A stretch of DNA of 64,000 nt, taken from Aeromonas lacus (GTDB taxonomy: Bacteria > Pseudomonadota > Gammaproteobacteria > Enterobacterales > Aeromonadaceae). Position 1 is the stretch's first letter; each line of letters opens with the position of its first letter. Where the stretch lies: assembly GCF_000764665.1 (NCBI RefSeq), contig NZ_JRGM01000140.1, positions 1 to 64,000 of the forward strand, written 5' to 3'. Shown in pieces: positions 1 through 64,000 of this stretch. The notes beneath the pieces are model-generated. The model was given only the letters and a program-made list of their open reading frames with translations. It was not told the DNA's origin and did not search any database. The position numbers were made by a program, and so were the translations under genes.

Positions 1-250
1 GTATGGTCTCATCCACTATTATTTCAGTGACGAATTTGTTACCAACATCATCATTTATAATGACTGAGTCCTCATACTTACTATAGTAGAACTCAGAGTC
101 GGTAAAGTCCGCATAAAATCTGATGGCACCAATATATGCCCAATGATAAATGTCTTCAAGCTCACAATCCAATAAACGAGCAGCTCGTACAGGTGTGCAA
201 TACTCGAGAGGGATGAGAGATGGTTTTCCTTGCTGCAGCTTATCAACCAT
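1..250 (-). CDS. Excisionase-like small HTH protein, partial
   Basis: An open frame runs from an ATG at 250 to the left window edge without a stop, giving at least 83 residues. An AGAGG ribosome site lies about 7 bases before the ATG. Residues near 24-40 (RAARLLDCELEDIYHWA) match the pattern of a winged-helix excisionase or MerR-like recognition helix of the type EAARLLGVSxxTIYRW. It sits directly downstream of the integrase on the same strand, which is where island regulators or recombination directionality factors often lie. The C-terminus is outside the window. Excisionase function is inferred; it could equally be an unrelated island DNA-binding protein. Confidence 0.5.
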   Translation of the reverse strand, partial: MVDKLQQGKPSLIPLEYCTPVRAARLLDCELEDIYHWAYIGAIRFYADFTDSEFYYSKYEDSVIINDDVGNKFVTEIIVDETI

Positions 251-303
251 GCTAATACCTCTTTACTTTTCCTTTTATATCGAAGGTCGCCTTGATTTTG
301 TAT

Positions 304-1554
304 TTACTCATTCACGGCTTGACGGATTTGAAAGCCAATAGCTAGAGATAAATTGCCTTGGCTGGCCTGCTCAATATGGTTACTCCACCAATTCATCATG
401 ATTACCCGCTGTTCAAAATAGTCTGTTCGGTTGTAGGCTCGGCGGATTTCGTTCTCATCACTATGGGAAAGTGCTGCTTCAATAGCGTCTGGGTTGAACC
501 CTTGTTCGTTCAGGGTCGTGCTACCAAGGGAACGTAAGCCATGGGCGACTAGTCGGCCGCCATATCCCAATCTCTTCAGAGCTGCATTCGCACTTTGATT
601 GTTGATATGTCCTAACGGATCGCGATATCCAGGGAAGACATAGGGACGGTGCCCGCTAATGGGTTTCATGCGTTCTAGAAGGGAAAGTGCTTGCGAAGTT
701 AGTGGCACCCGATGAGGGCGATCCATCTTCATTCTATCTGCAGGAATGTTCCAGACTCTGCCTTCAAAGTCGATCTCAGCCCATCGTGTACCAGCTGATT
801 CTCCAGGGCGAACTAAGGTATGAAGACTCCATTCAATTTGGCAACGAGTTGTATGATCGAGCCGTCCATTGGCGATATCGGCCATCAGCATGGGTAATTC
901 TGTCGGCTTTAGGGTCGGCATGTGCTTCTTGCTTGGCTTTTTGAACACCTTGCGAATTGCTGCACAGGGGTTGGCATCGAGTAAACCATGGTTAACGCTG
1001 TAGTCGAGGATTTCGTTAATCCGTTGGCACAGTCTCCGCACCGTCTCATGCTTACCGTCTGCTTCTATGGGGCGAAGCATCTCAATTACTTTAGGCGCCC
1101 GGATCTGGTTGACTGGCATAGAACCAATGAATGGCAGCACATACAGCTCAAGAGATCGCCATGAGTCATCAGCATAGGCTTCCGATACGTCATGGCGCTT
1201 CAACTCAAGCCACATGGCTGCCATACGTTCGAACGTGTTCGCGTTAGCTTCTTGTTCTGCCTGAACAAACGCAATTTGCTCTTCTTTATGACGTTTGGGG
1301 TCAATTGCTTGAGCCAATAGAGCACGAGCCTCTCGCCGCCGTTCCCGAGCTGCGGCAAGAGTAACATCAGGGTAGGGGCCAAAACTGATATTGGCGCGTT
1401 TCTTGTCGCTCGGCCTGTAGTAGTTGAACACCCATAGCCTCGCACCATTCGGCTTAACCCTTAAGTAAAGCCCGTCACCGTCCCCCAAGCTGTATTCCTT
1501 GGCTTCAGGCTTTGCGGTTCTCAGCTTTGAGTCGGTCAGCTTGTCTTTACTCAC
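304..1554 (-). CDS. P4-type tyrosine integrase of an ssrA-integrated island
   Basis: Site-specific tyrosine recombinase of 416 residues. The N-terminal arm-binding DUF4102 domain is at about 5-90 (GDGDGLYLRVKPNGARLW), then a SAM-like core-binding domain at about 105-205 and the catalytic domain from about 215. The expected active-site residues are visible: R249 (LVRPGE), K276, H338 and R341 (HGLRS), H364 (LSHSD) and Y374. The start is GTG at 1554, with GAGGG about 8 bases upstream. The gene lies some 180 bp from the 3' end of ssrA, the classic attachment site of this family, so it most likely moved the island that continues to the left of the window. All catalytic residues are intact, so it may be active. 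Confidence 0.93.
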   Translation of the reverse strand: MSKDKLTDSKLRTAKPEAKEYSLGDGDGLYLRVKPNGARLWVFNYYRPSDKKRANISFGPYPDVTLAAARERRREARALLAQAIDPKRHKEEQIAFVQAEQEANANTFERMAAMWLELKRHDVSEAYADDSWRSLELYVLPFIGSMPVNQIRAPKVIEMLRPIEADGKHETVRRLCQRINEILDYSVNHGLLDANPCAAIRKVFKKPSKKHMPTLKPTELPMLMADIANGRLDHTTRCQIEWSLHTLVRPGESAGTRWAEIDFEGRVWNIPADRMKMDRPHRVPLTSQALSLLERMKPISGHRPYVFPGYRDPLGHINNQSANAALKRLGYGGRLVAHGLRSLGSTTLNEQGFNPDAIEAALSHSDENEIRRAYNRTDYFEQRVIMMNWWSNHIEQASQGNLSLAIGFQIRQAVNE

Positions 1555-1570
1555 GGCACATCCCTCAGTA

Positions 1571-1592
1571 GTAACACCAAAATCGGTGTTAC
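1571..1592. repeat. Inverted repeat upstream of integrase
   Basis: A perfect inverted repeat has arms GTAACACC and GGTGTTAC separated by 6 bases, 17 bp before the integrase start codon. Related GTTAC/GTAAC words recur nearby (about 1610-1620). Such repeats next to integrase genes are often arm-type integrase sites or an autoregulatory operator. Which one applies here cannot be told from sequence. Confidence 0.45.
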
Positions 1593-1664
1593 ATAACCAA
1601 TGTGACCGTAGATGTTACTCTTATGGCTGGATTTAGGCGACTAGCTCGGACTAACACGGACAAC

Positions 1665-1698
1665 AAAAAACCCGCAAAGCCTTACGCTCTGCGGGTTT
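1665..1698 (-). terminator. Rho-independent terminator of ssrA
   Basis: Read on the minus strand, the arms AACCCGCAGAGC and GCTTTGCGGGTT form a stem around GTAAG and run into a six-T tract. It lies about 35 bp beyond the tmRNA CCA end, on the island side of the attachment site. Confidence 0.85.
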
Positions 1699-1731
1699 CT
1701 GTACTTCTTCGTTCCCAGCCGGAACATTGTT

Positions 1732-1753
1732 TGGTGGAGCTGGGGGGATTTGA
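1732..1753 (-). other. Probable attachment site (att) in the ssrA 3' end
   Basis: The last ~22 bases of tmRNA (T-arm end, acceptor strand and CCA) are the usual crossover region for ssrA-targeting integrases. The integrase and excisionase-like genes lie immediately on this side. The exact core length cannot be set because the other island end, with its direct repeat, is outside the window. Confidence 0.6.
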
Positions 1754-2091
1754 ACCCCCGTCCAAAATTACTACATCCTTGGCACTACATGCTTAGTCAC
1801 TCTTTACATTCGCCAACCCGCTGCGGAGAGACACGCCACGAATTGACTAGCTCGATTGGTTTTAATGCTTCCGCCCCGAGCAGGACTTCCACACGATCCT
1901 GTGAAGGATGACCTTCCGATTCCCTAGGACACAGGCAAGCTAGGGTAGAAGGGCTCAGCGCAGGTTATTAAGCTGCGAGTGCGTAGTTTTCGTCGTTTGC
2001 GACTATTTTTTTGCGGTTTATTAACGAGGCCTACCGCACCTCGGCATGCACCTTGGGTTTCGTGAATCTTGTCGAATCCAGAATCAGCCCC
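1732..2091 (-). ncRNA. ssrA: Transfer-messenger RNA (tmRNA)
   Basis: tmRNA rescues ribosomes stalled on broken mRNAs, working with SmpB encoded just upstream. The 5' end GGGGCTGATTCTGG at 2091 and the 3' end with a T-arm (GGTTCAAATCC) and CCA at 1732 form the tRNA-like domain, about 360 nt apart. The resume codon GCA at 2000 begins a reading frame for the tag ANDENYALAA, ending in tandem TAA codons at about 1970-1965. The 3' end is intact despite the island inserted beside it. Confidence 0.97.
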
Positions 2092-2106
2092 AAGTTGTTA
2101 AGAGCG

Positions 2107-2134
2107 ATTGTACGCAAAAATGCTGGTATGGCAA
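2107..2134 (-). promoter_or_regulatory. Sigma-70 promoter of ssrA
   Basis: On the minus strand TTGCCA (2134-2129) and TACAAT (2112-2107) are separated by 16 bp. Transcription would start some 8-12 bases before the mature 5' end at 2091, in keeping with a short precursor trimmed by RNase P. Confidence 0.65.
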
Positions 2135-2221
2135 GGCGTTGATGGTTATTCCCGCCAGCTGGTGGTCTGTTTGCCGATTTATTGTGCGCAGTGGCCGGGG
2201 GAGGGGAACCGGAAGCGAGGT

Positions 2222-2244
2222 GTCCGGACGGGAATCGTCCGGAC
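2222..2244 (-). terminator. GC-rich hairpin downstream of smpB
   Basis: Arms GTCCGGACG and CGTCCGGAC form a perfect stem with a 5-base loop, just after the smpB stop. There is no T tract, so it is either a weak terminator or an mRNA 3'-stabilising hairpin. Confidence 0.4.
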
Positions 2245-2253
2245 ATCAGAGGG

Positions 2254-2742
2254 TTAGCCGCGGTACTTGTTCTTCATGATGCGGGCTTTTTCCCGATCCC
2301 ACTCACGGGCCTTGGTATCTTCGCGTTTGTCATGCTCTTTCTTGCCCTTCACCAGACCGATCTCGACCTTGACCCAGCACTGTTTCCAGTAGAGGGCGAG
2401 AGGGACGACGGTATAGCCCTGACGGGCAATCAGGCTTTCGAGTTTGTCGAGTTCACGACGGCTCAGCAGCAGTTTGCGGGTACGGGTCGGGTCACACACC
2501 ACATGGCTGGAGGCCGCTTGCAGTGGCAGGAAGCTGGAGCCGAACAGGTAGGCTTCGCCATCGCGGAAGATGACATAGGCTTCGCTGATGTTGGCCTTGC
2601 CCGCCCGCAGGGATTTGACTTCCCACCCTTGCAGGGACAGACCCGCTTCGATCTTCTCTTCGATGAAGTATTCGTGGCGCGCGGTTCTGTTGAGTGCAAT
2701 GGTGCTGGACCCGGCTTTGTTTTTACTGTTTTTTTTGCTCAT
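2254..2742 (-). CDS. smpB: SsrA-binding protein SmpB
   Basis: Small basic RNA-binding protein of 162 residues that binds the tRNA-like part of tmRNA and brings it to stalled ribosomes. The core OB fold carries the family signatures [17 protein letters not shown] and [16 protein letters not shown]. The lysine/arginine-rich C-terminal tail ([19 protein letters not shown]) is the part that enters the mRNA channel. Length is as expected (E. coli about 160). It is encoded directly upstream of ssrA on the same strand, with ssrA having its own promoter between them. It is divergent from ratA. Confidence 0.98.
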
Positions 2743-2911
2743 GACGGGCGATTTCCGGCAATGACTAGGAGGCTCGTATTATACGTAGGCGGGGGCGGCT
2801 GTAAAACGCGCGACGGGTCAAGTGGCCGCTTTCTGAGCAGTTTGGTCGAGGTTTTACCTCCAAAAGCGCCAACATGGTGATAAAATCGCGGCGATTGGAT
2901 GAGGAAAAGCC

Positions 2912-3346
2912 ATGCCCCGTATTACTCGCAGTGCCCTGGTGATGTTCAGTGCCGAACAGATGTTCAAGTTGGTCAACGATGTGAATGCCTATCCGCAGTT
3001 TCTGCCCGGCTGTGTTGGCAGCCGTGTTCATGAGGCGGGTGACGATTACATGATGGCGTCGGTCGATGTGGCCAAGGCGGGCATCGCCAAAACCTTTACT
3101 ACCCGCAACCAGCTGGATGTGAACCGCCAGATCAGGATGGAGCTGGTGGATGGCCCCTTCAGCAAGCTGGCTGGCTGGTGGACCTTTACTCCCCTCGACG
3201 TGGATGCCTGCAAGGTGGAGTTTGACCTCGATTTCGAATTTACCTCCAAGCTCATCGAGGTGGCCTTTGGCCAGGTGTTCCGCGATCTGGTGAGCTCCAT
3301 GGTCTCCGCATTCTCCAACCGGGCCAAGGTGGTGTACGGTGCCTGA
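2912..3346 (+). CDS. ratA: RatA/COQ10-family START-like protein
   Basis: A 144-residue single-domain protein of the polyketide cyclase/START superfamily, related to mitochondrial Coq10. The family is proposed to bind ubiquinone or related lipids. In E. coli the name RatA comes from a proposed ribosome-association toxin role. Conserved features are the N-terminal SALVMFSAEQMFKLVNDV helix region, YPQFLPGC, and the C-terminal helix VFRDLVSSMVSAFSNRA. It is divergent from smpB and overlaps rnfH by 8 bp, so the two are co-translated, the order seen in Enterobacteria and Vibrio. Confidence 0.93.
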   Translation: MPRITRSALVMFSAEQMFKLVNDVNAYPQFLPGCVGSRVHEAGDDYMMASVDVAKAGIAKTFTTRNQLDVNRQIRMELVDGPFSKLAGWWTFTPLDVDACKVEFDLDFEFTSKLIEVAFGQVFRDLVSSMVSAFSNRAKVVYGA

Positions 3347-3701
3347 TCAGCTCAATATCGAAGTGGTCTATGCCCTGCCGCAGCGTCAGACGGTGATTGC
3401 GCTGCGGGTATCTCCCGAGACCTGTGTACAGGCCGCCATCGAGCAGTCCGGTATCGTGCAGAAACACCCCGAGATCGACTTGTCGGTCAACAAATTCGGC
3501 ATCTACAGCCGTCCGGTCAAAGGGAGCGAGTTGCTGCAGGATGGCGATCGTATCGAGATCTATCGCCCGCTCATCGCCGATCCGCGCGAGATGCGCAAGA
3601 AGCGCGCCGAGAAGGCCAAGGAGGAGGGGCGTGCCGATGCTGTGACCGGTGGTCGTCCCAATACCAACCGCAAGCGCGGTGATGGCCAACCGACGGAGTG
3701 A
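3339..3701 (+). CDS. rnfH: RnfH-family ubiquitin-fold protein (RatB)
   Basis: A 120-residue protein with a beta-grasp ubiquitin-like fold at about 5-90, including the family segments IEVVYALPQRQ, VQAAIEQSGI and DGDRIEIYRPL. The tail from about 95 is basic and probably disordered. Its biochemical job is unknown. It is encoded with ratA (overlapping start) in many gammaproteobacteria. bamE, often the next gene in Enterobacteria, is not here; a convergent hydrolase gene follows instead. Confidence 0.9.
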   Translation: MPDQLNIEVVYALPQRQTVIALRVSPETCVQAAIEQSGIVQKHPEIDLSVNKFGIYSRPVKGSELLQDGDRIEIYRPLIADPREMRKKRAEKAKEEGRADAVTGGRPNTNRKRGDGQPTE

Positions 3702-3732
3702 CATTGCGCCGCAGCAAGCGGTTAGCAAATAA

Positions 3733-3754
3733 AAAGGCGCCAATAGGCGCCTTT
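3733..3754. terminator. Bidirectional terminator between rnfH and the amidohydrolase gene
   Basis: Stem AAAGGCGCC / GGCGCCTTT with loop AATA, flanked by A and T runs on both sides. It lies between convergent genes and can serve both strands. Confidence 0.85.
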
Positions 3755-3798
3755 CTTGATCCTGTTTGCTCAGGTTCCCGAGCTGATAGCCACCGGGT

Positions 3799-5073
3799 TT
3801 ATCCCTTGATAAGGGAGGAATTACCCAGTCTGGCGTGGGTCCACGCCGCCAGCAGATCGACCCCGCTCTGCATTACCCGCTCGTCGAAATCGAAGGCGTT
3901 GTGGTGGTGTGGTGCTGCCAGATCGGCGCCAAGGATCAGGTAAGCCGCTTCGCCCCCCTGCTTTTGCACCCGCTCCATCAGGAAACCGGCATCTTCGCTC
4001 GCGCCAAAGCGGCGAGTCTGGATGGTGGCGAGCCCCTGCTTGCGAGCCAGCGCCGTCAGTTCGGCCTGCAGCGCCGGGCTGTTGTCGAGGGCAATGGCCT
4101 CACCCTGCTTGATGATGCGGTAGGTGACTCCGTGGGCGAGGGCGGTGCCTTCGACGATGCGTTGCACCTGGCTGAACATGTAGTCGTTGAGCGCGCTGTC
4201 GGCACCGCGGGTTTCACCGTGCAGCTCGGCATGGTCGGGGATGACGTTGCGTCCGCTGCCGGCGTGGAGCTGGCCGATGTTGATACGGGTCATGCCGTCG
4301 CGGTGGCGGGGAATGCCGAGCATGGCGGTGGTGGCCATGCAGGCTGCGGCCAGCGCATTGCTGCCAGCATTGGGCTCGAGCCCGGCATGGGCGGCAGTGC
4401 CCATGAAGTGGACGTCGAACTTGGTGGAGCAGAGGAACTCGGTGGGGTTGATCACCAGCTCGCCGCTGCCGGCGTGAATGCCGATATGGAGCGAAAGCAG
4501 GGCATCCACGTCATCGAGTGCCCCGCCGGCGGCCAGCGCCTTGCCACCGCGACACCCCTCTTCAGCGGGTTGGAAGAAGAGCTTGATGCGCCCGCACAGC
4601 TGCTCTTTCATCGCCATCAGGCGGCTGGCCAGCCCCAGACCGATGGCGGTGTGGCCATCGTGGGCGCATGCGTGCATCCACCCCTTGTTGTGGGAGGCAA
4701 AGCCCTCCTGCTGCGGCAGGTGCTGCTCGGCGGCAGACTCCTCCACCTCCACCGCGTCGATATCGAAGCGAAAGGCCAGGGTCGGGCCGGGGCGGCCGGT
4801 ATCCAGCTCTCCCATCAGCCCGGTCACGTCGCCAATGCGCTCCAGCCAGTCGGGGTGGGCCCCCTGACGGCGGGCGCGAGCCTTCTCGGCGGCCACATCC
4901 ACATCACGCCCCATCATCAGATTGCTGGCCAGCAGCTTGTCGCCAAGCACGATGTGATAGCCGAGTTCATTCAGATGGTGGGCTATCAGGCTGGTGGTAC
5001 GAAACTCTTTCCAGGCCGCTTCCGGCAGGCGGTGCAGGTCGCGGCGCCACTGGATCAGGTGCTCAAGGGTCAT
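3799..5073 (-). CDS. M20D amidohydrolase, AbgA-like
   Basis: A 424-residue zinc-dependent amidohydrolase of the M20D family. It looks closest to AbgA, one subunit of E. coli p-aminobenzoyl-glutamate hydrolase, sharing WRRDLHRLPEAAWKEFRT, DTGRPGPTLAFRFDIDA, HACAHDGHTAIGLGLA, FQPAEEG, FTGTAAHAG-type dimerisation residues (FMGTAAHAGLEPNAGSNA) and a C-terminal HHHNAFDFDE. Metal ligands are expected at the HDGH, PAEEG and HHH segments. No abgB partner or AbgT transporter is adjacent, so it probably acts alone, on an aromatic or aminoacyl amide that cannot be named from sequence. It is monocistronic. Confidence 0.85.
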   Translation of the reverse strand: MTLEHLIQWRRDLHRLPEAAWKEFRTTSLIAHHLNELGYHIVLGDKLLASNLMMGRDVDVAAEKARARRQGAHPDWLERIGDVTGLMGELDTGRPGPTLAFRFDIDAVEVEESAAEQHLPQQEGFASHNKGWMHACAHDGHTAIGLGLASRLMAMKEQLCGRIKLFFQPAEEGCRGGKALAAGGALDDVDALLSLHIGIHAGSGELVINPTEFLCSTKFDVHFMGTAAHAGLEPNAGSNALAAACMATTAMLGIPRHRDGMTRINIGQLHAGSGRNVIPDHAELHGETRGADSALNDYMFSQVQRIVEGTALAHGVTYRIIKQGEAIALDNSPALQAELTALARKQGLATIQTRRFGASEDAGFLMERVQKQGGEAAYLILGADLAAPHHHNAFDFDERVMQSGVDLLAAWTHARLGNSSLIKG

Positions 5074-5189
5074 CCTGGCTTCCTTTGTGATTCGGTTTGC
5101 CGGCTATTGTGCACTGTTTTACGGGCGAGGACACGGGGAAGGGCGCTGGTCGGGGGAGCTGGCCAAGCTGTTGCAGGCATGAAATAAAA

Positions 5190-5212
5190 AACGCCTCCAC
5201 AAGGGAGGCGTT
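5190..5212 (-). terminator. Terminator of fadE
   Basis: On the minus strand a 9-bp stem (AACGCCTCC / GGAGGCGTT, 5-base loop) is followed by a T run (plus-strand AAAAA at 5186-5190). It sits 18 bp past the fadE stop. Confidence 0.85.
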
Positions 5213-5229
5213 GTCAGATTGTCTTGATA

Positions 5230-7686
5230 TCAGGCGGCGCGATGGTAAGCGGAAGCTTCAAATAGCTTCTTGTTGGCCACCAGATCGATGGGGTCAAAGT
5301 CATCGACGTTGATGGTACGCAGGCGACTCACTTCGGCGCGGCGCAGTAGCTCCGCTTCACTTTGGGTCAGTACGCCAGCCGCGAGGCCGATGTCGGCTAC
5401 CTTGTCCAGCGCCAGGAAGGGGCGCTTGACGCCGTCAGCCTTGCACACCTTGTCAAACAGCGGCTCGGCAGCCAGCACATCATCGAGCGCCTGCTCCAGC
5501 AGACCGAAGGGGTTGCCCTCTTCGCGGGTCAGGTACTGGCCCTTGGCCAGGCGGCTGCGGGTCTCGCTCGGGGTTTGCAGCAGGCGGGCAACCTGGTTGT
5601 CCAGCTTGTCGCTCGGACGCTTCATGTCGCGACCCAGCGGCAGCACCACAGCGCGCAGGGCAAGACCAATCCAGCGGTTCGGGAAGTTGCGCAGTAGCTC
5701 GTCGATCGCCTCTTGTGCCTTGAACATGGCATCTTGCAGTGCCCAGTGCAGCAGCGGCAGGTCGGCATGCTGGCGTCCCTCATCCTGATAGCGCTTGAGG
5801 GCGCTGGAGGCCAGATAGAGCTGGCTCAGCACATCGCCGAGACGGGCGGAGACCCGCTCCTTGCGCTTGAGCTCGCCACCCAGGGTGCCCATCGCCATGT
5901 CTGACAGGAACGCCAGGTTGGCAGAGAGGCGGGAGAGCTGCTGGTAGTAGCCTTTGGTCTGGTCGCCATAAGGTGCCGCGGCAAAGCGGGCGCCGGTCAC
6001 ACCGAGCCAGAAGCTGCGTACCAGGTTGCTGATGGCAAAACCGACGTGGCTGAATACCGCCTTGTCGAAGTCCTTCAGCGCCTGTTCCTTGTCGGGATGG
6101 CTGGCAGCCAGCATTTCCGGCAGTACATACGGGTGGCAACGGATGGCGCCCTGACCGTAGATGATCATGCTGCGGGTCAGAATGTTGGCCCCTTCCACCG
6201 TAACTGCAATAGGGGCACCCTGATAGCCACGAGCCAGATAGTTGTTGGGGCCCATGCAGATGGCTTTGCCACCGTGGATGTCCATGGCATCGATGATGCA
6301 CTTCTGGGCGCGGTCGGTGAGGTGGTATTTGACGATGGCGGAGATGACCGACGGCTTCTCGCCAAGGTCGATACCGGTTACGGTCAGATTGGCTGCGGCA
6401 CCCATGATGTAGGCGTTGCCGCCGATGCGGGCCAGCGGCTCTTCAATCCCTTCCATCTTGCCGATGGGCAGCTTGAACTGGCGACGGATGCGGCTATAGG
6501 CGCCGCTCGCCAGGGCCAGCATCTTGACGCCACCGGTGCTGTTGGAGGGCAGGGTGATACCGCGACCGACCGACAGACACTCGACCAGCATACGCCAGCC
6601 CTGACCGGCCATGGCCGGGCCGCCGATGATGAAGTCGAGCGGGACGAACACATCCTTGCCCTGAGTCGGACCGTTCTGGAACGGCACGTTGAGCGGGAAG
6701 TGGCGACGGCCGATGCCGACACCCTTGATGTGAGTGGGAATGAGGGCACAGGTGATGCCGAGCTCTTCCTCGTCACCCAGCAGGTGCTCGGGGTCACGCA
6801 GTTTGAAGGCGAGGCCCAGCACGGTCGCGATGGGGGCCAGGGTGATATAGCGTTTGTTCCAGGTGAGGCGCATACCGAGCACCTCTTTGCCTTCCCACTC
6901 GCCCTTGCAGACGATACCGAAGTCGGGGATGGAGCCGGCGTCAGAACCCGCTTCCGGGCTGGTCAGGGCGAAGCAGGGGATCTCCTTGCCCACCGCAAGG
7001 CGGGGCAGGTAGTAATCCTTCTGCTCGTCAGTGCCATAGTGCTGCAGCAGTTCGCCCGGGCCCAGCGAGTTGGGCACGCCGACGGTGGAGGCGAGCACGG
7101 CGCTGGCGCCGCACAGCTTTTGCAGTACGCAAGACTGGGCGTAGGCAGAGAATTCGAGGCCGCCATATTTCTTCTTGATGATCATGGCGAAGAACTTGTT
7201 GTCCTTCAGGTATTGCCATACCTCGGGGGAGAGATCCGCGCGCTCGTGGGTCACTTCCCAGTCGCTCACCATGCGGCACACTTCCTCGACCGGACCATCC
7301 ATAAAGGCCTGCTCTTCAGCAGAGAGGGTCGCGATCGGAATGGCGTGCAGTTTTTTCCAGTTCGGGTTGCCCGCGAACAGATCGGCTTCCCACCAGGTGG
7401 TGCCCGCTTCAATCGCCTCTTTCTCGGTGCGAGACATCTCCGGCATGATTGATTTGTAGAGTTTGAACAGCGGCTTGGTTATCTGGGTGCGGCGAAATTC
7501 CACCAGGTTGAGCGGGATGGCGATCACCGCAAACAGCGCCCAGACCAGCAAGGGCACATGACCATAGATAGCACCAAGCACCAGCGCCGCGCCGGTGACC
7601 AGGGTGGAGATGAACAGGGATGTCCGGCGGTAGGCCAGGGCTCCGATAACCAGGATCACCCCGAGCAGAGTGAGGGTCGTCGTCAT
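5230..7686 (-). CDS. fadE: Acyl-CoA dehydrogenase FadE
   Basis: Flavoenzyme for the first step of fatty-acid beta-oxidation, acyl-CoA to trans-2-enoyl-CoA. The length of 818 residues fits the long FadE class (E. coli 814). Two hydrophobic segments at about 3-60 anchor it to the inner membrane. The acyl-CoA dehydrogenase body follows, with [18 protein letters not shown] and [21 protein letters not shown] in the FAD/substrate region and [12 protein letters not shown] beyond it, then a long C-terminal extension typical of FadE. AAGGAG lies 6 bases before the ATG. A FadR-like palindrome sits about 50 bp upstream. Monocistronic, with its own terminator. Confidence 0.96.
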
Positions 7687-7734
7687 TGCTTGCTCCTTGC
7701 GTGAAAGATTGCCAACGTGGCGTCACTGATCCAG

Positions 7735-7745
7735 AGGTCAGACCT
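7735..7745. promoter_or_regulatory. Candidate FadR operator upstream of fadE
   Basis: A perfect 11-bp palindrome, AGGTCAGACCT, lies about 50 bp before the fadE start. It matches the core of FadR operators (TGGTCNGACCA) at all inner positions. FadR represses fad genes until long-chain acyl-CoA releases it. Assignment rests on motif and position only. Confidence 0.65.
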
Positions 7746-7941
7746 GTTGGATATGGCCCCTGTTGTAATTCATACGCACAAAGTTATCAAGCTGTTTACA
7801 TCTTCATTACCTTGCGACTGTGATCCCCGTAACGCTCGTGGTAACAGGGCTGTGTTGCAGGGGGAGGGGGCGACTCCGGGATTGGCTTGTGCGAGAATAG
7901 CGATGACTTACACGCACACTAAAAACAGTGGAAGAGACATC

Positions 7942-8520
7942 ATGTACCAAGAATTGATCCGCAACGAACTGACTGAAGCTGCCAGCGTGCTGCAGGCTTT
8001 CCTGGCTGACGAGCAGAACCTGAAAAACATCGAAGCAGCTGCCAAGCTGCTGGCCGACTCCTTCAAGGAGGAGGGCAAGGTGCTCTCCTGTGGCAACGGC
8101 GGCTCCCACTGCGATGCCATGCATTTTGCCGAAGAGCTGACCGGTCGCTATCGCGAGAACCGCCCGGGTTACGCCGGTATCGCCATCTCCGATCCGAGCC
8201 ACCTCTCCTGTGTCTCCAACGATTTTGGCTATGACTACGTCTTCTCCCGTTATGTGGAAGCGGTCGGCCGTCGTGGCGACGTGCTGCTCGGTATCTCCAC
8301 CAGCGGCAACTCCGGCAATATCATCAAGGCCATCGAAGCCGCCCGCGCCAAGGGGATGAAAGTGATCGCCCTGACCGGCAAGGATGGCGGCAAGATGGCG
8401 GGTCTGGCCGACATCGAGATCCGGGTGCCGCACTTTGGCTATGCCGATCGCATTCAGGAAGTGCACATCAAGGTGATCCACATCCTGATCCAGCTGGTCG
8501 AAAAAGAGATGGCCAAGTAA
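7942..8520 (+). CDS. gmhA: Sedoheptulose-7-phosphate isomerase GmhA
   Basis: Cytosolic isomerase converting sedoheptulose 7-phosphate to D-glycero-D-manno-heptose 7-phosphate, the first step of ADP-heptose synthesis for the LPS inner core. The protein is 192 residues from the ATG at 7942, where it aligns with E. coli GmhA (MYQ-LIRNEL start). The frame is open further upstream to 7717 but that part has no family match. It is one SIS domain with [40 protein letters not shown] and the C-terminal [15 protein letters not shown]. It is divergent from fadE. Confidence 0.97.
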
Positions 8521-8655
8521 TCGGCAACTCGCCGAGACAAGGGCAGGAAAGAGTGTCTGCTATGTGCTCCTACCTGCTCTTCTAATCCGGTTTTTGCTGG
8601 CCAGCCCGAGAGCTAAGCCAGTTGTTATGTAGTCAAGGAAGGGGGGCATCCGGAT

Positions 8656-9447
8656 ATGTGCGAACTGCTCGGCATGAGTGCCAATGTGCCGACCGATATC
8701 TGTTTCAGTTTTACCGGCCTGATGCTGCGTGGCGGCAAGACCGGCCCCCACAAGGATGGCTGGGGCATTACCTTTTACGAAGGGAAGGGCTTTCGCACCT
8801 TCAAAGATCCCGAACCCAGCGCCCAGTCACCCATCGCCAGACTGGTACAAGCGCTGCCCATCAAGAGCTGCGCCGTCGTCAGCCATATCCGGCAGGCCAA
8901 CCGTGGCTGCGTCTCGCTGGAAAACACCCACCCATTTACCCGCGAACTGTGGGGCCGTTACTGGACTTTTGCCCACAATGGCCAGCTCACCGGCTACAAG
9001 AAGTTGCCGACCGGGCGACATCGTCCGGTGGGAGATACCGACAGCGAACACGCCTTTTGCTGGCTGCTCGACCGGTTGGAGCAGAAGTATCCCAAGCGTC
9101 CCGCCAACTTTCCCGCCATGTTTCGCTATATGGCCACCTTGTGTGATGAGCTCAGAGGGCTTGGGGTATTCAACATGCTGCTCTCGGACGGGGAGTATGT
9201 GATGACCTACTGCAGCAACAACCTGCACTGGCTGACTCGTTGCGCCCCGTTTGGCGAGGCGAGTTTGCTGGATGAAGAGGTGGTGATCGATTTCCAGAGC
9301 GAAACCACGCCCAACGATGTGGTGACGCTGGTCACGACGCGGCCGCTGACAGGCAATGAAAACTGGATCAAGATGGCCCCCGGCGAATTCAATCTGTTCC
9401 GGCTTGGGGAGCGGGTGGCGACTAACCAAATCAGCGTCGCACCATAA
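8656..9447 (+). CDS. yafJ: Class II glutamine amidotransferase, YafJ family
   Basis: A 263-residue Ntn-type glutamine amidotransferase domain protein. Cys2 directly after the initiator Met would be the nucleophile (MCELLGMS). Other family marks are DGWGITFYEGKGFRTFKDP, SHIRQANRG, NTHPFTRELWGRYWTFAHNGQL and DSEHAFCWLLDRL. The acceptor substrate of the YafJ group is not firmly established. The gene lies 135 bp after gmhA, the same neighbour as in E. coli, and has a GGAAGG-type ribosome site and a strong terminator of its own. Confidence 0.93.
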   Translation: MCELLGMSANVPTDICFSFTGLMLRGGKTGPHKDGWGITFYEGKGFRTFKDPEPSAQSPIARLVQALPIKSCAVVSHIRQANRGCVSLENTHPFTRELWGRYWTFAHNGQLTGYKKLPTGRHRPVGDTDSEHAFCWLLDRLEQKYPKRPANFPAMFRYMATLCDELRGLGVFNMLLSDGEYVMTYCSNNLHWLTRCAPFGEASLLDEEVVIDFQSETTPNDVVTLVTTRPLTGNENWIKMAPGEFNLFRLGERVATNQISVAP

Positions 9448-9453
9448 AAAAAT

Positions 9454-9477
9454 ACCAGGGTAGAAAACTACCCTGGT
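9454..9477 (+). terminator. Terminator of yafJ
   Basis: A 10-bp perfect stem (ACCAGGGTAG / CTACCCTGGT) with loop AAAA is followed by TTCTT. Confidence 0.85.
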
Positions 9478-9744
9478 TCTTCGCAGCAGCCATAAAGGCA
9501 AAAAGGGATGAGAGGTGTTGCTGAGCAATATCACTCTGACAAAGCAGATTGTTATTTTACTGTTAATCAAAGGCAATTGGTTTGTATCTTTTTCCATTTA
9601 CACAACCTCGATAGTGCGAGCCATTTCACGTTTTTCACCTTAGAACTCACTTCATCATCAGGGGAATAATGGCTATGGAAGCGATCTTGTTGATGGAATT
9701 ATCTATAGTATGGTCTGTTTGAATACCTTTCTGGGGAGGCACAC

Positions 9745-10080
9745 ATGGAGTGGGTAGATCGCAAGGTATTGCAGCAGTTGGCCGATGACATTGGTCAGGA
9801 GATGTTGCCGGTGGTGATCTCTGTCTTTATCGAAGAGGTGGGTGAGCAGATGGGTCAGCTCAGGCCACTCTATGAGCAGGGCGATTGGGCACAACTGGCC
9901 AGAGTGGCCCACAGCATGAAATCATCCTGTGGCAGCTACGGCGCCATGCCCAGCTACCAGCAGGTGATGGCGCTGGAGATGGCCTGCAAGCAGGCCGATG
10001 CCGGTGAAGCGGGGCGTCAATTACAAGAGTTGGAGCACTCCCTGCCCCAGGTTCTCTCTTTTCTCGCCACCTATCAGTGA
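9745..10080 (+). CDS. LuxU-like Hpt phosphotransfer protein
   Basis: A 111-residue four-helix Hpt domain protein with no other domain. The phospho-accepting histidine is H56 in ARVAHSMKSSCGSYGA, the same context as H58 of Vibrio LuxU (ISHALKSSAASFGA). Size and overall pattern, including the N-terminal EIG-like and FIEE segments, also fit LuxU. In Vibrio, luxU lies with luxO and near the yvcK homologue; here yvcK is the convergent neighbour but no luxO is present in the window. Two genes away lies a FIST sensor and hybrid kinase of the type that feeds LuxU in V. cholerae. The LuxU identity is likely but not proven without checking for luxO elsewhere. Confidence 0.75.
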   Translation: MEWVDRKVLQQLADDIGQEMLPVVISVFIEEVGEQMGQLRPLYEQGDWAQLARVAHSMKSSCGSYGAMPSYQQVMALEMACKQADAGEAGRQLQELEHSLPQVLSFLATYQ

Positions 10081-10110
10081 AGGCTCTTTGGTTCGGCGCA
10101 TGCTGTTTGG

Positions 10111-11025
10111 TCAGCGTGCGTTGAGCAGATGCTGGATCACTCTGTCCAGTGCGAGCTTCAGCTTCAATCGATCGTGGCGGTGAGGCAGCTCGCTCTCCCC
10201 CAGCTCAGCCTCGATCAGTTTTCCTTGCCACTCTCCTGCTCCTCCGGCTTCGCTGGGGGCGAGGATGGCGTCAATCCGTCCCTGACCGATCCTTGATTCC
10301 AGCCAGCGACACTGGCTCTTCAGAGCAAGCTGGCCAGCTGGCCCTTTCTCCGCTACCAGATTGCAGATAAAGACCACCATGGCGTTGCTCTCGTTGATGG
10401 CTTGGGCGATCTCGGCCAGCAGCAAGGGGGGCATGATGGAGGTGAGAAAACTGCCCGGCCCGAGGATGATCATATCAGCCTGTTGCAGCGCCTGTACTGC
10501 CTCTTTGGTGGCCTGCACTTCGGGCATCAGGCCAAGGGAGAGCGGTGGGGAGGCGAGCTGGTCGATCGAGACCTCTCCCAGGATCCGGGTGCCGCACTCC
10601 ATGTTGGCGCAAAGATCAGTCGGAAATTCAGACATGGGTAGCAATTGTGACTCGATTTTGAGCATGTCGCTAATGAGCTTGATAGCATCAAGAGGACGGA
10701 CGCAGAGGTTATCAAGTGCCAGCAGCATCAGGTTGCCGAGGTTGTGTCCCGCCAGTTCACCCCGGCCGGCGAAGCGATATTCAAACAGCATGCTGCCGAT
10801 GCTGGGATCGGTCACCAGCTGATTGAGGCAGTTGCGAAGATCGCCCCAGGCGATGCAATCCTGACTCTTGCGCAGGCGTCCGGTGGAGCCACCATCATCT
10901 GTTGTGGTGACTATGCCGGTCAGGCGTTGACCCAAGAACGAGAGGGATGAGAGCACTCGTCCCATACCGTGGCCACCACCGATGGCAACGACCCGCTCGA
11001 AGTCATTGATGTTTTTCTGCCACAT
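10111..11025 (-). CDS. YvcK/CofD-family protein (UPF0052)
   Basis: A 304-residue Rossmann-like protein of the YvcK/CofD family. The N-terminal nucleotide-binding loop is VVAIGGGHGMGRVLSSL and the family signature TTDDGGSTGRLR follows. Later motifs are GDLRNCL, ELAGHNLGNLMLLAL and ILGPGSFLTSIMP. In Bacillus YvcK binds UDP-GlcNAc and affects cell-wall and gluconeogenic growth; E. coli YbhK is the enteric member. The residues for F420 synthesis partners are not expected in this organism, so a CofD transferase role is unlikely. It is convergent with the Hpt gene (31 bp apart) and divergent from the FIST gene. Confidence 0.88.
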   Translation of the reverse strand: MWQKNINDFERVVAIGGGHGMGRVLSSLSFLGQRLTGIVTTTDDGGSTGRLRKSQDCIAWGDLRNCLNQLVTDPSIGSMLFEYRFAGRGELAGHNLGNLMLLALDNLCVRPLDAIKLISDMLKIESQLLPMSEFPTDLCANMECGTRILGEVSIDQLASPPLSLGLMPEVQATKEAVQALQQADMIILGPGSFLTSIMPPLLLAEIAQAINESNAMVVFICNLVAEKGPAGQLALKSQCRWLESRIGQGRIDAILAPSEAGGAGEWQGKLIEAELGESELPHRHDRLKLKLALDRVIQHLLNAR

Positions 11026-11141
11026 AAAGGCATCCTGTCATTGGTCTCAGTTGACCGCTATATTAGCAAGTGGGTCGAGGTAATTGTTTGATAAAGGTAT
11101 GATTTTTGCTTGCGACTGGCATCTGTTAACACGACAAGGAG

Positions 11142-12326
11142 ATGGTGTTGAAATTTCTGACCGTTCACTCCCTCGCTGAAAGTTCAGCGCTGGCGGCTCA
11201 AGAGATCTGTGCGCGGCTGCGCCACCATTCCATGCAGGCTCCCTCCCTGTTGCTGATCTATTTTACCGAGGCCCATGAGGGCGAGATAGTCTGTTCCGAG
11301 CTAAAACGCCAATTCCCGACCACCCGTTTGCTGGGGTGCAGCTCCTGCGGCGGGGTGATGACCGAGGTGGGCCATCATGCCAGACAGGGATATGGTCTCG
11401 CTGTAGCGGCGTTTTACGACGAGGCGGGAGCCTATGGCATCGCCGGCGCCAGCGGTAGTCAGGTCGATGTGAGGCAGTTGCTGCGTCGCGCCATGAGTGA
11501 CTGTGGCCGACCCGGCGAGTTGCCCCAGCTTATCCTCTTTCATGCCAGTCCCGGCCAGGAAGAAGGTCTGCTGGCCGGCATTGAGGCAGAGTTGGGCGCA
11601 TCCGTACCCGTGGTTGGCGGCTCTGCAGCAGACAACAGTGTCAGCGGCAATTGGCAACTCTGTTGGGACGAGTCGATGACCCGCGACGGCATCGTGCTGG
11701 CGGTGCTCTATCCCGACTGCCAGCTCGCGTTTCAGTTTCACTCCGGCTACGTCCCCGCCGAATGCAGCGGCGAGATCACCTCCTGCCATGGGCGGGAGGT
11801 GCTGACTATTGATCACCAGCCCGCCGCAGAGGTCTATGCCCGCTGGTGCGGGCGCCAGTCCCCCTGGCCTGTGGGCCCCATCTTGCGCGAAACCACGCTC
11901 AATCCACTGGCTCGTCAGGTGGGCTCCCTCGATGGCGTTCCCTATTACAAGCTCTCTCATCCGGAGGCGGTTACCGAGCAGGGGGGCTTGCGCCTCTTTA
12001 CCGACGTGGCTCCGGGCGAACGGTTGCTCCTGATGTACAGCAGTCAGGAGGGATTGTTGCAACGTAGCCTCAATGCAATCCGGATCGAGCCGGGCTATGG
12101 TGTCGATGTTGAATTACAGCCTATCGGCGCGCTTATCATCTTTTGTGCTGGTTGCCGTTTGGCGCTTGGTGATATGTTGTGCGAGTTTGTCGAACAGAGC
12201 CGTGCTCGTCTCGGCAAGATCCCTTTTATCACTCCCTTTACGTTCGGCGAGCAGGGGCGGCTGCCCCACGGTGAGCTGGCTCACGGCAACCTGATGGTAT
12301 CGAGCGTGATCTTCCTGACCCGTTAG
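11142..12326 (+). CDS. FIST-domain sensor protein, NosP/VpsV-like
   Basis: A 394-residue soluble protein with a FIST_N domain at about 25-220 and a FIST_C domain at about 225-375. Recognisable parts are LLGCSSCGGVMTE, VPVVGGSAADN and PFTFGEQGRL. FIST proteins of this size encoded just before a hybrid kinase are the NosP group, described as haem-binding nitric-oxide sensors that control the partner kinase; VpsV of V. cholerae is one. The kinase gene starts 15 bp after the stop. AAGGAG lies immediately before the ATG at 11142, too close for good initiation; TTG at 11148 in the same frame has better spacing and may be the true start. Confidence 0.82.
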   Translation: MVLKFLTVHSLAESSALAAQEICARLRHHSMQAPSLLLIYFTEAHEGEIVCSELKRQFPTTRLLGCSSCGGVMTEVGHHARQGYGLAVAAFYDEAGAYGIAGASGSQVDVRQLLRRAMSDCGRPGELPQLILFHASPGQEEGLLAGIEAELGASVPVVGGSAADNSVSGNWQLCWDESMTRDGIVLAVLYPDCQLAFQFHSGYVPAECSGEITSCHGREVLTIDHQPAAEVYARWCGRQSPWPVGPILRETTLNPLARQVGSLDGVPYYKLSHPEAVTEQGGLRLFTDVAPGERLLLMYSSQEGLLQRSLNAIRIEPGYGVDVELQPIGALIIFCAGCRLALGDMLCEFVEQSRARLGKIPFITPFTFGEQGRLPHGELAHGNLMVSSVIFLTR

Positions 12327-12341
12327 AGAACAGGCAACAAG

Positions 12342-14438
12342 ATGATTGGCAACAGCGAACTGGAAGCCCTGGGCGACAAACTGCAGACCACTCTGGTCGA
12401 TCTGATGCGTTGTCGTGAGCGCGAGGCCAAATACCGGCATGAATCCCAGACCCTGCTGAGCGGGGTAGCGACACTGGCCGATGCCCAGACGCCGGAGCAG
12501 GTGCTGGAGAGCCTCATCCAGGTGCTCAAGCCTTTTATCGGATTTGAGCATGCGGATGTGGTGGCTTGGGAAGGAAAAGTAGGGGTCACCCACCTCACTA
12601 CCGATCCTGTGGAGCAGGGACATAACTGGGCCATGACACCGGCATTTGGCCGGGCGATTGCGGGAGAGACGCTGGTGATCTACGACCCTTCCCAGTTGCC
12701 TGAGCTGGCGGATCTCGCTGCAGCGCCGGGATGGGCGAGCCTGATGCTCACCGGGCTGCAGGCTCCCGGATTCAGTGCTACCATCATCTGCCGTCACTCC
12801 CGTGCCGGCACGTTCGATCTCACCAGCAAGGCGGCGATGCAGCGCTGCCGCCCGCTCATCTCGCAGGCACTTGTCAACATCACCTACCGGGCTCGTTTGC
12901 AGGAGCAAGTTGCGGCCAAGACCGAGGCACTGCAGGCCAGCAAGCGCCGTTTTCGCAGTTTTGCCGCCATGGCGTCGGACTGGTTTTGGGAGACGGATGC
13001 CGAGCACAGACTCAGCTACGCCTCCGAGCCCGGCTATCTCGATGAGCAGATGCCGCTCTCTACCCGGCCGACTCTCTATGACTATGTTTGCAACAAGGGC
13101 AGCCGGGAAGCCAACGTCTACCTCGAACTGCTGGAACAGCGTCAGCCGGTTCGGGCAGTGCGAATGCAGGTCGCTCTGCAGGGTGGGCCTTGCTGGATGG
13201 AGGTGAGCGCCGAGCCGAGCTTCGATGAAGAGCGCAACTTTATCGGCTACCGCGGCACCGCGCGGGACATCAGCAGCCAGATCCGGCGTGAGGAGGAGCT
13301 GGCTCGGGCACGGGATGAAGCCGAAGCGGCCAACCGCGCCAAATCCCAGTTTCTGGCTATGATGACCCACGAGATCCGCTCTCCGATGAACGCTGTGCTG
13401 GGCATGCTCGATCTGTTGCAACATGCCGAGCTGGCACCGGATCAGCAGAGCCTGCTGCGTCACGCGACCCACTCGGCCAGATTGCTGCAAACCATTATCG
13501 ACGATGTGCTCGACTTCTCGAAAATCGAATCCCAGACCCTGGTATTTCACTGCGAGACGATGCAGACAGAACGCCTCTGTCAGTCGCTTATCGAGCCGCT
13601 GCAGGCAAGGGCCGATGCCAAGGGGATCGAGTTGTGCTGTGAAGTAGACGATGGTGTGCCCGGGGAGTTGCAGGGAGACCCGATGCGGCTCTCCCAGGTG
13701 ATCGGCAATCTGCTCGACAACGCCCTCAAATTTACCGATGAGGGGAGGGTGACGCTGCGGCTCGGCTGGCATGAGGAGAAATTGCGGGTTTCGGTGAGTG
13801 ATACCGGGATCGGGATTGCCCCGGAGGATCAGTCCCAGCTTTTTGAACCCTTCTCGCAGGTCGATAACTCGGCCACCCGTCGCTTCTCGGGAACCGGCCT
13901 TGGCCTTGCCATCAGTAAGCGTCTGGTTTCTCTGATGGGCGGGGAGATCCGGCTGGAGAGTGAGCCTGGCAAGGGGAGTCGCTTCTGGTTTGAGCTCAGC
14001 AACATGGCGCTGCCCTGTCACTGCCAGCCTGCTCTGGAAGAGAGTGCTCCCGCCCTGCTGCCGCTCGATGTGCTGGTGGTGGAAGATAGCCCGGTCAATC
14101 AGCTGGTGGTGTCGCTGATGCTGCAAAAACTGGTGAGCCATGTCCGGTTGGCCGTCAATGGGCTGGATGCGCTGGCGCAAGTGGAGCAACAGCAGCCGGA
14201 CCTGATCCTGATGGATATGCGAATGCCGCAGATGGATGGACTGGAGGCGACCAGACGGTTGCGGGAGATGGGTTACACCATGCCCATCGTCGCGTTGACG
14301 GCCAATGCAATGGCAGAGGACAAGGCGTGCTGTCTGGCTCAGGGGATGGATGATTTTCTCGCCAAGCCGATCACCTTGTCACGACTGCGTGACTGTCTGC
14401 AGCGTCACTTTGGTCAACGGTTGCCGACGCGCGGATAA
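12342..14438 (+). CDS. Hybrid sensor histidine kinase (NahK/VpsS-like)
   Basis: A 698-residue cytoplasmic hybrid kinase without membrane segments. Order: a GAF-like region about 40-175, a short coiled coil, a PAS domain about 205-320 (FWETDAEHRLSYASEPGY), HisKA with H343 (MMTHEIRSPMN), HATPase with N460, DTGIGI and GTGLGL boxes (about 445-553), and a receiver domain from about 575 with D625 (LILMDMRMPQMDG). It lacks its own Hpt domain, so a separate Hpt protein is needed to complete the relay. It forms an operon with the FIST sensor gene. By analogy with VpsS/NahK it would exchange phosphate with the LuxU-like protein encoded at 9745. Confidence 0.87.
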   Translation: MIGNSELEALGDKLQTTLVDLMRCREREAKYRHESQTLLSGVATLADAQTPEQVLESLIQVLKPFIGFEHADVVAWEGKVGVTHLTTDPVEQGHNWAMTPAFGRAIAGETLVIYDPSQLPELADLAAAPGWASLMLTGLQAPGFSATIICRHSRAGTFDLTSKAAMQRCRPLISQALVNITYRARLQEQVAAKTEALQASKRRFRSFAAMASDWFWETDAEHRLSYASEPGYLDEQMPLSTRPTLYDYVCNKGSREANVYLELLEQRQPVRAVRMQVALQGGPCWMEVSAEPSFDEERNFIGYRGTARDISSQIRREEELARARDEAEAANRAKSQFLAMMTHEIRSPMNAVLGMLDLLQHAELAPDQQSLLRHATHSARLLQTIIDDVLDFSKIESQTLVFHCETMQTERLCQSLIEPLQARADAKGIELCCEVDDGVPGELQGDPMRLSQVIGNLLDNALKFTDEGRVTLRLGWHEEKLRVSVSDTGIGIAPEDQSQLFEPFSQVDNSATRRFSGTGLGLAISKRLVSLMGGEIRLESEPGKGSRFWFELSNMALPCHCQPALEESAPALLPLDVLVVEDSPVNQLVVSLMLQKLVSHVRLAVNGLDALAQVEQQQPDLILMDMRMPQMDGLEATRRLREMGYTMPIVALTANAMAEDKACCLAQGMDDFLAKPITLSRLRDCLQRHFGQRLPTRG

Positions 14439-14444
14439 AAAAAA

Positions 14445-14467
14445 TGGTCAACTTTGTGGGTTGACCA
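14445..14467 (+). terminator. Terminator after the hybrid kinase gene
   Basis: Stem TGGTCAA / TTGACCA around a G-rich loop, preceded by eight A. A second small hairpin, TCTTCAG / CTGAAGA, follows at about 14471-14490. Confidence 0.6.
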
Positions 14468-14686
14468 GTTCTTCAGCAAATACTGAAGAGAGCACGGGAT
14501 AAATCGGGTTGTACAAATCTATATGAAAAATCTGTGCCAACTTTTAAATGACTCTTTTATGTTCAATTTGGCCGTTTAGCGCAGCGGCTCTCTCTTGTTA
14601 TGGCTTGTTGTGTTCCTACTCATTTGCAAAATGCGAAATTTCGATTTTCATTGTTGGAATAATTGCATTTTGCAAAGCTGCTTTTG

Positions 14687-15262
14687 TCATTGTGAAATCA
14701 GGCGATGCAGGAATTTGCGAGCCGCTTCGCTGTTCTGTTTGGCTATCAGCATCTGCTTTTCATAAATCGGCATCGGCAGGATTTCGAGCCAGCGCTGGCA
14801 GAGCCAGGCAGCATCTTCAAAGCGCTTCTCCGGGTAGAGTTCATCAAGTTCCGGATACTGCTCGAACACCTCGCGCAGGCGATTCACCAGCAATTTGTCG
14901 TGGAAATCGGAGTGGGTGCTGGGCCAGTTGGGCAGCGTTTCCACTTTGGCACGACGCAGTCCCAGCTCGTCGGTCTCCATCTCGTGGATGCAGAAGCGCT
15001 CCAGCCCCAGTACTGTGATCCCCAGCATCCCATCGTTCAGGGTGTAGAAGTCAGTCACCTTGACCCGGGTACCGACCGGCAGGATGCGACCTGCTTGTCC
15101 CGAGGTGGTCGACTCTTCCATCACGATGCCAAACCCCTGATCGTTGATGAATGACTCTTTGAGCATCTGCAGATGACGGGGCTCGAACAAACGCAGAGGC
15201 AGCTTGCCGCCCGGGAGTATGTGGGAAGGCAAGGGGAACAGGGCCAAAGGTTGCAGTTTCAT
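14687..15262 (-). CDS. LON substrate-binding (Lon N-terminal) domain protein
   Basis: A 191-residue protein consisting only of the LON substrate-recognition domain, without the AAA+ or protease parts of Lon. Typical parts are LALFPLPSHILPGGKLPLRLFEPRHLQML, GFGIVM and GRILPVGTRVKVTDF. A GGAGG site lies 7 bases before the ATG. Stand-alone LON-domain proteins are common in gammaproteobacteria and their function is not settled. The 248 bp between this stop and the convergent kinase gene hold only the kinase terminator and AT-rich sequence. Confidence 0.88.
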   Translation of the reverse strand: MKLQPLALFPLPSHILPGGKLPLRLFEPRHLQMLKESFINDQGFGIVMEESTTSGQAGRILPVGTRVKVTDFYTLNDGMLGITVLGLERFCIHEMETDELGLRRAKVETLPNWPSTHSDFHDKLLVNRLREVFEQYPELDELYPEKRFEDAAWLCQRWLEILPMPIYEKQMLIAKQNSEAARKFLHRLISQ

Positions 15263-15324
15263 GTTCCATCCTCCATTGAGTAGTTGCTGAATAGCTCAAT
15301 GCAGCGACTGTGCCAGAGAATGAA

Positions 15325-15348
15325 AAAAGCCACCGGAGGGTGGCTTTT
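15325..15348 (-). terminator. Terminator of the narQP operon
   Basis: Arms AAAAGCCACC and GGTGGCTTTT with a 4-base loop are followed on the minus strand by a T run. It lies 18 bp past the response-regulator stop. Confidence 0.85.
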
Positions 15349-15365
15349 CGGGAGGTTGCGGGCGT

Positions 15366-16004
15366 TTAGTTGCGCTGCTCAAGATACATGACAGCCGCTT
15401 CCACGCGGCTCTGCGCCTCGAGTTTCTTCAGCAGGCTCTTCACGTGAACCTTGACCGTCCCCTCGGAGATATGGAGTACGGAAGCGACCTGTTTATTGGA
15501 GAGGCCTTTTGCAATTTCACGCAGGATTTGCATTTCGCGACGCGTTAAGCTCTCAAGCTTCTGCTGCAGGTGATCCAGCTCGTAGATATTCTCGAGGTAG
15601 GGGCGCAGCGGCTCGCTCAGGATCTGCTTGCCGGTCATCACGTCGGCCAGCTGGGCCAGCAGCAGATCCGGTTCGGTGTCCTTGAGCAGGTAGCCATCGG
15701 CACCGGCCTTGAGCAGGGCTACCACATCCTGGCGGGCATCGGAGACAGTCAGGATGACGACCCGGGAGGTGACCTCTTCGGCCCGCAGTGCCTTGAGGGT
15801 ATCGAGACCGGAGAGCCCTTTCATATTGAGGTCGAGCAGGATCAGGTCCGGCTCGGACTCCTTGGCCAATGCCACGGCGTCAGTACCGTTGGAGGCTTCA
15901 CCGATCACCTCCATGTTCTCTTCCAGAGCCAGTAACTGCACAATCCCTTTGCGCATCAGGGGATGGTCATCTACGACCAGAACACTGTATTTCATCTCGT
16001 CCAT
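15366..16004 (-). CDS. narP: Nitrate/nitrite response regulator NarP
   Basis: A 212-residue NarL/FixJ-type regulator. The receiver domain (about 5-120) has phospho-acceptor D58 (LILLDLNMKG), and the C-terminal LuxR-type HTH (about 145-208) contains LTRREMQILREIAKGLSNKQVASVLHISEGTVKVHVKSLL. It overlaps the sensor gene by ATGA. Its position beside nap and moa genes, and pairing with a NarQ-type sensor, favours NarP over NarL; narGHJI is not in the window. It probably activates the nap operon in nitrate or nitrite. Confidence 0.87.
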   Translation of the reverse strand: MDEMKYSVLVVDDHPLMRKGIVQLLALEENMEVIGEASNGTDAVALAKESEPDLILLDLNMKGLSGLDTLKALRAEEVTSRVVILTVSDARQDVVALLKAGADGYLLKDTEPDLLLAQLADVMTGKQILSEPLRPYLENIYELDHLQQKLESLTRREMQILREIAKGLSNKQVASVLHISEGTVKVHVKSLLKKLEAQSRVEAAVMYLEQRN

Positions 16005-17761
16005 CAGGCGTCTCTCGCTAGACTGGTGGGAAAAGTCAGATGCACACGGGTGCCTTGTGGCTGCTGTTCGTTGATGGTCAACAGGCCGTGCAGTTTGTTG
16101 GCGCGTTCGTTCATGATACTCAAGCCGTAATGGTTAATCGCCGAGCTGGCGAGTCCAATACCGACACCGTCATCTGAAATCTGAACCTCGATGTTACCAC
16201 TGGCGAGGGTCTCACAGCTAACATCAATCACTTGCGCATTGGCATGTTTGATGGCGTTGAGCACTGCCTCACGGATCAGTTGCAGAATATGGATGTGCTG
16301 GCCCGCTTCAAGATCCGAGTCGGCCAGACCGTAGTGGAACCGGATCTCGGCGTTGGTCTGGGGCTGCAGCTGATCGAGCATTACCCGGATCGCTTCACCC
16401 AGATTGGCATCACCTATGGTGAGGCGGAAGGTGCCGAGCAGCTCGCGCAGCTGGGTGTAGGCGTTGCTGAGCCCTTCGTCGATCTGCTGCATCGCCTCCT
16501 GTGCCTTATCCTGTTGCCCCTTGGCGTAGGAGCGTTTGAGCAGGGTGGACTGGATCTTGAGGTAGGAGAGTGCCTGTGCCAGCGAGTCGTGCAGCTCGCG
16601 GGCGATGACGGCCCGCTCCTCCATCAGCAGCAGCCGCTGGTGTTGCAGCAGGGTCTGATCCTTGTGCAGCACCTGGGCCAGCAGCATGGTGAAGTTTCTG
16701 ATCAGCCGTTCGTCAATGGGGTGCTGGCTGATGATGTCGAGCCGGCCAAATTCCTGATCATCCATCTGCAGATAGAAACTGGCCACCGCATCGAGATCGC
16801 CTGGCCAGCCGGTACGCCCGGAGGTGTAGACCGGCATGGCGTTATTTTCGAAGCGGGTCAGTCGGATGTAATCGATATGCTGGTGGGCAGCCGCCCTGTC
16901 CAACAGCTTGATGAGGGTGCGGGTGCTGAGCGGTGCTGCGTGCAGTTTCTGGGCCGTGCTGTAGAGGAAGGAGAGGGTATCGTTGGCCTGTTGCAGCTTG
17001 GCTGTTTTCTCCTCCACCTTGTTCTCCAGCTCGCGATAGAGCTTGCCCAACTCGTCGGCCATGGTGACAAAGGCGCGCGACAGTTCCCCCAGCTCATTTT
17101 CACCGTGGCTGGGCAGCAGCAGATCGAAATCCTGGCGCTGGATCTGGCGAGCACAATAGACCAGCTGATTGAGCGGGGCGACCACCTGCTTGCGGGTAAA
17201 GCGCACGGTAAACCAGGCGATGAGGATGATGGCGAGCAGACCGAGCCCCTCAGCCAGTGCCAGCATCCGTACCTTGAACTCGACGTGGTACTGCATCTGA
17301 TTGACGAAATCGTCGATGGCGGCCACAAACTTCTCGGTGTTGTCGGTGTAGCGTCTGGGGGTGCTGTTTTCGATGTGCTGACGCATTTCCTGCCACTGAT
17401 CGAGCACTTCGCCATAGGTGCGGCGCAGGGAGGCGGGGGTGATCCAGCGCTGGGTTTCCTGCAGCTCAGCGGCGTGCAGGGTCTCTTCAAACTGGGAGAG
17501 GCGGCCCAGTACACTCTCGCCCCGCTCGATTTCGTAAGCCATCCGGTAAGCCTGCATCCGCAGCGAACCGGAGAGGTTGATCGCCTTGGCATCGGGTACC
17601 GAGTAGAAGAGGGTGACCATGGCAACTACTGCAATAAGGCTGGCCATGAAGAGGATCAATACCATGGCGCGCCCGATGGCGCTGCTGACTGAATGGACTC
17701 TGAATCTGTGTCCCATGCTCATGTTGATATTGACCTCTGAATTGTGACAAGGCGTCGTCAA
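16004..17761 (-). CDS. narQ: Nitrate/nitrite sensor kinase NarQ
   Basis: Inner-membrane sensor kinase. Two membrane segments (about 32-54 and 168-187) enclose a periplasmic domain with the nitrate-binding P-box (SGSLRMQAYRMAYEIE, about 64-79). HAMP follows at about 190-240, then a signalling helix, a divergent GAF-like region, the HisKA_3 motif with H391 (ARELHDSLAQALSYLKIQ), and an ATPase domain with DDGVGIG. The central cysteine cluster typical of NarX is absent, which points to NarQ. The frame opens at 17761, but ATGs at 17722 or 17716 give a more usual start. It is the first gene of narQP, divergent from moaA. Confidence 0.88.
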   Translation of the reverse strand: MTTPCHNSEVNINMSMGHRFRVHSVSSAIGRAMVLILFMASLIAVVAMVTLFYSVPDAKAINLSGSLRMQAYRMAYEIERGESVLGRLSQFEETLHAAELQETQRWITPASLRRTYGEVLDQWQEMRQHIENSTPRRYTDNTEKFVAAIDDFVNQMQYHVEFKVRMLALAEGLGLLAIILIAWFTVRFTRKQVVAPLNQLVYCARQIQRQDFDLLLPSHGENELGELSRAFVTMADELGKLYRELENKVEEKTAKLQQANDTLSFLYSTAQKLHAAPLSTRTLIKLLDRAAAHQHIDYIRLTRFENNAMPVYTSGRTGWPGDLDAVASFYLQMDDQEFGRLDIISQHPIDERLIRNFTMLLAQVLHKDQTLLQHQRLLLMEERAVIARELHDSLAQALSYLKIQSTLLKRSYAKGQQDKAQEAMQQIDEGLSNAYTQLRELLGTFRLTIGDANLGEAIRVMLDQLQPQTNAEIRFHYGLADSDLEAGQHIHILQLIREAVLNAIKHANAQVIDVSCETLASGNIEVQISDDGVGIGLASSAINHYGLSIMNERANKLHGLLTINEQQPQGTRVHLTFPTSLARDA

Positions 17762-17810
17762 GATGCGTGGGAGTGTACTCCAACTTGTGTTAGCATCGAA
17801 AAACTAGATG

Positions 17811-17925
17811 AACTCCGAGCGGTTCTGCCTAAGTCCTTGGGATAGGGGAGAACCAGCCGTCAGCCGATGTTCGAGCTGTAAGGGTCAGGAAAGAAATGCC
17901 CTGGCCTCCCGTATTTGGAAAGGTG
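17811..17925 (+). promoter_or_regulatory. Molybdenum-cofactor (Moco) riboswitch
   Basis: The moaA leader matches the Moco RNA motif known from E. coli moaA. The 3' part, with AAGAAATG followed by CCTGGCCTCCCGTAT and then GGAAAGGTGT just before the start codon, is nearly the same as the E. coli leader (GGAAGAAATGACTTCGCC, CCCGTATCTGG). Upstream, GGTTCT and AGAACC at about 17820-17865 form a helix arm. In E. coli the RNA represses moaA translation when Moco is plentiful. Here the ribosome site (GGAAAGG, 17917-17923) falls within the terminal segment, so the same control is likely. Edges are approximate. Confidence 0.85.
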
Positions 17926-17928
17926 TTT

Positions 17929-18924
17929 ATGTTGCCTCTTGAAGATGGTTTTTCCCGTCGTTTTTACTATTTGCGTCTCTCGGTGACCGATGTGTGCAAC
18001 TTCCGTTGCACCTACTGTCTGCCGGATGGCTATCGCCCTCCGGAAGGTCACAAGGGAGGACAAAAATCCTTTCTCTCGCTCGACGAGATCCGCCGCGTAG
18101 TGAATGGCTTTGCTGCCATGGGAACCCGCAAGGTGCGAATAACCGGTGGCGAGCCCTCCTTGCGTCGTGATTTCACCGAGATCGTCAATGTGATCGCGAC
18201 CACGCCGGGCATCGAGAAAGTCGCCATGACCACCAACGGTTATCGCTTGAAAGAGCGGGCTCGCGAGTGGTTTGATGCCGGACTCAATGCGCTGAATGTC
18301 AGTGTCGACAGCCTGGACCCGCGCCAGTTTCACCAGATCACCGGTGAGAACAAGCTGGCGGAGGTGATGGAGGGGATCGAAGCGGCGCTCGCCGCCGGTT
18401 TCAAGTCGGTGAAGATCAACGCTGTGCTGCTCAAAGGGCTCAACGACTATCAGCTGGAGGCTTTCCTCGACTGGATCAAGCACAAGCCTATTGAGCTGCG
18501 CTTTATCGAACTGATGCAGACCGGCGAGATGGATACCCTGTTTCGCGATCACCATGTCAGCGGTGAGGGGATAAAGCAGCGTCTGCTTGAGAGCGGTTGG
18601 CTGCAGCAGCTGCGTGGCAAGGATGACGGCCCGGCGCAGGTATTCATGCATCCGGAATCGCAGGGCGGGGTGGGTCTCATCATGCCCTACAGCAAGGATT
18701 TTTGTGCCGGTTGCAACCGGTTGCGGGTCTCCTCGGCAGGAAAGTTGCACCTCTGTCTGTTTGGCGACAATGGGGTCGACCTGCGGGATCTGCTCAGCGC
18801 AGATGCGCAATCCGATGAGCTGCAACAGCGCATTCGTGTCGCACTGGCGGGCAAGAGTGCCACCCATCGCCTCCATGAGGGCAATGCCGGTATTACCCCC
18901 CATCTCGCCTCGATCGGCGGATAA
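17929..18924 (+). CDS. moaA: GTP 3',8-cyclase MoaA
   Basis: Radical-SAM enzyme for the first step of molybdenum-cofactor synthesis, turning GTP into 3',8-cyclo-GTP. The start at 17929 gives 331 residues (E. coli 329) and places GGAAAGG 5 bases upstream; the upstream in-frame ATG at 17896 lies inside the riboswitch. The N-terminal cluster is C23, C27, C30 (CNFRCTYC). The second cluster is in [22 protein letters not shown], and the C-terminus ends in the required Gly-Gly (SIGG). It stands apart from moaBCDE, with its own terminator, between narQ and nap. Confidence 0.97.
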
Positions 18925-18962
18925 CTGCAAAAAATCGCCAACGATTAAATAGCAATCCTCAT

Positions 18963-18995
18963 ATGGAGGTATTTTAACCGGTACCTCCATTTTTA
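18963..18995 (+). terminator. Terminator of moaA
   Basis: Perfect stem ATGGAGGTA / TACCTCCAT with a 10-base loop and a TTTTT tract, 38 bp beyond moaA. Confidence 0.9.
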
Positions 18996-19010
18996 TTGCG
19001 CTGCAAGGCT

Positions 19011-19024
19011 TTGATCTGGCGCAA
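19011..19024 (+). promoter_or_regulatory. Possible FNR site upstream of napF
   Basis: TTGATCTGGCGCAA matches the FNR consensus TTGAT-N4-ATCAA at 8 of 10 positions, 140 bp before the napF start. E. coli napF is activated by FNR and NarP. No clear NarP heptamer pair was found by eye. Confidence 0.4.
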
Positions 19025-19163
19025 GAATCCCCCCTGTTTATCTCCCTGGTGGTATATCCCTTCACTTGTCAGGGCCGCAATATACACCCACTCTTATAAT
19101 TGGTATCGAAAATGCCAATCAAGGACTCGTGCTACACCCTTCATCACTGAAACGGGAGTCAAT

Positions 19164-19697
19164 ATGCCGGAAGAGATCGATCTTGCCCGCCGTGGCCTGT
19201 TTCGGGGGCGCTTGCGGGTTGCCGAGCCTCCGGTGCAACTGCCCTGGTCGGTGGCCTGGTCGCAATTCTCGGCCGGATGTACCCGCTGCGGTGATTGTCT
19301 GGCCGCCTGCCCGGAGCAGATCCTGGTCAACGGCGAGGGAGGTTTTCCCACCGTCGATTTTCAGCGCGGCGAGTGCACCTTTTGCGGTGACTGCGTTGCC
19401 GCCTGCAAGGAGCCGCTGTTCCGGCCTGCATCGGAGACGCCCTGGCAATACAAGGCGTCCATTGCCGCCAACTGCCTGGCCAATAGCCAGGTTTATTGCC
19501 AGCGCTGTCAGGACAGTTGTGAACCGCGGGCCATTCGCTTTATTCCGACACTGGGGCGGGTACCCACCCCGGTCATTGAGCTGGATAGTTGTAACGGCTG
19601 TGGTGCCTGTGTGCAGGATTGCCCGGTTGGCAGCATCAAGGTGGATGGCTCGGCGGCCAGTGCGCAGAAGAGTCAGAATGAATCAGGCATTGAATGA
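19164..19697 (+). CDS. napF: Ferredoxin-type protein NapF
   Basis: A 177-residue cytoplasmic iron-sulfur protein that binds NapA and is thought to help its maturation before Tat export. Three cysteine clusters for [4Fe-4S] are visible: CTRCGDCLAACPEQ, CTFCGDCVAACKEP and CNGCGACVQDCPVG, plus an extra CQRCQDSCEP. The start at 19164 has a GGGAGT site and begins the family sequence MPEEIDLARRGLFRG; the frame continues upstream to 18996 without resemblance. It is the first gene of napFDAGHBC. Confidence 0.95.
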   Translation: MPEEIDLARRGLFRGRLRVAEPPVQLPWSVAWSQFSAGCTRCGDCLAACPEQILVNGEGGFPTVDFQRGECTFCGDCVAACKEPLFRPASETPWQYKASIAANCLANSQVYCQRCQDSCEPRAIRFIPTLGRVPTPVIELDSCNGCGACVQDCPVGSIKVDGSAASAQKSQNESGIE

Positions 19698-19710
19698 CCC
19701 GGGAGTCACA

Positions 19711-19968
19711 ATGAGTCAGGAGTTTCATGTTTCGAGTCTGGTGGTGCTGACCCAGCCCACCTTGCGTCACCAGCTCGCAGAAGAGATCGCGGCCCTCGAC
19801 GGTGCCGAGATCCACGCCGTCACCGACGAAGGCAAGCTGGTGGTGACCCTGGAAGGGGCAAGCCAGCGGCCGATCATGGCGGCCATCGATGCGATACAGG
19901 CGATGCCGGGCGTGCTCTCTGCCGCCCTGATTTACCATCAGTTCGATGAACTCGATGCCCAGCAATGA
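19711..19968 (+). CDS. napD: NapD, chaperone for NapA signal peptide
   Basis: An 85-residue ferredoxin-fold chaperone that holds the NapA twin-arginine signal peptide until the cofactor is loaded. Typical segments are FHVSSLVVLTQPTLRHQLAEEI, GAEIHAVTDEGKLVVTLEG and the helix AAIDAIQAMPGVLSAALIYHQFD. The start is ATG at 19711 with GGGAG 6 bases upstream, 13 bp after napF. The gap to napA is 154 bp, longer than in E. coli, where the two overlap. Confidence 0.95.
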   Translation: MSQEFHVSSLVVLTQPTLRHQLAEEIAALDGAEIHAVTDEGKLVVTLEGASQRPIMAAIDAIQAMPGVLSAALIYHQFDELDAQQ

Positions 19969-20122
19969 ATAAGGTGCCGTGAAGTCGGGTCGCCACGACC
20001 TGGCAGAGTGGTTTCTAGTTGATGCGATAAAAACGAGGCACTGGTATGCGGTTCGTAGCCTTGAGCGAGCGCCAGTTAAATACACTCGATAACTTACGCG
20101 ACAAGCAATGCGAGGATATGTC

Positions 20123-22612
20123 ATGAAGCTGAGTCGACGCGACTTTATGAAGGCCAACGCGGTGGCGGCTGCCGCTGCCGTGGCCGGTGTCAGTGCCCCC
20201 ACCCTGGCGGCCAATCTCATCACCAGTACCGACAAGACTGCCATCCACTGGGATAAAGCGCCTTGCCGCTTCTGCGGTACCGGCTGCTCCGTGCTGGTCG
20301 GTTCCCAGGATGGTCGCGTCGTGGCGACTCAGGGCGACCCCGATGCGCCGGTCAATCGTGGCCTCAACTGCATCAAGGGCTACTTCCTCTCCAAGATCAT
20401 GTACGGTCAGGATCGCCTCACCCAGCCCATGCTGCGGATGAAGAACGGCCAGTTCGACAAGGATGGCGATTTCGCTCCCATCAGCTGGGATCAGGCGTTC
20501 GACATCATGGCCGAGAAGTTCAAGGCCACCCTGAAAGAGAAGGGCCCGACTGCCGTTGGCATGTTCGGCTCCGGCCAGTGGACTGTCTGGGAAGGCTATG
20601 CCGCCGCCAAGCTGATGAAGGCCGGTTTCCGTACCAATAACATCGACCCCAACGCCCGTCACTGCATGGCCTCCGCAGTAGTCGGCTTTATGCGTACCTT
20701 CGGTATGGATGAGCCGATGGGCTGCTACGACGATATCGAGCAGGCCGACGCCTTCGTGCTGTGGGGTTCCAACATGGCCGAGATGCACCCCATCCTCTGG
20801 TCGCGGATGTCCGATCGCCGTCTATCCAACCCGGATGTGCAAGTGCACGTGCTCTCCACTTTCGAGCACCGCAGCTTCGAACTGGCGGATAACGGTATCG
20901 TATTTACCCCCCAGACCGATCTGGCGATCCTCAACTATGTCGCCAACTACATCATCCAGAACGACAAGGTGAACTGGGACTTCGTCAACAAGCACACAGT
21001 GTTCAAGAAAGGTGTCACCGACATCGGTTACGGTCTGCGTCCGACCAACCCGCTGCAGCAGAAAGCGAAGAACCCGGACAGCGGCGATGCCACCCCGATG
21101 ACCTTCGAGGAGTTTGCCAAGTTCGTGGCCGACTACGATGTGGAGTCTGTCTCCAAGCTCTCCGGTGTATCGAAAGAGAAGCTGGAAAAACTGGCCAAGC
21201 TCTATGCCGATCCGAGCAAGAAAGTGGTCTCTTACTGGACCATGGGTTTCAACCAGCATACTCGCGGTGTCTGGGCCAACAACCTCTGCTACAACATCCA
21301 TCTGCTGACCGGCAAGATCTCCGAGCCGGGCTCTGGCCCCTTCTCCCTGACTGGCCAGCCTTCTGCGTGCGGTACCGCTCGTGAAGTGGGCACCTTTGCC
21401 CACCGTCTGCCGGCCGACATGGTGGTGACCGATCCCAAGCACCGCGCCATCGCCGAGAAGATCTGGAAACTGCCGGAAGGCACCATCCCGGAGCTGGTGG
21501 GTTACCACGCCGTGCTGCAAGATCGCATGCTCAAAGATGGCAAGCTCAACGCCTACTGGGTGATGTGCAACAACAACATGCAGGCCGGTCCCAACATGAA
21601 TACCGATCGTCTGCCTGGCTATCGCGACCCGCGCAACTTCATCGTGGTCTCTGACCCGTACCCGACTGTTACCGCCCAGGCCGCTGACCTCATCCTGCCC
21701 ACCGCCATGTGGGTGGAGAAAGAGGGCGCCTATGGCAACGCCGAGCGCCGCACCCAGTTCTGGCACCAGCAGGTGAAAGCGCCGGAAGGGGCCAAGTCCG
21801 ACTTGTGGCAGCTGATGGAGTTCTCCAAGCGCTTCAAGGTCGAGGAAGTGTGGCCAGCAGAGCTGATTGCCAAAATGCCGGAAGTGAAGGGCAAAACCCT
21901 GTTCGACGTGCTCTATGCCAACGGTCAGGTCAACCAGTTCCCGAAAGAGCAGAGCAAGGGGCTGCTGAACGACGAAGCCGAACACTTCGGGTTCTACGTC
22001 CAGAAGGGGCTGTTCGAGGAGTACGCCACTTTCGGTCGCGGCCACGGTCACGATTTGGCGCCGTTCGATCAGTACCACGAAGCGCGCGGTCTGCGCTGGC
22101 CGGTAGTCGATGGTAAAGAGACCCTGTGGCGCTATCGCGAAGGGTTTGACCCGTACGTGAAAGCGGGCGAGGGGGTGCGTTTTTATGGCAAGCCCGATGG
22201 CAAGGCGGTCATCTTCGCCCTGCCGTTTGAGCCTGCCGCCGAGTCGCCGGACCAAGAGTACGATCTGTGGCTCTCCACCGGTCGCGTGCTGGAACACTGG
22301 CACACCGGCACCATGACCCGTCGGGTGCCCGAGCTCTATCGCGCCTTCCCGGATGCGGTGCTGTTCATGCACCCGGACGATGCCAAGGCCCGCGGCGTGC
22401 GCCGTGGTGAAGAGGTGATCGTCTCCTCCCGCCGGGGCGAGGTGAAAACCCGGGTCGAGACCCGTGGTCGCAACCGTCCGCCGAAAGGTCTGGTCTTCAT
22501 GCCCTTCTTTGACGCGAGCCAGCTGGTCAACAAGCTGACCCTGGACGCCACCGATCCGCTCTCCAAAGAGACGGATTACAAGAAGTGCGCCGTCAAGGTG
22601 ATGAAGGCTTAA
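20123..22612 (+). CDS. napA: Periplasmic nitrate reductase catalytic subunit NapA
   Basis: Molybdenum bis-MGD enzyme reducing nitrate to nitrite in the periplasm. From ATG 20123 (GAGGA upstream) it is 829 residues (E. coli 828). A twin-arginine signal (SRRDFMK, residues 4-10) ends near AANL at about 31. The [4Fe-4S] ligands are C48, C51, C55 and C83. The molybdenum ligand is C181 ([16 protein letters not shown]). The molybdopterin dinucleotide-binding domain fills the C-terminal third, ending with [17 protein letters not shown], as in other NapA. It receives electrons from NapB and NapC. Confidence 0.98.
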
Positions 22613-22626
22613 GGCGGGGAGTCGAG

Positions 22627-23361
22627 ATGAGTCGTAGTCGTCGCCAGTTTCTGGCCGACATGGCCAAGGGGGCTTGCGGTGTGAGCCTGCTTGGCGTGGG
22701 GCTCGGCGGCATGGCCCGCCAGCAGGTGCATGCGGTGCCGGCTCAGGCGCTGCGTCCCCCTGCAGCCCTTGATGAAACAGAGTTCCTCGGCGCCTGCGTG
22801 CGCTGCGGACTCTGCGTCGAGGCCTGCCCCTACGACACGCTCAAGTTGGCCCGGCTGTTTGAGCCGGTGACCACGGGGACACCCTACTTCAAGGCGCGTG
22901 CCGTCCCGTGCGAGATGTGTGATGACATCCCTTGCGTGGTGGCCTGCCCGAGCGGGGCGCTGGATCAGCAGATGACCGATATTGATCAGGCGAGGATGGG
23001 GGTGGCAGTGCTCATCGATCACGAGACCTGCCTCAACTATCTGGGTTTGCGTTGCGATGTGTGTTATCGGGTATGCCCGCTTATCGACAAGGCGATCACC
23101 CTGGATCTGCAGCACAACCAGCGTACCGGCAAGCACGCCATGTTTCTGCCCACGGTACACAGCGATATCTGCACCGGTTGTGGCAAGTGCGAGCATGCCT
23201 GCGTGCTGGAGGAGGCCGCCATCAAGGTGGTACCTCGCCAGCTCGCCAAGGGGGAGCTGGGTCATCACTACCGGCTTGGCTGGGAAGAGAAGGCGAAGGC
23301 GGGCAAGTCGTTGATTGGCGACAGGCTCACCCTGCCAACCCGTAAACCGGAGGGACTATGA
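22627..23361 (+). CDS. napG: Quinol dehydrogenase iron-sulfur subunit NapG
   Basis: A 244-residue periplasmic iron-sulfur protein, exported with a twin-arginine signal ([14 protein letters not shown]). Four [4Fe-4S] motifs are visible: [40 protein letters not shown] and [14 protein letters not shown]. With NapH it moves electrons from (mena)quinol toward the Nap system. The start at 22627 follows napA by 14 bp, and its stop overlaps napH by ATGA. Confidence 0.96.
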
Positions 23362-24233
23362 GTCGTTATCCGGGGGGCGAGGCGCGCATCAAGCTGGGAT
23401 GGTGGCGTTCCCACCGCTTCCTGCTGCTGCGCAGGCTCAGCCAGTTCGGTGTACTTGCATTGTTCCTGCTGGGGCCGCTGGCGGGTGTCTGGATCCTCAA
23501 GGGCAACCTCTCCAGCTCGCTGTTGCTGGAGACGGTGCCGCTCACCGATCCGCTGACCCTGCTGCAATCGGTGGCCGCAGGCCATTGGCCGATATCTACT
23601 CTCTGGCTGGGGGCAGCCATCGTGCTGGTCGGTTACTGGCTGGTCGGGGGGCGGGTGTTCTGCTCCTGGGTCTGTCCGGTCAACCTCATCACGGATGCAG
23701 CGGCCTGGCTCAGGGGGCGCCTTGGCCTCAAGGGCAACGGTCAGTTCAGCCGTGCTACCCGCTATTGGCTGCTCGCCATGGTGCTGGTGGCGGCGGCGGT
23801 GACAGGGGTAATGGTGTGGGAGCTGGTCAATCCGGTGCCCTTGGCCATGCGTGGTCTGCTGTTTGGCATGGGAGCTGGCTGGACTCTGCTGGCGGTACTG
23901 TTCTTGTTCGATCTCTTCGTGGTTGAGCGGGGCTGGTGTGGTCATCTCTGTCCGGTGGGGGCCTTCTATGCCCTGCTCAACCGGGGCGGATTCATCAAGA
24001 TTTCTGCCAAGGGGCGCGAGCGGTGCAACAACTGCATGGATTGTTATGCGGTCTGCCCGGAGCGCCCCATCCTGCGCGGCCCCGTTCACGGTGCCAAGCG
24101 TGGTCACGGGCCCTTGATTGCGGCTCAGGAGTGTACCAACTGTGGCCGTTGCATTGATGTTTGCGCGGAACAAGTTTTTGAAATCACTGTAGGTTTTGCC
24201 ATCAAGGCAGAAAAAACGTCGGAGAACACATAA
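23358..24233 (+). CDS. napH: Quinol dehydrogenase membrane subunit NapH
   Basis: A 291-residue inner-membrane protein with four hydrophobic helices (about 28-48, 84-104, 136-158, 168-190). The two CxxxCP motifs, FCSWVCPVN and WCGHLCPVG, face the cytoplasm. The soluble C-terminus carries two [4Fe-4S] motifs, [13 protein letters not shown] and [13 protein letters not shown]. It forms the quinol-oxidising module with NapG. It overlaps napG (ATGA) and napB (TAATG), so the three are translationally linked. Confidence 0.96.
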
Positions 24234-24688
24234 TGAAAAAGCTGATTGGAGCAATGCTGGCCTGCCTGATGGCGGGTTCCCTGATGGCGGCCGTCCCCGA
24301 GATCACCAACAGCACCGGCGGGCTCAAGTCCGAGCGGGGCGCCACCGATCTGGTGACCGATGCCAATGCCGCCCCCATGAAGAATTTCCGCAAGGATGGC
24401 GAGCCCTATGATCGCCAGTACATGCATCAGCCGCCGCTGATCCCCCACGATATCCGCAACTACGAGGTGGATACCAAGGTCAACAAGTGTCTGGCTTGTC
24501 ACAGCTTCAAGAATGCCAGCGCCATGAAGGCCCCCAAGATCAGCCCGACCCATTTCGAAACCCGCGATGGCATGACGCTGGGCGAGGTCTCCCCCCGTCG
24601 CTACTTCTGCCTGCAGTGCCATGTGCCGCAAGCAGATGCCAAGCCGCTGGTGGGGAATACGTTTAAACCGGTTGAAGCGCTGAACTGA
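24233..24688 (+). CDS. napB: Dihaem cytochrome NapB
   Basis: A 151-residue periplasmic cytochrome c, the electron-transfer subunit of NapAB. A Sec signal peptide ([20 protein letters not shown]) is cleaved near residue 20. The two haem sites are CLACH (86-90) and CLQCH (126-130), with nearby histidines such as HQPPLIPH at about 65-72 as distal ligands. It overlaps the napH stop. Confidence 0.97.
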   Translation: MKKLIGAMLACLMAGSLMAAVPEITNSTGGLKSERGATDLVTDANAAPMKNFRKDGEPYDRQYMHQPPLIPHDIRNYEVDTKVNKCLACHSFKNASAMKAPKISPTHFETRDGMTLGEVSPRRYFCLQCHVPQADAKPLVGNTFKPVEALN

Positions 24689-24699
24689 GGAATCCATAG

Positions 24700-25293
24700 A
24701 TGAAATTACCCGGCTTTATCCAGCGTCTGTGGATCACCTTCAAATCCCCCTCCAAGGCGGCCCTCTGGGTGCTGTTGCTGATGGGCTTCTTTGGCGGCGT
24801 TATCTTCTGGGGCGGTTTCAACACCGCTATGGAGGCTTCCAACACCGAAGCCTTCTGTACCAGCTGTCACGAGATGAAGGACAACGTGTTCGAGGAGTAT
24901 CGCGACACCATCCACTACTCCAACCGCTCCGGTGTGCGCGCCAGCTGCCCGGATTGCCACGTACCGCACGAGTGGACCTACAAGATCATCCGCAAGGTGC
25001 AGGCTTCCAAGGAGCTGTGGGGCATGATCACCGGCAAGGTGGATACCCGCGAGAAGTTCGAGTCGCACCGGCGCGAGATGGCGGAGCGGGAGTGGCAGCG
25101 GATGAAAGAGACTGATTCGCGCGAGTGCCGCAACTGCCACAACTTCGAGTACATGGACTTCTCCCTGCAGGGACAGCGTGCCGCCAAGATGCACTCGGCC
25201 AACCTCGGCAAGGAGGGGCAGGGAACCTGCATCGACTGTCACAAGGGGATTGCGCACCAGCTACCCGACATGACCGGGGTGAAAGGGTTCTGA
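24700..25293 (+). CDS. napC: Tetrahaem quinol dehydrogenase NapC
   Basis: A 197-residue NapC/NirT-family cytochrome that oxidises membrane quinol and passes electrons to NapB. One N-terminal membrane anchor (about 21-40) is followed by four CxxCH haem sites at 53-57, 83-87, 143-147 and 177-181. It is the last nap gene, 11 bp after napB and followed by a strong terminator. No ccm genes follow, so cytochrome c maturation is encoded elsewhere. Confidence 0.97.
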
Positions 25294-25303
25294 CCATGCA
25301 GTG

Positions 25304-25332
25304 CAGGCCGGGGCAACCCGGCCTGTGTTTTT
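25304..25332 (+). terminator. Terminator of the nap operon
   Basis: Perfect 9-bp stem CAGGCCGGG / CCCGGCCTG with a GCAA tetraloop, then TGTTTTT. Confidence 0.92.
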
Positions 25333-25428
25333 GGGCGTGCCGCAACAAGTCGGCATATCTGGGACAAGCATCAGATTTGTGAGTCTTTTAAATCCCATAT
25401 CTCGTGAAACCTTTGATAGAATCAGCCC

Positions 25429-25527
25429 GCCGTCAAACGCTTGAGCAAGTAGTCCACTCTGTCCACACCGGTTCTGGTTGTGCGGATGGCCTCTCATACT
25501 CTCTTTTCTTCCTGCCTCGTTGACGGC
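25429..25527 (+). promoter_or_regulatory. Possible structured leader upstream of moaB
   Basis: The words GCCGTCAA (25429-25436) and TTGACGGC (25520-25527) are perfect complements that could close a ~100-nt RNA domain. An inner hairpin around CCGGTTCTGG (about 25470-25495) lies between them. It ends 23 bp before the moaB start. It does not match the Moco motif as clearly as the moaA leader, so its identity is open. Confidence 0.35.
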
Positions 25528-25550
25528 CTATAGCCACAAGGAGCTGCCCG

Positions 25551-26057
25551 ATGGGACAGAAAAACAACGCATTCATTCCCCTCAAGATCGCCGTGCTGAC
25601 GGTTTCCGACAGCCGCACTGCCGCCGATGACAGCTCGGGAGACTATCTGGTCTCCGCCCTCGCTGAATCGGGCCATCAGCTGGCCGATCGCGCGCTCTGC
25701 CCCGACAACCTGTTTCGCATCCGGGCTCGGGTGAGCGACTGGATTGCCGATGAGGGGGTGCAGGTGGTGCTGGTCAACGGCGGTACCGGCTTCAACGAGC
25801 AGAACCGGGTGCCCGAGGCGGTCGGCGTGCTGTTCGAGCGCACTGTACAGGGCTTTGGCGAACTGTTCCGCCAGCTCTCCTTTGCCGAAATCAAGGGCTC
25901 CGCCATGCAGAGCCGCGCGCTGGCGGGCTTGGCCAATCGCACCCTGATCTGTTGCCTGCCGGGTTCTACCAGTGCCTGCCAGCTGGGGTGGGAGAAGCTT
26001 ATCCGCGATCAGCTCGATGCCCGCACCAAGCCGTGCAACTTTGTCTCCCATCTTTGA
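25551..26057 (+). CDS. moaB: Molybdenum cofactor protein MoaB
   Basis: A 168-residue MoaB/MogA-fold protein. Characteristic parts are IAVLTVSDSRTAADDSSGD, VVLVNGGTGFNEQNRVPEAV and CLPGSTSACQLGWEKLI. In many bacteria MoaB-type proteins adenylylate molybdopterin as MogA does, although the E. coli MoaB is not essential. No mogA is seen in the window. AAGGAG lies 8 bases before the ATG. It is the first gene of a moaBCDE-modABC run. Confidence 0.95.
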   Translation: MGQKNNAFIPLKIAVLTVSDSRTAADDSSGDYLVSALAESGHQLADRALCPDNLFRIRARVSDWIADEGVQVVLVNGGTGFNEQNRVPEAVGVLFERTVQGFGELFRQLSFAEIKGSAMQSRALAGLANRTLICCLPGSTSACQLGWEKLIRDQLDARTKPCNFVSHL

Positions 26058-26066
26058 GGGCAAGTG

Positions 26067-26591
26067 ATGAATCAGAACGACTCCAAGCAGACCCAGCCCA
26101 ACCTGACCCATCTCAACCAGAGTGGCGAAGCCCATATGGTGGATGTGACCGACAAGCAGGTGACCGAGCGTGAGGCTCGCGCCGAGGCGTTTGTCGCCAT
26201 GGCACCGGAAACGCTGGCCCTGATCCTGAGCGGCCAGCACCATAAGGGAGACGTGTTCGCCACCGCCCGTATCGCCGGCATTATGGCGGCCAAGAAAACC
26301 TCGGATCTCATTCCCCTCTGTCATCCGCTGGCCTTGACCCGGGTCGAGGTGGAGATAGTGCCGCTGGCCGAGCAGAATCGGGTGCATATCCGCACCCTCT
26401 GCAAGCTCTCCGGCAAGACCGGGGTGGAGATGGAGGCACTGACGGCCGCGTCGGTAGCGGCGCTGACCATCTACGACATGTGCAAGGCGGTGCAAAAAGA
26501 CATGGTGATCGAACAGGTACGTCTGGTAGAGAAAAAAGGCGGCAAGTCCGGCCATTTTCAGTTGGGGTCAAATAGCGGGGAGCAAGCATGA
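26067..26591 (+). CDS. moaC: Cyclic pyranopterin monophosphate synthase MoaC
   Basis: Converts 3',8-cyclo-GTP from MoaA to cyclic pyranopterin monophosphate. It is 174 residues from ATG 26067, about 13 longer at the N-terminus than E. coli MoaC before the shared [15 protein letters not shown]. Conserved active-site parts are [23 protein letters not shown], and [25 protein letters not shown] with the following K and D. The preceding in-frame GTG at 26064 is less likely; GAGGG lies 6 bases before the ATG. It overlaps moaD by ATGA. Confidence 0.97.
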
Positions 26592-26833
26592 TCAAGGTAC
26601 TCTTTTTTGCGCAAGTAAGAGAGCTGGTGGCCTGCGACGAGCTGAGCCTGCCTTGCGACTACGCTACTGCCGAGCAGCTGCGTGCAGTCCTGTCTGAGCG
26701 CGGCGACAAGTGGGCGCTGGCGCTGGAAGCAGGCAAGCTCCTGGTTGCGGTCAACCAGACCTTGGTGCCGCTCGACACGCCCATCACCGATGGCGATGAG
26801 GTCGCCTTCTTCCCACCGGTGACCGGAGGTTAA
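26588..26833 (+). CDS. moaD: Molybdopterin synthase sulfur carrier MoaD
   Basis: An 81-residue ubiquitin-fold protein ending in PPVTGG. The terminal glycine is adenylylated by MoeB (encoded at 32888) and then thiocarboxylated; the sulfur goes to the pterin in the MoaD-MoaE complex. It overlaps moaC and is followed 2 bp later by moaE. Confidence 0.96.
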
Positions 26834-26835
26834 GG

Positions 26836-27309
26836 ATGAGCAACGCAACCATAACCGATCGCATTCTGGTGCAACGGGAGGATTTCTCGCTGGCCGACGA
26901 ATATGCCCGCCTTGCCAACCGGCAGGACACCGGCGCCGTGGTCAGCTTTGTCGGCAAGGTGCGCGACTTCAATCAGGGGGAAAATGTGAAGGGGCTGGCC
27001 CTCGAGCACTACCCCGGCATGACCGAGAAGGCGCTGGCCACTATCGTGCAGGAGGCGCGCGAGCGCTGGCCACTGCAGGAGTGCACCTTGATTCACCGCA
27101 TCGGCGAGCTGTGGCTTGGCGATCAGATCGTGCTGGTGGTGGTGAGCAGCGCTCACCGCGAGGCGGCCTTCGAGGCTTGCCACTTCATCATGGATTTCTT
27201 GAAAACCCGGGCGCCGTTCTGGAAAAAAGAGCTGACCGTCGAAGGGGTACAACGCTGGGTCGAGGCCAAGGAGAGCGACAACACTGCTGCCGCCCGCTGG
27301 CAAGCTTGA
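26836..27309 (+). CDS. moaE: Molybdopterin synthase catalytic subunit MoaE
   Basis: A 157-residue catalytic subunit that inserts two sulfurs into cyclic pyranopterin monophosphate. Family parts are TGAVVSFVGKVRDFNQG, LEHYPGMTEKAL, HRIGELWLGDQIVLVVVSSAHREAAFEAC and the lysine-rich PFWKKE that receives the MoaD tail. The start at 26836 is preceded by GGAGG. It ends 85 bp before modA, with no terminator between, so read-through into modABC is likely. Confidence 0.97.
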   Translation: MSNATITDRILVQREDFSLADEYARLANRQDTGAVVSFVGKVRDFNQGENVKGLALEHYPGMTEKALATIVQEARERWPLQECTLIHRIGELWLGDQIVLVVVSSAHREAAFEACHFIMDFLKTRAPFWKKELTVEGVQRWVEAKESDNTAAARWQA

Positions 27310-27394
27310 CCTGTTTGAGGGGCGCAGGTTCATCGGGAGCCGTGGCCCCTGCTTTGGGGAGTATCAAAAGCTGCCCCAGTCAGGAGGTAAAGGA

Positions 27395-28123
27395 ATGAAA
27401 CCGCTGTTATCCGTTGTCATCGCCGGGATGTGCGCCAGTGCGCTGCTGGCAGGTGCCGTGCAGGCCGACGAGGTCAAGGTGGCCGTAGCCGCCAACTTCA
27501 AGGGCACCATAGAGCGTATCGGCAAGGAGTTCACCGCCAAGACCGGCCACACCCTGGCTATCTCCTCTGCCGCGACCGGGGTGCTCTACACCCAGATCAG
27601 CCACGGCGCTCCGTTCGATCTCTTCCTCTCCGCCGATGTGAAAACCCCGCAGAAGCTGGAGCAGGAGGGCAAGGGGAGCGAGCGATTCACCTATGCAATC
27701 GGCCAGCTGGGGTTGTGGAAGAAGGGAGGGCCTGCGCCTGATGAGGCAACTCTGCGCAGTTGGAAGGGCAACCTTGCCATCGCCAATCCGAAAACTGCTC
27801 CCTATGGCACCGCTGCCATGGCGGCCCTCGACCATCTCAAGATCGATCCCAAGCAGTACCGCCTGCTGACCGGTACCAACATCGGCCAGACCTGGCAGTT
27901 CGTTGACACCGGTAACGCCGAGCTGGGCTTCGTCGCCTGGGCCAACCTGGTGGAAGCGGGCAAGACTGGCGAAGCCTGGGCCGTACCGGCTGACCTCTAT
28001 CCCCCTATCGAACAGCAGGGGCTGGTATTGAAGAAAGGGGCGGCGGTAGAGGCGCTGGTCGTCTGGCTCAAGGGGCCGGGTCAGGCACAGATCAAGGCTG
28101 CGGGCTATGCACTGCCGCAGTGA
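27395..28123 (+). CDS. modA: Molybdate-binding protein ModA
   Basis: A 242-residue periplasmic protein of the molybdate ABC importer. The signal peptide (LLSVVIAGMCASALLAGAVQA) is cleaved near residue 24. Ligand-site parts include VAVAANFKGTIERI, ISSAATGVLYTQISHGAPFDLFLSADV, NPKTAPYGTAAMAAL and TGTNIGQTWQFVDTGNAELGFVA. AGGAGGTAAAGG lies before the ATG. It would supply molybdenum for the cofactor genes on either side. Confidence 0.96.
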   Translation: MKPLLSVVIAGMCASALLAGAVQADEVKVAVAANFKGTIERIGKEFTAKTGHTLAISSAATGVLYTQISHGAPFDLFLSADVKTPQKLEQEGKGSERFTYAIGQLGLWKKGGPAPDEATLRSWKGNLAIANPKTAPYGTAAMAALDHLKIDPKQYRLLTGTNIGQTWQFVDTGNAELGFVAWANLVEAGKTGEAWAVPADLYPPIEQQGLVLKKGAAVEALVVWLKGPGQAQIKAAGYALPQ

Positions 28124-28227
28124 TGGCATGGCAGATCTGCTAACGGCGGGCTGGCCTTCGGGTCGGACCGCCTGTGCGATGAAAACACACTCTCCATGGT
28201 TTTCGGCATCTACCCGGGAGGCAGGCG

Positions 28228-28908
28228 ATGAGTGAAGGGGATCTGCTGGCGGTCTGGCTCACCCTGAAGCTGGCAGCCAGCACTACCGCCATCCTGCTGC
28301 TGCTCTCGCCGCCGCTGGCCTGGTGGCTGTCGCGTAGCCAGCATCGGCTCAGACCCGTGGTAGAAGCCCTGGTGGCGCTGCCGCTGGTGCTGCCGCCAAC
28401 GGTGCTCGGTTTCTATCTGCTGCTGGCCTTCTCCCCCTCCTACGGATTGGGCGCCTGGTGGCGCGACACCTTCGGTGCGCCGCTCGCGTTCAGTTTTACC
28501 GGCCTGCTGCTCGCCTCCATCCTCTACTCGCTTCCCTTCGTGGTGCAGCCGCTCACCTCCGCCTTCGTCAACATGGGCAACAAGGAGCTGGAGGCCGCCG
28601 CTACCCTGGGATTCGGCCCGGTTGAGCGCTTCTTTCACATCATCTTGCCGATGACGCTGCCCAGCTTCGTGATGGCGGCGGCGCTCGGCTTTGCCCACAC
28701 CCTAGGGGAGTTCGGGGTGGTGCTGATGATTGGCGGTAATATCCCGGGCGAGACCCAGGTACTCTCCATCGCCCTGTTTGATCATGTGGAGGCGATGGAT
28801 TACCAAAATGCCCATATTCTGGCGGGGGTGCTGATGGGCTTCTCGCTGGTGATGCTGGTGCTGGTGTACGGCGTGCTGCAGCGCCGGCAACGGAGGCTGT
28901 TCGGATGA
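28228..28908 (+). CDS. modB: Molybdate ABC transporter permease ModB
   Basis: A 226-residue inner-membrane permease with about five helices. The EAA loop that contacts ModC is ELEAAATLGFGPVERFFHIILP (about 120-141). LPLVLPPTVLGFYLLLAF and GEFGVVLMIGGNIPGETQ are typical of ModB. GGGAGG precedes the ATG. There is a 104-bp gap after modA, and its end overlaps modC by ATGA. Confidence 0.96.
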   Translation: MSEGDLLAVWLTLKLAASTTAILLLLSPPLAWWLSRSQHRLRPVVEALVALPLVLPPTVLGFYLLLAFSPSYGLGAWWRDTFGAPLAFSFTGLLLASILYSLPFVVQPLTSAFVNMGNKELEAAATLGFGPVERFFHIILPMTLPSFVMAAALGFAHTLGEFGVVLMIGGNIPGETQVLSIALFDHVEAMDYQNAHILAGVLMGFSLVMLVLVYGVLQRRQRRLFG

Positions 28909-29981
28909 GCGAAATCCTCACGGCACACCCGCTGCAGTTCAAGGTGCAGCGCCAGTTCGGCGCCTTTACCCTCGATTGCGAGCTGGCCTTGGAGCTGGGG
29001 GGCATCCTCGGTCTGTTCGGCCCTTCCGGCTGCGGCAAGAGCAGCTTGCTGCGCATCATCGCCGGGCTGGATCGCGCACCGGGTGACACCTTGAACTGGC
29101 AGGGCAGGGCGCTAAGCGATCTGCTGCCCGAAGCGCGCCGGATCGGACTGGTGTTTCAGGATTCGCGCCTTTTTCCTCACTTGAGCGTGCTTGGCAACCT
29201 GCAACTGGCGGCCCGCAAGGGGCAAGGGCGCTGGCAACCCGAGGCGTTGGCGAAGCGGCTCGGCTTTGCCGAACTGCTGCCCCAGCCGGCCCACGGCCTC
29301 TCCGGCGGCCAGCGCCAGCGGGTGGCGCTGGCCCGGGCTCTGTTGGCCGAACCGGATCTGCTGCTGCTCGATGAGCCTTTTTCCGCGCTGGATCGGCGCA
29401 GCCGCATCCATCAGGCCCACGTGCTCAAGGGGTTGCAGCAGGAGAGCGGCATCCCGATGATCTTCGTCAGCCACGCCATGGAGGAGGTGAGCCTGCTCTG
29501 CGATCAGCTGGTGTTGCTGGCGGATGGCCGGGTGGAGGCGCAAGGTCGACCGAGCGAGATCTTCGCCCGTACCGACCTTTCGCTCGCCAGTCGCGACGAC
29601 GCAGGGGTGATGCTGACGGCGACCCTCTCTCACTACGATAACGACGAGCAGATGGCTACTCTGCTGCTTGGTGAGCAACAATTGCGGGTCACCATGACTC
29701 ATGTGCCGGACGAGGGGGGCCCCCTGCAGATCAAGGTGGCCGGGCGGGACGTGGTGATTGCCACCGCCCCCATCGAGCACTCCAGCCTCTCCAACTGCCT
29801 CACCACCCGATTGCTGGCCGAGCGCGAGGTACGCCCCGGCCAGACCCTGTTGCAGTTGGCGCTGGGTCAGCAGATACTGCTGGCCCGGATCACCAGCCGC
29901 TCCGCCAGACGGCTGGCGCTCGCCCCGAACCAGCAGATCTACGCCTATATCAAGGCGGTGAGTCTGGTCAGCGAAGGTTGA
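28905..29981 (+). CDS. modC: Molybdate ABC transporter ATPase ModC
   Basis: A 358-residue ATPase that drives molybdate import. Walker A is GPSGCGKSS, the signature is LSGGQRQRVALARAL, Walker B is LLLLDEPFSALD, and the switch histidine is in VSHAMEEV. A C-terminal TOBE (Mop) domain at about 285-352 (SSLSNCLTTRLLAE) can bind molybdate and regulate the pump. Length matches E. coli (352). Confidence 0.97.
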   Translation: MSEILTAHPLQFKVQRQFGAFTLDCELALELGGILGLFGPSGCGKSSLLRIIAGLDRAPGDTLNWQGRALSDLLPEARRIGLVFQDSRLFPHLSVLGNLQLAARKGQGRWQPEALAKRLGFAELLPQPAHGLSGGQRQRVALARALLAEPDLLLLDEPFSALDRRSRIHQAHVLKGLQQESGIPMIFVSHAMEEVSLLCDQLVLLADGRVEAQGRPSEIFARTDLSLASRDDAGVMLTATLSHYDNDEQMATLLLGEQQLRVTMTHVPDEGGPLQIKVAGRDVVIATAPIEHSSLSNCLTTRLLAEREVRPGQTLLQLALGQQILLARITSRSARRLALAPNQQIYAYIKAVSLVSEG

Positions 29982-30057
29982 GCGGGATATATCTGGTTGA
30001 AGCATAAAAAACGAAGAACAGGATGGTTCAGCGGATGAGTCGAGAGGCAATGAACTG

Positions 30058-30834
30058 ATGCGCCGCAATCAGGTGATGAAATCCAACGGTCTTGCCCTGC
30101 GCTGTGCGGGGGAGGGCCCCTTGTTGCTGCTGCTGCATGGGCTGGGCTCCTCCAGCCTCGACTGGCAGGCACAAATAGAGCATTTTTCCGAGCACTACCG
30201 GGTGGTGGCGCTCGACCTGCGTGGCCACGGCCAGAGCATGCAGGAGGGGCCGTTCGACGTGGCCACTCTGGCGGCGGATGTAGTGCGCTGGCTTGATGAG
30301 CAATCCGGCCCCGCCTGGGTGGTGGGTCTCTCCCTGGGGGCCATGGTGGCGCTGGAGCTGGCGCTGCAACTGCCGCACAAGGTGCAGGGGCTGGTGCTGG
30401 TCAACGGCTTTAGCGAATTTCTGCTGGAGACCCCCAAAGAGCAGGAGCGGTTTGCCCAGCGGCTCAAGTGGCTGCGCTGGTTTGGCATGCGTCCGCTCGC
30501 GTGGTGGCTCGGCCGCGAGCTCTTTCCCGGCCCTGAGCTGGCTCAGGTGCGTCACACCTTCCGGCTGCGTTTCGTGCGCAATAAAAAGAAAACCTACAAG
30601 GCGTTGCTGGAGGCGCTGCCCGGCTGGTCGGTACGCGCGCGGCTCGGCAACATCTGGCAGCCGGTGGCCATCATCTCCACCAGTCACGACTATCTGCCGC
30701 TCGCCAAGCGGGTGGAGCAGTTCGCCTCCTTGCCCAACGCTACCATCCACACCCCCGAGGGTCACCACGCCTGGCCGGCGGAAGACCCCTCCGGTTTCAA
30801 TCATTTGCTTCACCGGATTTTAGAAACTCATTAA
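30058..30834 (+). CDS. Alpha/beta hydrolase
   Basis: A 258-residue alpha/beta-hydrolase fold protein. The oxyanion region is LLLLLHGLGSSSLDW, the nucleophile elbow is GLSLGAM (Ser about 93), and the histidine lies in TPEGHHAWPAEDP. The acid residue is probably in the ISTSHDYLPLA strand. It has no signal peptide. The gene lies 76 bp after modC on the same strand and is followed by a large inverted repeat. The substrate cannot be named; family members include BioH-, PcaD- and YfhR-like esterases. Confidence 0.85.
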   Translation: MRRNQVMKSNGLALRCAGEGPLLLLLHGLGSSSLDWQAQIEHFSEHYRVVALDLRGHGQSMQEGPFDVATLAADVVRWLDEQSGPAWVVGLSLGAMVALELALQLPHKVQGLVLVNGFSEFLLETPKEQERFAQRLKWLRWFGMRPLAWWLGRELFPGPELAQVRHTFRLRFVRNKKKTYKALLEALPGWSVRARLGNIWQPVAIISTSHDYLPLAKRVEQFASLPNATIHTPEGHHAWPAEDPSGFNHLLHRILETH

Positions 30835-30864
30835 ACTTGTCGCCTTTCAACTCCGTGTATGTAG

Positions 30865-30910
30865 TGGTCCGATCGCCTTGCCTGTGGCAGTTGGCAAGGC
30901 AATCGGACCA
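30865..30910. repeat. Large inverted repeat before the ParM-like gene
   Basis: Two 18-base arms, TGGTCCGATCGCCTTGCC and GGCAAGGCAATCGGACCA, pair at 17 of 18 positions around a 10-base loop. It lies 30 bp after the hydrolase stop and 28 bp before the ParM-like start, and is followed by ATTTTG. It could be a terminator for the upstream operon or a centromere/operator site for the ParM-ParR-like pair. Confidence 0.75.
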
Positions 30911-30938
30911 ATTTTGCTCTATCAACAGGTGCTTCCCC

Positions 30939-31982
30939 ATGTCTGAAGTAATGAAAATGGCCATCGATGATGGCTCGACCAACGTCAAGGTGAGCTGGAT
31001 TGAGAACAAGGTGCTCAAGACCATCATCTCTCCCAACTCTTTTCGCAAGGACTGGAAGAGTGCCGCATTGCGTAAAGACAAGAAGATCTACAACTACGAG
31101 ATAGGCAATACCAAATACACCTATGATGCGACGTCGGACAAATCGCTGGCGACCACTCATGTTGAGTACCAGTATGACGATCTCAACCTGCTCTCCGTGC
31201 ATCATGCCCTGCTGCAAACCGGCGTAACTCCCTGTGACGTGGCCATTACCGTGACCCTGCCCATCACCGAGTTCTATCACCCGGATGATTGCCAGCGTAA
31301 CGAAGAGAAGATCGAGAAGAAGCGTCGTAACCTGATGCGTGCCATCACCCTCAACAAGGGCGAACTGTTCAACATCGTCAGCGTGGAAGTGATGCCGGAG
31401 AGCCTGCCAGCGGCACTCTCTCGTCTGGTCGGTTCTGGCTGCAACGAATTTACCAAAACGCTGGTGATCGACTGCGGTGGCACCACCCTGGACATGGGGA
31501 TCATCGTCGGCGAGTTTGACGATGTCTCCGATGTCTACGGCAACAACGAGATCGGCGTCTCCATGGTGACCGATGCGACCCGCAAGGCGCTGGCGGCAGC
31601 AGACAGCGATTCGAGCTATCTGGTGGCCAACGAGTTCATCAAGCGTCGTCACGACATGAGTTTCGTGCGCGAGGTGGTCAACGACGAGAGCCAGATCCCG
31701 CGCATCCTCGAGAAGATGCAAAACAAGATCGACGAACTGGGCTCCCAGGTTGCCCACGAAGCCAAGAAGTTTGCCAAGAACCCGAACCGCGTCTATCTGG
31801 TCGGCGGTGGTGCTTCCCTCATCCACGATGCCATTAAAGCGGCCTACCCGACTCTGGGTGACAGAGTCGAGCTGCTGGATGATGCCCAGTCCGCACTGGC
31901 CCGCGAGATCTGCCTCTACACCACCGAAGAGGATGAGGTCTATCGCGAAGCGCCCGTGATGGCCGAGGTTGGCGATGAGTAG
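30939..31982 (+). CDS. ParM/StbA-family actin-like protein
   Basis: A 347-residue actin-like ATPase closely resembling plasmid R1 ParM. Shared parts are IDDGSTNVKVSW (phosphate 1), SPNSFRKDW, VHHALLQTG, VTLPITEFY, LVIDCGGTTLDMG (phosphate 2), VMPES, GVSMVT and the adenosine motif VYLVGGGASLIHDAIK. ParM forms filaments that push plasmid copies apart, with ParR at parC. The start at 30939 puts MKMAIDDGST near the N-terminus as in ParM; the frame is open upstream to 30837 across the inverted repeat without similarity. The next gene overlaps it by 8 bp. There are no replication genes here, so it is a chromosomal copy with unknown cargo. Confidence 0.88.
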   Translation: MSEVMKMAIDDGSTNVKVSWIENKVLKTIISPNSFRKDWKSAALRKDKKIYNYEIGNTKYTYDATSDKSLATTHVEYQYDDLNLLSVHHALLQTGVTPCDVAITVTLPITEFYHPDDCQRNEEKIEKKRRNLMRAITLNKGELFNIVSVEVMPESLPAALSRLVGSGCNEFTKTLVIDCGGTTLDMGIIVGEFDDVSDVYGNNEIGVSMVTDATRKALAAADSDSSYLVANEFIKRRHDMSFVREVVNDESQIPRILEKMQNKIDELGSQVAHEAKKFAKNPNRVYLVGGGASLIHDAIKAAYPTLGDRVELLDDAQSALAREICLYTTEEDEVYREAPVMAEVGDE

Positions 31983-32790
31983 TCAACTCAAGCGCATGTC
32001 CTTCTCCATCTATATGGATCCGGGGGCGCTGGAGTCTGATCGCTATGCGGTCGGGGTGTTGCAGAACTGGTATCAGCGGGCGCGCAAGATCCAGGATGGC
32101 AGCGAGGAGTTTGACTTCTCCAAGAGCCGCTTCCACAAGGATATCTATCTCTCGGGCATGTTCATGTATGTACTGGCGCCCAACCTCTGCAAGGCGATTG
32201 CCAATGCATTGGGGCCGGAGCAGGTGAGCATGACCACCCTGCGCCATGCCTTTGCCAGCTGTGGTTTCCATCTGGGCGGGGAGGGCAACGAACGCCCCGC
32301 TACGGATGCCATGGTTGAGGAGATAGTGGCACGACTGGCTCCGCGGCTGGAGCAGGCAGATAACGGTTCGCTGGCTGACGAGATTGTGAGTCGTCTTGGC
32401 CAGCAGGGAGGAGCACCCTCTTCCGACCAGTTGGTGGAGGAGATAGTGAGCCGCCTTGGTGAGCAGCAGCCCACCGAGCTGTGGGATGAGCTGAGGCAAG
32501 GTCTGCCAACCCCCCTCGATCATGAGCAGCTGGCTGAAGCGATTGCGGGCAAGTTGCCATCAACTGCAGGCGAGCAGGATCTGGCGCCGCTGCAGAGCAG
32601 CATCCAGTTGTTGTCCCGTCAGCTGGAAGAGCAATCGCGTCTGATCCGCGAGCAGCACAGATTGATCCAGCGGCTGGCCAGTGCGCCGGTGCGACAGGGC
32701 AGTGATGGCGCTGAGGCTGAACCCATAGTGGAAGATTTGTCGGCTCAAGTAGCCAACATCAAACGAGTCAAGGCCAAGGGTATTTTCTGA
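31975..32790 (+). CDS. ParR/StbB-like partner protein with helical repeats
   Basis: A 271-residue protein, translationally coupled to the ParM-like gene (start ATG 31975, GAGG 7 bases upstream). The N-terminal ~105 residues (MSFSIYMDPG, NWYQRARKIQ, HKDIYLSGMFMYVLAPNLCKAIANAL) have the composition of a DNA-binding ParR-like domain. From about 105-190 comes a run of related units: MVEEIVARL, LADEIVSRLGQQ, LVEEIVSRLGEQQ, LAEAIAGKL. A coiled coil follows (LSRQLEEQSRLIREQHRLIQRL, about 208-230), then a short basic end. It would be the adaptor linking DNA to the filament. The repeat-rich extension is longer than plasmid ParR (about 117 residues in R1). Confidence 0.6.
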   Translation: MSSQLKRMSFSIYMDPGALESDRYAVGVLQNWYQRARKIQDGSEEFDFSKSRFHKDIYLSGMFMYVLAPNLCKAIANALGPEQVSMTTLRHAFASCGFHLGGEGNERPATDAMVEEIVARLAPRLEQADNGSLADEIVSRLGQQGGAPSSDQLVEEIVSRLGEQQPTELWDELRQGLPTPLDHEQLAEAIAGKLPSTAGEQDLAPLQSSIQLLSRQLEEQSRLIREQHRLIQRLASAPVRQGSDGAEAEPIVEDLSAQVANIKRVKAKGIF

Positions 32791-32815
32791 CGGCACTTGA
32801 CGTAAAAAACAATGC

Positions 32816-32844
32816 AAAAAGCCGACCCATGGGGTCGGCTTTTT
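32816..32844. terminator. Bidirectional terminator between the ParM/ParR-like operon and moeB
   Basis: Stem AAAAGCCGACCC / GGGTCGGCTTTT with a short loop, flanked by A5 and T5. It serves the plus-strand operon and may also act for moeAB, which ends 43 bp away. Confidence 0.9.
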
Positions 32845-32887
32845 ATTGGCTGCAACTGAGCACATCGCTATGCGGGAGCTGCCGTGC

Positions 32888-33643
32888 TTACGGATGTGAG
32901 CAGACCGGACACTCGGGGCGCTTGGGCAGTTTCATCTCGCGAAAGGTGCCGCTTAGGCCGTCGATCATCAGCAGGCGGCCGCTGTAGCTCTTGCCCATGT
33001 CGGCCAGCAGTTTGATTGCTTCGAGTGCTTGCAGGCTGCCCACCAATCCCACCACGGGGGCAAGCACTCCCGCCTCGACACAGGTGAGGGCCTGCTCGCC
33101 AAACAGGGCGCTGAGGCAGGCGTAGCAGGGCTCATCCTGCTGCCAGGTGAAGCTGCAGAGCTGACCCTCCAGCCGGATGGCGGCGCCGCTGACCAGCGGT
33201 ACGCCGTGCTGGCGCGCCTTTTGGTTGAGCAGGTTGCGAATGGCCAGATTGTCGGTGCAGTCGAGCACCAGCTGATGCCGTGGCAGCAGGGTATCGAGCA
33301 GCGCCTCATCGGCCACGGCAGCGTGGGTCTCCACATCAAGCCAGGGGTTGAGGGCGCGCAGCGATTGTGCTGCTGAGTCCACCTTGTAGTGGCCGAGGCG
33401 CGCATCGTTGTGCAGCACCTGCCGCTGCAGGTTGGAGAGCTCCACCTTGTCGAAATCGACCAGGGTGAGCTGGCCTACTCCAGCCACAGCTAGATACTGG
33501 CTGGTGGCGCAGCCGAGGCCACCGGCGCCAATCACCAGAACATGGGCCAGTTTGAGCGCCTCCTGCCCCTCGAAATCGAAGGATTTGAGGATGATCTGGC
33601 GGTTGTAGCGCAACAGCTCGGCGTCGCTCAGGATCTCGCTCAC
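32888..33643 (-). CDS. moeB: Molybdopterin-synthase adenylyltransferase MoeB
   Basis: A 251-residue E1-like enzyme that activates the MoaD C-terminus with ATP. The nucleotide fold is [23 protein letters not shown], followed by [16 protein letters not shown]. The adenylation and acceptor region is [15 protein letters not shown]. Zinc cysteines are CYACL and the C-terminal CPVC. It overlaps moeA by ATGA and is the second gene of moeAB. Confidence 0.97.
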
Positions 33644-34866
33644 AGCAGCAATCCCCCGAATGGTTCGACGGTGACGGTTTCGCCCGTAGCGACGCGGCCA
33701 CGCTCACGCTCAAGGATGATGTAGCAGTTGGCCCGCGACAGGGAGCTGAACACGGCGGAGTCCTGCGAGCCGGTGCTGCGCACCTCAAGGCCGTTTGGTC
33801 CCTGACTCAGGATGCCGCGCTGGAAGTCGAGCCGGCCCGGACTCTTCTTGAGCGGTTCGGTGGTGACGGCCTGCAGCTGAAGCGGGCGCTCGAAGCGTTG
33901 GCCAGCCAGCTTGGCCAGCGCCGGTTGCACCAGCTGATCGAAGGTGACCATGGCGGAGACCGGGTTGCCCGGCAGGCCGAAGAACCAGGCGCGGGGCAGG
34001 CGGCCGAAGGCAAACGGCTTGCCCGGCTTGATGGCCAGCTTCCAGAAGCCGATCTCGCCGAGCTCGTCCAGCAGCTGTTTGGTGAAGTCCGCTTCCCCTA
34101 CCGAAACGCCGCCGGTGGTGATGAGCACATCGGCCTCTTCATCGGCGCGGATAAAGGCGGCACGCAGCTGGGCGGGGTCGTCCGGGATGATGCCAAGGTC
34201 GAGGCAGTCGCACCCCAGACGCGCCAGCATGGCCCGCACGCCGTAGCGGTTGGAGTCGTAGATATCACCGTGTGCGAGCGGGGTGCCAACTGGCTTGAGC
34301 TCATCGCCAGTGCTGAAGATGGCCACTTTCAGTGGGCGGCGCACCGGCACGGTGGCGATGCCGAGGGAGGCCAGCAGCGGCATCTCGCGCGGGGTAAGGC
34401 GGGTGCCTGCTTGCAACACACAGGCCCCCTTGTCGATATCGCTGCCGGCGCGGCGGATATTCTGGCCCGGTTCGGGCTGTGCCAGAAAAGTGATCCGATC
34501 GCCGTCGGCCTGCGTTTCTTCCTGCATCACCACTGCATCTGTCCCTACGGGGACCGGGGCGCCAGTCATGATCCGCACGCAGTGGCCGCCGGGCCACTCG
34601 CCCTGATAGGGCTGACCGGCAAAGGCTTTGCCCGCCATGATGAGCGGGATGCCTGCAGCGAGATCGGCCAACCGCACGGCGTAACCGTCCATGGCGGAGT
34701 TGTCGAACGGGGGCACGGCGAGGGGAGAGGCGATGTTGCTGGCAAGGATCCGGCCAAGGGCCTGTGGCAGGGGCAGTTGCTCGCTGTCGCAACAGCAGGC
34801 GAGTTGCTCCAGCATTCCTTGCAGGGCATCGCTTAACGGCAGTAGTCCGCTGGTATCAAATCCCAT
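33640..34866 (-). CDS. moeA: Molybdopterin molybdenumtransferase MoeA
   Basis: Inserts molybdate into adenylylated molybdopterin. It is 408 residues from the ATG at 34866 (E. coli 411). An ATG six bases further up (34872) is in frame but only 2 bases from the AGAGG site. Family parts are [73 protein letters not shown] and [14 protein letters not shown]. Domain III/IV ends with [16 protein letters not shown]. It is divergent from folE; the two enzymes sit on the two GTP-derived pterin routes. Confidence 0.97.
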
Positions 34867-35093
34867 CGTCATGACCTCTTCTGATGATTGAAGGCGGGAT
34901 TATCACAAAAATTGCCGGGGATGGGCAGCGGATGGGGCGGTAAAAGTCGGGCTATGGTCATAAAGTATGATGACGGACGCAAGTTGACTTGAATATTGGC
35001 GGCAATGGCCGTTTACTATGCCGCCTTACAATCATCAAGCTTGGGGTGGCCAGCGTGGCGGCCCCGACGTCCCTGAGCATGGGAGAGAAGAGA

Positions 35094-35750
35094 ATGACAA
35101 CACTGAGTCAGGAAGCCTTGCTGGTCAGGGCGGCCCTCGAGGCACAGGGACTGGAAACCCCCCTGGTTGCCAACGAGCTGGACAGTCAGCAGAAGCGCGA
35201 AAAGATCGAAGGCCACATGCGCGCCATCATGGAGACGCTCGGTCTGGATCTGGCCGATGACAGTCTGGCCGAGACGCCGCACCGCATTGCCAAGATGTAC
35301 GTCAACGAGATCTTCTCCGGCCTTGATTATTCCACCTTCCCCAAGGTGACGGTGATCGAGAACAAGATGCAGGTGGACGAGATGATCATGGTGCGGGACA
35401 TCAGTCTCACCAGTACCTGCGAGCATCACTTCGTTACCATCGATGGGCTGGCCCATGTGGCCTACATTCCCCGCGGCAAGGTGATCGGGCTCTCCAAAAT
35501 CAACCGTATCGTGCAGTTCTTTGCCCGCCGACCACAGGTGCAGGAGCGACTGACCCAGCAGATCCTGCTGGCGCTGCAGACCCTGCTTGGCACCAAGGAT
35601 GTGGCCATCAGCATCAAGGCGACCCACTACTGCGTGAAGGCGCGCGGGGTGATGGATTCCACCTCCTATACCACCACCACCTCCCTCGGTGGCGTCTTCA
35701 AGACCCAGCCCGATACCCGCGCCGAGTTTCTGTCCGGCCTGAAGAGCTGA
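35094..35750 (+). CDS. folE: GTP cyclohydrolase I FolE
   Basis: Converts GTP to 7,8-dihydroneopterin triphosphate, the first step of folate synthesis. It is 218 residues from ATG 35094, with GGAG/AGAAGAG upstream; the frame opens at 34989 without similarity before [24 protein letters not shown]. Zinc ligands are in STCEHHFV and THYCVKARG. Other motifs are [25 protein letters not shown] and [27 protein letters not shown]. It has its own terminator. Confidence 0.97.
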
Positions 35751-35754
35751 CAGG

Positions 35755-35790
35755 CAAGGAGACATGGTGCCGCAGCGCCGTGTCTCCTTG
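35755..35790 (+). terminator. Terminator of folE
   Basis: Stem CAAGGAGACA / TGTCTCCTTG with a 16-base GC-rich loop, then ATATTTC. Confidence 0.75.
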
Positions 35791-36122
35791 ATATTTCTCT
35801 CAATTTTTCCTGCTCGTAGCCCGTCAGTTTCATCGATAAATCTCCTCAAGGGATAGCCCCTCCCGGTCGATATAACTCGCCATGGCTTGTTTGGCTCTCC
35901 TGGAGAGTGCAAGCAAGCCAGCAAGGTGCCTCATTTTGCTGACTTGCCGGGACTTTTTCAGTGAGCGGTCAGGTTGGCGGCATCTTGTTAACGCGTTCGC
36001 TTCGTTCAGGTAGGGACACAGATTGATCAAGGCTGGATGAGCCGCCATGGAGGTGGTGACAGCGAACCGTATCCATACGGTTCAGACGGGCGTTATCTGT
36101 TCACTCAAATCCAGGACATGCC
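35791..36122. other. Intergenic region folE to chemotaxis receptor
   Basis: About 330 bp without a convincing gene. The minus strand has a short frame ending at 35830 (34-72 codons depending on start) with no ribosome site or family resemblance. A 20-bp dyad lies at 36064-36083, described separately. Confidence 0.5.
36064..36083. repeat. Perfect dyad upstream of chemotaxis receptor gene
   Basis: GAACCGTAT and ATACGGTTC form perfect 9-bp arms with a 2-base spacer, 40 bp before the receptor start. The short spacer suits a dimeric regulator better than a terminator. No known consensus recognised. Confidence 0.45.
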
Positions 36123-37772
36123 ATGAATACCATGACCATTGGCAAGAAACTCGCTGCCGGCTTCGCCATGCTCGGCCTGATGATGGCCTTCATCGGCGGC
36201 TTCTCGCTGTTGCAGTTTGGCAACATGAACCGGGCCGCCATCGGTTTTACCGACAGCATACTGCCCGCCGTGGTACGTACCAGCACGCTGGGCGAGACCA
36301 TCAACACCCTGCGCCGTTATGAACTGGATGTGTTTCTGGTAGCGGCTGATCCGCAGCAGAAGGCCCACTATCGCGATCTCGGCGAGCAGAGCCTGCAAGA
36401 GGTCGCACGGCAAGTAAAGGCGCACGATGCCACCATCTGGGCGGAGGATGTGGAAGAGCGTCGCACCTTTGACATCGTCAAGCAGGACTGGGACAAGTAC
36501 GTGGCTCTGCACCAGCGTATCAGAGTGATGCAGGATGGCGGCCAGCTGGCCGAGGCCCAGCAGCTGTTCATGGGCGAGGGAGTCACCCTCTACACCAATC
36601 TGGCCAAGTCGGTGGCGGATCTGATCCGCATCAACCATGGCTACTCCGTGGGCTCCCGTGCTCAGGTGGTGGCGGCATTTGACAGCGCCAAGCTGAGCAT
36701 CATCATCGCCCTGCTGCTGGGACTGGGATTGGCGGCCGTGCTCTCTACCGTGCTGACCCGCCAGATCCGCGATCCCTTGGTAATGTTGGCCCGTCAGGCG
36801 CAGCGCATCGCAAGCGGCGCGCTCGGCAAGGGGGAGCTGCAGGAGTGGATCCGTGGCAATCGCTTCAAGCGTGACGAGCTGGGTCAGCTCGGCACCGCCA
36901 TTGACCGCATGCAGGGCGCCCTTGCTGATCTGGTGAGCGAGATCGCCGGCTCGGTGAGCCAGCTCAGCAGCGCGGTGGAGGAGGTGAGCGCCATCTCCGA
37001 TCAATCTGCCAGCGGCATGGCGCGTCAGCAGAGTGAAGTCTCTCAGGTGGCGACCGCCATGAACGAGATGCAATCCACCGTGAACGAGGTGGCCCGCAAT
37101 ACCACGGATGCCATGAGCGCTGCCAAGGATGCCTCCCGCACCTCGACCCAGGGCAATCAGGTGGTGCGCAGCGCCATCGGCAGCATCGAGGCGGTATCGG
37201 TCAAGATTGAGGAGGCGGGCTCCGTAGTGCAGCAGCTGGAGCAGGACAGCACCAATATCAGCATGGTGCTGGACGTGATTCGCGGTATTGCCGAGCAGAC
37301 CAACCTGCTGGCTCTCAATGCGGCTATCGAGGCGGCCCGCGCCGGTGAGCAGGGCCGCGGCTTTGCCGTGGTGGCAGACGAGGTGCGCTCTCTGGCCCAG
37401 CGAACCCAGAACTCCACTGCCGAGATCAGCAAGATGATCGAGGTGCTGCAGGCACGCACCGCCGAGGCGGGCAGCGCCATGCAGCTGAGCCGTCAACAGA
37501 TGCAGGAGAGCGTGGGGTTGGCGCGGGAAGCGGGGCACAGCATCGATACCATCAATGGTGCCGTGGTGCGGATCACCGACATGAACACCCTGATCGCCAC
37601 TGCCACCGAGGAGCAGAATGCGGTGACCGAAGAGCTCAACCGCAGCATCGTCAATATCCATAACGCGGCTGATGAGAATGCCCAGGGGGCGCAGCAGATC
37701 GCTCAGGCCTGCATCGAGCTGAGCAAACTGGCCACCTCGTTGCATCATATGACCCAGCGCTTTACCCTCTAA
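36123..37772 (+). CDS. Methyl-accepting chemotaxis protein
   Basis: A 549-residue receptor. Membrane helices at about 10-32 and 190-212 enclose a ~155-residue four-helix-bundle type sensor domain. HAMP follows at about 213-268. The signalling domain contains the hairpin motif [38 protein letters not shown] at about 392-429. It ends in MTQRFTL, without a CheR-binding pentapeptide. Its ligand cannot be read from the sequence. Adjacent genes are unrelated, so it is a solitary receptor gene. Confidence 0.93.
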
Positions 37773-37792
37773 GAGCGTTTGGCAGATAGCAA

Positions 37793-37818
37793 AAGGCCCC
37801 GTCCAGTGACGGGGCCTT
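37793..37818 (+). terminator. Terminator of chemotaxis receptor gene
   Basis: Perfect 11-bp stem AAGGCCCCGTC / GACGGGGCCTT with CAGT loop, then GTTGTTT. Confidence 0.9.
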
Positions 37819-37898
37819 GTTGTTTCTGGCAGGCGTTTTGATCGCAGGGTCGATTAGCGCAGCGTCATCGGCCGGCACCAGACCCTTTATCCGATCAT

Positions 37899-39635
37899 TC
37901 AGCTCAGGCCGACTATCTCGCCATCTTCATCGATGTCGATATGACGATAGGCTGGCAGGCTGCCAAGGCCCGGCATGGTCATGATAGGGCCCGCCATGGC
38001 ATAGACGAAACCGGCTCCGGCGCAGAGCTTCACCTCGTCGATGGGCACTTCGAAGTCGGTCGGTACCCCCTTGAGGGTGGGGTCATGGCTGATGGAGAGC
38101 GGCGTCTTGGCCACGCAGACCGGCAAGTGATCCCACCCTTCGGCAGAAAGTTGTGCCAGCTGCTGGCGGGCTTTGTCCGACAGCTGTACCCCGCGACCAC
38201 CGTAGCCGCACTCCACCAGAGTCGCCAGCTTGGCTTCGAGGCTTGCCTCGTCGGGATAGAGCAATTTGACTTTGCCCGGTTGCTCGCAGGCGGCCACTAC
38301 GGCGCGAGCCAGCTCGCTGGCACCGGCGCCGCCCTGGGCAAAGGCGCTGGAGATGGCACTGCCACAGGCGCCGGCCTGCATCGCCTCACGGGCCAGCAAC
38401 GCCAGTTCGGCCTCGCTGTCGGTGGGGAAGCGGTTGATGGCGACCACCACGGGGACGCCGTAACGACGGGCATTGGCGATATGCCAGGCGAGGTTGGCGC
38501 AGCCCTGCTCAAGAGTCGGAAGATCCTCACGTAGCAGGCTTTCCGGCAGCGGCTGGCCCGGACGGATATCGAGCAGGCCGCTGTTGGCCTTGAGGCCGCG
38601 CACTGTGGCCACCAGTACCACACAGGCGGGGGTAATGCCGGATTGGCGGCTTTTGATGTTGAAGAACTTCTCCAGCCCCATGTCGGAGCCAAAACCCGCT
38701 TCGGTCACCACATAATCGGTGAGGCCAAGGGCCATGCGATCGGCGATCACCGAGGAGTTGCCATGGGCGATATTGGCAAAGGGACCGGCATGTACCAGCA
38801 CCGGCGTCTGCTCTGTGGTCTGCATCAGGGTTGGCTGCAGCGCGTCTTTCAGCAGCACTGTCATGGCGCCCGCCACTTCCAGTTGCTCTGCGGTCACGGG
38901 ATTGCCGTGGATATTACGGGCCAGCTGGATGCGGCCGATGCGCTGGCGCAGGTCTCTCAAATCGCTCGCCAGTGCCAGAATGGCCATCAGCTCGGAGGCG
39001 GCGGTGATGACGAAGCGATCGCTGCGTTCCACCCCGTCGGCGGCGCCACCCTGACCGATGGTGAGGTGGCGCAGGGCACGGTCGTTCATGTCGAGGGTGC
39101 GTGGCCAGAGAATGTTGTCTGCATCGATATCGAGTCGCGGCAGGCCGGTTTTGGCGCTGAACTGGTCGCCGAGTTTGCGCTCATGGAACAGGCGAGCATC
39201 GAGGGCGGCCGCCGCGAGATTGTGGGCTGCGGTGAGGGCGTGGAAATCGCCGGTGAGGTGGAGATTCATCTCCTCCATCGGCACCACCTGGGCATGACCG
39301 CCGCCGGCTGCGCCCCCCTTGACCCCGAACACCGGGCCGAGGCTCGGCTGGCGAATGGTGGCGATGCTGGATTGACCGATATGGTTGAGCCCCATGGAGA
39401 GACCCAGCGTGGTCACCGTCTTGCCCTCGCCGAGCGGGGTGGGGGTGATGGCGCTCACCAGCACCAGCTTGCCGCTCTGTTCGGGCTGTGACTTGAGCAG
39501 GTCGAGGCTGAGTTTGCCTTTGTAGTGGCCATGGGGGCTGAGCAGGTTGGTCGGGATGGCGAGGCGCTTGGCCAGTTCGTTAATGGGGAGGCGGGGGGAG
39601 TGGCGGGAGATCTCGATATCGCTTAGCATCAGCAC
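37899..39635 (-). CDS. fhs: Formate-tetrahydrofolate ligase
   Basis: ATP-dependent enzyme joining formate to tetrahydrofolate to give 10-formyl-THF. It is 578 residues (family about 555-580). The ATP loop is [20 protein letters not shown]. Other family parts are [36 protein letters not shown] (in pieces), [38 protein letters not shown] and [11 protein letters not shown] at the C-terminus. It lets the cell recover formate released in anaerobic metabolism. It is monocistronic, divergent from a small unknown gene only 48 bp away. Confidence 0.96.
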
Positions 39636-39683
39636 CTCGTTGGCATGGCGGGCTTAATATGCGGCGCAGTCTAGTGGAATATA

Positions 39684-40109
39684 ATGGGTAATCCAATGAC
39701 GAAAACGATTTTATTTGGTGGCGGTGAGCAGATGCAGGAGCCTCTTCTGCTGGATCTCAACGCGCTCTATCATCCACCCAAACGGCCCCTGACTGCCCTT
39801 GGCATTGTCAGTGCGCTGGTGCCCCTGTTTGGTTTTGGCTGGCAGGCGATGACCGAGGATCCGCAAATCCAGCTGCGCCAAGAAATTGCCAAGCGGGTCA
39901 ACAATCGCCGCAGTGACGAGGCCAACCTCATCCTGATCCTGCAGCTGGCCGCCATGTTCGATTGCCCCGAGGTGACGGTAGCCCTTCCCTATGCGTTGAG
40001 CGAACCGCAGCTTGTCACCATCCGCACCCGGCTACCGCGCTGGCAGCTGATCCCGGATGAGCTGCAACTGCGGGCACTCCTGTCCCCGGCAACGTCCGCC
40101 AAGCCTTAA
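39684..40109 (+). CDS. Protein of unknown function
   Basis: A 141-residue protein I do not recognise. There is one modestly hydrophobic stretch at about 40-56 (LGIVSALVPLFGFGWQA) and a helical middle (IQLRQEIAKRVNNRRSDEANLILILQLAAMFDCPEV). It has no signal peptide or obvious motif. Start choices are ATG at 39684 or 39696; neither has a strong ribosome site. It overlaps the end of the convergent LysR gene by 4 bp. Codon use is like its neighbours, so it is probably a real gene. Confidence 0.6.
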   Translation: MGNPMTKTILFGGGEQMQEPLLLDLNALYHPPKRPLTALGIVSALVPLFGFGWQAMTEDPQIQLRQEIAKRVNNRRSDEANLILILQLAAMFDCPEVTVALPYALSEPQLVTIRTRLPRWQLIPDELQLRALLSPATSAKP

Positions 40110-41002
40110 GCTTCCCACTGCTGCGGGGCGAGATAGCGCTCCTGCACAAACTCGATAAAGCAGCGCACCTTGGCCGAGACGAAGCGGCGGTGCGGATAGA
40201 CCGCATAGAGCCCCACCTCGCCTTTCTCCCACTCCGGCAGCAGGCTGACCAGCCTGCCATCCTGCAAGGCTTCCCCGACGATGAAGGTGGGCTGCAATAT
40301 GATGCCCTGATCATCACAAGCGGCGCGGGTCAGCGCCACCCCGTTGTTGGCGCGCAGCGGCCCCTGTGGCCGGATGCTCTGCTGCTCGCCTCCCCGTTTG
40401 AAGTGCCACTCCGGCTGGGTCAGGGTGTAGACCAGACAGTCGTGCTGCTTGAGATCTTCGGGCTTTTCCGGCCACCCCTTGCGTGCCAGATAGCCGGGGC
40501 TGGCGCAAAGCTCGACCCGAATGGTGGCAAGCTGGCGCGCTACCAGCGAGGAGTCGCTGAGGTGGCCGATGCGCAGCGCCAGATCGAACCCCTCTTCCAC
40601 CAGCGCGACCCGCCGGTCGCTGTACTCGATATCGAGCTTGAGGTCGGGGAAGCGCTCGCGAAACAGCGGCAGGGCGGGGGAGAGGTGCAGATAGCCAAAG
40701 TCCATAGGCACCGAGAGCTTGAGGGTACCGTTGGGCTGCTGGTTGTGGTGGGTCAGCTGGCTGTGGGTCTCTTCCAGTTCCGCCAGCAGGGCGAGGGAGC
40801 GCTGGTAGTAGAACTGGCCCGCTTCGGTGAGGTTGACCTGACGGGTGGTACGCGACAGCAGCCGGGTGGCGAGCGACTCCTCCAGCTGCTGCATCAGTTT
40901 GGAGGCCATGGCCACCGAGATGCCAAGCTGGTTGGCGGCCTTGGTAAAGCTCTGGCACTCCACCACCTTGATGAAAGTGCGCATGGCGGCGATCTGATCC
41001 AT
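40106..41002 (-). CDS. LysR-family transcriptional regulator
   Basis: A 298-residue regulator. The N-terminal winged helix (about 1-60) has SFTKAANQLGISVAMASKLMQQLEESLATRLLSRTTRQVNLTEAG. The effector domain is at about 88-295 (LKLSVPMDFGYLHLSPALPLFRERFPDLKLDI). It belongs to the group resembling DmlR/AaeR. It is divergent from yceI with 109 bp between, which holds a palindromic site, so yceI is a likely target. The inducer is unknown. Confidence 0.92.
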   Translation of the reverse strand: MDQIAAMRTFIKVVECQSFTKAANQLGISVAMASKLMQQLEESLATRLLSRTTRQVNLTEAGQFYYQRSLALLAELEETHSQLTHHNQQPNGTLKLSVPMDFGYLHLSPALPLFRERFPDLKLDIEYSDRRVALVEEGFDLALRIGHLSDSSLVARQLATIRVELCASPGYLARKGWPEKPEDLKQHDCLVYTLTQPEWHFKRGGEQQSIRPQGPLRANNGVALTRAACDDQGIILQPTFIVGEALQDGRLVSLLPEWEKGEVGLYAVYPHRRFVSAKVRCFIEFVQERYLAPQQWEA

Positions 41003-41029
41003 TTTCCATCCTCAGTAAATAATGAATTT

Positions 41030-41051
41030 AATGAATCACTGATTATTCATT
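41030..41051. promoter_or_regulatory. Candidate LysR operator in the lysR-yceI intergenic region
   Basis: AATGAAT (41030-41036) and ATTCATT (41045-41051) are perfect complements with 8 bases between. A further ATGAAT copy stands at 41022-41027 in direct orientation. This arrangement fits a LysR-type site near the regulator's own start. Confidence 0.5.
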
Positions 41052-41111
41052 CTGACGACGAGGTTAGCATGTCAGCCAACGATGTGAACCCCAAGATGAA
41101 GGAACGAACGG

Positions 41112-41672
41112 ATGAAAATGAGCAAAGCCCTGCTGGCCTCCTGCCTCTTTATGGCTGCCCCCTTGATGGCGGCGGAGTACGATGTCGACCCGGCGCACAC
41201 CACAGTGCAGTTCAAGGTGGGCCACCTTGGCTTCTCCGAGCTGGTGGGTCGTTTCAACACCTTCAGCGGCACCTTCAGCATGGATGACGCCAATCCGGCG
41301 GCGGCTAAGGCGAGCTTCGAGGTGGATGCCGCCAGCGTGGATTCCAACCACGAGCCGCGCGACAAGCACCTGCGCAGCCCAGATTTCCTCGACGTGAAAC
41401 AGTATCCGAAGATGACCTTCGTCAGCTCTGCTTATGAGGGAACCAAGGATAAAGGCGTACTGAAAGGCACCTTGACCCTGCACGGCGTCGCCAAAGAGGT
41501 TGCTTTCAATCTGGTGAAGGTTGGCGAAGGCAAGGATCCCTGGGGTGGCTACCGTAGCGGCTTCAACGCCACCACCACCATCAAGCGCAGCGATTTTGGC
41601 GTGAACTACATGGTGCCGAACATCCCGGACGAGATGAGCATCAATCTGTTTGTTGAAGGCGTGCGCAAGTAA
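41112..41672 (+). CDS. YceI-family periplasmic lipocalin-like protein
   Basis: A 186-residue exported protein with a signal peptide cleaved after about residue 20 (ASCLFMAAPLMAAEYDVD). The rest is the YceI beta-barrel, which binds polyisoprenoid-type lipids in homologues. Family parts are YDVDPAHTTVQFKVGHLGFSELVGRFNTFSG, RDKHLRSPDFLDVKQYPKMTF and FGVNYMVPNIPDEMSI. GGAACGAAC precedes the start. The stop overlaps the start of the next gene by 1 base (TAATG). Confidence 0.93.
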   Translation: MKMSKALLASCLFMAAPLMAAEYDVDPAHTTVQFKVGHLGFSELVGRFNTFSGTFSMDDANPAAAKASFEVDAASVDSNHEPRDKHLRSPDFLDVKQYPKMTFVSSAYEGTKDKGVLKGTLTLHGVAKEVAFNLVKVGEGKDPWGGYRSGFNATTTIKRSDFGVNYMVPNIPDEMSINLFVEGVRK

Positions 41673-42409
41673 TGGGCGCTTCACTTCTGCTGCAAACCCT
41701 GGCGGCTCCTCTGGGAGCCGCTTTGCTGTCGTGGCGCTGGCCGCGGCTGGGCTATTTCTGGGGCGCACTGGCGCTCTGGTTGGTGGGATCCTTGCTGGGC
41801 GGAGCCTATGGCCTGCCCAGCAAGGCGTGGCAGTGGCTGCCGCTGACCTTGCTGGTGCCGGCTATCGCGGCGCAGGTGACCGATCTGCGCGGTTCGCTGC
41901 TGCTCTTTACCGTTGTCGGTGCCCTGATCTGGTGGCAGGGGCTGGCCTCGGTGCTGACAAGCGAGCCGATGATCTGGCTGGCGCAGTTGCCCGCCATCCT
42001 CTGGTTTGGCTGGGCGGGCATGCGCGGTGACAGTCGTGAGGGGCTTGGTTTTGCCCTTGGTTTCATCTGGCTGGCGCTGGTGATCGGCATCGATGGCAGC
42101 CTGCTGATTGCCCAGCTGGCCGGGGCCTTGGCCGCCTTCGCCGGTTTTCGGGCACTGCTTGCCACGTTTGCCGGGGTCAATGTGGCGCCTGCCGGTCTGG
42201 CGCTGGCGCTCGCTTTTGTCCAGATGCTCGCCTGGCAATATGTGGAGGTTCCGCTGGTGGTTCTGCTGCCGGTCTGGTTGCTGCCGCTGCTGGAGTGGCT
42301 ATTGCGCGGCAAGGGAGCACCTCTGCGCTGGGGGACTCTGATCCTGCTTGCCGGGGCGGGTTGCGGACTCAGTCTATGGCATGTCTGGCCTGCTGCTTCT
42401 TTGTACTGA
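41672..42409 (+). CDS. Polytopic membrane protein of unknown function
   Basis: A 245-residue, very hydrophobic protein with about eight predicted helices separated by short loops (such as GLPSKAW, MRGDSREG, LLRGKGAPLRW). It is rich in Leu, Ala and Trp. I recognise no family. It is coupled to yceI by TAATG, so it may work with the YceI protein; in E. coli yceI is coupled to a cytochrome b561-like gene, but this protein lacks obvious haem histidines in the helices. A strong terminator lies 124 bp downstream. Confidence 0.75.
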   Translation: MGASLLLQTLAAPLGAALLSWRWPRLGYFWGALALWLVGSLLGGAYGLPSKAWQWLPLTLLVPAIAAQVTDLRGSLLLFTVVGALIWWQGLASVLTSEPMIWLAQLPAILWFGWAGMRGDSREGLGFALGFIWLALVIGIDGSLLIAQLAGALAAFAGFRALLATFAGVNVAPAGLALALAFVQMLAWQYVEVPLVVLLPVWLLPLLEWLLRGKGAPLRWGTLILLAGAGCGLSLWHVWPAASLY

Positions 42410-42532
42410 TTTTCGCATGAAAAACAGCCAATTACGGTCATTTTTGCATACCTGCTCATACTCTTGAGATATAAAGATTGAGCCCTCCTATGTGTTTAAG
42501 ATAAAAAGGATTTTCACTTATCTGGACACACA

Positions 42533-42560
42533 CAGAACCCGGCTGCGCCGGGTTCTGTTT
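42533..42560 (+). terminator. Terminator after the yceI operon
   Basis: Perfect 11-bp stem CAGAACCCGGC / GCCGGGTTCTG, loop TGC, then TTT. Confidence 0.88.
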
Positions 42561-42606
42561 GCTTGCTTTGCAGCACACATTTTGGGGCAAATTAAGGAGG
42601 CCACAG

Positions 42607-43728
42607 TTGCGCAGTCAAGGATCTGAGCATCTGTTTTTTCGCCATTTCACCGGGCAGGGCCGTATCGAAGGTCTCTGCATTCTGCTGGTTACCCACCTGC
42701 TTCCTGATCGTCCCCGTTTCATCGAGGCTCTCAGCCAGATTGGCCGTATCGGCGCCATCCTGCCCAAACCCAAATCGGTACACGGCCCGACCCTGGAGTG
42801 GGTCTCCCGCCACTATCCGGTCGTACCACTCAATCGCCAGTGGACCAACTGTCCGCAGGGAGTCATCGAGCAGATCGCGCCGCTGGTGGCCCCCCACGAA
42901 CGCCTGTTGATCCTCGATATCGGTGGCTACTTTGCCACGACTCAGGTGACCCTGAGTGAATACTTTGGCCCCCGTCTGCTCGGGGTGGTGGAGATGACCG
43001 AAAACGGCCATCAACGCTACGAGCAGGAGGTGCTGGCGACCCCGGTGGTCTCGGTGGCGCGCAGCCCCCTCAAGCAGGCCGAGGATATCCAGATTGGTCT
43101 GAGCGTGGTCTACTCCGCCGAGTCGCTGGCCCGCAATCTCAACCGCACCTTCAACGTCTGCGAGGCGGCGCTGTTTGGCTATGGCAAGGTGGGGCGCAGC
43201 ATCGCGCGCGACCTGCGCTGTCGCAACCTTCACCTCGGGTTGGTGGAGACCGACGTATTGCGTCAGGTGGAGGCGCTCTCCCACGGTTTTCGTCTCATCA
43301 GCAAGGCGGAGGCCGTGAGCCGCGCCGAGCTGGTGATCTGCTCCACCGGCAACGGCTCGCTCGATCTGGCAGATCTGCAACTGCTGCGCCCCGGCACCAT
43401 GGTCGCCTCGGTCACCTCCGCCGACGATGAGTTCGCCTTCTCGCTGGCCCAACTCCCCTGGCCGACGGAGGAGGTGTGTCCCCATGTGCTGGCCCTCAAC
43501 CGGCCCGATGGCACCCAGATCTACCTGCTCAATCGGGGCGAGGCGGTCAACTTCGTCCATGGTGCCGTCATCGGCGAATACGTCTATCTGGTGCTGGCGG
43601 AGATCATGGAGGGGATCCGCATGCTGGCTGCCGGCCCGCTGGCCCCCGGCCTGTTCGAGCTGCCGGAGTCCACCATGCGCACCATCGCCCGTTACTGGCT
43701 GGCCGACTTCCATGGGGTCGAGCAGTGA
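42607..43728 (+). CDS. S-adenosylhomocysteine-hydrolase-like NAD-binding protein
   Basis: A 373-residue protein with the fold of adenosylhomocysteinase but shorter than true SahH (about 430-470). The NAD loop is ALFGYGKVGRSIARDL. GVVEMTENGHQRYEQ and SPLKQAED resemble the SahH segments GV-EETT-G and the catalytic K-x3-D. ICSTGNGSLDL matches VTTTGC-DI. The start is TTG at 42607 with a full AAGGAGG 7 bases upstream; the upstream ATG at 42559 overlaps the terminator T-tract of the previous gene and has no ribosome site. Substrate is unknown. A small Rdx-family gene follows 40 bp on. Confidence 0.7.
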   Translation: MRSQGSEHLFFRHFTGQGRIEGLCILLVTHLLPDRPRFIEALSQIGRIGAILPKPKSVHGPTLEWVSRHYPVVPLNRQWTNCPQGVIEQIAPLVAPHERLLILDIGGYFATTQVTLSEYFGPRLLGVVEMTENGHQRYEQEVLATPVVSVARSPLKQAEDIQIGLSVVYSAESLARNLNRTFNVCEAALFGYGKVGRSIARDLRCRNLHLGLVETDVLRQVEALSHGFRLISKAEAVSRAELVICSTGNGSLDLADLQLLRPGTMVASVTSADDEFAFSLAQLPWPTEEVCPHVLALNRPDGTQIYLLNRGEAVNFVHGAVIGEYVYLVLAEIMEGIRMLAAGPLAPGLFELPESTMRTIARYWLADFHGVEQ

Positions 43729-43768
43729 GCTACCCTGCTCCTTTTCGAGCCTTTGATGGAGTAACAGC

Positions 43769-44080
43769 ATGAGCGACATGACCCTTTCCCCAGGTAAACC
43801 GCGGATCGAGATCCGCTACTGCACCCTCTGCCGCTGGATGCTGCGCGCCGCCTGGCTGGCGCAGGAGTTGCTCTCCACCTTCGACAGCGAGCTGGGCGAG
43901 GTGGCGCTGGTGCCAGCCAGCAAGGGGGAGTTCCGCATTCTGGTGGCCGGTGTGCTGGTGTGGGATCGGGTCGCCGACGAGGGCTTCCCCGAGGCCAAGG
44001 AGATCAAACAGCGGGTGCGCGATGTCATTGCCCCCGATAGGGATCTGGGTCACTCGGATCGCAAACCTGCTGCCGAGTAA
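43769..44080 (+). CDS. SelW/Rdx-family thioredoxin-fold protein
   Basis: A 103-residue protein of the Rdx (selenoprotein W/T/H) family. The redox motif is CTLC (IEIRYCTLCRWMLRAAWLAQELL), with cysteine where animal SelW has selenocysteine. The rest, VALVPASKGEFRILVAGVLVWDRVADEGFPEAKEIKQRVRD, contains the family G-x-F and the basic KEIK region. It is probably a thiol oxidoreductase, with partners unknown. It is likely in an operon with the SahH-like gene and is followed by a strong terminator. Confidence 0.9.
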   Translation: MSDMTLSPGKPRIEIRYCTLCRWMLRAAWLAQELLSTFDSELGEVALVPASKGEFRILVAGVLVWDRVADEGFPEAKEIKQRVRDVIAPDRDLGHSDRKPAAE

Positions 44081-44102
44081 AGCGGATTGCCGTACAAGAT
44101 GA

Positions 44103-44134
44103 GAGAGGGAGGCGCTGGCCTCCCTCTCTTTTTT
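44103..44134 (+). terminator. Terminator after the Rdx gene
   Basis: Perfect 11-bp stem GAGAGGGAGGC / GCCTCCCTCTC, loop GCTG, then six T. Confidence 0.93.
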
Positions 44135-44157
44135 CCCTTGTGACCCGTCAACTCCGA

Positions 44158-45870
44158 CTATTCGCCGGTCACCGTGCTGGCAAGGGGGCCGATATAGCGT
44201 GCCTGTTTGTGGGGCTTGATGCGGCTGACATCGACCCACACCAGCCCGTCTATGCAGTGGTTGAAGTCGGGGTCGATGCCAAAGTCCATGAACTGGACGC
44301 CGCCCGGTTCGCACAGCTCGGAATATTGCTTGTAGAGGGTGGGTATAGCGCAGCCCAGATTGCCGAGACGCTCCTTGAGCTCCTTGAGGTCGGCGCCGTA
44401 GTCGAGCCCCGTGAATAGGGGTGGCGTGGCGGGATAGGGGCGGCGGGAGGGGGCGAGCGCCAGCTCGGGGGCAAAGTGCTGGCGGTAGAAGCTCACCAGC
44501 AGATCCTTGGCCGCTGGCGGCAGGCTGCCGGAGAGCGACACCGGGCCAAACAGATAGCGGTAGCGAGGATAGCGGGCCAGATAGGCGCCGATGCCGAACC
44601 AGAGATAATCAAGCCCCCGTTTGCCCCAGTAGGCGGGCTGGATAAAGCTGCGGCCAAGCTCGATGGCAAGCTCCAGCCGCGGCAGTAGCTTCTCTTCAAA
44701 GCCAAACAGGGTGTGACTGTAGAGGCCACCCAGCCCCTTGCTGGCCAGCAGCTCGGCCACCGGCGCGAAGCGGTAGGCACCGATGATGTCGAGCCGGGCA
44801 GGATCCCAGAGGATAAGGTGGTGGTAGTCATCATCGAAGGGGTCGAGGTCCCGCCGCTTGCCGGACCCTTCCCCCACCGCGCGAAAGGCTATTTCCCGCA
44901 GCCGTCCCAGCTCGCGCAGGATCACCGAATGGCTCAGTTCATGGCGGCGGTAGAGGTAGATCCCCTGTCCATCCGGGGTGGTGCCGAGCTGCTCGCAGCT
45001 TTCGATGGCCTGTTTGAGCTGGCGACGATCCTCCGGCAGGGCGATGGGGGCTTCGGTCTGCAGTCGTCCCGGCTTGCCGCGGCCAATCCGGTAGAGGTGG
45101 CTGCGAACCAGTTTTGCCGCGCTCTTGGCCGGCAGCTCCTGAAAGCCGGTGACCGGAATGCGCGCCCCTATGGTCACCGGCAGGGTCTGCCCCTGCTGGC
45201 GAAACAGCTGACGCACCAGCAGCAGGGCCGAGGCGGGTTTGTTGAGCCAGGAGGCGAGATAGAAGGCGGCGCTGTTGCGTCCTCCCACATGGATGGGTAC
45301 CAGCGGGGTGGCGGTACGCTTGGCCAGCTTGATAAAACCGCTCTGCCAGGGGCCATCCTTTATTCCACCGGGGCCGAGGCGCGACACTTCGCCGGCGGGG
45401 AAGATCACCAGCGCTCCCTCTCTGGCAAGATGCTCCCCCATGGCCAGAATGGCCTGTCGGTCGGTCTTGCCCTCCATGTTGTCTACCGGCAGCAGCAGGG
45501 GACGCAGCGGCGCGAGCTGGGCCAGCAAGCGGTTGGCAACGACTTTCACATCGGGGCGGATGCGGCCGAGCAGGCGCAGCAATGCCAGTCCGTCGATGGA
45601 GCCGATGGGGTGGTTGGCAACGATAATGACCCGGCCGCTGGCGGGAATGTGCTCAAGCTGCGCCTCGTTCACCCGGCAATCTACCGCCAGCTCTGCCAGC
45701 ACCTGTTCGACAAAGTCGAGGCCGCGTAAATGGGGATGGCGCTTGGCAAAGTCGTTAAAGGCGGGTTCGTTGAGCAGCCAGCCAAGGGCTCGTTTGCCGA
45801 GGCTGGCAAGTCGGGGATGGCCATTGAGGCGCGGGAAGTGCTGGGCAAGCAGGGTATCGATAGTGAACAT
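44158..45870 (-). CDS. olsF: Bifunctional ornithine-lipid synthase, OlsF-type
   Basis: A 570-residue two-domain acyltransferase. The N-terminal half is a PlsC-like O-acyltransferase with the HX4D box in ANHPIGSIDG (H87, D93) and FPAGEVSR. The C-terminal half is a GNAT-type N-acyltransferase like OlsB (YRRHELSHSVILRELGRLREIAFRAVGEGSGKRRDLDPFD in pieces, then YRFAPVAELL, ELGRSFI and YWGKRGLDYLWFGIGAYL). This layout is that of OlsF of Serratia and Vibrio, which makes ornithine lipids, often when phosphate is short. The start ATG 45870 has GGAG 7 bases upstream; an in-frame ATG at 45903 has none. No PhoB box was seen. Confidence 0.85.
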   Translation of the reverse strand: MFTIDTLLAQHFPRLNGHPRLASLGKRALGWLLNEPAFNDFAKRHPHLRGLDFVEQVLAELAVDCRVNEAQLEHIPASGRVIIVANHPIGSIDGLALLRLLGRIRPDVKVVANRLLAQLAPLRPLLLPVDNMEGKTDRQAILAMGEHLAREGALVIFPAGEVSRLGPGGIKDGPWQSGFIKLAKRTATPLVPIHVGGRNSAAFYLASWLNKPASALLLVRQLFRQQGQTLPVTIGARIPVTGFQELPAKSAAKLVRSHLYRIGRGKPGRLQTEAPIALPEDRRQLKQAIESCEQLGTTPDGQGIYLYRRHELSHSVILRELGRLREIAFRAVGEGSGKRRDLDPFDDDYHHLILWDPARLDIIGAYRFAPVAELLASKGLGGLYSHTLFGFEEKLLPRLELAIELGRSFIQPAYWGKRGLDYLWFGIGAYLARYPRYRYLFGPVSLSGSLPPAAKDLLVSFYRQHFAPELALAPSRRPYPATPPLFTGLDYGADLKELKERLGNLGCAIPTLYKQYSELCEPGGVQFMDFGIDPDFNHCIDGLVWVDVSRIKPHKQARYIGPLASTVTGE

Positions 45871-45953
45871 CTGGGGGCTCCGGCGATCCTTTGCCCCCAG
45901 CATGGCGGGTTACTGTTCCCGGTAGATGTCGATGGGATGACAGTTTGATGGCA

Positions 45954-45987
45954 AAGAGGGGGAGCCGGTTAACCGGCTCCCCCTCTT
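45954..45987. terminator. Terminator downstream of pepT
   Basis: A perfect 34-bp palindrome: 17-base arms, AAGAGGGGGAGCCGGTT and its complement, meet with no spacer. It lies 40 bp past the pepT stop and upstream of olsF. Confidence 0.8.
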
Positions 45988-46026
45988 GTCGTCATCTTTT
46001 GTGGTGTGGTGGCAACGATGGCCGCT

Positions 46027-47250
46027 TTAGCCGCGCCAGGCCGAGGTGAGACGCACCAGCTCGACCAGGGTGGCGACTGCTTTTTCCATGGATTGCAGCG
46101 GGATGAACTCGTGCTTGCCGTGGAAGTTGTGACCACCGGTAAAGATGTTGGGGCAGGGCAGACCCATAAAGGAGAGGCGGGCGCCATCGGTACCACCGCG
46201 AATGGGCTTGATTTTGGGCACTACGTCGGCGGCCTCCATGGCGGCGCGGGCCAGCTCGACGATATGCATGTGCGGCTCGATCTGGCTGCGCATGTTGCGA
46301 TAGCTGTCGGTCAGGGTCAGCTCGATGCGTGCCTTGGGATGCTCGGCCCGCATGGCGGCCACCCGGCTCTCCATTAACGCCTTGCGCTCGGCGAAACGCT
46401 GGTCGTCAAAGTCGCGGATGATGTAGTGCAGGCTGCTTTCCTCCACGGTGCCGCTCATCTGGGCCAGATGGAAGAAGCCCTCGTACCCTTCGGTACATTC
46501 CGGGGTCTCTTCGGCTGGCATGGCGGCGTGGAAGCGGGCGGCCAGGGTCTGGCTGTTGATCATGCTCCCCTTGGCGGTGCCGGGGTGGACGTTGTTGCCG
46601 ACGAAGCGGATGTTGGCGCTGGCCGCGTTGAAGTTCTCGAACTCCAGCTCGCCCAGCTCACCGCCATCCACGGTGTAGGCCCACTTGGCCGGGAATCGGT
46701 CCAGCGGGAACAGGTTGGCGCCACGGCCAATCTCTTCGTCCGGGGTAAAGCCGACCCAGACATCGCCGCGCGGGAGCTCGGGGTGTGCCTGCAGATGGTC
46801 GATGGCGGAGAGGATCTCGGCGATACCCGCCTTGTCGTCGGCGCCAAGCAGGGTTGTACCGTTGGTGGTGATGAGGTCCTGCCCCAGATAGTTTTTCAGG
46901 AAGCGGTAGTCACGGATGGCGAGCACCTCGTCACCCTTGCCAAGACAGATATCGCCGCCCTGATAGTTCTCGATGATCTGCGGCACCACGTGCTCCGCTT
47001 CGTAATCGGCGGTGTCCATGTGGGCGATAAGGCCGATGGCGGGAGCATCCGGCTGGTTGCCCGGCAGGCAGCCGGTGAGGTAGCCGTGCTCATCCAGGGT
47101 GACTTGGGTCAGCCCCAGCGCTTCCATCTCTTCTTGCAAGGCGCGGGCGAAGATCAGTTGTCCCTCGCTGCTCGGGCAGGCGGGATTGGTCTCGTCAGAG
47201 CGGGTATGAAAAGTCACGTAACGCAAAAAACGCTCAAGCAGGGTATCCAT
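46027..47250 (-). CDS. pepT: Peptidase T (tripeptidase)
   Basis: Cytosolic zinc aminopeptidase removing the N-terminal residue of tripeptides. Length 407 (E. coli 408). Metal and catalytic motifs: LIAHMDTADYE, TTLLGADDKAGIAEI, GFTPDEEIGRGA, AYTVDGGELGELEFENFNAA, NVHPGTAKG and the C-terminal RGGTDGARLSFMGLPCPNIFTGG(HN). It is monocistronic. In Salmonella pepT is FNR-activated, but no clear FNR box is visible here. Confidence 0.97.
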   Translation of the reverse strand: MDTLLERFLRYVTFHTRSDETNPACPSSEGQLIFARALQEEMEALGLTQVTLDEHGYLTGCLPGNQPDAPAIGLIAHMDTADYEAEHVVPQIIENYQGGDICLGKGDEVLAIRDYRFLKNYLGQDLITTNGTTLLGADDKAGIAEILSAIDHLQAHPELPRGDVWVGFTPDEEIGRGANLFPLDRFPAKWAYTVDGGELGELEFENFNAASANIRFVGNNVHPGTAKGSMINSQTLAARFHAAMPAEETPECTEGYEGFFHLAQMSGTVEESSLHYIIRDFDDQRFAERKALMESRVAAMRAEHPKARIELTLTDSYRNMRSQIEPHMHIVELARAAMEAADVVPKIKPIRGGTDGARLSFMGLPCPNIFTGGHNFHGKHEFIPLQSMEKAVATLVELVRLTSAWRG

Positions 47251-47604
47251 TAATCAGCCTCCGGTTGTGAACGCTCATTTTGCGCCATTCCGGCCCCACC
47301 ACTCATTGCGTCAGCGCAGGTTTTTCCCATTTTTTGTCTTGGTCCTACCAGCGGGAACAAGCAGAGCCGCTGCCGGTTTATTGCGCATAAAAGTCGTCAC
47401 TTCGGGGATTTTTAATCATGGTCTGCAAGGGGGTGTTTGGCCTGCAAGTCCCGCATCACAAGGGCTGCCTCTTTGGAGGGGGAAAAGCGACTCTTTTCAT
47501 CGCGCATAACAGGGTCAGCCGATCATGCGCTATCCCAGCCCCCGCCTGCCCGCCAGCAAGATTTGAGTGGCTTATTAAAAGAGGATTTTGAGCACTATTT
47601 TTTA
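47251..47604. other. Intergenic region pepT to speA promoter
   Basis: About 350 bp between the pepT start and the speA promoter. There is no convincing gene; short frames here have no ribosome site or family resemblance. The part near 47540-47600 is AT-rich, as expected upstream of a promoter. Confidence 0.5.
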
Positions 47605-47634
47605 TTGTCACCGCCCGCGGTAAGTGTGTACACT
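47605..47634 (+). promoter_or_regulatory. Sigma-70 promoter of speA
   Basis: TTGTCA (47605-47610) and TACACT (47629-47634) with an 18-bp spacer. Transcription would begin near 47641, giving a leader of about 575 nt. Confidence 0.6.
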
Positions 47635-47640
47635 CCGCGC

Positions 47641-48216
47641 CGATCCGAAGGTAACCCTGAAGCAGGCTGAGCCGCCAGAAACCGGAAGGATCATACGCCT
47701 ATAGGGCGAGGCACGCAGAAACGACAGACACTGCTGGGGAATGGTTTCTTTAATACCGGTTAGGCTCCGGTATCAGGGAGAACAACAGACACTCATCTTT
47801 CTTTTGACCGAGTGGGCCAACGGCTCATCATCTTCCCTTGTCATGGGCGGTCACTGGATATGAGCTGGGCTGTGGTTGTTGTCGTCTATCAACACGCATG
47901 CGTGCTGGCGCCTTCGCTTCTCTTCCTTGGAACCCTCTCCTGCTGTCGTGATGGCTGCCGAATGATGAACGGACGACGTGGCTGATGTTGTTTGTCATCA
48001 AAGTACCGCGGCGCAACGTAAAGTAGCACCGCATACCGTTGAGCTTGATGTAAAGCCACCAGCCCCACATCAAGACTCGTTACTTCCCAAGATCCACCAG
48101 GCAGCCTCTGGCTTGCCGCGATGTGCAAAGCACAACACCGCTTTGCACCAGATGGTCTGGATGTGATTGAGGGTAACGAAGGCGACTTCCCGTCGCTCAT
48201 TTGCGAGGCATAGCCC
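47641..48216 (+). promoter_or_regulatory. Long structured speA leader
   Basis: The 5' untranslated stretch before speA is about 575 nt. It contains GATCC/GGATC pairing (47642-47692), a hairpin ATACCGG / CCGGTAT (47753-47773), and the word ACAGACACT twice (47724-47732 and 47785-47793). A tiny frame at 47962 reads MMNGRRG then stop, with two arginine codons; it lacks a strong ribosome site. The length and elements suggest cis-acting RNA control, but I recognise no known riboswitch class. Confidence 0.45.
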
Positions 48217-50118
48217 ATGACTAACTGGTCCAGCAAGGACTCCTTGAAGGTCTACAACGTTCCCTACTGGGGTGCGGGTTTTTTCAATATCAATGACGCC
48301 GGTCATGTGACCGTTGCTCCCGACAAGTCACGCCCTGACGCACAGATCGTGCTTTCTGACGCTATCGAACAGTTGCGTCAATCCGGGCTGACTACCCCCG
48401 TGCTGCTGCGCTTCCCCGACATCCTCAAGAGCCGGGTCGATGCGCTGTTCAATGCCTTCGGTCAGGCCATCGAAAAGTCAGGCTATGAAGGGGACTACCT
48501 CTGCGTTTACCCGATCAAGGTAAACCAGCAGCGTCGTGTCATCGAGACCATCAGCCAGTCCTACAGCGACAAGCCCCGGCTTGGCCTGGAAGCTGGTTCC
48601 AAACCGGAACTGCTGGCCGTGCTTTCCCATCACCATGAGCAAGGCTCGGTGATCGTCTGCAACGGTTACAAAGACCGCGAATATATCCGCCACGCTCTGC
48701 TCGGCAACCTGATGGGCCACAAGGTCTACATCGTGGTAGAGAAGCCCTCCGAGCTGGAGATGGTGCTGGACGAGTCAGCTCGTCTCAACATCAAGCCCAA
48801 TATCGGCGTGCGCGCCAAGCTCGCTTCCACCGGCTCCGGCATGTGGGAATCGAGCGGCGGCTCCATGTCCAAATTCGGTCTCTCCGCCTCCCAGATCCTG
48901 GCGCTGATCGAGCGTCTGCGCAGTGTCGGCAAGCTGGATTGCCTGCAGCTGCTGCACTTCCATCTGGGCTCCCAGATCGCCAACATCCGCGACATTCAGG
49001 GCGGTATTCGCGAGTGCGGCCGTTTCTACGCTGAACTGCGTCGCCTCGGTGCCAACATCGAAGTCGTTGACGTCGGTGGCGGTTTGGGCGTGGACTACGA
49101 GGGAACCCGTTCCCAGAGCCACTGCTCTGCCAACTACAGCCTCTCCGAGTACGCCAACAACGTGGTATGGGGTATCGGCGATGTCTGCCGCGAGTTCGAC
49201 CTGCCGCACCCGACCATCATCAGCGAGTCCGGCCGTGCCCTGACCGCTCACCACGCCGTACTGGTCACCAACATCATTGGTGCCGAAGGGGTGGAGATGA
49301 ACGACATCAGCGCACCGGGCGAAGATGCGCCGACCATTCTGCAGAACATGTGGAAAGGGTGGCAGGATCTGAGCGGTGAAGATCCCTCCCTGCTGGAGAT
49401 CTTCCACGACTCGGTAGCCGACCTTGGGGACGTGAATACCCAGTACACCATGGGTCTGCTGAACTTGGAGCAACGTGCATGGGCCGAGATGCTGCACCAG
49501 AACACCTGTCTGGCGCTGAAAGAGCTGCTCAATCCGGTCAACCGCAACCACCGTGCGCTGGCTGACGAGCTCTCCGAGAAGCTGGCCGACAAGTGCTTTG
49601 CCAACTTCTCCCTGTTCCAGTCCCTGCCGGATGCCTGGGGTATCGGTCAGGTGTTCCCGGTAATGCCGCTCTCTGGCCTCGAGCGTCCGCTCAGCCGTCG
49701 CGGCATCCTGATGGATATTACCTGTGACTCCGACGGTCAGGTCGAGCACTATGTCGACGGTCTGGGGGTCGAGAGCACCCTGCCGATGCCGGTTTACGGC
49801 GAAAACGAAGAGTGCCATGTCGGCTTCTTCCTGGTCGGTGCCTATCAGGAGATCCTGGGCGACCTGCACAACCTGTTCGGTGATACCCACTGCGCGGAAG
49901 TGTGGCTGGACGAAGAGGGCAAGATGGACATTCGCAACGTGGTGCGCGGCGACACCGTCGACCAGCTGCTGCGTTACGTCAACATCGACCCGTCCGTCAT
50001 TCGCGAGAACTATCAGCGGATCGCCTCCCACCCGGCGCTGGACGACGCAACCCGCAAAGCCCTGCTCGACGAGCTGGAGCTGGGTCTGCAAGGCTACGCC
50101 TATCTGGAAGACGAATAA
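48217..50118 (+). CDS. speA: Biosynthetic arginine decarboxylase SpeA
   Basis: PLP enzyme making agmatine from arginine, the entry to putrescine synthesis. Length 633 (E. coli 658). It is a fold-III (alanine-racemase type) decarboxylase: PLP lysine in CVYPIKVNQQRRVIE, LQLLHFHLGSQIANI, VDVGGGLGVDYEGTRSQ, SESGRALTAHHAVLV and the C-terminal HVGFFLVGAYQEILGDLHNLFGD. It has a GCGAGG site 9 bases before the ATG and a long leader. speB is not next to it. Confidence 0.97.
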   Translation: MTNWSSKDSLKVYNVPYWGAGFFNINDAGHVTVAPDKSRPDAQIVLSDAIEQLRQSGLTTPVLLRFPDILKSRVDALFNAFGQAIEKSGYEGDYLCVYPIKVNQQRRVIETISQSYSDKPRLGLEAGSKPELLAVLSHHHEQGSVIVCNGYKDREYIRHALLGNLMGHKVYIVVEKPSELEMVLDESARLNIKPNIGVRAKLASTGSGMWESSGGSMSKFGLSASQILALIERLRSVGKLDCLQLLHFHLGSQIANIRDIQGGIRECGRFYAELRRLGANIEVVDVGGGLGVDYEGTRSQSHCSANYSLSEYANNVVWGIGDVCREFDLPHPTIISESGRALTAHHAVLVTNIIGAEGVEMNDISAPGEDAPTILQNMWKGWQDLSGEDPSLLEIFHDSVADLGDVNTQYTMGLLNLEQRAWAEMLHQNTCLALKELLNPVNRNHRALADELSEKLADKCFANFSLFQSLPDAWGIGQVFPVMPLSGLERPLSRRGILMDITCDSDGQVEHYVDGLGVESTLPMPVYGENEECHVGFFLVGAYQEILGDLHNLFGDTHCAEVWLDEEGKMDIRNVVRGDTVDQLLRYVNIDPSVIRENYQRIASHPALDDATRKALLDELELGLQGYAYLEDE

Positions 50119-50154
50119 TCACAGCTCAGAGTTGCGCCGTGATGGCTTGAAAGA

Positions 50155-50178
50155 AAAGGGAGGCAAATGCCTCCCTTT
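50155..50178 (+). terminator. Terminator of speA
   Basis: Perfect 10-bp stem AAAGGGAGGC / GCCTCCCTTT, loop AAAT, then GTTCT. Confidence 0.88.
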
Positions 50179-50203
50179 GTTCTATCTGTTCCTCCTGTAG
50201 CGG

Positions 50204-50728
50204 TCAGGTCTGCGAGCTCAGCGCCTTGTGCAGATCCCGCTGCAACTGCTGGTTGTCGTCTCTTTGCAGCTCCACAACACCCAATTGCAGTCCCTGCTCG
50301 ATGGTGAGCGACCCATTCAGCATGGCGTTGATGGCGGCTTCACTCAGCAGCATCACCCGGTCTTTGGGGTTTGGGCCGCTGGTGTGCAACTGGAGCAGTA
50401 GAGACTCCTTGCCTCGTACTCTTGACCAGAGTCCTGAGTCGATAAGCAGGATGGAGATCCCGCCGCCTACCCCTGCCTGCTGGAGTCGACTTTTGAGGGT
50501 TTGGAGCCATGCCTGGCTACGGGAGAAGCCGGCTTCGCCTGTCAGGGCTGTCAAGGGGGGCAGCTGCTCACGGCTCACCGCAGTCGCTGTGGCCATGGCG
50601 ATATTGACCGTGCCGGGCCAGCTCTGTTCGAACGGGTTGGGGTAGAGGGCATCATAACCACAGCTCTGCCCCATCCCGGGGATGAGGCAGAGCAGGACCA
50701 TGCATGCGCGCAAGGTGCGTTGCATCAT
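50204..50728 (-). CDS. Exported protein of unknown function, coupled to alkylsulfatase
   Basis: A 174-residue protein with an N-terminal signal (TLRACMVLLCLIPGMGQSCGYDA), probably cleaved near residues 21-22. Mature features are YPNPFEQSWPG, an alpha/beta pattern in GGISILLIDSGLWSRVR, and a helical Gln-rich C-terminus. I recognise no domain. Its ATG overlaps the sulfatase stop by ATGA, so the two are made from one message and the protein probably acts in the periplasm with the sulfatase. Confidence 0.7.
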   Translation of the reverse strand: MMQRTLRACMVLLCLIPGMGQSCGYDALYPNPFEQSWPGTVNIAMATATAVSREQLPPLTALTGEAGFSRSQAWLQTLKSRLQQAGVGGGISILLIDSGLWSRVRGKESLLLQLHTSGPNPKDRVMLLSEAAINAMLNGSLTIEQGLQLGVVELQRDDNQQLQRDLHKALSSQT

Positions 50729-52707
50729 GGCGTCACTATGTTGAACCAGAAGTTGAACTTGTCGAGCAGCGTGACGAAGTCACTGAACTTCTGCTGATCA
50801 CCCTGGATCTTGATCTCGCCGCTGGCGATCTTCTGCTCCATGGTGCCCTGACCGAGCTGGATATCATCCAGCGTCTTCTTGCTCAGGGTAATGGTGACAT
50901 CAGGCTTGGCGGCATAGCGGGTAGTGTGGTTGAGCACCGAGTTCTCCAGACTCAGGGTATGTTTCTCCCCGATATCGGTGAATGCCATGTTGATGACCAT
51001 CTTCTTGCCCGCCGCTTTCTCGGGGTTAATGCGCACCGACAGATAGTCAAACAGCATGCTGGGTGTCATGGCCCGGATGGTATCCGGCGATGCCGTGACG
51101 GTGCCACCAGCAGTAGGCACGCCATTGCGTAGCTCATAAGCCCCTTGCAGATAGACAGAGCGCCACGGGCCGGATTCAGCCTGATAGCCCAGCTGCTCCA
51201 GTGCATCTGCCAGCAGCAGCTTGCCCTCTGTGTTGTTCGGGTTGGCAAACACCAGATGCTTGAGCACTTCCGCGACCCAACGATATTCCCCCTTGTCGAA
51301 TGAGGCCTTGGCCTTTTTCAGTACCTCCTGCTCGCCCCCCATGAACTCGATATATTTGGGGCCGACCATTTCTGGGGGCAGGTTGTCGAGATCGGAGGGG
51401 TTGCCGGAGTACCAGCCCATATAGCGCTGATAGACGGCGCGGCTGTTGTGGCGCAGGGTGCCGTAGTAACCGCGGTTAGGCCAGAAGTTGTTAAGCTCGG
51501 GCGGCAGGGTGATCTGCTCGGAGATCTCCTCACCGGTGTAGCCCATGTTCATCAGGCGTACCGACTGGTCATGGATGTATTTGTAGAGGTCACGCTGCTT
51601 TTTGAAGTAGTCGACTATGTTGGCATTGCCCCAGCGTGGCCAGTGGTGACTCTGGAATTTGACATTGGCCTGTGCCCCCCAGGTTTCGATGGTTTCATTG
51701 AGAAAGCTCGACCATTTCAGCGCATCGCGCACCTGAGCACCACGCAGGGTAAGAATATTGTGCATGGTATTGGTGGTATTTTCTGCCATCCAGAGAGCCT
51801 TGCTATCCGGGAACCAGGTATTCATCTCGGCGGGAGCCTCGGTGCCTGGGGTCATCTGGAAGACCATCCTGACGCCATCGACCGTCAGCGCTTCACCGGT
51901 TTTGGTGATAAAGCGGGTTGGCAACAGCAGTGAAGGGACACCAGTGGAAGTGGTTTGTCCCAGACCGCCATTGACGCCGCCCTGCGGGTTGCGCGGCAGC
52001 AGGGCGCCATACATGTAGACGGCGCGGCGAGCCATGGCGTTGCCGGCAATGACGTTTTCCGATACCGCATGTTCGGTAAATCCTTCAGGGGCGATGATTT
52101 CGACGCCATTCTTCTTCGCCTCATCAGGTGACTTGAACAGGCCCGCGGCACCACCGTAGTGATCTACGTGAGAGTGGCTATAGACTACGGCGGTGACAGG
52201 ACGCTCGCCCAGCGTCTTGTTGATAAATGCCAGTGCCGCTTTGGCCGTTTGCGGCGAGATCAGCGGGTCGAAGACGATCCACCCCTTGTCACCCTCGATA
52301 AATGTGATGTTGGATAGGTCAAAGCCGCGAATTTGGTAAATCTTGTCGGTGACCTTGAACAAGCCGTACTGCATGTTGAGCTGGGCGTTGCGCCACAGGC
52401 TTGGATTGACGGTGTCAGGGGATGCCTTGTCGAGCCCGATGTAGGTCTTGTACTGCTCCAGATCCCACACCACGTTGCCCTTGTCATCCTTGATGGTCAG
52501 GGTATCGGGTTTGGCAATGAATCCGCGTTGGGCATCCTCGAAATCCTGCTTGTCATTGAACGGCAGGGTATGCAGCACACCTTGGTTCGCCTTGATGGTA
52601 AATTCGCTAGCTGGTTTGGGATTGATGACTGCCCAGGCGGGCTGCAGAAGCAGGGCGCCGGACAGCAAGAGAGTGACGACCGTGGGTGCTGAAAACCTTG
52701 GTTTCAT
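50725..52707 (-). CDS. Alkyl/aryl sulfatase, SdsA1-like metallo-beta-lactamase fold
   Basis: A 660-residue exported enzyme cleaving alkyl sulfate esters such as SDS. The signal peptide (VVTLLLSGALLLQPAWAV) ends near residue 26. The metallo-beta-lactamase core has the zinc motif YSHSHVDHYGG (about 177-187). Downstream zinc and substrate parts are ITFIEGDKGWIVFDPLIS, PEGFTEHAVSENVIAGNAM and GTEAPAEMN. A helical dimerisation domain and an SCP2-like C-terminal domain (about 540-655) follow, as in Pseudomonas SdsA1 and E. coli YjcS. Confidence 0.92.
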   Translation of the reverse strand: MKPRFSAPTVVTLLLSGALLLQPAWAVINPKPASEFTIKANQGVLHTLPFNDKQDFEDAQRGFIAKPDTLTIKDDKGNVVWDLEQYKTYIGLDKASPDTVNPSLWRNAQLNMQYGLFKVTDKIYQIRGFDLSNITFIEGDKGWIVFDPLISPQTAKAALAFINKTLGERPVTAVVYSHSHVDHYGGAAGLFKSPDEAKKNGVEIIAPEGFTEHAVSENVIAGNAMARRAVYMYGALLPRNPQGGVNGGLGQTTSTGVPSLLLPTRFITKTGEALTVDGVRMVFQMTPGTEAPAEMNTWFPDSKALWMAENTTNTMHNILTLRGAQVRDALKWSSFLNETIETWGAQANVKFQSHHWPRWGNANIVDYFKKQRDLYKYIHDQSVRLMNMGYTGEEISEQITLPPELNNFWPNRGYYGTLRHNSRAVYQRYMGWYSGNPSDLDNLPPEMVGPKYIEFMGGEQEVLKKAKASFDKGEYRWVAEVLKHLVFANPNNTEGKLLLADALEQLGYQAESGPWRSVYLQGAYELRNGVPTAGGTVTASPDTIRAMTPSMLFDYLSVRINPEKAAGKKMVINMAFTDIGEKHTLSLENSVLNHTTRYAAKPDVTITLSKKTLDDIQLGQGTMEQKIASGEIKIQGDQQKFSDFVTLLDKFNFWFNIVTP

Positions 52708-52811
52708 CAGAATTACTCCAGAGGTAGTGGTGTTGGGCGGCAGCGCTAAGTGTAGTCAGGAGATTGCAGCCTGCCGTATTTGAAATTGCCTGGCATAATT
52801 GGCAAGGTGTG

Positions 52812-53615
52812 TCAAAACTGGTAATTGAACTCCAGTCGATAGGCTGCCTCCTCAATTCCGGCAATATTGTTCCAGTTGATGAAAGTTCTGAAGTTAAGTC
52901 GACCTGAATATTGATAGGAGAGTGCTATTTCGTGATACAGCGCGGCGCTTTCGCCATCACCAAAGGCGTTCTCTTTATAAAATTCGGAGCCTGAAAGGGT
53001 ATTGGCAAACATAGGGTTGTAATTTAACCACCACTTTTCATTAAGAGTCAGTTTGCTATACATGCCGACGAGATAAAAAGTGCCAGGAATGGTATAACCG
53101 GCATCGATCTGTTTACGATTACTATCAATATATTGATTCATTGATATATTGGCACCAATTCCAGCCAGAGGATATAGCTGAAGCGGACCCCAGGACGGCA
53201 GTGCTTTAATCAGGCTATAGGAGACAGAGGCGTTCTGTTCGGCCAGATAACTTTCATCAAAGTTGTAGATAATATCCAGCTGGGTGCCTAGGCCACTCTC
53301 GGTATTGATGGTGAAATTACGTAGCCGCAGGCTGTCGAGGGAGTTGTCACGATTTTGGTGATCGGACCAACCCAAGCCTTCGCCCATGACCCCTTTTGCC
53401 TCGATGATATTCATAGCCCGTTTTTTTTGGCTACCGCTGTCATATTGGTTGCCGAATTTCAGATTGAGACCATCGTCGCTAATGCCGCTTCCCCATTGGC
53501 TATATACCGCAAGTGGGTCAGACATATCCTGTAATGGTGCGGAATTGTCTGATGATTTGGCGATGGCAGGCATAGCCACACCTATGCATAGGGGCAGGAG
53601 TATTTTTTTCATCAT
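52812..53615 (-). CDS. Outer-membrane beta-barrel protein of unknown function
   Basis: A 267-residue protein with a signal peptide (ILLPLCIGVAMPAIAKS) and alternating strands ending in a C-terminal phenylalanine (RLEFNYQF), the usual outer-membrane insertion signal. Tyr- and Asn-rich strands such as GTQLDIIYNFDES and EIALSYQYSGRLNFRTF suggest a barrel of perhaps 8-12 strands. No specific family is recognised. GC is clearly lower than the neighbours, hinting at recent transfer. It lies 104 bp upstream of the sulfatase gene on the same strand, so it may pass substrate to it. Confidence 0.7.
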   Translation of the reverse strand: MMKKILLPLCIGVAMPAIAKSSDNSAPLQDMSDPLAVYSQWGSGISDDGLNLKFGNQYDSGSQKKRAMNIIEAKGVMGEGLGWSDHQNRDNSLDSLRLRNFTINTESGLGTQLDIIYNFDESYLAEQNASVSYSLIKALPSWGPLQLYPLAGIGANISMNQYIDSNRKQIDAGYTIPGTFYLVGMYSKLTLNEKWWLNYNPMFANTLSGSEFYKENAFGDGESAALYHEIALSYQYSGRLNFRTFINWNNIAGIEEAAYRLEFNYQF

Positions 53616-53814
53616 GTTATGGTGTTTTTATTTTGGTTGGTGAATGAGTGTCATCAGAAATGTGATTAATCGATGATGTTGATACGACATCAATTAATAG
53701 TGTGGCATCTGACAATCATCTTTATATAAGAAAGAGAGGATGCATCACTTTTTACACGCAGTTAGCGTAACTTGTTCAGCATCCCCGGTCATTGCAGTTC
53801 GCAATAATCAATCG

Positions 53815-54756
53815 TTAAGCAGGCGTTAAACCATTGCGATTGGGTTCAGCTGTGGTGAGAAGTTGTAACTGTTGAATAAGCCAGCTGAGTGCGGGGTCTC
53901 GTTTTGCACTCTGATGCCAGTTGATGTAGACGGGGCAGGGGGTTGAGTCCCAGGGGAGAGGAAAGTCCTTGAGGGCAAGTGGCTGGCGCATCATGGCCAG
54001 ATGCCATTGGCTGGTGACACAGAGCCAGTCAGTCTGACTGACCAGAGAGAGTGCTGTCAGCAGCGCGTTGCTTTCATAGGCGATTTTGCGTGGTGGCAAG
54101 TTCTTGCTGGTCAGGCTGCGGATCACCCAGTCATCTTTGCGTCTCACGTCCCACACCACGTGTTCTTCGGCAAAGAAGGTCTCGAAGTCGAGCTGATGTT
54201 CAATGCGGGGATGTGCAGCACGGCACACCACTCTGAGTTCCAGATTCAGCAGTGGCTGGCTCAAAAAGCCGCTCTCTTCCAATGCAGTGCTGGCCAGTAT
54301 CAGGTCGATATTGTGCTGGCGAAGGGCTTGCTGGCGAAGATGCTCCTCATAGAGCCTAGGGACTGATTCGACGTGGCAGTGAGGTGCTGTTGCGGCGAGA
54401 TGGGCAAGGAGTCTGGGTAGCAGGAGCAGATCCAGATCCGGATGGCTGGCGATGCGAAAGACGCGCTGACTGGTGCCGGGATCAAACTCCTGATTGAGTT
54501 GCAGGGAGCGCTCCATGGTATTGAGGGCTGTGCGGATCTCCCTGTGCAGGGCGAGGGCCCGGCTGGTTGGTGTTATCCCGCGTCCTTCCCGTAAAAATAG
54601 TGGCTCGCCAATCTGGTCGCTAAGGCGGCGAATGGCCTGGCTTATCGCCGCAGGAGTCATATCCAGGCTGCTGGCTGCTGTTGATACCCCTTTTTCGGTC
54701 ATGACGCGATCGAAGATCCGAAAAAGGTTGAGGTCTATATGTGGACTCGCCATCAA
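53815..54756 (-). CDS. LysR-family transcriptional regulator, LeuO/NodD-like
   Basis: A 313-residue regulator. The winged helix at about 7-65 reads LNLFRIFDRVMTEKGVSTAASSLDMTPAAISQAIRRLSDQIGEPLFLREGRGITPTSRA, close to the LeuO/YbeF subgroup. The effector domain runs from about 95. It lies upstream of, and on the same strand as, the barrel, sulfatase and exported-protein genes, with about 200 bp before the barrel gene. It may control them, but this is inferred from position only. Confidence 0.9.
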   Translation of the reverse strand: MMASPHIDLNLFRIFDRVMTEKGVSTAASSLDMTPAAISQAIRRLSDQIGEPLFLREGRGITPTSRALALHREIRTALNTMERSLQLNQEFDPGTSQRVFRIASHPDLDLLLLPRLLAHLAATAPHCHVESVPRLYEEHLRQQALRQHNIDLILASTALEESGFLSQPLLNLELRVVCRAAHPRIEHQLDFETFFAEEHVVWDVRRKDDWVIRSLTSKNLPPRKIAYESNALLTALSLVSQTDWLCVTSQWHLAMMRQPLALKDFPLPWDSTPCPVYINWHQSAKRDPALSWLIQQLQLLTTAEPNRNGLTPA

Positions 54757-54927
54757 GTCATCCTGTTTTTATCCCGTTTACCCAGTATGTCGGTTAAACA
54801 GCCGATATATTCCATTGTTGCTGTCATGACTGACGGGAAGCTTAACAGCTCTAAAACAGAGTCATTACTTATCATGATTCAAGCTGTTGCCTGCATCCTT
54901 TCGGTTTCTTGATAGGCAGTCGCTACA

Positions 54928-54949
54928 CATCTTGATCTGTATCAAGATG
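54928..54949. promoter_or_regulatory. FNR box upstream of the small Cys/His-rich gene
   Basis: TTGATCTGTATCAA at 54932-54945 matches the FNR consensus TTGAT-N4-ATCAA at all ten positions, and the symmetry extends to 9-bp arms (CATCTTGAT and ATCAAGATG). The centre at about 54938 is 75 bp before the ATG at 55014. An activator site of class II would place the transcript start near 54980. Confidence 0.8.
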
Positions 54950-55013
54950 CCCGGTCGTCGGTTGTCTTACGGTCAGAAATGATGTTGTGGAGATGTAACA
55001 AAAGGATGTGAAT

Positions 55014-55202
55014 ATGGAACTGGAAAGGGATCCGAGGTGCTATACCGATGTCTGCATCAATGGTAAGTGGTATCACTACGACCACTGCAGCACCAATGTT
55101 TACATGCTGATGGGGGGCGCAGCCCCGTGTCTGCAGCTTGCTTATGAGCCGAGCAGCGAAGAGGAGCTTATCGAGATGCTCCGCCAGCTGGCCTGTTGCT
55201 AA
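55014..55202 (+). CDS. Small Cys/His-rich protein of unknown function
   Basis: A 62-residue protein from ATG 55014 (AAAGGA 8 bases upstream; an in-frame GTG at 55008 is too close to that site). It has five cysteines (CYTDVC, HC, PC, ACC counts one pair at the end) and HYDHC near residue 25, and an acidic C-terminal helix SSEEELIEMLRQLACC. There is no signal peptide or membrane segment. The cysteines and histidines could bind a metal. A perfect FNR box upstream suggests anaerobic expression, and the gene has its own terminator. Confidence 0.72.
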   Translation: MELERDPRCYTDVCINGKWYHYDHCSTNVYMLMGGAAPCLQLAYEPSSEEELIEMLRQLACC

Positions 55203-55207
55203 ACCAG

Positions 55208-55246
55208 TGACCATCGCGTCTGTGGTCGCGATGGTCAGCCCTTTTT
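55208..55246 (+). terminator. Terminator of the small Cys/His-rich gene
   Basis: Perfect 11-bp stem TGACCATCGCG / CGCGATGGTCA, 8-base loop, then CCCTTTTT. Confidence 0.88.
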
Positions 55247-55251
55247 AACAA

Positions 55252-55542
55252 TTAATGGCCTGTGTTGCGGCCAAACACTCTCTTGCCCATCTCCATCAGT
55301 ACGACGGCAAAGGCGTAGCTGCTGTCTGATTTGCCTATTTCATCGGCCACGTAGAGGAAGTTGGAGCGGTACTTCTCCACCGCCTCTTGCGGACTCCGTG
55401 AATCGATAAAATCCTCCTCGACTTCGAATCCCTGTGCCAACAGTGCCTCTTTTTCTGGCAGAAAGGTGGGGGAGGCCATGTCGATAAAGGTGTAGTGCTG
55501 CCGGTTGGAGTCCGGCATGGTGAAAAACTGGTACTTCGCCAT
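55252..55542 (-). CDS. Small protein of unknown function
   Basis: A 96-residue protein beginning MAKYQFFTMPDSNRQHYTF at 55542, with GAGG 8 bases upstream; the frame is open to 55635 without a better start. It has no signal peptide. A long amphipathic helix (PQEAVEKYRSNFLYVADEI) and a hydrophobic C-terminal helix (SYAFAVVLMEMGKRVFG) are visible. It is not a family I can name. It is convergent with the small Cys/His-rich gene. Confidence 0.65.
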   Translation of the reverse strand: MAKYQFFTMPDSNRQHYTFIDMASPTFLPEKEALLAQGFEVEEDFIDSRSPQEAVEKYRSNFLYVADEIGKSDSSYAFAVVLMEMGKRVFGRNTGH

Positions 55543-55761
55543 CTGCGATACCTCGCCTGAACGGGTTTGTCGTGATGTGACCTTCCGCGGGTTGAACTGC
55601 TTTTCCACTTTCTGGCCGGCATCTTTTGCCTGCACAGGAAAAAAAGTAGCGTTCGACTCTTTTTATTGCGTCCGAGCTTACTCTGGCTGCACTCTTGCAC
55701 GCAACAGAATGACGGTTTTTTCGTCACCCTGTTGGGGGGGCAGGGCAGAATCTGAACATAA

Positions 55762-55787
55762 AAAACCAGCCCGACGAGGCTGGTTTT
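55762..55787 (-). terminator. Terminator of the second chemotaxis receptor gene
   Basis: Stem AAAACCAGCC / GGCTGGTTTT with a 6-base loop; on the minus strand a T run follows. It lies 29 bp past the receptor stop. Confidence 0.85.
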
Positions 55788-55815
55788 AACTGATGGCTGA
55801 CCCGATCAGGCTGGT

Positions 55816-57822
55816 TTAGAGGATGAAGCTCTGCACCATGCTGCGCAGCTGCTCGGTAAGCCGGTGGATCTGGCGAGCGGCATCGCGCGCGTCGTTGGCT
55901 ACCTGCAGCGCCTCGTCACTGCCATCGGAGATGCGCACCACATTGCGCTCGATCTCGTTGACCACAGCGCCCTGCTGTTCGATGGCGCTGGCGATGATGG
56001 CATTGGTATCGACCATCCGATCCACCTTCTCGGTGATGGCGCCGAAAGCGTGCTGGGCTTCCTGGGCGAGACCGACTCCTTCCTGCGCCTCGTGACTGGC
56101 GGCAGACATGGCATTGACCGAGGCGCGGGCGCCGGATTGCAGCTGTTCAATCATCTGCTGGATCTCGACGGTGGCCCCCTGGGTGCGGCTGGCCAGCGAG
56201 CGCACTTCATCGGCTACCACGGCGAAGCCGCGTCCCTGTTCACCCGCCCGGGCGGCCTCAATGGCGGCGTTGAGTGCCAGCAGGTTGGTCTGCTCGGCGA
56301 TACCTCGGATCACGCTAATGACGCCGCCAATCTGACTGCACTGCTGCTCCAGCTGACCAATGCTCTCGGCGGTGCGTAGCACCTCGCGGTTGATATGGTC
56401 GATCGCCTTGATAGTGCGATCGACCACTGCCTCGCCCTGACCCACCACCTGCTGGGCTTCCTGAGTCATGCGGGCAGCCTGCAGGGCGTTGCCCGCCATG
56501 TCTTGTGAAGTAGCGGCCAGCTCCTTGATGGCGGTGGCCACCTGATGAGTTTCCCCTTGCTGGGCGGCGATCACCTCCTGGGAGCGGCAGGTGCGATCCT
56601 CGATCTCGGTGGCGCTCTCCACCACGGTGACGCCGTTTTCCCGTACCCGCCGCATCAGGGTACGCAGGGTCTCCAGCGTGACGTTGTAATCCCGGCTGAT
56701 GGCGGCCAGCTCATCCTGACCGACGATCTCGATGTGCTGGCTGAGATCCTGGGCGTTGACCCGGGCGGCGATCTCCCGTACCCGGCCAACGGTGTCGCGC
56801 AGGGAGAGATAGGCGCCGATCATCAGGTAGATATAGAGCAGCAGGATGGCGGTCAGTGGTGCCGTGACCCACCAGAAATGGCGCTGGTTGGCTGCCATGC
56901 GCTGATGCAGGTCGGCTTCCAGCCGCTGGCGCACCTGGCCTGCCAGTTTGGTGATGGTGTTATCGAGCCCATCTCCCAGCGCCAGCACCTCCTTGGTTGA
57001 GAGTTGCACCAGCTGATCCTTCATCATCTTGTTTTCCATGGTATCGACCCCCTGACGCACCTGTTGCAGCAGGGCATCGGTCTGCTGGCCCAGCTCGGCC
57101 CGATAGGCGGGTTCAATCTGGTAGAGCAGGGTCAGATCGGCTTCCAGCTCCTGCAGGGTGGCGTTGATGAGGTCGAGGCGAAAACGCAGGCCGCTGTACC
57201 CTTCCGCCTGAAACAGGCCGAAGTCGGCGATGGTGGCGGCGCGATCCCGCACCTGAGCCAGCAGGTCGCGCAGTTGCGGCAGCCGTTCGCTGGTGAGGAT
57301 CACCATGTAATAGGTGCCGAGCGCCGGATCCTGGATCAGGCTGCTGGCGGCGGTGATGTTCTTGTAGAGATGGCGCACTTCGGTCAGCAGCTTGTCGTGG
57401 CGCAGATTGCTCTGATCAACTTCCAGCTTGCTCCCTTCGCTCTGCAGGGCTGCCCACCCCTGTTTGAGGGCGTCGAAAGCGGGATTCTCCTGACGGGTAT
57501 CGGCGAAGGCACGCAGGCTATCGTCCACGGCTTGGGCCGCGGCTTTGACCTTATCCTCTCCCACCGGGTTCTGTTCGTAGGCGTGCTGGGTGACCAGATT
57601 GCGGTGGGTCAGCAGCGCCTGTTCGATGGCGGGCACGGTGGCCAGATTGATGACGCCGGCCAGCTCCTTGCGGGCCTGTTCGTTGTCATCCTGCAGCCGT
57701 CCCAGCAGGTTGGCCATGCTGTAGGCAAGCGGCAGCAGCATCAGACAGGACCAGAGCAGAAACTTGAATTTGAAGGAGAGCTGGTTGCCCAGCCTGATAG
57801 CAGGGTTGAAAATCCATTTCAT
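55816..57822 (-). CDS. Methyl-accepting chemotaxis protein
   Basis: A 668-residue receptor starting at ATG 57822 ([20 protein letters not shown]); the frame opens at 58047 but the extra 75 codons have no similarity and the start has GAGG just upstream. Membrane helices at about 21-40 and 322-345 enclose an unusually large periplasmic domain of about 280 residues, mostly helical. A HAMP domain (about 346-400) precedes the signalling domain, which has [38 protein letters not shown]. It ends MVQSFIL without a CheR pentapeptide. Ligand unknown. Confidence 0.92.
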
Positions 57823-58018
57823 ATGAGGCCTCGATACCCGATAGGACGGGTGCATGCGGTTATGTCTGAATATTACTCCTCGCTGCTGTACTTCGGTCAG
57901 GGAGAGGGGGAAGTTGTGATCCCCTTGGCTTTTTGTTCTGTTGCCAGCGTAATCCCAATGAAAACGGGCCACCTGATGGTGACCCGTGAGCGATTGGGGG
58001 ATATCCGCTTGCAACCGA

Positions 58019-59314
58019 TCAGTTGAACGCCAGGAAGGGCGAGACACATAGCAGCAGGCCGGTGACGATGATGATGTAGAGGGAAGTGCCCTTGTACTTG
58101 TGCAGCGCCGGTACCTGATAGACCAGATAGGCAGGGATAAGGCAACCCACCATACCGAAGATGGGGCTGCAGATGGAGGTGAAGCTCAGTACCGGGGCGT
58201 TGAGCACGATGGCCCCCCAGGAGAGCATGACGGTAAACACCATGATCCCTTTGCCCACCATCCCCTTGTTGATGCGGTTTTCCGGCAGCACCCGGCGCAG
58301 CAGGTTCATCGCCAGTCCCTGACAGGCTTCACGGAAACCAAGATAGACGCCGAAGTAGGCGGTCATCACCGCGAAGATGTTGAGGGTAAGGCTCAGGAGC
58401 TTGAGGGTCTGGCCGGGCATCCCCTGCGCCACCATGGCCAGTGCAGAGATGTTCTCCTCGGAGGCTTTGACCGCCTGATCGTGACCCATGGCCAGGGTGA
58501 AGGAGACCGCGTAGAAGAACACCACCACAAACAGGATACCGAAGGCGATATTCATGGCGCGCATCGCCTTGAAACGGGCCACCTCCAGCGACTTCTCCCG
58601 CGAACGGTAAGAGATCACCATGGGGCTCAGGCTCTGGATAAAGAGGATGGAGGTGAGGGTGAAGGGGAGCATGATGATGGCATCCTTCATCCAGTCACCG
58701 GTGGCAGGCATGGCGGTGATGTTGGCCGCATCCCACTTGTCCACCATCATCAGGCCGAGCACGGCCACCACGCTGATCTTGGTCAGTACCATAAAGGTGG
58801 AGATCTTGAACAGCAGGTTTTCGCCGCGCGAGGCCAGCGCCACCAGACCACAAATAAGCAGCAGGCCGTAGAGGGGATTTTCCGAGAGCAGGCCGTCGGT
58901 GACGCCAAAGCTCTGCAGGAAGGAGGCGCTGTCGTTGGTGATGGCGGTGGAGTAGACGAAGACCCAGATCACCAGCATCACAAAATAGAGGGCGCCGAGT
59001 AGCACACCCCAGTTCTTGCCAAGGTAGCCGGTGATGACGCTGGGGTAATCCTTGCACTCGGGCGAGGTGGCCAGGGTGTTGATAAAGAGGCGCTGGAACA
59101 TATACATGGCCGGATAGCCTATTACCGCCGAGAGCAGAAAGACCCACAAGCCCATCAGCCCCACCTGTACCGGCAGGAAGACGATCCCCGCGCCGATGGC
59201 CATGCCGATGCTCATGATGATCCAGCCCCAGTCGGTGCTGTCGAAGCGAACTGCCTCTTTCCATTCCAGAGTGCCCATCATGGGGCCGTTGAGTGTGGTG
59301 CTATGCGCGTCCAT
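58019..59314 (-). CDS. HAAAP-family serine/threonine/cysteine transporter
   Basis: A 431-residue inner-membrane amino-acid/proton symporter with eleven likely helices. Family parts are [63 protein letters not shown] and [13 protein letters not shown]. It is most like SdaC and YhaO (CyuP). Divergent neighbours are ridA and a cysteine desulfidase gene; in E. coli yhaO and yhaM (cyuPA) lie together too, so cysteine or a serine isomer is the likely cargo. The start ATG 59314 has AAGAAGG 5 bases upstream. Confidence 0.88.
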
Positions 59315-59340
59315 TAGAACCTTCTTGTCGTTATAAGGGT

Positions 59341-59398
59341 GAGAGCGGGCGCAAATATAGTTGAATGAATGCGTTGCAAACAATGCGTCCGCGCTCTC
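59341..59398. repeat. Inverted repeat in the transporter-ridA control region
   Basis: GAGAGCG (59341-59347) and CGCTCTC (59392-59398) are complementary arms spaced by 44 bases in the 250-bp divergent promoter region. It may be a looped operator or a leader hairpin of the transporter message, whose start is 27 bp away. Confidence 0.35.
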
Positions 59399-59564
59399 TT
59401 TTATTCAAATCAGGAGGGTGATCACGGTTTACTATGAGACCTAAAGATGCCTTTTTACGCCATTTTTCTATCTTTTTGTTGAATGGATACACTAAAAAGC
59501 AAATAATGTTGAGCGAAACCAGAACTACAAATGCAAAAATAATTGCAATTACGGAGTGGGTAAC

Positions 59565-59948
59565 ATGAAAAAAATCATCACTGCGGCCTCGGCTCCCGAC
59601 GCCATCGGACCTTACAGCCATGGCACTGCCTATGGCGACCTCATCTTTACCTCCGGCCAGCTGCCGGTGTGCAAACAGCAGGGCGGCGTGGTTGCCGGCG
59701 GTATTGAGGCACAGAGTCGTCAGGCACTCGAAAACCTGAAAGCGGTGCTGGAGGCGGGCGGCGGCTCGCTGGAGACAGTCCTCAAGACTACCTGTTATCT
59801 CGCCGAGATCAGCGATTTTGCCGCGTTTAACGAGGTTTACAAAGCCTATTTCCAGAAAGATTGTCCGGCGCGCAGCTGCTTCGCGGTGAAGGATCTGCCG
59901 ATGGGCGTCAAGGTTGAAGTGGAAGCGATCGCCCATATCGCTCGTTAA
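59565..59948 (+). CDS. ridA: RidA-family enamine/imine deaminase
   Basis: A 127-residue protein that hydrolyses reactive 2-aminoacrylate and other enamines to ketoacids and ammonia. Family parts are APDAIGPYSHGTAYGDLIFTSGQLPV, LENLKAVLEAGGGSLETVLKTTCYL and PARSCFAVKDLPMGVKVEVEAIA with the substrate-binding arginine. The start ATG 59565 has GGAG 8 bases upstream. 22 bp separate it from the cysteine desulfidase gene. Cysteine breakdown by that enzyme yields 2-aminoacrylate, so the pairing makes chemical sense. Confidence 0.95.
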   Translation: MKKIITAASAPDAIGPYSHGTAYGDLIFTSGQLPVCKQQGGVVAGGIEAQSRQALENLKAVLEAGGGSLETVLKTTCYLAEISDFAAFNEVYKAYFQKDCPARSCFAVKDLPMGVKVEVEAIAHIAR

Positions 59949-59970
59949 GGGATAGAGAAAGGTTCAATCA

Positions 59971-61260
59971 ATGAAACAAGCGTGGCAGCAGTATCTGCAG
60001 ATTATTCAACAGGTTGTCAAACCAGCGCTGGGTTGTACCGAGCCAATCGCCGCCGCTTATGCCGCCGCAGTTGCCGCCCGGCAACTCGGCTGCGCACCGC
60101 GTCGTATCGAGGTGGCGGTGTCGGATAATCTCTACAAGAACTCGATGGGTGTCTATGTGCCGGGTACCGGCAAGATTGGCCTGGCTATCGCCGCCGCAGC
60201 CGGCGCCCTCGGTGGCAATGCCGATGGCGGGCTGGAGGTGCTGGCCGCCATCACCGCAGATCAGGTGGCCCGTGCCCAGGCCCTGATCGATGCCGGTGGC
60301 GTGCTGGTTAGCCGCACCGCCGCCCCCGAGTTTATCTTCTGCCGCGTGACAGTTTATGGCTCTGATGAAAACGGTGAAGAGCACAGCGCCGAAGTGACCC
60401 TGTGCGGTGGTCATACCCGCATCGTCGAGCAGCGTCGCGATGGCGAAGTGACCTTCACCGCCGATCAGAGCCAGAGCGGCGCCACCGGTGCCATCTGCGA
60501 TGGCGTGGATATCAGCATCGCCGCCATCTATGAGTTCGCCACCCAGGTGGAATTCGAGCAGATCAGGTTCATCCTCAAGGCCTCCGAACTGAATGGCAAG
60601 CTCTCCGCCGAGGGGATGAACAACCCCTATGGTCTCGAGATCGGTCGTACCATGCAGCAGAACATCGATGCCGGTCTTATCGGCGAGGATGTGATGAACC
60701 GCATCGTGATGATGACGGCGGCCGCCTCCGATGCCCGCATGGGAGGGGCGACCCTGCCGGCGATGAGCAACTTTGGCAGCGGCAACCAGGGCATTGCCGC
60801 CACCATCCCGGTGATGGTGATTGCCGAGCGCTATGGTGCCAGTGAAGAGCAGCTGGCTCGCGCCCTCATCATGAGCCATCTGGGCGCCATCTATATCAAG
60901 TCCCACTATCCGCCGCTGTCGGCCTTCTGCGGTAATACCGTGACCAGCGCAGCCGCCGCCATGGCCATGGTCTATCTGGCGGGCGGTAGCTTCGAGCAAT
61001 CCTGCTATGCCATCCAGAACGTGCTGAGCGACAGTGCCGGCATGGTGTGTGACGGAGCCAAAGCCTCCTGCGCCATGAAGGTGAGTACCTCCTCCGGTGC
61101 GGCGGTACGTGGCTTCCTGATGGCACTCAACAGCCACTCGGTGTCGGGGCAGGGGATTGTTTCCGATAACGTGGATCAGACCATTCGCAACGTGGGTCAG
61201 ATGGTGAAGGACGGCATGTCTGCCACAGACAGCACCATTATTGATATCATGTCTGCCTGA
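59971..61260 (+). CDS. cyuA: L-cysteine desulfidase, CyuA/YhaM family
   Basis: A 429-residue enzyme of the UPF0597/serine-dehydratase-alpha family that splits cysteine to pyruvate, sulfide and ammonia through an oxygen-sensitive [4Fe-4S] cluster. Cluster and active-site regions are [17 protein letters not shown] at about 17-33, [42 protein letters not shown], with several conserved cysteines, and [22 protein letters not shown]. coli YhaM is 436 residues. It is the second gene of ridA-cyuA and the partner of the divergent transporter. Confidence 0.9.
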
Positions 61261-61272
61261 GTGTCCCTGTCG

Positions 61273-61305
61273 GCTGCTGCCCGGCGTCCATCGCCCGGCA
61301 GCAGC
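61273..61305 (+). terminator. Hairpin between cyuA and the regulator gene
   Basis: Arms GCTGCTGCCCGGCG and CGCCCGGCAGCAGC pair at 13 of 14 positions around TCCAT. There is no T tract, and the next gene's ribosome site is 6 bp on, so it more likely tunes expression within the operon than stops it. Confidence 0.5.
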
Positions 61306-61325
61306 CCTTGCAAGAAGGTCCGAAT

Positions 61326-61979
61326 GTGAAGCTGCAAGAGTTGAGTCAGAACGATTTCCAGATCCTCAAGTCGATGGAGATCATCGTGGATGGTATCGCC
61401 GCCATGTATGGTCAGCACACCGAGGTACTGCTCCACAGTCTGGATGTGCGCAACCCCTCGATCATCAAGATTGCCAACGGTCATATCACCGGCCGCAGCG
61501 TCGGCGCCCCCATCACCAACCTGGCGATGATCAAGCTCAAGAGCGGGCAGGATATCTCCAACCCCTACATGACCAAGTGTGCGACCGGCAAGACCCTGCG
61601 TTCGCTCACCACTGTCATCCGCAACGGGGAGCATAAGGCGATCGGACTGCTCTGCATCAACACCGACATGGATGCCCCGCTGCAATCCGTGTTGCGTGCC
61701 ATGATGCCCGAGTGCATGCATGCCAGCGAGAACCACGCTACCCCCGAGGTGTTTGCCCGCAACATCGACGAAGCGCTCAACAGCACTATAGATACCGTCA
61801 GTGCTGAGGTGCGTGGCAATGAGGCCGTGCCGCCCTCCCAGAAGACCCGGGTTATCGTCAATCAGCTGCACGACATGGGGATCTTCGAGCTTAAAGACAG
61901 TGCCCAGATCGCCGCGCGTCAGCTCGGCATCTCGGTTCACTCCATCTACCGCTACCTGCGGGAGATCAAGAAGGGGTAG
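61326..61979 (+). CDS. YheO/DauR-type transcriptional regulator
   Basis: A 217-residue regulator with an N-terminal PAS-like YheO domain (about 15-125: GIAAMYGQHTEVLLHSLDVRNPSIIKIANGHITGRSVGAP) and a C-terminal HTH_22 domain (about 155-215: RQLGISVHSIYRYLREIKK). The start is GTG at 61326 with AAGAAGG 7 bases upstream. Related DauR regulators control amino-acid catabolic genes with a RidA-like partner. It lies at the end of the ridA-cyuA run and very probably controls it and the divergent transporter, unlike E. coli where the Lrp-type CyuR does so. Confidence 0.88.
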   Translation: MKLQELSQNDFQILKSMEIIVDGIAAMYGQHTEVLLHSLDVRNPSIIKIANGHITGRSVGAPITNLAMIKLKSGQDISNPYMTKCATGKTLRSLTTVIRNGEHKAIGLLCINTDMDAPLQSVLRAMMPECMHASENHATPEVFARNIDEALNSTIDTVSAEVRGNEAVPPSQKTRVIVNQLHDMGIFELKDSAQIAARQLGISVHSIYRYLREIKKG

Positions 61980-62140
61980 GTGCATGACACCTGCCTCCCC
62001 ATACTCTGCACAAGCGACAACAGCCAGAGTCACAGGCCGTAACGCTGGCTGTGCGTTCCCCTGCATGGGCAATGAAAGCCGTTACCGCACCACTCGGGTT
62101 GTCGCCTTGTTCCCATCTCGTTGAATCAGCTGGAAATCAC

Positions 62141-62728
62141 ATGTCACGAATCATCTATCTGCTGCGCCATGGCCAGACCCTTTTCAATGCCGAACAGCGC
62201 CTGCAGGGACGCTGCAACTCCGATCTGACCGAGAAGGGTGAAACGCAAGCTATTGCCATGGGACGGCGGCTGCGAGACGAGTTGGCGGATCCCTCCCGCT
62301 GGACCGTCTACGCCAGCCCGCTCGGACGCGCCCGTCAGACCGCCCTGCTGGTGTGCGAGCAGTTGGGTTTGCCCGCCGATCGCATCATCTGGGATGAGCG
62401 GCTGATGGAGCTCGGCATGGGGGAGTGGGAAGGGTGCCAGATCCCCGAGCTCTGCCAGGCTCACCCAGAACTCGATACCGGCAGGGGCGATTGGTATCTG
62501 CAGGCGCCGGGGGCCGAGAGCGTCCTCAGCATTCAGCGCCGTGCCCAGCAGTGGCTGCTGGATCCGACAGTCGCCGAGTGCGCCATCGTCATTTCCCACG
62601 GTCTGCTCGGCGCCATGCTGCGCGGCGTCTATGCCGACCTCGATGAGGCGGCGATCTGGGCTCAGGAGTTGCCGCAGGATGCCTTCTACAAGCTGCAAGC
62701 GGGCAAGATCACCCGGATAGCCTGCTGA
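62141..62728 (+). CDS. Histidine phosphatase family protein
   Basis: A 195-residue phosphoglycerate-mutase-like phosphatase. The catalytic histidine is in IYLLRHGQTLFNAEQRLQGRCNSDLT (RHG box at 8-10). Other parts are SPLGRARQTALL, LMELGMGEWEG and the second histidine in VISHGLLGAMLRG. The start ATG 62141 is chosen for the RHG position; the frame is open upstream to 62051. It resembles GpmB/CobC-type phosphatases; the substrate is not evident. Not clearly linked to its neighbours. Confidence 0.9.
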   Translation: MSRIIYLLRHGQTLFNAEQRLQGRCNSDLTEKGETQAIAMGRRLRDELADPSRWTVYASPLGRARQTALLVCEQLGLPADRIIWDERLMELGMGEWEGCQIPELCQAHPELDTGRGDWYLQAPGAESVLSIQRRAQQWLLDPTVAECAIVISHGLLGAMLRGVYADLDEAAIWAQELPQDAFYKLQAGKITRIAC

Positions 62729-62852
62729 CTGCCTCAAGCGGGGGGCTCCATTGATAGCTCGAGGTGAAAGGTGGGGAGGGCGAAAACAAGAGAGGATACC
62801 TGTGCTGATATTGCTGAAGTTGGCCGCGAGAGAAGGTTGAATAGGGATGTGG

Positions 62853-63602
62853 TCAGGGAATAACAATCCACTCCCGTCTGACCCCTTCATATACCGAGCT
62901 TAAACCATACCCTTGCCAGATATCGGCCATGGCATCGCCAAAGACTCCAAGGGATAGCGATGTGCGCAGGCGTTTCACTGTGTCGGGCGGGAGTTGCGGA
63001 TGGCAGGCTAGCCACCTTTCCACCCGGGCAAGGATCATCACTCGCTGAAGTCTGTTTTTATGTCTGGGGGAGGTGATCAGCTCGGGGAGCTCGTCGCTAA
63101 TCAACAGGTCGAAGCGTCCTGCCTGCAGCATGGCGATCCCCAGACTGGCCTTGGGCAGCAGTTCGTAGCGGATCGCTGCATTATCAAGCAGCTCCCTCAG
63201 CTCAGCCACATCGATGGCACCAATTCGGTAGTTACGCAGCGCTTCTATGTTGCTCAGGGGCGGAATAGTTTCCTGCCGGGCATAGACTGCGAGGGTTATG
63301 GGGGCGATGCGCGCAACGTAGCGCAGGGTTTCGGCATTTTCAGCCGAGAAGTGCACACCAAGTCCGCAGCTGTTTGGCTCGGTGGCCACTATCTTGAGCA
63401 GACGCCGCATGGGTTTGGCTTGCAAATGAAACTCTATCCCTTGCTGCTTGGCCAAGCGGGCAAAGACATCGACATAAGGGCCGCTCAGCTTTTCTCCGGT
63501 AACCTGAATGAAAGGGGGGTAGGCATCGGCATAGATGTTTAGCACTGGCCCGGCCGATGCAAGTTGGCACCACAATAGCAGCAATACCCACCACCCCTTC
63601 AT
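62853..63602 (-). CDS. Periplasmic solute-binding protein, family 3
   Basis: A 249-residue exported protein with a signal peptide (WWVLLLLWCQLASAGP, cleaved near 17). It has the amino-acid type (SBP_bac_3) pattern: LNIYADAYPPFIQVTGEKLSGPYVDVFARLAKQQGIEF, GAIDVAELRELLDN and AMLQAGRFDLLISDE. No transporter permease is next to it, so it may act alone or with a sensor. It lies 8 bp after the end of the sugar-type binding protein gene on the same strand, so both are probably in one operon. Confidence 0.82.
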   Translation of the reverse strand: MKGWWVLLLLWCQLASAGPVLNIYADAYPPFIQVTGEKLSGPYVDVFARLAKQQGIEFHLQAKPMRRLLKIVATEPNSCGLGVHFSAENAETLRYVARIAPITLAVYARQETIPPLSNIEALRNYRIGAIDVAELRELLDNAAIRYELLPKASLGIAMLQAGRFDLLISDELPELITSPRHKNRLQRVMILARVERWLACHPQLPPDTVKRLRTSLSLGVFGDAMADIWQGYGLSSVYEGVRREWIVIP

Positions 63603-63610
63603 CTAGCCTC

Positions 63611-64000
63611 CTAAGGATGTGTGACCAGCTCCACAGGGGTTTGCACTATGCCGGGCAGATCGGCTTGCGTTATTTTCTGCGCCAGCGCTTTCAGGGCGAG
63701 GTCGAGCGCATATTGTGCCTGTTTGCCCGGATACTGGTCAGCGGTTGCCACCACAGAGCCATCGCTGAGATAGGGGTGGATCCCCGGAATATTGTCATAG
63801 CCACCGATCAGCACCTTGCCCTTTAGCCCCAGCTCAGCCAGGGCTTGGGCGGCACCTATAGCCATATTGTCGTTACCGCAGAGCAGTGCCTTGACGTCCG
63901 GGGTTGCCTTGAGGAGATCGATAGTGGCGCTCTTGCCCTGAGCTGTGTCCCAATAGCCGCTGCGCACGCCGGCGACAACCATGTCTGCAGCGCGCAGAGC
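63611..64000 (-). CDS. Periplasmic sugar-binding protein, C-terminal part
   Basis: The last 129 codons of a gene whose start is beyond the right window edge; the frame is open through 64000. The sequence fits the C-terminal lobe of RbsB-type (Peripla_BP_4) proteins: KSATIDLLKATPDVKALLCGNDNMAIGAAQALAELG, then VLIGGYDNIPGIHPYLSDGSVVATADQYPGKQAQYALDLAL. GNDNMAIGA and the later D-Q-x-P-G element are the usual sugar-contact loops. It could serve an ABC importer or be a chemotaxis or sensor-kinase binding protein; the missing upstream genes would decide. Confidence 0.85.
   Translation of the reverse strand, partial: ALRAADMVVAGVRSGYWDTAQGKSATIDLLKATPDVKALLCGNDNMAIGAAQALAELGLKGKVLIGGYDNIPGIHPYLSDGSVVATADQYPGKQAQYALDLALKALAQKITQADLPGIVQTPVELVTHP

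Follow-up and report, generated by a model that had tools for sequence, protein, structure and literature searches.

A ParM-like gene and an overlapping gene for a ParR-like partner in Aeromonas lacus belong to a chromosomal family that is found almost only with lateral flagella, which suggests that the ParM filament has been re-used to place or share out flagella. The pair lies within the 64,000-nucleotide stretch of DNA that was analysed as a whole (hereafter ‘the window’; contig NZ_JRGM01000140.1, positions 1 to 64,000). Chromosomal ParMR systems were already known (2025). The new part is the association with lateral flagella, for which we found no report in the literature searched, most subscription papers being outside our reach.

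The gene pair and its products

An earlier note on this DNA, made from the letters alone, had proposed a ParM homologue encoded with an overlapping partner on the chromosome, and this is borne out by Pfam matches, by matches to R1 ParM structures and by an overlap of 8 bases (ATGAGTAG) that runs across the parM stop codon. Both reading frames in the window begin with ATG. The same note had begun the unit at 30865, which does not hold as a start codon (the parM ATG is at 30939); the position falls within the leader, by the hairpin at 30866-30909. The features of the pair are as follows.

30939-31982, plus strand: parM, an actin-like ATPase of 347 amino acids in the lateral-flagella-associated ParM clade (Pfam, R1 ParM structures, tree)
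31975-32790, plus strand: ParR-like partner gene, 271 amino acids, overlapping parM (2jd3 profile match, hhalign, Plasmid_stab_B in 25 of 42 family members)
31975-32259, plus strand: partner residues 1-95, ParR-homologous N-terminal domain (hhalign, 2jd3 profile, AF2 model)
32584-32682, plus strand: partner residues 204-236, a long helix (AF2 model of the whole partner)
32737-32787, plus strand: partner residues 255-271, C-terminal helix and proposed ParM-binding tail (tail alignments)

The ParM of the window matches the Pfam models StbA_N (E-value 6.9e-60) and ParM second domain (2.1e-36) as well as R1 ParM structures (E about 3e-68), and is 38.7% identical to an R1-type plasmid ParM. Residues D10, D11, E154, D178, G180, G181 and T182 form the ATPase motif and are invariant in an alignment of 10 sequences; we take their catalytic roles to be those assigned in R1 ParM. 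Judged by sequence family and ATPase motif, the protein is a member of the ParM family.

The composition of the two genes (GC 55.8% and GC3 0.75 for parM, 59.1% and 0.70 for the partner) does not quite match that of nine neighbour genes (GC 60-66%, GC3 0.78-0.83), contrary to what had been supposed. The accompanying view that the pair is settled does stand, given a dN/dS for parM of 0.036 (136 pairs from 17 Aeromonas genomes; 0.033 for lateral flhA), which reflects strong purifying selection.

The partner is, on the evidence of family profiles, a ParR/StbB homologue by its N-terminal domain. The window sequence alone gives a sub-threshold match to Pfam Plasmid_stab_B (E=0.14), and 25 of 42 family members match this model, the best at 6.7e-13. 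When the family was aligned by hhalign with ten plasmid-type ParR/StbB sequences (eight plasmid-borne and two taken from plasmid-like genome copies), the match reached 96.4% with E=1.3e-9 over residues 1-95, and a profile of 64 N-terminal domains matches PDB 2jd3 (STBB) with E=1.2e-5. An AF2 model of residues 1-105 has a mean pLDDT of 86.3, and that of the whole protein is poor (62.9); Foldseek searches with both models, as monomers, gave no useful PDB match bearing on a ribbon-helix-helix fold, which the partner may still have, and no ParR structure in the match lists. The long helix in the whole-protein model is probably a coiled coil.

The end of the partner carries the motif (K/R)x(K/R)G(I/L/V)(F/W) in all 80 tails compared, and K268 and G269 are invariant across 42 sequences. 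Plasmid ParR tails are likewise short and basic/hydrophobic, and in R1 the C-terminal tail of ParR binds ParM. By this likeness, we propose that the partner tail should bind the ParM filament. Basic residues near the N-terminus are also conserved in the partner alignment.

Relatives were compared at 81 loci, namely the best 80 of 127 relatives and one large Photobacterium replicon. The partner directly follows parM in 80 of these, the other (L068) stopping at a contig edge. Two partner genes are frame-shifted: that of Aeromonas salmonicida subsp. salmonicida ATCC 33658 (L041:9037-9845) near its start, with parM open, and that of Photobacterium sp. JCM 19050 (L080), which has a similar break. 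Aeromonas salmonicida subsp. salmonicida is known as non-motile.

Co-occurrence with lateral flagella

The association between parMR and lateral flagella is strong. Of 37 Aeromonas genomes, 20 carry parM, and exactly these 20 also carry lateral flhA, which is 60-62% identical to the query (polar flhA reaches no more than 51%). Conservation throughout Aeromonas, a check that the earlier note had called for, is therefore not universal. Lateral motA was found in 19 of the 20 parM genomes and in none of the other 17 (agreement in 36 of 37); the exception, G027, has lateral flhA, and the contig that bears it breaks off soon after the start of fliF. The two traits need not be neighbours: parM and lateral flhA lie at 1.52 and 4.11, 3.90 and 0.46, and 3.02 and 0.43 Mb in the three single-contig Aeromonas genomes that carry both, and the lateral cluster of the window genome is on a separate contig (C54, about 54-87 kb).

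A tree of polar flhA (one gene, with a single long branch, G006) shows at least 10 changes of the trait on supported branches. Independent pairs drawn on this tree agree for parM and lateral flhA in 10 of 10 cases (p=0.002); one presence vector stood for the two traits in this test, their genome sets being identical. Distances for parM and lateral flhA are also correlated when polar flhA is held constant (partial r 0.58; 17 genomes, with 0 of 2000 permutations as high).

Across the order, 25 of 394 genomes carry ParM at E<=1e-60, and 22 of these belong to the clade of the window (62-100% identity). All 22 fall among the 51 genomes with a lateral-type flhA at E<=1e-222, a cut chosen after seeing the data so as to take in G144 and G261; the hypergeometric probability of this overlap is about 3e-22, uncorrected for kinship. 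The flhA identity is 56-62% in 20 of the 22 and a divergent 51-52% in G144 and G261, whose copies lie near parM; flagellar genes are no more than about 35 kb from parM in both. The three remaining genomes have plasmid-like ParMs (40-48%), and none is among the 51. The pair is not a core gene of lateral flagella, being found in 22 of the 51 lateral-flhA genomes; the other 29 are without a ParM of the window clade, so lateral flagella work without it.

Some individual records deserve mention. An Aeromonas MAG (L003/G030) has lateral flhA 97-98% and parM 95-96% identical to those of G000/G016, and polar flhA only 85% identical, which could reflect joint transfer of the unlinked loci or a mixed bin. 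The window genome holds a third, distant FlhA relative (34%; G000:C112:34938-36995), which is probably a type III secretion export gate. As to E. coli flag-2 strains, the parM DNA of L058 had no match in an E. coli collection, in a search that a more diverged gene could escape.

Placement of the pair in relatives

Of the 81 loci, 39 have two or more flagellar genes no further than 8 kb from parMR, in several arrangements. Many Enterobacteriaceae have the order flagellin-fliD-fliS-fliK-fliL-sigma28-motA-motB-nlpC-parM-partner (Pfam names), and in Photobacterium and Enterovibrio the pair comes after a motB-like gene, either directly or with intervening sequence. In Citrobacter sp. R56 and Awk 4, Buttiauxella and Pluralibacter, it is found between fliE-fliI and slt-flhA-flhB. 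Other orders are lafK-parMR-fliP-flhB-flhA in G066 and, in G144, parM immediately after fliI in the run fliE-F-G-H-I. The distance to the next upstream reading frame, taken mechanically as a frame of at least 120 amino acids, is 2-83 bp in 22 of the 39 linked loci.

In two Vibrio loci (L086 and L097), the pair is beside flhB and fliP, and each of these genomes has three FlhA copies (59-60, 53-54 and 52-53% identity). There, the flagellar genes next to parM may belong to a third system rather than to the lateral one. The flhA of G144 and G261, together with the 53-54% Vibrio copies, may mark a separate lateral-like system, and the copies of all four genomes may represent a further lateral-like flagellar type that goes with parM.

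Lateral flhA is also present where no linkage is seen. The 42 loci without nearby flagellar genes comprise 13 from main-clade Aeromonas and 29 that were searched, of which 27 represent genomes with full-length lateral flhA (55-63%). In Vibrio mexicanus, lateral flhA is a fragment with a stop (64%), and the last record consists of one 2.1 Mb replicon that lacks flhA. Lateral flhA is thus found in 28 of 28 whole genomes with an unlinked locus, in one as a fragment only; by match coordinates, five of these genomes (G009, G027, G029, G390 and G407) are counted elsewhere too. Among 38 searchable genomes with a linked locus, 36 have full-length lateral flhA at 55-100% identity, the upper value being that of the query's own genome. 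The other two are a Kluyvera (L060) with a cut flhA (55%) and a Leclercia MAG (L091) with an ambiguous 51% fragment. By position in the lateral cluster or by joint occurrence with it, parMR counts as part of the lateral-flagellar gene set.

Genes for cell-wall enzymes also occur near the pair. An NlpC/P60 peptidase gene is upstream of parM in 18 of the 81 loci (e.g. L056:7148-7957), and a lytic transglycosylase (SLT) gene is beside parMR in four others (e.g. L087:10223-11461). Their products are possible cell-wall helpers of lateral flagella.

The site in Aeromonas

In the window, parMR is flanked upstream by an alpha/beta hydrolase gene and downstream by moeB and moeA on the opposite strand. 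The claim that no replication genes are near is confirmed for the nine neighbour genes tested (moaE, modA, modB, modC, the hydrolase gene, moeB, moeA, folE and an MCP gene), none of which is a replication gene. The hydrolase gene and moeB are 71-136 bp apart in 15 of 17 Aeromonas genomes without the pair; of the other two, G006 has a gap of 589 bp with a different sequence inside, and in G028 the contig ends. Among 17 main-clade Aeromonas with the pair, the partner adjoins moeB in 16, with about 9 kb intervening in G024. Given this single site, empty or filled, the pair was gained or lost cleanly there in the main clade. The pair and moeB are on different contigs in three further Aeromonas (G009, G027 and G029).

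The molybdenum cofactor (Moco) district, in which the earlier note had set the pair, is incidental in light of the 15 of 17 empty sites and the location of the pair elsewhere in other genera. A Moco-linked function is rejected, this neighbourhood being specific to main-clade Aeromonas.

Two hairpins border the genes.

30866-30909, plus strand: RNA hairpin of 16 pairs in the parM leader, conserved in main-clade Aeromonas (z -5.9; covariation)
32815-32845, strand not assigned: terminator-like hairpin common to the partner gene and moeB

Three pairs of the leader hairpin are altered on both sides, and 97.3% of cells are paired among 16 distinct sequences. It looks like an RNA hairpin that serves either as the terminator of the hydrolase gene or in leader control of parM. 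Because three pairs change on both sides, this inverted repeat is disfavoured as a centromere. A hairpin like the one at 32815-32845 was seen by eye in all 15 short hydrolase-moeB gaps of pair-less Aeromonas.

No consensus sigma-70 promoter was found upstream of parM, and no lateral sigma-28-like promoter at parM in Aeromonas; three matches to the latter elsewhere in the window are near the number expected by chance. Positions 29900-33700 hold no known RNA family at gathering scores, and PADLOC reported no defence-system match. A tmRNA gene, a common integration site, is present at the window edge (1732-2091).

Relationship to plasmid and phage systems

A quick tree of 96 ParMs, with SH-aLRT support only and very long branches for some plasmid rows, splits 84 chromosomal rows from 12 plasmid-type rows (SH-aLRT 98). 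The main-Aeromonas clade of the window is sister (SH-aLRT 99) to the cluster-embedded parM genes of Citrobacter, Buttiauxella and Pluralibacter. Among the best 5000 records, the closest ParMs of ordinary plasmids are about 52% identical, and a search of 72,556 plasmid records with the window partner gave a single match, to a 2.1 Mb Photobacterium replicon. For phage ParMs, identity does not exceed about 42% among the 12 records listed out of 16.

That the pair is a chromosomal system rather than a recent plasmid insertion, as had been argued beforehand, is thus backed by the tree, the plasmid-record searches and dN/dS. Nor is the pair confined to strains with an integrated plasmid, the case that had been named as counting against this reading. 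A recent plasmid or phage insertion is rejected on the basis of the lack of replication genes, the clean empty sites, the distance of phage ParMs and the conserved clade. One record in the set (L114), titled Marinobacter nauticus DP3N21-5, has parM nested among Ferrimonas balearica genes from isolates that bear similar strain names; it is probably a mislabelled assembly.

Search for a centromere

We scanned 240 bp upstream of each pair for periodic repeats of 10-12 bp, with z over 4 as the threshold. Canonical 11-bp parC-type repeats exceed it in 6 of 11 plasmid-type controls (including two near-identical pairs) and in none of the 81 chromosomal loci, where the highest value is 3.8 (L111). No comparable repeat array is present in the window or in the lateral cluster of the window genome. 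Other kinds of centromere may be present, because 5 of the 11 controls are also below threshold. Two Shewanella loci have short-period arrays at some distance from parMR, about 2.4 kb away at L103:4552 (11-bp score 0.98) and about 7 kb away at L108:603 (0.67).

Proposed function and alternatives

We consider it somewhat probable that this ParMR pair, having shed its plasmid cargo, now serves as an accessory to lateral (flag-2) flagella and would probably act in their distribution or inheritance. The earlier note had envisaged an actin-like system with unknown cargo; the chromosomal actin-like system is upheld, and the cargo can be narrowed down, since co-occurrence and placement tie the pair to lateral flagella. 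The likeliest cargo appears to be some part of the lateral flagellum (basal body, switch or export complex), as the pair accompanies lateral flagella with or without linkage and, where linked, lies among structural genes. ParM would polymerise with ATP into filaments, and the conserved C-terminal tail of the partner would cap or push the filament end in the manner of R1 ParR. The N-terminal domain and stalk of the partner would grip a non-plasmid cargo, and the filament could then spread lateral flagella along the cell or divide them between daughters. Several results speak against this reading: 29 of the 51 lateral-flhA genomes do without this ParM, the partner keeps N-terminal basic residues that would suit DNA, the cluster next to parM in the two Vibrio may belong to a third system, the Aeromonas parM shows no lateral sigma-28 promoter, and Foldseek listed no ParR structure for the partner models. 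In its most specific form, which we put forward tentatively and with slightly more doubt than belief, ParM pushes lateral-flagellar basal bodies apart through a ParR-derived adaptor, giving even spacing and inheritance by both daughters.

The main rival is that the cargo is still DNA, with the partner and ParM separating nucleoids or a chromosomal site in the long swarmer cells that make lateral flagella; the link to these flagella would then arise through cell differentiation. We regard it as unlikely, yet it is the leading alternative because a ParR-like domain may still bind DNA: the N-terminal domain is homologous to that of DNA-binding ParR, and the basic residues kept at its start mean that DNA may still be what the partner carries. 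Chromosomal ParMR has, moreover, been discussed as pushing or pulling chromosomes, and Clostridium botulinum has a parC bound by ParR, according to the accessible text of that report (PMC12270681). Against DNA as cargo, canonical iterons are found upstream in 0 of 81 loci, with none comparable in the window or the lateral cluster, and the placement in G144 after fliE-F-G-H-I suits a flagellar role better. The frequent position of parMR among laf genes would also fit a role in their regulation, with the partner repressing or activating them as a ParM-dependent DNA-binding protein, and ParR proteins do autoregulate their own operon. However, a filament-type ATPase under strong purifying selection is, in our judgement, a costly way to build a switch, and we consider such a role quite improbable.

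Homology to plasmid ParMR also brings to mind a domesticated or parked stability module that stabilises resident plasmids. This seems very improbable: canonical iterons are lacking, the only partner match in plasmid records is the large replicon, and the clade stands apart from the sampled plasmid ParMs. Nor would such a module be expected to match the presence of unlinked lateral flagella in every one of the 37 Aeromonas genomes.

A role for ParMR in placing or sharing out lateral flagella makes a sharp prediction, because parM is unlinked to flagellar genes in Aeromonas and embedded among them in many other genera. If true, a bacterial actin would have an organelle for its cargo, a plasmid machine would have been domesticated for cell biology, and chromosomal ParMs would gain a testable function. 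To our knowledge, what sets the number and placement of lateral flagella is not settled.

Relation to known systems

The closest reference system is ParMRC (StbAB) of R1, with which the window shares a ParM of the same family with the ATPase motif, an adjacent downstream ParR homologue, and a short basic/hydrophobic C-terminal tail on that partner. The window pair differs in the divergence of its ParM (38.7% identity to R1-type ParM) and in a partner of 271 amino acids with a long linker and helix; pairs of this type are chromosomal, tied to lateral flagella and without a canonical iteron centromere. FlhG, which is MinD/ParA-like, acts with FlhF in polar flagellar placement, a dedicated nucleotide-driven process like that proposed for ParMR; unlike ParM, neither protein is an actin. 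FlhF is an SRP-type GTPase, as described in the accessible part of one report (PMC7226244).

Chromosomal ParMs (cParM) were described from Desulfitobacterium and Clostridium botulinum (JBC 2025; PMC12270681), with their function left open in the text available. This ParMR is likewise chromosomal and conserved within a genus, whereas the taxa are different and the C. botulinum system retains a parC bound by ParR (PMC12270681, as far as accessible). The main text of that paper does not mention flagella, Aeromonas, Enterobacter, Photobacterium, Shewanella or Vibrio. A survey of the Enterobacterales flag-2 system lists, in its main text, 39 conserved proteins and 349 cargo genes (PMC6993521); it is the cluster of this system that holds or adjoins parMR in many genera. 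The terms ParM, StbA and actin are absent from the main text of the survey, and ParM is absent by term search from the accessible text of PMC7526173 and PMC4481668. In the parts available of other literature, ParM/StbA genes are described as transposon attachment sites in Shewanella, and plasmid ParM is mentioned elsewhere.
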